Source: a bacterium (lineage in GTDB: Bacteria > CSSED10-310 > JAJRTK01). From it: a stretch of DNA of 11,668 bases. Made by a program: the position numbers and the translations under genes. The notes beneath the pieces are model-generated. The model was not told the origin of the DNA and made no database searches. It saw only the letters and a list, made by a program, of their open reading frames with translations. The stretch spans positions 1-11,668 of the forward strand of contig JAJRTK010000297.1 of the NCBI GenBank assembly GCA_024278345.1, given 5' to 3'. Of the stretch, positions 1 through 11,668 are shown one piece after another (within the stretch, counting starts at the first letter, position 1; the number at the start of each line of letters is the position of its first letter).

Positions 1-98
1 AGAAGAAGGCTGGCGGCGTCGAAGTCATTTCGGGCAGCCCCGAGGAAGCGGCCAAGGGCCTTGTAGAAAAGCTCGTCAAGGAAGCCAAGGTCCTGTAA
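1..98 (+). CDS. etfB: Electron transfer flavoprotein beta subunit, C-terminal end (partial)
   Basis: The window opens inside this gene, in the frame starting at base 3; 31 codons and a TAA stop are visible. The visible tail ends in a lysine- and glutamate-rich amphipathic helix (LVEKLVKEAKVL), which resembles the usual C-terminal tail of EtfB. EtfB binds AMP and docks with EtfA to form the cytoplasmic heterodimer that carries electrons from acyl-CoA and other dehydrogenases to the quinone pool. The assignment rests on this tail and on the complete etfA downstream, because the two genes are normally adjacent in the order B-A. The nucleotide-binding part lies outside the window, so it could not be checked. 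Confidence 0.8.
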   Translation, partial: KKAGGVEVISGSPEEAAKGLVEKLVKEAKVL

Positions 99-110
99 TT
101 GAGCTGCCAT

Positions 111-180
111 GCGGTCCGCGGCGTGGACCGCGGACGTTGCGAACGACGTGTAGAGCCGGCGCGGAGAAGATCTGGCCGGC
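111..180 (+). other. Two potential hairpins between etfB and etfA
   Basis: The 113-bp gap between the etfB stop and the etfA start can fold into two GC-rich hairpins. One has a perfect 7-bp stem, GCGGTCC (111-117) with GGACCGC (125-131). The other pairs GCCGGC at 155-160 with GCCGGC at 175-180. Neither is followed by a run of T, so they do not look like intrinsic terminators. They could act in mRNA processing or stability between the two cistrons, but nothing here proves a function, and GC-rich DNA yields such stems by chance. Confidence 0.35.
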
Positions 181-211
181 GCCATAGACACGCTAGAATT
201 GGAGCGAACAA

Positions 212-1192
212 GTGAGCGACAAGATACTGGTCGTTGTGGAACACCAAAATGGGCAAGTGGGCCGAATGACGTGGGAGAACGTCGCCCTTGCCCAAAAGCT
301 TGGGGCAGCCCTGGGAATCGGCGCCGGGGCGCTGGTTTTGGGAAGCGGAGCAGAGGCTGTAGCCCGGGAACTCGCCACGAAGAAGCTCGCCGAGGTATTG
401 CTCGTGGAGAACTCCCACTTGGCCACGATGACTCCCGAGGGTTTCATCAAGGCGATTTCTCAGGTCGTGGAGCAGGAGAGCCCGCGATTCCTGGTCTTTG
501 GCCAGAATTCCATGGGCCTCGATCTCGCTGCCCGCCTTGCGGCGAGGCTGGACCGTGCCTGCGCTACGGATGTCAATGGCTACCGGGTGGAGGATGGCAA
601 GGTCATCTTCACCAAGGGCGTCTACTATGGGAAGCTGTTGTCGGATTTGGAGTGTCAAGGGGATGCGCCTCACGTGATTTCCACGGCTCAAGGGGCCTTT
701 GTGGCCGATGATGCCGAGGCTGGTGAGGCGCCCATCCGCCAGCTGAACGTGACGCTTGCCGAAGAGGACATTCGCCGGAAGGTGCTGGGCCTCATTTCTC
801 AGATGAAAGGCGGCGTCGATCTCACGGTGGCGGAAGTCATTGTTGCCGGTGGCCGGGGCCTTCAGAAGCAGGACAATTTTGGGATGATCGAGGATTTGGC
901 CGCTGCCCTCGGGGCGGAGATTGGTGCTTCCCGTCCCGTGGTTGATGCCGGTTGGCTGTCGCGGGAGAGGCAGGTGGGATCGTCGGGACAGGTGGTGAGT
1001 CCCAAGCTATATATCGCCGTGGGGATTTCCGGGGCGATGCAGCACCTTGTGGGCATGAAGGGCTCCAAGGTCATCGTGGCCATCAACAAGGATCCCAACG
1101 CGCCGATTTTCGACGTGGCCCACTACGGCATCGTCGATGATTTGTTCAAGGTGGTTCCGGCGCTGACGGAGGCGATCAAGGCCCGGGGTTGA
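212..1192 (+). CDS. etfA: Electron transfer flavoprotein alpha subunit
   Basis: Complete 326-aa protein, normal length for EtfA. Residues about 4-185 form the ETF alpha/beta-type N-terminal domain. Residues about 205-322 are the FAD-binding domain, with VAGGRGL (211-217), GASRPVVDAGW (238-248), QVGSSGQVV (254-262), the ETF-alpha signature region LYIAVGISGAMQH (266-278) followed by VAIN (289-292), and NKDPNAPIF (292-300). A Met replaces the usual Ile/Val in SGAMQH, a mild change. EtfA holds the redox FAD and with EtfB passes electrons from dehydrogenases to ETF:quinone oxidoreductase or a similar acceptor. The start is GTG at 212, chosen because GGAG lies 7 bases upstream (201-204) and the protein begins at the expected first strand (DKILVVVEH). 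The last 20 codons are copied at 2168-2230, which makes this gene the source or left edge of a direct repeat. Confidence 0.96.
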   Translation: MSDKILVVVEHQNGQVGRMTWENVALAQKLGAALGIGAGALVLGSGAEAVARELATKKLAEVLLVENSHLATMTPEGFIKAISQVVEQESPRFLVFGQNSMGLDLAARLAARLDRACATDVNGYRVEDGKVIFTKGVYYGKLLSDLECQGDAPHVISTAQGAFVADDAEAGEAPIRQLNVTLAEEDIRRKVLGLISQMKGGVDLTVAEVIVAGGRGLQKQDNFGMIEDLAAALGAEIGASRPVVDAGWLSRERQVGSSGQVVSPKLYIAVGISGAMQHLVGMKGSKVIVAINKDPNAPIFDVAHYGIVDDLFKVVPALTEAIKARG

Positions 1193-1265
1193 TAGGCCCG
1201 TGGCGACCGGGAAGGAGCCGGGGTAAAGCGTCAGGCCGGATCTTGACAGACACCAAAATCGGTGG
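1128..1265 (+). repeat. 138-bp direct repeat, left copy (etfA tail plus downstream spacer)
   Basis: This segment aligns without gaps to 2166-2303. The first 58 bp, which include almost all of the last 20 etfA codons, are identical. The remaining 80 bp (end of etfA and intergenic DNA) carry 14 differences, giving about 90% identity overall. The pair brackets a segment of about 900 bp (1266-2165) that holds one lower-GC gene. A weaker match may continue past the edge with a 7-bp length difference (GTTGTGAAC at 1286-1294, GTTGTGAGC at 2317-2325). No inverted terminal repeats of an insertion sequence and no integrase are seen. Confidence 0.9.
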
Positions 1266-1271
1266 CAGAAT
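1243..1271 (+). promoter_or_regulatory. Possible sigma70 promoter in left repeat copy
   Basis: TTGACA (1243-1248) is followed by a 17-bp spacer and CAGAAT (1266-1271, 4 of 6 matches to TATAAT). The -35 box and spacer lie inside the direct repeat and the -10 lies just outside it, so this looks like a copy of the tRNA-Gly promoter with a new -10. It could transcribe the secreted-protein gene at 1465. The leader would be nearly 190 nt long and would include the palindromic element at 1364-1451. Confidence 0.5.
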
Positions 1272-1363
1272 TCGCCTGCGCCGCGGTTGTGAACATCAGT
1301 TCGTTTCTGAAGAAAGGTGGGGATCCGTCAAACCGGGTTTGCAACTTCAGCGTGACACCAGGA

Positions 1364-1451
1364 AGCCGGGACGGCGCTGCACAGGCATGATGCCTGTGCA
1401 GACGGCGCGGGGAATTGTAAAGCAGAAACACGACGATTTGATGGATCCCGA
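1364..1451 (+). repeat. Dispersed palindromic element, copy A
   Basis: This element contains a perfect 25-bp palindrome at 1377-1401 (12-bp arms CTGCACAGGCAT and ATGCCTGTGCAG around one base) and a downstream 39-bp block at 1413-1451. The same organisation occurs in opposite orientation at 5283-5375. The 39-bp blocks match at 35 positions. The palindromes differ by a paired change: the A1383-T1395 pair is C-G in the other copy. It resembles the short interspersed palindromes scattered between genes in many PVC and Acidobacteria genomes, which can be mistranslated as small ORFs. The downstream gene starts 13 bp after the element. Confidence 0.8.
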
Positions 1452-1464
1452 AAGGTGTCATGTT

Positions 1465-2067
1465 ATGTTGACCTTCAGAAAGCCGATACCTACCACGTTG
1501 TTTTGGGTGGCCTTGGTCCTTCCGGCTTCGGCTTTTGCTCAGAACCGTGAGCAGGCTCGGTCGCAAGAACAAAAATCCTTTCAGTTACAGTCCGTTGCCG
1601 AACGTTACGCTGATGTCGCTATCCGTTCCTTGGAACTGGTTCCGATGCCCAGTGCTCAAATTGATGGACAACCGGCTCCCTATCAGCTTCGTGTGACGAT
1701 AACCAATCTTACTTCTTCGGTCATCGAGCGTGTTCACTTGAAAGTCGAGGTTTGGCGTCCTGACAAAACGCTTCGAAGTTTCTTGGGGTTTTCCGTTGGA
1801 AATCAGTTGAAGCCTGCCAAAGAAACCTATATCGCGATGCTTGTGCGTGGCATTGAATTGGAAAACGGTGATGTCGTCCAGGTTGGTATATGGGATGATG
1901 TTCAGTTTGAGGCCATGCGGAGCCCTCTTTCATGTCAAATATACTGTGACCTTTGCGAGGCGCGAGCAATGAGAATATGCGGTGGCAGTGGAATTAATAG
2001 CTATAGCTGCTCGTGCGATGGTAATAACCGAAGATGCTCCTTTAGCTGTTTTCCTCCACCCCTGTGA
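1465..2067 (+). CDS. Secreted protein of unknown function with eight-cysteine tail
   Basis: 200 aa. The start is ATG 1465, with AAAGGTG at 1451-1457 at good spacing; it gives a clear signal peptide: MLTFRK, a hydrophobic core (TTLFWVALVLP), then ASAFA with likely cleavage after residue 25. The open frame continues upstream to 1189, but that part runs through the direct repeat and the palindromic element and reads as non-coding. Residues about 40-150 alternate polar and hydrophobic residues with TITNLTSS and VHLKVEVWRPDKT, suggesting a beta-sandwich exported domain. All eight cysteines lie in the last 48 residues (157, 161, 164, 172, 182, 184, 191, 195), an even number fitting disulfides; the tail ends FPPPL. 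I do not recognise the family. Base composition is lower in GC (45-48% in two counted lines) than in etfA (57% in one line). Together with the flanking direct repeats this suggests the gene was inserted between etfA and tRNA-Gly. Confidence 0.75.
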   Translation: MLTFRKPIPTTLFWVALVLPASAFAQNREQARSQEQKSFQLQSVAERYADVAIRSLELVPMPSAQIDGQPAPYQLRVTITNLTSSVIERVHLKVEVWRPDKTLRSFLGFSVGNQLKPAKETYIAMLVRGIELENGDVVQVGIWDDVQFEAMRSPLSCQIYCDLCEARAMRICGGSGINSYSCSCDGNNRRCSFSCFPPPL

Positions 2068-2079
2068 TTTCCTTGTGGC

Positions 2080-2101
2080 GCCTGGATGGTCCGGGCCTTT
2101 T
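2080..2101 (+). terminator. Weak candidate terminator after the secreted-protein gene
   Basis: GCCTGGA (2080-2086) can pair with TCCGGGC (2090-2096), including one G-U pair, around a 3-base loop. It is followed by C and four T (2098-2101). It begins 12 bp after the stop codon. The short T run makes it weak. Confidence 0.4.
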
Positions 2102-2165
2102 GGGGGAGTTCGGGGCCAAGTCTGAAATGAGCCCATCCGGGTCGGTGCCGCCTCACGGCCAGATT

Positions 2166-2230
2166 GCATCGTCGATGATTTGTTCAAGGTGGTTCCGGCG
2201 CTGACGGAGGCGATCAAGGCCCGAGCCTGA
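2166..2230 (+). pseudogene. etfA 3'-end remnant
   Basis: The frame at 2168-2230 encodes the last 20 residues of EtfA (IVDDLFKVVPALTEAIKARA) with a TGA stop; only the final residue differs from the real protein. No start codon, ribosome-binding site or upstream EtfA sequence precedes it; the bases before 2166 are unrelated. It is a non-functional duplicate piece, useful as a marker of the rearrangement. Confidence 0.85.
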
Positions 2231-2303
2231 TAGGCCGGTGGCGGTCGGGAAGGAGCCTGGGAAACGCGTCGAGACAGATCTTGACAGACGCCAAAATCGG
2301 TGG
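2166..2303 (+). repeat. 138-bp direct repeat, right copy
   Basis: Second copy of 1128-1265, same length and no gaps. It carries the tail of etfA without the rest of the gene, then spacer DNA that leads directly into the promoter and gene of tRNA-Gly. The ancestral order was probably etfA, spacer, tRNA-Gly, with the secreted-protein module now sitting between the two copies. Which copy is native cannot be told from this window alone. Confidence 0.9.
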
Positions 2304-2309
2304 TTAACT
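2281..2309 (+). promoter_or_regulatory. Promoter of tRNA-Gly
   Basis: A perfect -35 TTGACA (2281-2286) is followed by a 17-bp spacer and TTAACT (2304-2309). The -10 box is poor (3 of 6) but lies 14 bases before the tRNA, as expected. The tRNA-Phe promoter in this window has the same TTGACA and 17-bp layout. Confidence 0.65.
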
Positions 2310-2323
2310 CCTGTTCGTTGTGA

Positions 2324-2399
2324 GCGAGAATAGCTCAGCTGGTAGAGCACAACCTTGCCAAGGTTGGGGTCGCGGGTTCGAATCCCGTTTCTCGCTCCA
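2324..2399 (+). tRNA. tRNA-Gly (GCC)
   Basis: Cloverleaf: acceptor GCGAGAA pairs with TTCTCGC (2389-2395). The D arm is GCTC/GAGC, the anticodon stem CAACC/GGTTG with loop TTGCCAA (anticodon GCC), and the T arm GCGGG-TTCGAAT-CCCGT. The discriminator is T2396 and CCA is encoded at 2397-2399. The 76-nt length is normal. It is followed 12 bp later by an intrinsic terminator. It lies directly right of the etfA-tail repeat. Confidence 0.97.
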
Positions 2400-2410
2400 G
2401 TTTATCTAGG

Positions 2411-2441
2411 AAGACAGGTCCCGTGGGCCTGTCTTTTTTTT
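2411..2441 (+). terminator. Intrinsic terminator of tRNA-Gly
   Basis: AGACAGG (2412-2418) pairs with CCTGTCT (2428-2434), followed by an unbroken run of T to 2441. This is a strong rho-independent terminator for plus-strand transcription. It lies downstream of the convergent minus-strand gene that ends at 2479, but on that strand it lacks a T run in the right place. Confidence 0.9.
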
Positions 2442-2478
2442 GTCGGGGCTGTTGCGGAGGCGGAGCTCCTCCCGTTTT

Positions 2479-4767
2479 CTAGGGAGCGGGAACTTGTGGC
2501 GGGCCGCCGGTTTGCCATTTGCGCGCCAGCTCTCGGAGTTCATCGATCCGGCGGTTGGCGGCGAGGCTTTTTCTGAGATGCCCGCTGGCCTCAAGGCGGT
2601 GGATTGCCTTTTTTACAAGGGCATGGGCTTCTTCAGGAAGACCCGATATCAGGATCGGTAAGGCCAACTTGGAGAGCACGGCCACATTGAGGTCACGGTA
2701 AGGAAGGAGTCTGACGATTTCCAAGGCCGCCCGGGCCCGGGCTTTGGGCGATGGCTCGAAGGCGAGGAGCTCTTGGAAGATGTCGAGCTTTTCCCGCGGT
2801 CCGATGGTAGGACGTTGGCCCAGGCCGTGGAGGATTTCCAGGGCTAGGGATACGCGGTTTCGGCCCGCCAGCATTCGTGCGTATCGAAGTAAAACCCAGC
2901 TCGGGGGACTTGGGTTGGCCGTCAGTTTTTCGAATTCCACAAGGGCTGGAGCGACCAGTCCCGAGCCAGCCAAGAGCTCCGCGTAGATAACCTGATCTTC
3001 TAGGGAGGCATCGAGGATGAGCTGTCCGAGCAGGGCCGGGTTGATGCTGATTCTTCGAAGGGCGTGGAAGAGCCGGGGCAGGAGTGACGGCCGGATCCCC
3101 ACGGCGATTCGGAATTCCTTCGCCGCCAGATCTTGCCGGCGGAGGTCGAGCCAGTTGTGGCCCGCGGCGATCCGAATCAGGGCCGATTGGGGTTGGAGCC
3201 TTTCCGCCCAGGCGAACAAGCTGGAGGCCCGTTGAGGCCGGCCCCGGTATCGGGAGATCTCCGCCAAGCGGTAGAGAGTCCAGGCGTCAGTCGATCCCCG
3301 GGTCAGGATCTCCAGGAGCGGTCGTTCCGCCCGAAGAACGCCTCGATCCCGGGCGATCCGCGCCCAGCGGAGCTCCAGATCCGACAAGCGGTGAAGCGCT
3401 TTTTCGGGCCAGAAGGCGAGCTCGGTGGCGCCTTGGTAGCGATCAACTGCCCGGGGCCACTGGAGATGCCGTGCGAGGTCGTCCCCTGCCGCAATGTAAA
3501 GTTCCGAAGCCAGGCTTTTCACGCCGATGATGAAGAGAAGAGTCGCCACCGTCCAGGCTGCCGCCTTGGCCATGGGTCCCGGTAGCCTTGGTGCTCGGTT
3601 CTGGATAGAGAGTCCACCTCTCTGCTGGCATTGACCGGAAGCCGCCAAAAGAAGTGCCAGCCAGGGCAACAGCCGGAGTGTGGCTGTCTGCTGGGATGGC
3701 GCAACCGCCAGGCTTCCCAAGACCACCCACAGAGATGCGCGTCGTTGCACGGGCCAGATGGAGCGCAGGAAAAGTGCCATCAGCCCATACCCGATCCACC
3801 CGTGGTCCAGCAGGAAGAGCGTGGCAGGGGATAATTCCGCTGGTGGCGAGAGGCTGGAGAGGGCCTGATCGCCAAGGAAGGAAACAGAGTAGACCCCCGG
3901 CCCGAGCCACGGATGGGCCGCAAGATCTTGAAGGCCGGCGACCTGGACGCGCCACCAGCCATCGAGCTGTTGCAGAGCCCGGATGGCGGAGTCGTCCGAG
4001 AAAATACGTGGATCGAGAATCCCAAGAAGAACCAGATGCCCGGCGACAACGAGCAAAGGTGTCCACTGCCCGAGCGCCAGGACTCGTCTCCCGGGACGAT
4101 GCGCTGTTGCCCGGAGAGCCTGGGCTCCGGCCAGTAGGGCAGAGAGCATCCCCATGAGCACCAGCGAGGGCGAGAGAGTCCCATGGACGACTGGCGAAAG
4201 AAGGAGAAAAGCCCAGGCCACAAACTGGATGGCACTCCGATTCGGGCCACTCCGGAGCCAGGCGATGCTGGCCAGAAGAACCGCTGGAAACCCGTCCTGC
4301 ATCAGCCCCGCAAAGTGAATGATGGAGGCAGCCACCGATAACCCTGCCCAGAGCTCGGGGCGGGAGGCGCCCGTGATGACTTGATTTTTCGGGTATTCCG
4401 GTTTCCATGGGCCCAGGACCAGGACGGCCGCGAACAGAAGCCACGGGACCATACCGGTCCACCAGATCCGTGGCCAAGAGAGGAGGAGCCCCGACGGCAG
4501 TAGAAGAAACAGGAGGAGCGGCAAAAAGGCGCGAGGGGAAATCGAGACTTGCGAGGCCGAGGAAAAAGGGAGAAGGAGTAGGGCAAAACCCAGGAGGGCG
4601 GAAGGATAGAGAGCCACATCGGGAGCGATCAGGAGCCAGGAGACCACGGCAACTTCCCGAAGCCCCACTGGGAGTTTTCTCCGGGAGATGTTCCAGGCTT
4701 GGACCAAGCCCGGGATAGGTCGGGGAGCTGTCCCCCCGTCGGCCGCGTGAGAGGAAGTCAGGTTCAT
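2479..4767 (-). CDS. O-antigen-ligase/polymerase-like membrane protein with C-terminal TPR-like domain
   Basis: 762 aa. The N-terminal 420 residues hold about ten or more hydrophobic segments (for example 40-66, 79-97, 105-119, 199-217, 233-252, 311-338, 345-356, 363-377, 402-420). The segment WWRVQVAGLQDL...HPWLGPGVYS (271-294) matches the conserved pattern of the Wzy_C/O-antigen-ligase superfamily, an Arg followed by a P-x-G-x-G loop; a hydrophobic segment with DHGWIGYGL (321-329) follows. Residues about 425-750 are helical, Ala/Leu/Arg-rich repeats like TPRs, probably facing the periplasm. Members of this superfamily join or polymerise glycans carried on lipid; substrate and exact role (WaaL-like ligase or polymerase) cannot be read here. 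The ATG overlaps the stop of the upstream gene by 4 bp (ATGA), so the two are translationally coupled. No glycosyltransferases are adjacent, so it is an orphan outside any visible polysaccharide cluster. Confidence 0.82.
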   Translation of the reverse strand: MNLTSSHAADGGTAPRPIPGLVQAWNISRRKLPVGLREVAVVSWLLIAPDVALYPSALLGFALLLLPFSSASQVSISPRAFLPLLLFLLLPSGLLLSWPRIWWTGMVPWLLFAAVLVLGPWKPEYPKNQVITGASRPELWAGLSVAASIIHFAGLMQDGFPAVLLASIAWLRSGPNRSAIQFVAWAFLLLSPVVHGTLSPSLVLMGMLSALLAGAQALRATAHRPGRRVLALGQWTPLLVVAGHLVLLGILDPRIFSDDSAIRALQQLDGWWRVQVAGLQDLAAHPWLGPGVYSVSFLGDQALSSLSPPAELSPATLFLLDHGWIGYGLMALFLRSIWPVQRRASLWVVLGSLAVAPSQQTATLRLLPWLALLLAASGQCQQRGGLSIQNRAPRLPGPMAKAAAWTVATLLFIIGVKSLASELYIAAGDDLARHLQWPRAVDRYQGATELAFWPEKALHRLSDLELRWARIARDRGVLRAERPLLEILTRGSTDAWTLYRLAEISRYRGRPQRASSLFAWAERLQPQSALIRIAAGHNWLDLRRQDLAAKEFRIAVGIRPSLLPRLFHALRRISINPALLGQLILDASLEDQVIYAELLAGSGLVAPALVEFEKLTANPSPPSWVLLRYARMLAGRNRVSLALEILHGLGQRPTIGPREKLDIFQELLAFEPSPKARARAALEIVRLLPYRDLNVAVLSKLALPILISGLPEEAHALVKKAIHRLEASGHLRKSLAANRRIDELRELARKWQTGGPPQVPAP

Positions 4768-5249
4768 GGGTGGTGCTTTTTGCCCTCAAGGCTTGAGGCT
4801 ACCTGACTTGCGGGGGCCTCCGGGGCCAGCCACTGAGGAAGCGGCGCATGGTGGGGAAGGAGAAGCTCGGTCTCTGGAAGGGTGGCGCGGTTGAGAATTC
4901 GTTCCAGATCCTCCACGCTCACCGGTCGCGCCGCCGAATTTTTGGGCAGAAGCTCCATCTGCACCAAGATCTGGTAGGGTGAATCAGGTAGATTCCGATT
5001 CCGCATTCGGTATTGGAGTCCCAGTATGGGAACTAAAAAGCGCGCCAATTCCCTGTAAGTCACGGACGCACTATCATTCTTAGCACCTTGTGCGATCTCG
5101 GCCAACAGGCGGTTCCCCTGTTCCGCTTGCCCAAGGGCGTGGTGTCCGAAGAGTTCCAGGGTTTCCCGCGAGGTTTTCGCCTTCGGAGGATCGGCGCATC
5201 GGGGTGTAAGAACGGCGAAAAGTCCCAACAAAAGGCCAAGGCGCCCCAA
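4764..5249 (-). CDS. Small exported protein coupled to the O-antigen-ligase-like gene
   Basis: 161 aa if started at TTG 5249. That start has an upstream AAGAAAGG and begins at a short signal-like segment (MGRLGLLLGLFAVLTPRCAD). The frame is open to ATG 5489, but the extra 80 codons run through the palindromic element at 5283-5375 and are rich in Cys, Arg and Pro, so I regard them as non-coding. The mature part is polar, with a helical stretch (RETLELFGHHALGQAEQGNRL), a segment FLVPILGLQYRMRN near the middle, and a Pro-rich end. The single Cys after the hydrophobic stretch does not fit a lipobox well. I do not recognise the family. The 4-bp ATGA overlap with the next gene suggests the products are made in step and may act together at the membrane. 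Confidence 0.65.
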   Translation of the reverse strand: MGRLGLLLGLFAVLTPRCADPPKAKTSRETLELFGHHALGQAEQGNRLLAEIAQGAKNDSASVTYRELARFLVPILGLQYRMRNRNLPDSPYQILVQMELLPKNSAARPVSVEDLERILNRATLPETELLLPHHAPLPQWLAPEAPASQVASSLEGKKHHP

Positions 5250-5282
5250 GTTCCCGGCCTTTCTTCTTGGCTGGAAGAAGAA

Positions 5283-5375
5283 TCGGGACCGATCAAATTG
5301 TCGTGTTTTTGCTTTACAATTTTCTTCGCCGAAACGGTGGCACCGGCATCTTGCCGGTGTAGCGTCCTCCGGGCT
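5283..5375 (-). repeat. Dispersed palindromic element, copy B
   Basis: Inverted second copy of the element at 1364-1451. The palindrome CACCGGCA/TGCCGGTG lies at 5341-5359 around three bases. The conserved block of 39 bp lies at 5283-5321 (35 of 39 identical to 1413-1451), and the outer part resembles copy A over about 20 bp. On the minus strand it sits in the leader of the gene starting at 5249, in the same orientation relative to its gene as copy A. The change from an A-T to a C-G pair in the stem keeps the hairpin. Confidence 0.8.
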
Positions 5376-5520
5376 GCACGGAGCCGGGAAGGAGGCCCGC
5401 CCCAGCGGTGATGTTGTCAACTGGATCTGATAGGTCCCGAAGAATCTGGCCGTCGCTCTTTTGGGAATGGCGGTTTTCATGAACATCACCCCGGAATTTT
5501 ACCCGCGCCGGTTCCAACGA

Positions 5521-5559
5521 AGAAAAAAAGACGGGCAAGCCATTGACTTAAACCCGTCT
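5521..5559 (-). terminator. Intrinsic terminator of tRNA-Phe
   Basis: Read on the minus strand, AGACGGG pairs with CCCGTCT (plus-strand arms 5529-5535 and 5553-5559), followed by a run of seven T. It lies 20 bp beyond the 3' end of tRNA-Phe and separates it from the minus-strand genes further on. Confidence 0.88.
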
Positions 5560-5579
5560 GTTTTCTGGATTCCCCAGAG

Positions 5580-5652
5580 TGCCGAGACCCAGAATCGAAC
5601 TGGGGACACGAGGATTTTCAGTCCTCTGCTCTGCCGACTGAGCTATCTCGGC
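5580..5652 (-). tRNA. tRNA-Phe (GAA)
   Basis: Minus-strand cloverleaf: acceptor GCCGAGA pairs with TCTCGGC, discriminator A. The D arm is GCTC/GAGC, the anticodon stem GAGGA/TCCTC with loop CTGAAAA (anticodon GAA), and the T loop TTCGATT. The CCA end is not encoded (CTC follows), so it must be added by the CCA-adding enzyme, unlike tRNA-Gly in this window, which encodes CCA. Promoter and terminator are both visible, so it is a single-gene unit. Confidence 0.97.
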
Positions 5653-5667
5653 ACTTGAATGGGCTAT

Positions 5668-5696
5668 CTGATACCAGCCACGACGGGGCTTGTCAA
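5668..5696 (-). promoter_or_regulatory. Promoter of tRNA-Phe
   Basis: On the minus strand, a perfect TTGACA (5696-5691), a 17-bp spacer and TATCAG (5673-5668, 4 of 6). Transcription would start about 9 bases before the tRNA. This is a convincing housekeeping promoter. Confidence 0.82.
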
Positions 5697-5924
5697 GTGG
5701 GAAGGCGTCGTACTAGTTTGCCCCAAAATTGGATTTCCGTCGCGAAAGTGAGCCGTGGGGTTGTGATTTGGCTCCAAAGGCGAGAAAATACAAAAAGAGG
5801 ATCCAATTGAAGAATGCTTTTTAGCGTTGAGATTGACCGGCGGCGGTAACCTTGTGAAGCTGGCGCCCCGATTCGGCGCGATTCCAGTGCGGACGACCCG
5901 GAGCAGGTTCGACAGGGGATCGGT

Positions 5925-8582
5925 TTGGGAATTCACGGCTCCATTTCGACAATGGCCCTTCCCGATGTCTTCCAGTGGCTTGGACTGGGGGCAAAGAGGG
6001 GAGTTTTGCTCGTTGACCGTGGGAATACCACGCTCCAAATCTTTTTTGAACCCGGTGGTGTCATCGATCTCCAGGAAAAAGCGGAGGTGACGGCTTTTCT
6101 TGGTTTTTTGGAGCGGAATGGCTATTGGACCAACGTGGGCGGGCAGTCCGCTGATCTTGTTGGCCTGTGCAGGGAGCTCCAGCAGCCCGGAAGACTTCGC
6201 CTGCAGGGTGCAAGCTCCGTTTCGGGTGTCCAAGCGTTGGCGGAGGTGGTCGATACTTACTTCGGTGAGAGGATACTCGATCTCTTTGCCTGGAGCTTCG
6301 GAGATTTCCAGTTTCGGGCGAACATGGCCCCCAGGCGGCGGCTCTTGTCAGCACCCATCGCCCTCGACAGATTGATGATGGACTGGGCGGATCGAAGCCT
6401 CAGCGTGGACAAGTTTCGTGAGGTCTTCAAAGACAGCGCGGAAGTGAAGATCATGGCGACGCCGAACGCCGCCTATTACCGCCCCTTGGATGGGTTCGAA
6501 GGGCGGATTCTTTCCCTTTGCCGCTCGGAGCAGAACCTCCTGGACTTAGCCATCAGTGCCGGACTCAGCGAGTATGAGACACTCACTCGTCTTGGGCGTC
6601 TACTGGAATGTTCGGTCATCCGGGTTTCCAACGGTCGGAGTCACTCCTCTGCCCGTGGTAGCGGCCCTCCCGTGGGGAGTCAAACGGGCTCGGATTCCGG
6701 GTTGCTCTTAGGGGAGCAGCGGTGGGCGGAAGATCCGGAGAGTGACGGACCGCCCGGTGCTGGCGCTGCTTTTCCGGCCGGCGGCTCCGAGAACAGCGAG
6801 CCTCGGGAAACAGTAGAGGCGGCGGATTCACCGGCAACTCCATCGGTGGTGCTCAATGGCCCAACCGACGAGGAGCGCCAGAAACTCTTGGCCGACGGGA
6901 AGCAGCAGCTTCAGACGGCTTTCCTCGATGAAGTGGAATCGGCGGGAATCGGTCCGGACACAACTCCGTCCATGGCCATCCGCTTCGATGACGTTGCTCT
7001 CTTATCGCTGAACTTGTCCGCGGATGAGGGGTTTCTTCTTTCTAGAGTCGATGGACGGACAACGATCCGGCAGCTCGCCACGGTCTGTGGGATCCCAAAA
7101 AGCCGGATCGTTGGACTCGTGGTGGGTTTGTTTGGAAAAAAAGTTCTGTCGGCTCCCGTGGGGCCCCGGACCATCGACGCGAGCTTCATCTCTGGCCTTG
7201 TGCGGATGGTTCAGGACAGGTTTGCTCCAGTTTCGTCGCGGGATACTCCGGGCCGGGGAGGATGCCCGGCTTTGGAGTTCGCTCCTCTGAAGTTGGGCCA
7301 GCAGGAGAGGTCTGGATCTCTGGATGTGGCGGTCGCGAGTCCCACGGCTTCCACTGGAAAGACCGACGAGAAGGAAAAGCCGGAAGGTAGCCTTCAAATC
7401 TCCGAGCTGGAAGATCCCGAGTTGCCGCCACCCGGACCTGGCGTCGCCCCTTCCAAGGAGGGAGGCGATTCCTCTTTGGATGAGCCCACTGGAACCTCGG
7501 GCGGATCTCTGGAAGCGATGCTGGAACAGGGCGGGATTTTCGACGAGAGCGATGGCTTGTGGGACGTGCAGACGCTGGCTGCTGACTCCAGGCAAGAAGA
7601 GCTAAGGGCAAAGCTCTTGGAAGCCGCGGAAGTCTCCGACGAAGAGAAACAGCAGCAGCCCGAGTCGTTGACCGATCTTGACCTGGCCTCAAACTTCCCC
7701 GCTGAACCGGATTTGGGCGCGGAAGGAACTCAGCGCAGCCAAGAACCAGATGGCCAAAAATCCAAAATCATCGATGCCACGGCCCAGAGTTCGAGCTTGA
7801 AGAGCCCAGACCAAAATTCGCCGTCGGGAGATGCTGACCCAAAAGAAAGGAAGCCCACTGCTACCCCAGATACGGCCAAAACTGTGCAACTGGACCCAAG
7901 CAACGACAGTTGGAGTGCCTCGGGAACTGCCCCGAGACAGACTGAAACGGAGATGATTGCCGAACTGGAGTCGGCTCCCGATCTGGAGGCCGTCCTGGGG
8001 CCCGCCGAAGTCGTCTTTGATGTCGATTCCAGTGACTTCGAGGATCTGGAGCTCGCCGCGGAGCCTGTCACTGCCGAGCAAGATCGAACTGAACACACCG
8101 ATTACCTGACCGCCAGTGAGTTGGCGGAATGGGCGGAAGAGGCCGAACGCGAAGTCGAAGGGAATTCCGCCGCGACATTGGCCGCCGCCGAAGCGGCCAA
8201 GCAGGCCCGTCTGGCTCACAGGGTGGAGATATCCCGCCTTCGCTGCAAACAAGGTATGGCGGCGCTAAAATCGGGGCGGATGGCCGAGGCTTTGGAAGCT
8301 CTCAGGGAGTCGGTGGATCTTTGCCCGGAAAACCCCGTCTATTGGGCAAGTTTGGCCCAGGCTCATCTCATCGACGGGAGCGATCTGCCAGAGGCGGAGC
8401 GCTGTTGCCGGCAAGCGATGGAGACCAACCATTGGGATCCGCGCCTCTATCTGCTTCTGGGCCGGATCCAGCAGAAGGCGGAGCGTCCCGATCTGGCGGC
8501 TCAGTCCTATTTTAGGGCCCTTGAGCTCGATCCAGCCAACGCCAAGGTGCATGAAGCGCTCCAGAGCCTTCGTCTGGCCTGA
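5925..8582 (+). CDS. DUF4388 (PATAN-like) protein with winged-helix segments, acidic linker and C-terminal TPRs
   Basis: 885 aa, cytoplasmic (no signal or membrane segment). Residues 1-150 look like a DUF4388 domain: GSISTMALPDVFQWLGLGAK, then GVLLVDRG and a later ILDLFAWSFGDFQF. Two similar winged-helix-like segments follow: about 188-235 (EGRILSLCRSEQNLLDLAI...LLECSVI) and 358-412 (DEGFLLSRVDGRTTIRQLA...KKVLSAPVG). Residues about 430-765 are acidic, Ser/Pro/Glu-rich and probably disordered. Residues 769-885 hold about three TPRs (ALEALRESVDLCPENPVYW; AAQSYFRALELDPANAK). Proteins of this layout in deltaproteobacteria and acidobacteria are thought to be scaffolds in signalling or gliding; no reaction is expected. 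The start is TTG 5925 with AGGGGA just upstream; the next ATG (5952) would remove the first strand of DUF4388. It converges with the phosphatase at 8624, which suggests but does not prove a shared signalling role. Confidence 0.85.
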   Translation: MGIHGSISTMALPDVFQWLGLGAKRGVLLVDRGNTTLQIFFEPGGVIDLQEKAEVTAFLGFLERNGYWTNVGGQSADLVGLCRELQQPGRLRLQGASSVSGVQALAEVVDTYFGERILDLFAWSFGDFQFRANMAPRRRLLSAPIALDRLMMDWADRSLSVDKFREVFKDSAEVKIMATPNAAYYRPLDGFEGRILSLCRSEQNLLDLAISAGLSEYETLTRLGRLLECSVIRVSNGRSHSSARGSGPPVGSQTGSDSGLLLGEQRWAEDPESDGPPGAGAAFPAGGSENSEPRETVEAADSPATPSVVLNGPTDEERQKLLADGKQQLQTAFLDEVESAGIGPDTTPSMAIRFDDVALLSLNLSADEGFLLSRVDGRTTIRQLATVCGIPKSRIVGLVVGLFGKKVLSAPVGPRTIDASFISGLVRMVQDRFAPVSSRDTPGRGGCPALEFAPLKLGQQERSGSLDVAVASPTASTGKTDEKEKPEGSLQISELEDPELPPPGPGVAPSKEGGDSSLDEPTGTSGGSLEAMLEQGGIFDESDGLWDVQTLAADSRQEELRAKLLEAAEVSDEEKQQQPESLTDLDLASNFPAEPDLGAEGTQRSQEPDGQKSKIIDATAQSSSLKSPDQNSPSGDADPKERKPTATPDTAKTVQLDPSNDSWSASGTAPRQTETEMIAELESAPDLEAVLGPAEVVFDVDSSDFEDLELAAEPVTAEQDRTEHTDYLTASELAEWAEEAEREVEGNSAATLAAAEAAKQARLAHRVEISRLRCKQGMAALKSGRMAEALEALRESVDLCPENPVYWASLAQAHLIDGSDLPEAERCCRQAMETNHWDPRLYLLLGRIQQKAERPDLAAQSYFRALELDPANAKVHEALQSLRLA

Positions 8583-8623
8583 TCGGCCTTTGGCGAAGAT
8601 CACGACCTGGACTTCAGTGGGGA

Positions 8624-9820
8624 TCAGGGAAGCCGTTTGATGATCACCAGGCTGGCGTCGTCGCTAAAAACCCCGTTGGGGCTCCATTCGCTGGCGGCAA
8701 GAAGCAGCTCGTCAAGAATTTTGCGGGCCGATCTCGGGTCCTTGGGCTTGACATGTTCCAAGATTCCCGATTCGCTGAACTCGTGGTGCCTTGGGCCTGC
8801 CGATTCCGTGATTCCATCGGTGTAGAGCACCAAGACGGAGCCGCGATCCACGTGGATGAAGCCTCGCTTGAAAGGCATGTCTGGCATGGGTCCCAGGATT
8901 GGGCCTCCGATTCCAAGGCTCCGCGTCGATTCCGGCATGATGAGGAGTGGGGGAGGATGTCCGGCATTCACGTATACGAAGTTCCCGTTGGATTCGAGCT
9001 CGGCGTAAAAAAGCGAAATGAAGCGGCTGGAGATCGTGCTTCGTGAAATGATGCGGTTGAGCTTCTGGAGCATTGGCACCATTTTGAGCTGGAGCTCCGT
9101 ACCCATTCTAAGCCCGATGACCACGTCTCGCACCTGCAGAGCGGCCGGGAGCCCATGTCCCGTGGCATCGCCGATGGCAAGCCCCAGAAGATCCGGGCCA
9201 AGGGGATAAAAATCGTAAAAATCGCCCCCAACGATTTCTGCCGGCAGCGAGACAGCCGCGATGTCGAAACCGGGAAAATGGGGCATTGCTCTGGGCAGGA
9301 GGCTTTGGTGGATCTCCCGCGCCTGGTTCATGTCGAAGTTCAGCTTGTCCCAAAGCAGCCGGTTGTGGAGAGTCTTCTGGATCGCCCGAAGCCAAAAGGC
9401 CAGTTGATCCCTGGGCGCCCCCGCCGAAAGTCCGAACGCCAAGAGCTGCCTCGGTCGGGTTCGCAGGATCATAGCCGCCGAACGCGGACCTCCCAAGCGC
9501 GTCTCCAGAGTCTGATCCAGCCCCTTGACGTCTCGATCAAAAATGTAGAGACCATGGGCCAACAGAAGAGAAATCCCCCGATAATTCTTTGGGAGTGCCA
9601 GCCCCTCCAGCTCTCCTTCTTTGGAACCCACGTCCAAAACCAGGCGGAATGCTCCATCTTCCTCCTCGTAGAGCCGGCCATTGATGATTCCAAGATCCTC
9701 GCCGAAGCTTGCCACCAGCTCACGAAGCAGGTCAGGAACCAGATCTTCGATCTCGCTCGCTTCAATGTGCCCCAGTAGCCGGGCCAACCGCCCATAAAAT
9801 CCCGTCGTCTCCCGGTCCAA
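8624..9820 (-). CDS. PP2C/SpoIIE-family serine phosphatase with N-terminal GAF-like domain
   Basis: 398 aa from TTG 9820, chosen because GAGG lies 6 bases upstream; TTG 9835 would add five residues but has no clear ribosome-binding site. Residues about 5-155 look like a GAF-type sensor domain. A linker helix with AREIHQSLLP follows, the usual lead-in to RsbU-like phosphatases. The SpoIIE/PP2C domain shows EIVGGDFYDF (195-204), IGDATGHGLPAAL (216-228), YVNAGHPPPLL (283-293), LYTDGITES (332-340) and SDDASLVII (386-394). The metal-binding aspartates D200, D218, D335 and D387/D388 are all present, so it should be active. Such enzymes dephosphorylate anti-sigma-factor antagonists (STAS proteins) or other phosphoserine targets in response to a ligand. 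No STAS, anti-sigma or sigma gene is adjacent, so the target is unknown. Confidence 0.93.
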   Translation of the reverse strand: MDRETTGFYGRLARLLGHIEASEIEDLVPDLLRELVASFGEDLGIINGRLYEEEDGAFRLVLDVGSKEGELEGLALPKNYRGISLLLAHGLYIFDRDVKGLDQTLETRLGGPRSAAMILRTRPRQLLAFGLSAGAPRDQLAFWLRAIQKTLHNRLLWDKLNFDMNQAREIHQSLLPRAMPHFPGFDIAAVSLPAEIVGGDFYDFYPLGPDLLGLAIGDATGHGLPAALQVRDVVIGLRMGTELQLKMVPMLQKLNRIISRSTISSRFISLFYAELESNGNFVYVNAGHPPPLLIMPESTRSLGIGGPILGPMPDMPFKRGFIHVDRGSVLVLYTDGITESAGPRHHEFSESGILEHVKPKDPRSARKILDELLLAASEWSPNGVFSDDASLVIIKRLP

Positions 9821-10160
9821 TGTCTTCCTCGTCAATTCAGGTGTGTCGCCCAGTGGCGAAAAGCCCGTGCGGACCCTATATTCTCTTTGCCGGATTCTCT
9901 TCGTGCCAACCCCGAGCCCTTGGAACCGTTCCCGGGAAAGTCCTTTCCGGTCCTATTCCCCAACCCGTAGCAAGAGCGTGGCCACCTGCCTGGAGCTCGA
10001 GCACGGTTTGCCGGCGTCCAGTTTTCGCGACGCCATCGGTGAGCCCCCTGTTTCTTCTTTGGGTTGGCTTCCGCAACCATCGCTCGCGGCCGCTGCGCGC
10101 TGGTCGCCTTTCAACTTCTCTGGTAGGCACCCTTCACCCCTCTAACACCGCCACTGACCT
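9821..10160. other. Intergenic region without recognisable gene
   Basis: A 340-bp gap between two divergent genes. Short open frames on both strands here have no ribosome-binding sites and arginine/serine/proline-rich, low-complexity products, so I do not call them. It should hold the promoters of both neighbours, but I found no convincing -35/-10 pair; GAATATAG on the minus strand near 9880 is the best but weak -10 candidate. Confidence 0.6.
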
Positions 10161-11306
10161 ATGCCAAATGCACGAATCAAAAGGACGATTGGAGTCTTCA
10201 CCGGAAAGCGGCCAGGACCTCTGGTCCTCTGTACCGCGGCGATCCACGGCAACGAGCCTGCCGGAATCCATGCGCTGCGCCGGGTATTCCGATGGCTCCG
10301 CCGGGAGAAACCATCCTTTTCCGGGGAGTTCGCCGGGTTCGTGGGGAATCTCCAGGCACTTCGCCGAGGCGCCCGGTTTGTCGCCAAGGATTTGAATAGA
10401 ACGTGGTTTCCCCGGCGGATTGACGAGCTCAGGGAATTATCCGGTAGCCACGGGCTCCTGGACGAAGACCGGGAGCAAAAGGAGCTCTTGGATTGCCTTG
10501 ATGAGGCCATTGCCGGAGCCACGGGGACTGTTTACTGTCTGGATCTCCACACGAGCTCCGCCGAGGGGGCCCCTTTTATTTGTATGGGCGATACCCTCAA
10601 AAACCGGGCGCTTGCCCTGGACATACCGGTTCCCATCATCCTGGGCATCGAGGAGCATATCGAGGGAGACTTGCTCTCCTATTTTTCCGATTGCGGATAT
10701 GCCACCGTCGGATTTGAGGCGGGCCAGCACGAAAAGGCCGGTTCCGTCGATAATCACGAATCGGTGATCTGGCTCAGTCTCATTTCCGCCGGCTGCCTTC
10801 GCCGGCAGGATTTGCCCCGCTACGACACCTATCGCCAGAGGCTCAAGGATCAGACCCGCGGGCTGCCCCACGTCGTGGCCATGCACCACCGCCATGTTGT
10901 TCAACCGGAAGATGATTTCGCCATGAAGCCCGGCTACCGGAACTTCCAACAGGTCCGACCCGGAGAAATCTTGGCCACCCACAGGCATGGCACCATCACC
11001 GCCAAGGAACGGGGAATTCTCCTCTTGCCCCTCTACCAGAGCAGCGGCAACGATGGATTCTTCCTGGCTAGGCCCGTCAACTGGCGCTGGTTGGCCCTTT
11101 CGGCGGTCTTGAGGAAAAGCTCGCTGGCCAGATTCGTGCGCTACCTTCCGGGAATCCAAGTCTGCCCGGATCGCCCCGAGACCCTCCTTGTGAATCCTGC
11201 CGTTGCCCGATGGTACGCCACCGAGCTCTTTCATCTCCTGGGATACCGCCGGCACCGGCGCGGCCCCGAGGGAAGAATCCTCGTCAGCCGCCGCCGCGAC
11301 GACTGA
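10161..11306 (+). CDS. Succinylglutamate desuccinylase/aspartoacylase-family zinc hydrolase
   Basis: 381 aa, complete. The zinc site is readable: HGNE (H29, E32) and LDLH (H130). DLNRTW (77-82) gives the substrate-carboxylate Arg, and GFEAGQHE (184-191) holds the catalytic Glu E186. The C-terminal half is the beta-rich extension seen in AspA-like members (MKPGYRNFQQVRPGEILATHR..., then LLPLYQSSGNDGFFLARPV). The family removes an acyl group from an amino acid or deacylates related amides. The substrate cannot be told: AstE would sit with arginine-catabolism genes, which are absent, so a generic name is safer. The start is ATG 10161; no strong Shine-Dalgarno precedes it, but IGVFTGKRPGP follows at the normal distance before HGNE. 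A 7-bp hairpin follows the stop immediately. Confidence 0.9.
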   Translation: MPNARIKRTIGVFTGKRPGPLVLCTAAIHGNEPAGIHALRRVFRWLRREKPSFSGEFAGFVGNLQALRRGARFVAKDLNRTWFPRRIDELRELSGSHGLLDEDREQKELLDCLDEAIAGATGTVYCLDLHTSSAEGAPFICMGDTLKNRALALDIPVPIILGIEEHIEGDLLSYFSDCGYATVGFEAGQHEKAGSVDNHESVIWLSLISAGCLRRQDLPRYDTYRQRLKDQTRGLPHVVAMHHRHVVQPEDDFAMKPGYRNFQQVRPGEILATHRHGTITAKERGILLLPLYQSSGNDGFFLARPVNWRWLALSAVLRKSSLARFVRYLPGIQVCPDRPETLLVNPAVARWYATELFHLLGYRRHRRGPEGRILVSRRRDD

Positions 11307-11323
11307 TGGCGGTCTGACCGCCA
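11307..11323 (+). terminator. Hairpin directly after the AspA-like gene
   Basis: TGGCGGT (11307-11313) and ACCGCCA (11317-11323) form a perfect 7-bp stem with a 3-base loop, starting at the base after the stop codon. There is no T run, so it may stabilise the 3' end or end transcription weakly rather than act as a classic terminator. Confidence 0.35.
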
Positions 11324-11442
11324 GCCAATCCCAGGCCTCCGGATATGGCGACGACCTCACGGAAGCGACACCGATGGGTTCCAGTGGCGAAGAGTTTCGA
11401 GCAACGCCAAACCAGGTTCGGAATGGCGCGGCGAATTCCTCG

Positions 11443-11471
11443 TTGTGCTTTGGACACGATTGGACTATAAT
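11443..11471 (+). promoter_or_regulatory. Sigma70-type promoter of the helix-turn-helix gene
   Basis: A perfect -10 TATAAT (11466-11471) with TTGTGC (11443-11448, 3 of 6) at a 17-bp spacer. Transcription would start near 11478, about 32 bases before the ATG at 11510, leaving room for GAGGG (11501-11505) as the ribosome-binding site. Confidence 0.75.
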
Positions 11472-11509
11472 TTCCACCTCTCGCCCGGATCCGATGACTC
11501 GAGGGTACA

Positions 11510-11668
11510 ATGAGCACGACTGCCATGACAGTCCAGGACGTCGCCGCCTACCTGAACATCGACCCGAAGACGGTCTACCGGATGGTGAATCGTGGGGACC
11601 TCCCCGGGTTCAAGGTAGGCGGGGTTTGGCGGTTTCAGCGCGAAGACATCGACGCATGGATCGCGAAG
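11510..11668 (+). CDS. MerR/excisionase-type helix-turn-helix protein (partial, runs off right edge)
   Basis: 53 codons are visible with no stop before the window ends. The start ATG 11510 has GAGGG 4 bases upstream and a perfect TATAAT box before it. The visible part is one complete HTH_17-type DNA-binding domain: MTVQDVAAYLNIDPKTVYRM (6-25), then GDLPGFKVGGVWRF with the wing, and REDIDAWIAK. In this family the domain either stands alone (excisionase- or repressor-like) or leads a longer protein such as a substrate-binding or two-component regulator. The rest of the protein is needed to tell. There is no phage or integrase gene in this window to support an excisionase role. Confidence 0.88.
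   Translation, partial: MSTTAMTVQDVAAYLNIDPKTVYRMVNRGDLPGFKVGGVWRFQREDIDAWIAK

Follow-up and report, generated by a model that had tools for sequence, protein, structure and literature searches.

An orphan gene between 138-bp direct repeats at an etfA/tRNA-Gly junction: a possible case of one-off insertion with duplication

The window analyzed here, meaning the whole stretch of 11,668 nucleotides, is contig 223 of a 6.06-Mb assembly that comprises 550 contigs, is 87.9% complete, and appears by its look to be metagenome derived. On its plus strand, it carries a complete etfA gene encoding the alpha subunit of electron transfer flavoprotein (positions 212 to 1192), which matches PF00766 and PF01012 well above the cut-off and has one match in the genome, and a tRNA-Gly (GCC) gene at positions 2324 to 2399. 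The nearest genomes compared were related at the level of the phylum only, with etfA identities of 32 to 45%, and no tRNA gene adjoined etfA at any of the 14 related loci that were inspected.

As the initial annotation had claimed, alignment and self-BLAST (E = 7e-49) both identify a pair of plus-strand direct repeats between these genes, at 1128 to 1265 and 2166 to 2303 (138 nt, gap free, 90% identical, with a spacing of 1,038). Each repeat corresponds to the 65 nt that close etfA, stop codon included, and the 73 nt that follow. Copy 1 contains the functional etfA tail, the spacer, a -35 box, and a 17-bp promoter spacer. Copy 2 contains a presumably displaced fragment of the etfA tail that lies outside any gene and lacks the rest of etfA, followed by the spacer and the putative -35 region of tRNA-Gly; it stops directly 5' of the tRNA-Gly -10 box. 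The repeat does not extend leftward of the etfA tail, and its right edge falls inside the putative tRNA promoter, beyond which weak gapped similarity may extend up to the beginning of the tRNA (shuffle P = 0.02). The earlier description of the repeat as etfA tail plus spacer is thus correct for both elements but incomplete, since the 3' end appears to be the core promoter of tRNA-Gly. The accompanying argument that this is no transposon target duplication stands, given that the repeat is 138 bp long and that no inverted repeats were found at the ends of the insert (shuffle P = 0.64).

The sequence between the repeats spans 900 bp (1266 to 2165), 138 bp of which are a MITE together with one extra copy of its target. 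As previously described, it holds a single gene of lower GC content, here called X (1465 to 2067, plus strand), an orphan encoding 200 amino acids. A frame of 200 open codons would arise by chance with a P of 8e-5 at the local composition, and the X frame has the best codon score of the six. Its GC content is 49%, relative to ~60% in the surroundings, and, with a GC3 of 0.49, it ranks in the bottom 2.7% of 439 similar-sized open reading frames (ORFs) of the same genome. AAAGG is located nine bases 5' of the ATG at 1465. The X protein consists of a signal-like N terminus, a predicted beta-rich middle, and a C-terminal segment with eight cysteines in approximately the last 45 residues. The N terminus, likely cut after AFA, and the cysteines were read directly from the sequence rather than with a predictor; they agree with the initial proposal of a cysteine-rich protein that is apparently secreted.

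A single-sequence fold model of X had a mean pLDDT of 58, a low confidence at which no fold can be named, and Foldseek returned no match to it at E < 0.001. Nothing convincing was recovered as a relative of X in Pfam, NCBIfam, PHROGs, PDB sequences, phages, plasmids, IMG/VR, or GTDB contigs; in the genome that carries it and 59 further genomes from inside and outside the same phylum; or in 396 genomes from the phylum of a Sulfopaludibacter-named metagenome-assembled genome. The two best weak matches were translated and rejected, as neither yielded a cysteine-rich relative. The 98 bp behind X (2068 to 2165, plus strand), which end at a presumed nonhomologous joint at 2165/2166, had no similar sequence that could be found elsewhere in the genome.

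The last 23 bases of the repeat are TTGACA plus the 17-bp promoter spacer. At copy 2, these bases form part of TTGACA, 17 bp, TTAACT (2281 to 2309, plus strand), with the -35 box beginning 43 nt 5' of the tRNA. Since TTGAC is present 43 to 50 bases 5' of 5 of the 6 tRNA genes sampled in ~0.5 Mb of the same genome, including tRNA-Gly, the tRNA-Gly promoter very likely resides in copy 2. At copy 1, the corresponding sequence is TTGACA, 17 bp, CAGAAT, the -10 box being preceded by TG (1243 to 1271, plus strand; 10 of 12 consensus matches), and it is the only promoter-like match between 1000 and 2500 (shuffled sequences average 0.6). Given that CAGAAT fits the consensus better than does TTAACT at the tRNA copy and that no other promoter-like match is present in this region, X is probably driven by the duplicate of the tRNA promoter.

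The leader of X contains a degenerate, 130-bp MITE copy with the ends GGGATCC ... GGATCCC (1320 to 1449, plus strand). A perfect 8-bp target duplication, GAAAGGTG, flanks it on the left at 1312 to 1319 (alignment and direct reading) and on the right at 1450 to 1457 (direct reading; both plus strand), with the right copy restoring the ribosome-binding site of X. The element therefore inserted at this ribosome-binding site, which the duplicated bases preserved; before the insertion, ~60 bases separated the -10 box from the X start codon. The family has a 154-bp consensus with the ends GGGACCTATCA, a central hairpin, CACCGGCAAGATGCCGGTG, and at least two subfamilies, and 8-bp target duplications were observed at several full-length copies. 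Its right end has 159 matches in the genome, relative to 0 for a control pattern, which corresponds to ~160 copies. The 1320 to 1449 element thus combines the features by which a MITE is recognized, namely, terminal inverted repeats, a duplication of constant length, many copies, and a lack of coding capacity. The family was not found in seven other genomes of the phylum. The MITE probably fragments the assembly, as many of the contigs start or end in it.

The statement that the cassette includes no transposase or integrase held for the main ORFs of the window as analyzed with hmmscan, but the insert does contain mobile DNA in the form of this MITE, with its GAAAGGTG duplication. We considered the MITE as the source of the 138-bp repeat and rejected it, since its own duplication is 8 bp and it is located inside the repeats. 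A second copy in the window, at 5285 to 5438, is flanked by the target duplication GATTCTTC. A reverse-strand ORF listed at 4764 to 5489 starts upstream of this copy and runs through it, so that its N-terminal part is partly MITE derived; the true start of this ORF is probably downstream of the MITE insertion.

The 14 mismatches between the two repeat copies fall at 1186 to 1252 (copy 1 coordinates), with 0 in the 58 positions of etfA codons, 13 in the 57 positions of the spacer, and 1 in the 23 positions of the promoter. If placed at random, all 14 would spare the first 58 bases with a chance of 2.9e-4, and a mismatch-free run of at least 58 bases anywhere in the repeat would occur with a chance of 0.004. 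This distribution fits constraint on the coding tail and the promoter of both copies, as would be seen in two working junctions that diverged separately. Since a copy 2 that had arisen in place would need no etfA codons, and its coding part would be expected to drift as the spacer did, both tails probably diverged as working gene ends. Given that the mismatches spare the codons and the promoter and crowd the spacer, two diverged junction alleles are favored over a neutral in-place duplication, for which a mismatch-free tail would be unlikely without gene conversion. We therefore lean toward a one-off insertion with duplication at the etfA/tRNA-Gly junction by a foreign allele carrying X, a reading that we believe has about an even chance of being correct.

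The GC3 of X, which is unusual for the genome, was also counted in favor of this reading, as was the position of the right repeat edge inside the putative tRNA promoter, with the weak similarity that may lie beyond it. Counted against the two-allele model was the absence of synonymous differences in the tail, where ~3 would be expected by a rough estimate (chance of ~0.03). Searches of databases and of genomes no closer than the same phylum found no donor, empty site, or relative of X. Furthermore, the same mismatch picture would result if gene conversion had acted after an ordinary duplication. The duplication could be old and have arisen in place through an error of repair or replication, with X captured between the copies and the etfA tails later homogenized by gene conversion as the spacers diverged. 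Such a history requires no donor for the repeat, and the identical block is accounted for just as well by gene conversion across the first 58 bases as by the allele model, but two processes have to be invoked; we consider it possible, if on the unlikely side. The mismatch pattern supports homologous recombination between two diverged alleles of the junction, in line with the insertion that the initial annotation had suggested, though not uniquely.

In the favored insertion with duplication, the donor would have been DNA from a diverged relative that carried an etfA tail, a promoter-bearing spacer, and then X. This DNA would have paired with the resident etfA tail, with homologous recombination sealing one side and the other end being joined nonhomologously inside the resident tail, at 2165/2166. 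Alternatively, a donor circle of ~1 kb may have entered via one crossover. The combination of one homologous and one illegitimate joint has been documented in bacteria, as has circularization with a subsequent single crossover (PMC3240628); gene displacement through events of this kind has been proposed for Vibrio cholerae (PMC5361080). Either route would leave etfA with a whole 3' end and strand the resident tail downstream as a useless fragment, if the displacement ran in the direction that we infer. The tRNA-Gly gene would retain its own promoter, and X would acquire a copy. The MITE would have jumped into the X leader at a later step, its target duplication saving the ribosome-binding site.

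The flank at the 2165/2166 joint shares no run with etfA upstream of the tail, an observation that also bears on whether strain variants were falsely joined in a metagenome-assembled genome. The assembly consists of 550 contigs, and the 58-bp identical block is near common assembly word lengths; however, even a false join would require reads that bridge 2165 and 2166, and the flank has no long overlap with the upstream part of etfA. An artefact of this kind is accordingly improbable in our judgment.

The initial annotation had offered a mini integrative element as an alternative, which in its nonautonomous form would use the etfA tail as its core and an integrase encoded elsewhere. A restored gene end together with direct repeats is the usual anatomy of such an island. 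However, neither the ORFs nor hmmscan revealed a recombinase in the window, and the similarity runs beyond the end of etfA across the spacer and enters the tRNA promoter, more sequence than an attachment site needs. The cassette is also a single copy: no second genomic site of the insert was found, and no comparable cassette was present elsewhere in a sample of 1.0 Mb (81 contigs) of the same genome. With terminal inverted repeats at the insert ends and, in the searches above, a relative of X also lacking, this proposal found no support, and we regard it as having little chance of being right.

The only other two-copy local direct repeat in the 1.0-Mb sample is the L204 pair, a fragment of a paralogous protein gene. 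Its copies, at 484 to 763 and 1438 to 1717 (280 bp, 91%), represent a gene fragment beside an apparently intact paralogue, which we take to be Uma2-like. The remaining local repeats in the sample are either repeat arrays or elements dispersed in many copies, the MITE among them. One of the dispersed elements, at 335 to 529 and 3212 to 3407 of L152, is ~195 bp long with the inverted ends GGCCTTGGTCAT ... ATGACCGAGGCC; it has ~38 matches in the 1.0-Mb sample, and one copy splits an apparent transposase gene.

Mobility without a recombinase of its own is conceivable, because the cargo of the microcin H47 island moves in this manner (PMC3191183). A recombinase-less cassette would rely on the host to excise and integrate it via its long imperfect repeats, and the locus resembles the H47 island in its long imperfect direct repeats, small cargo, and lack of a recombinase (PMC3191183). 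However, there is no sign that the cassette has been excised or has spread, nor of a second cargo, and either the insert at this site or X itself is old enough to have received a MITE that subsequently decayed; we therefore see only a slim chance that this reading applies. In its minimal form, the cassette would bring along a gene tail and a tRNA promoter that serve as homology arms, allowing it to enter etfA/tRNA-Gly junctions via homologous recombination without damage and to place its cargo under a strong constitutive promoter, a scheme that we likewise hold to be a long shot.

If the favored insertion with duplication is true, the locus would be a clear natural case, from a phylum that has been poorly sampled, of a gene acquired via one-sided homology; the incoming gene would also have gained a duplicated tRNA promoter, with the host gene and tRNA left unharmed. 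It would provide a useful search pattern, although a single case with an orphan gene settles no open question.

Integrative elements such as e14 in icd, which rebuild the 3' end of a protein gene, similarly leave an intact target end and a copy of the tail at the far side; in contrast, the locus described here has no integrase, and its repeat extends through the spacer and the tRNA promoter. The 1320 to 1449 element resembles bacterial MITEs in its 154-bp consensus, terminal inverted repeats, 8-bp duplications, and high copy number, and it is a passenger in the insert rather than the cause of the 138-bp repeat. Like the cassette, the microcin H47 island combines a small cargo and long imperfect direct repeats with the absence of an internal recombinase gene, but it measures 13 kb and has been shown to excise and integrate, whereas the cassette measures 0.9 kb and gave no sign of mobility (PMC3191183). 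In the displacement proposed for type VI effector-immunity modules of V. cholerae, an upstream anchor and a new module move part of the old gene downstream (PMC5361080); here, the gene is that of a housekeeping flavoprotein, its displaced tail is useless, and X is no recognized effector or immunity protein. Homology-facilitated illegitimate recombination (HFIR) has been reported in Acinetobacter, pneumococcus, Pseudomonas stutzeri, and Escherichia coli (PMC3240628). Relative to HFIR, the product alone is seen here, from which a donor and an event would have to be reconstructed, and the homologous parts are themselves diverged; the likeness would be in the pairing of one homologous with one nonhomologous joint, the insertion of foreign DNA, and the possible duplication of a flank (PMC3240628).
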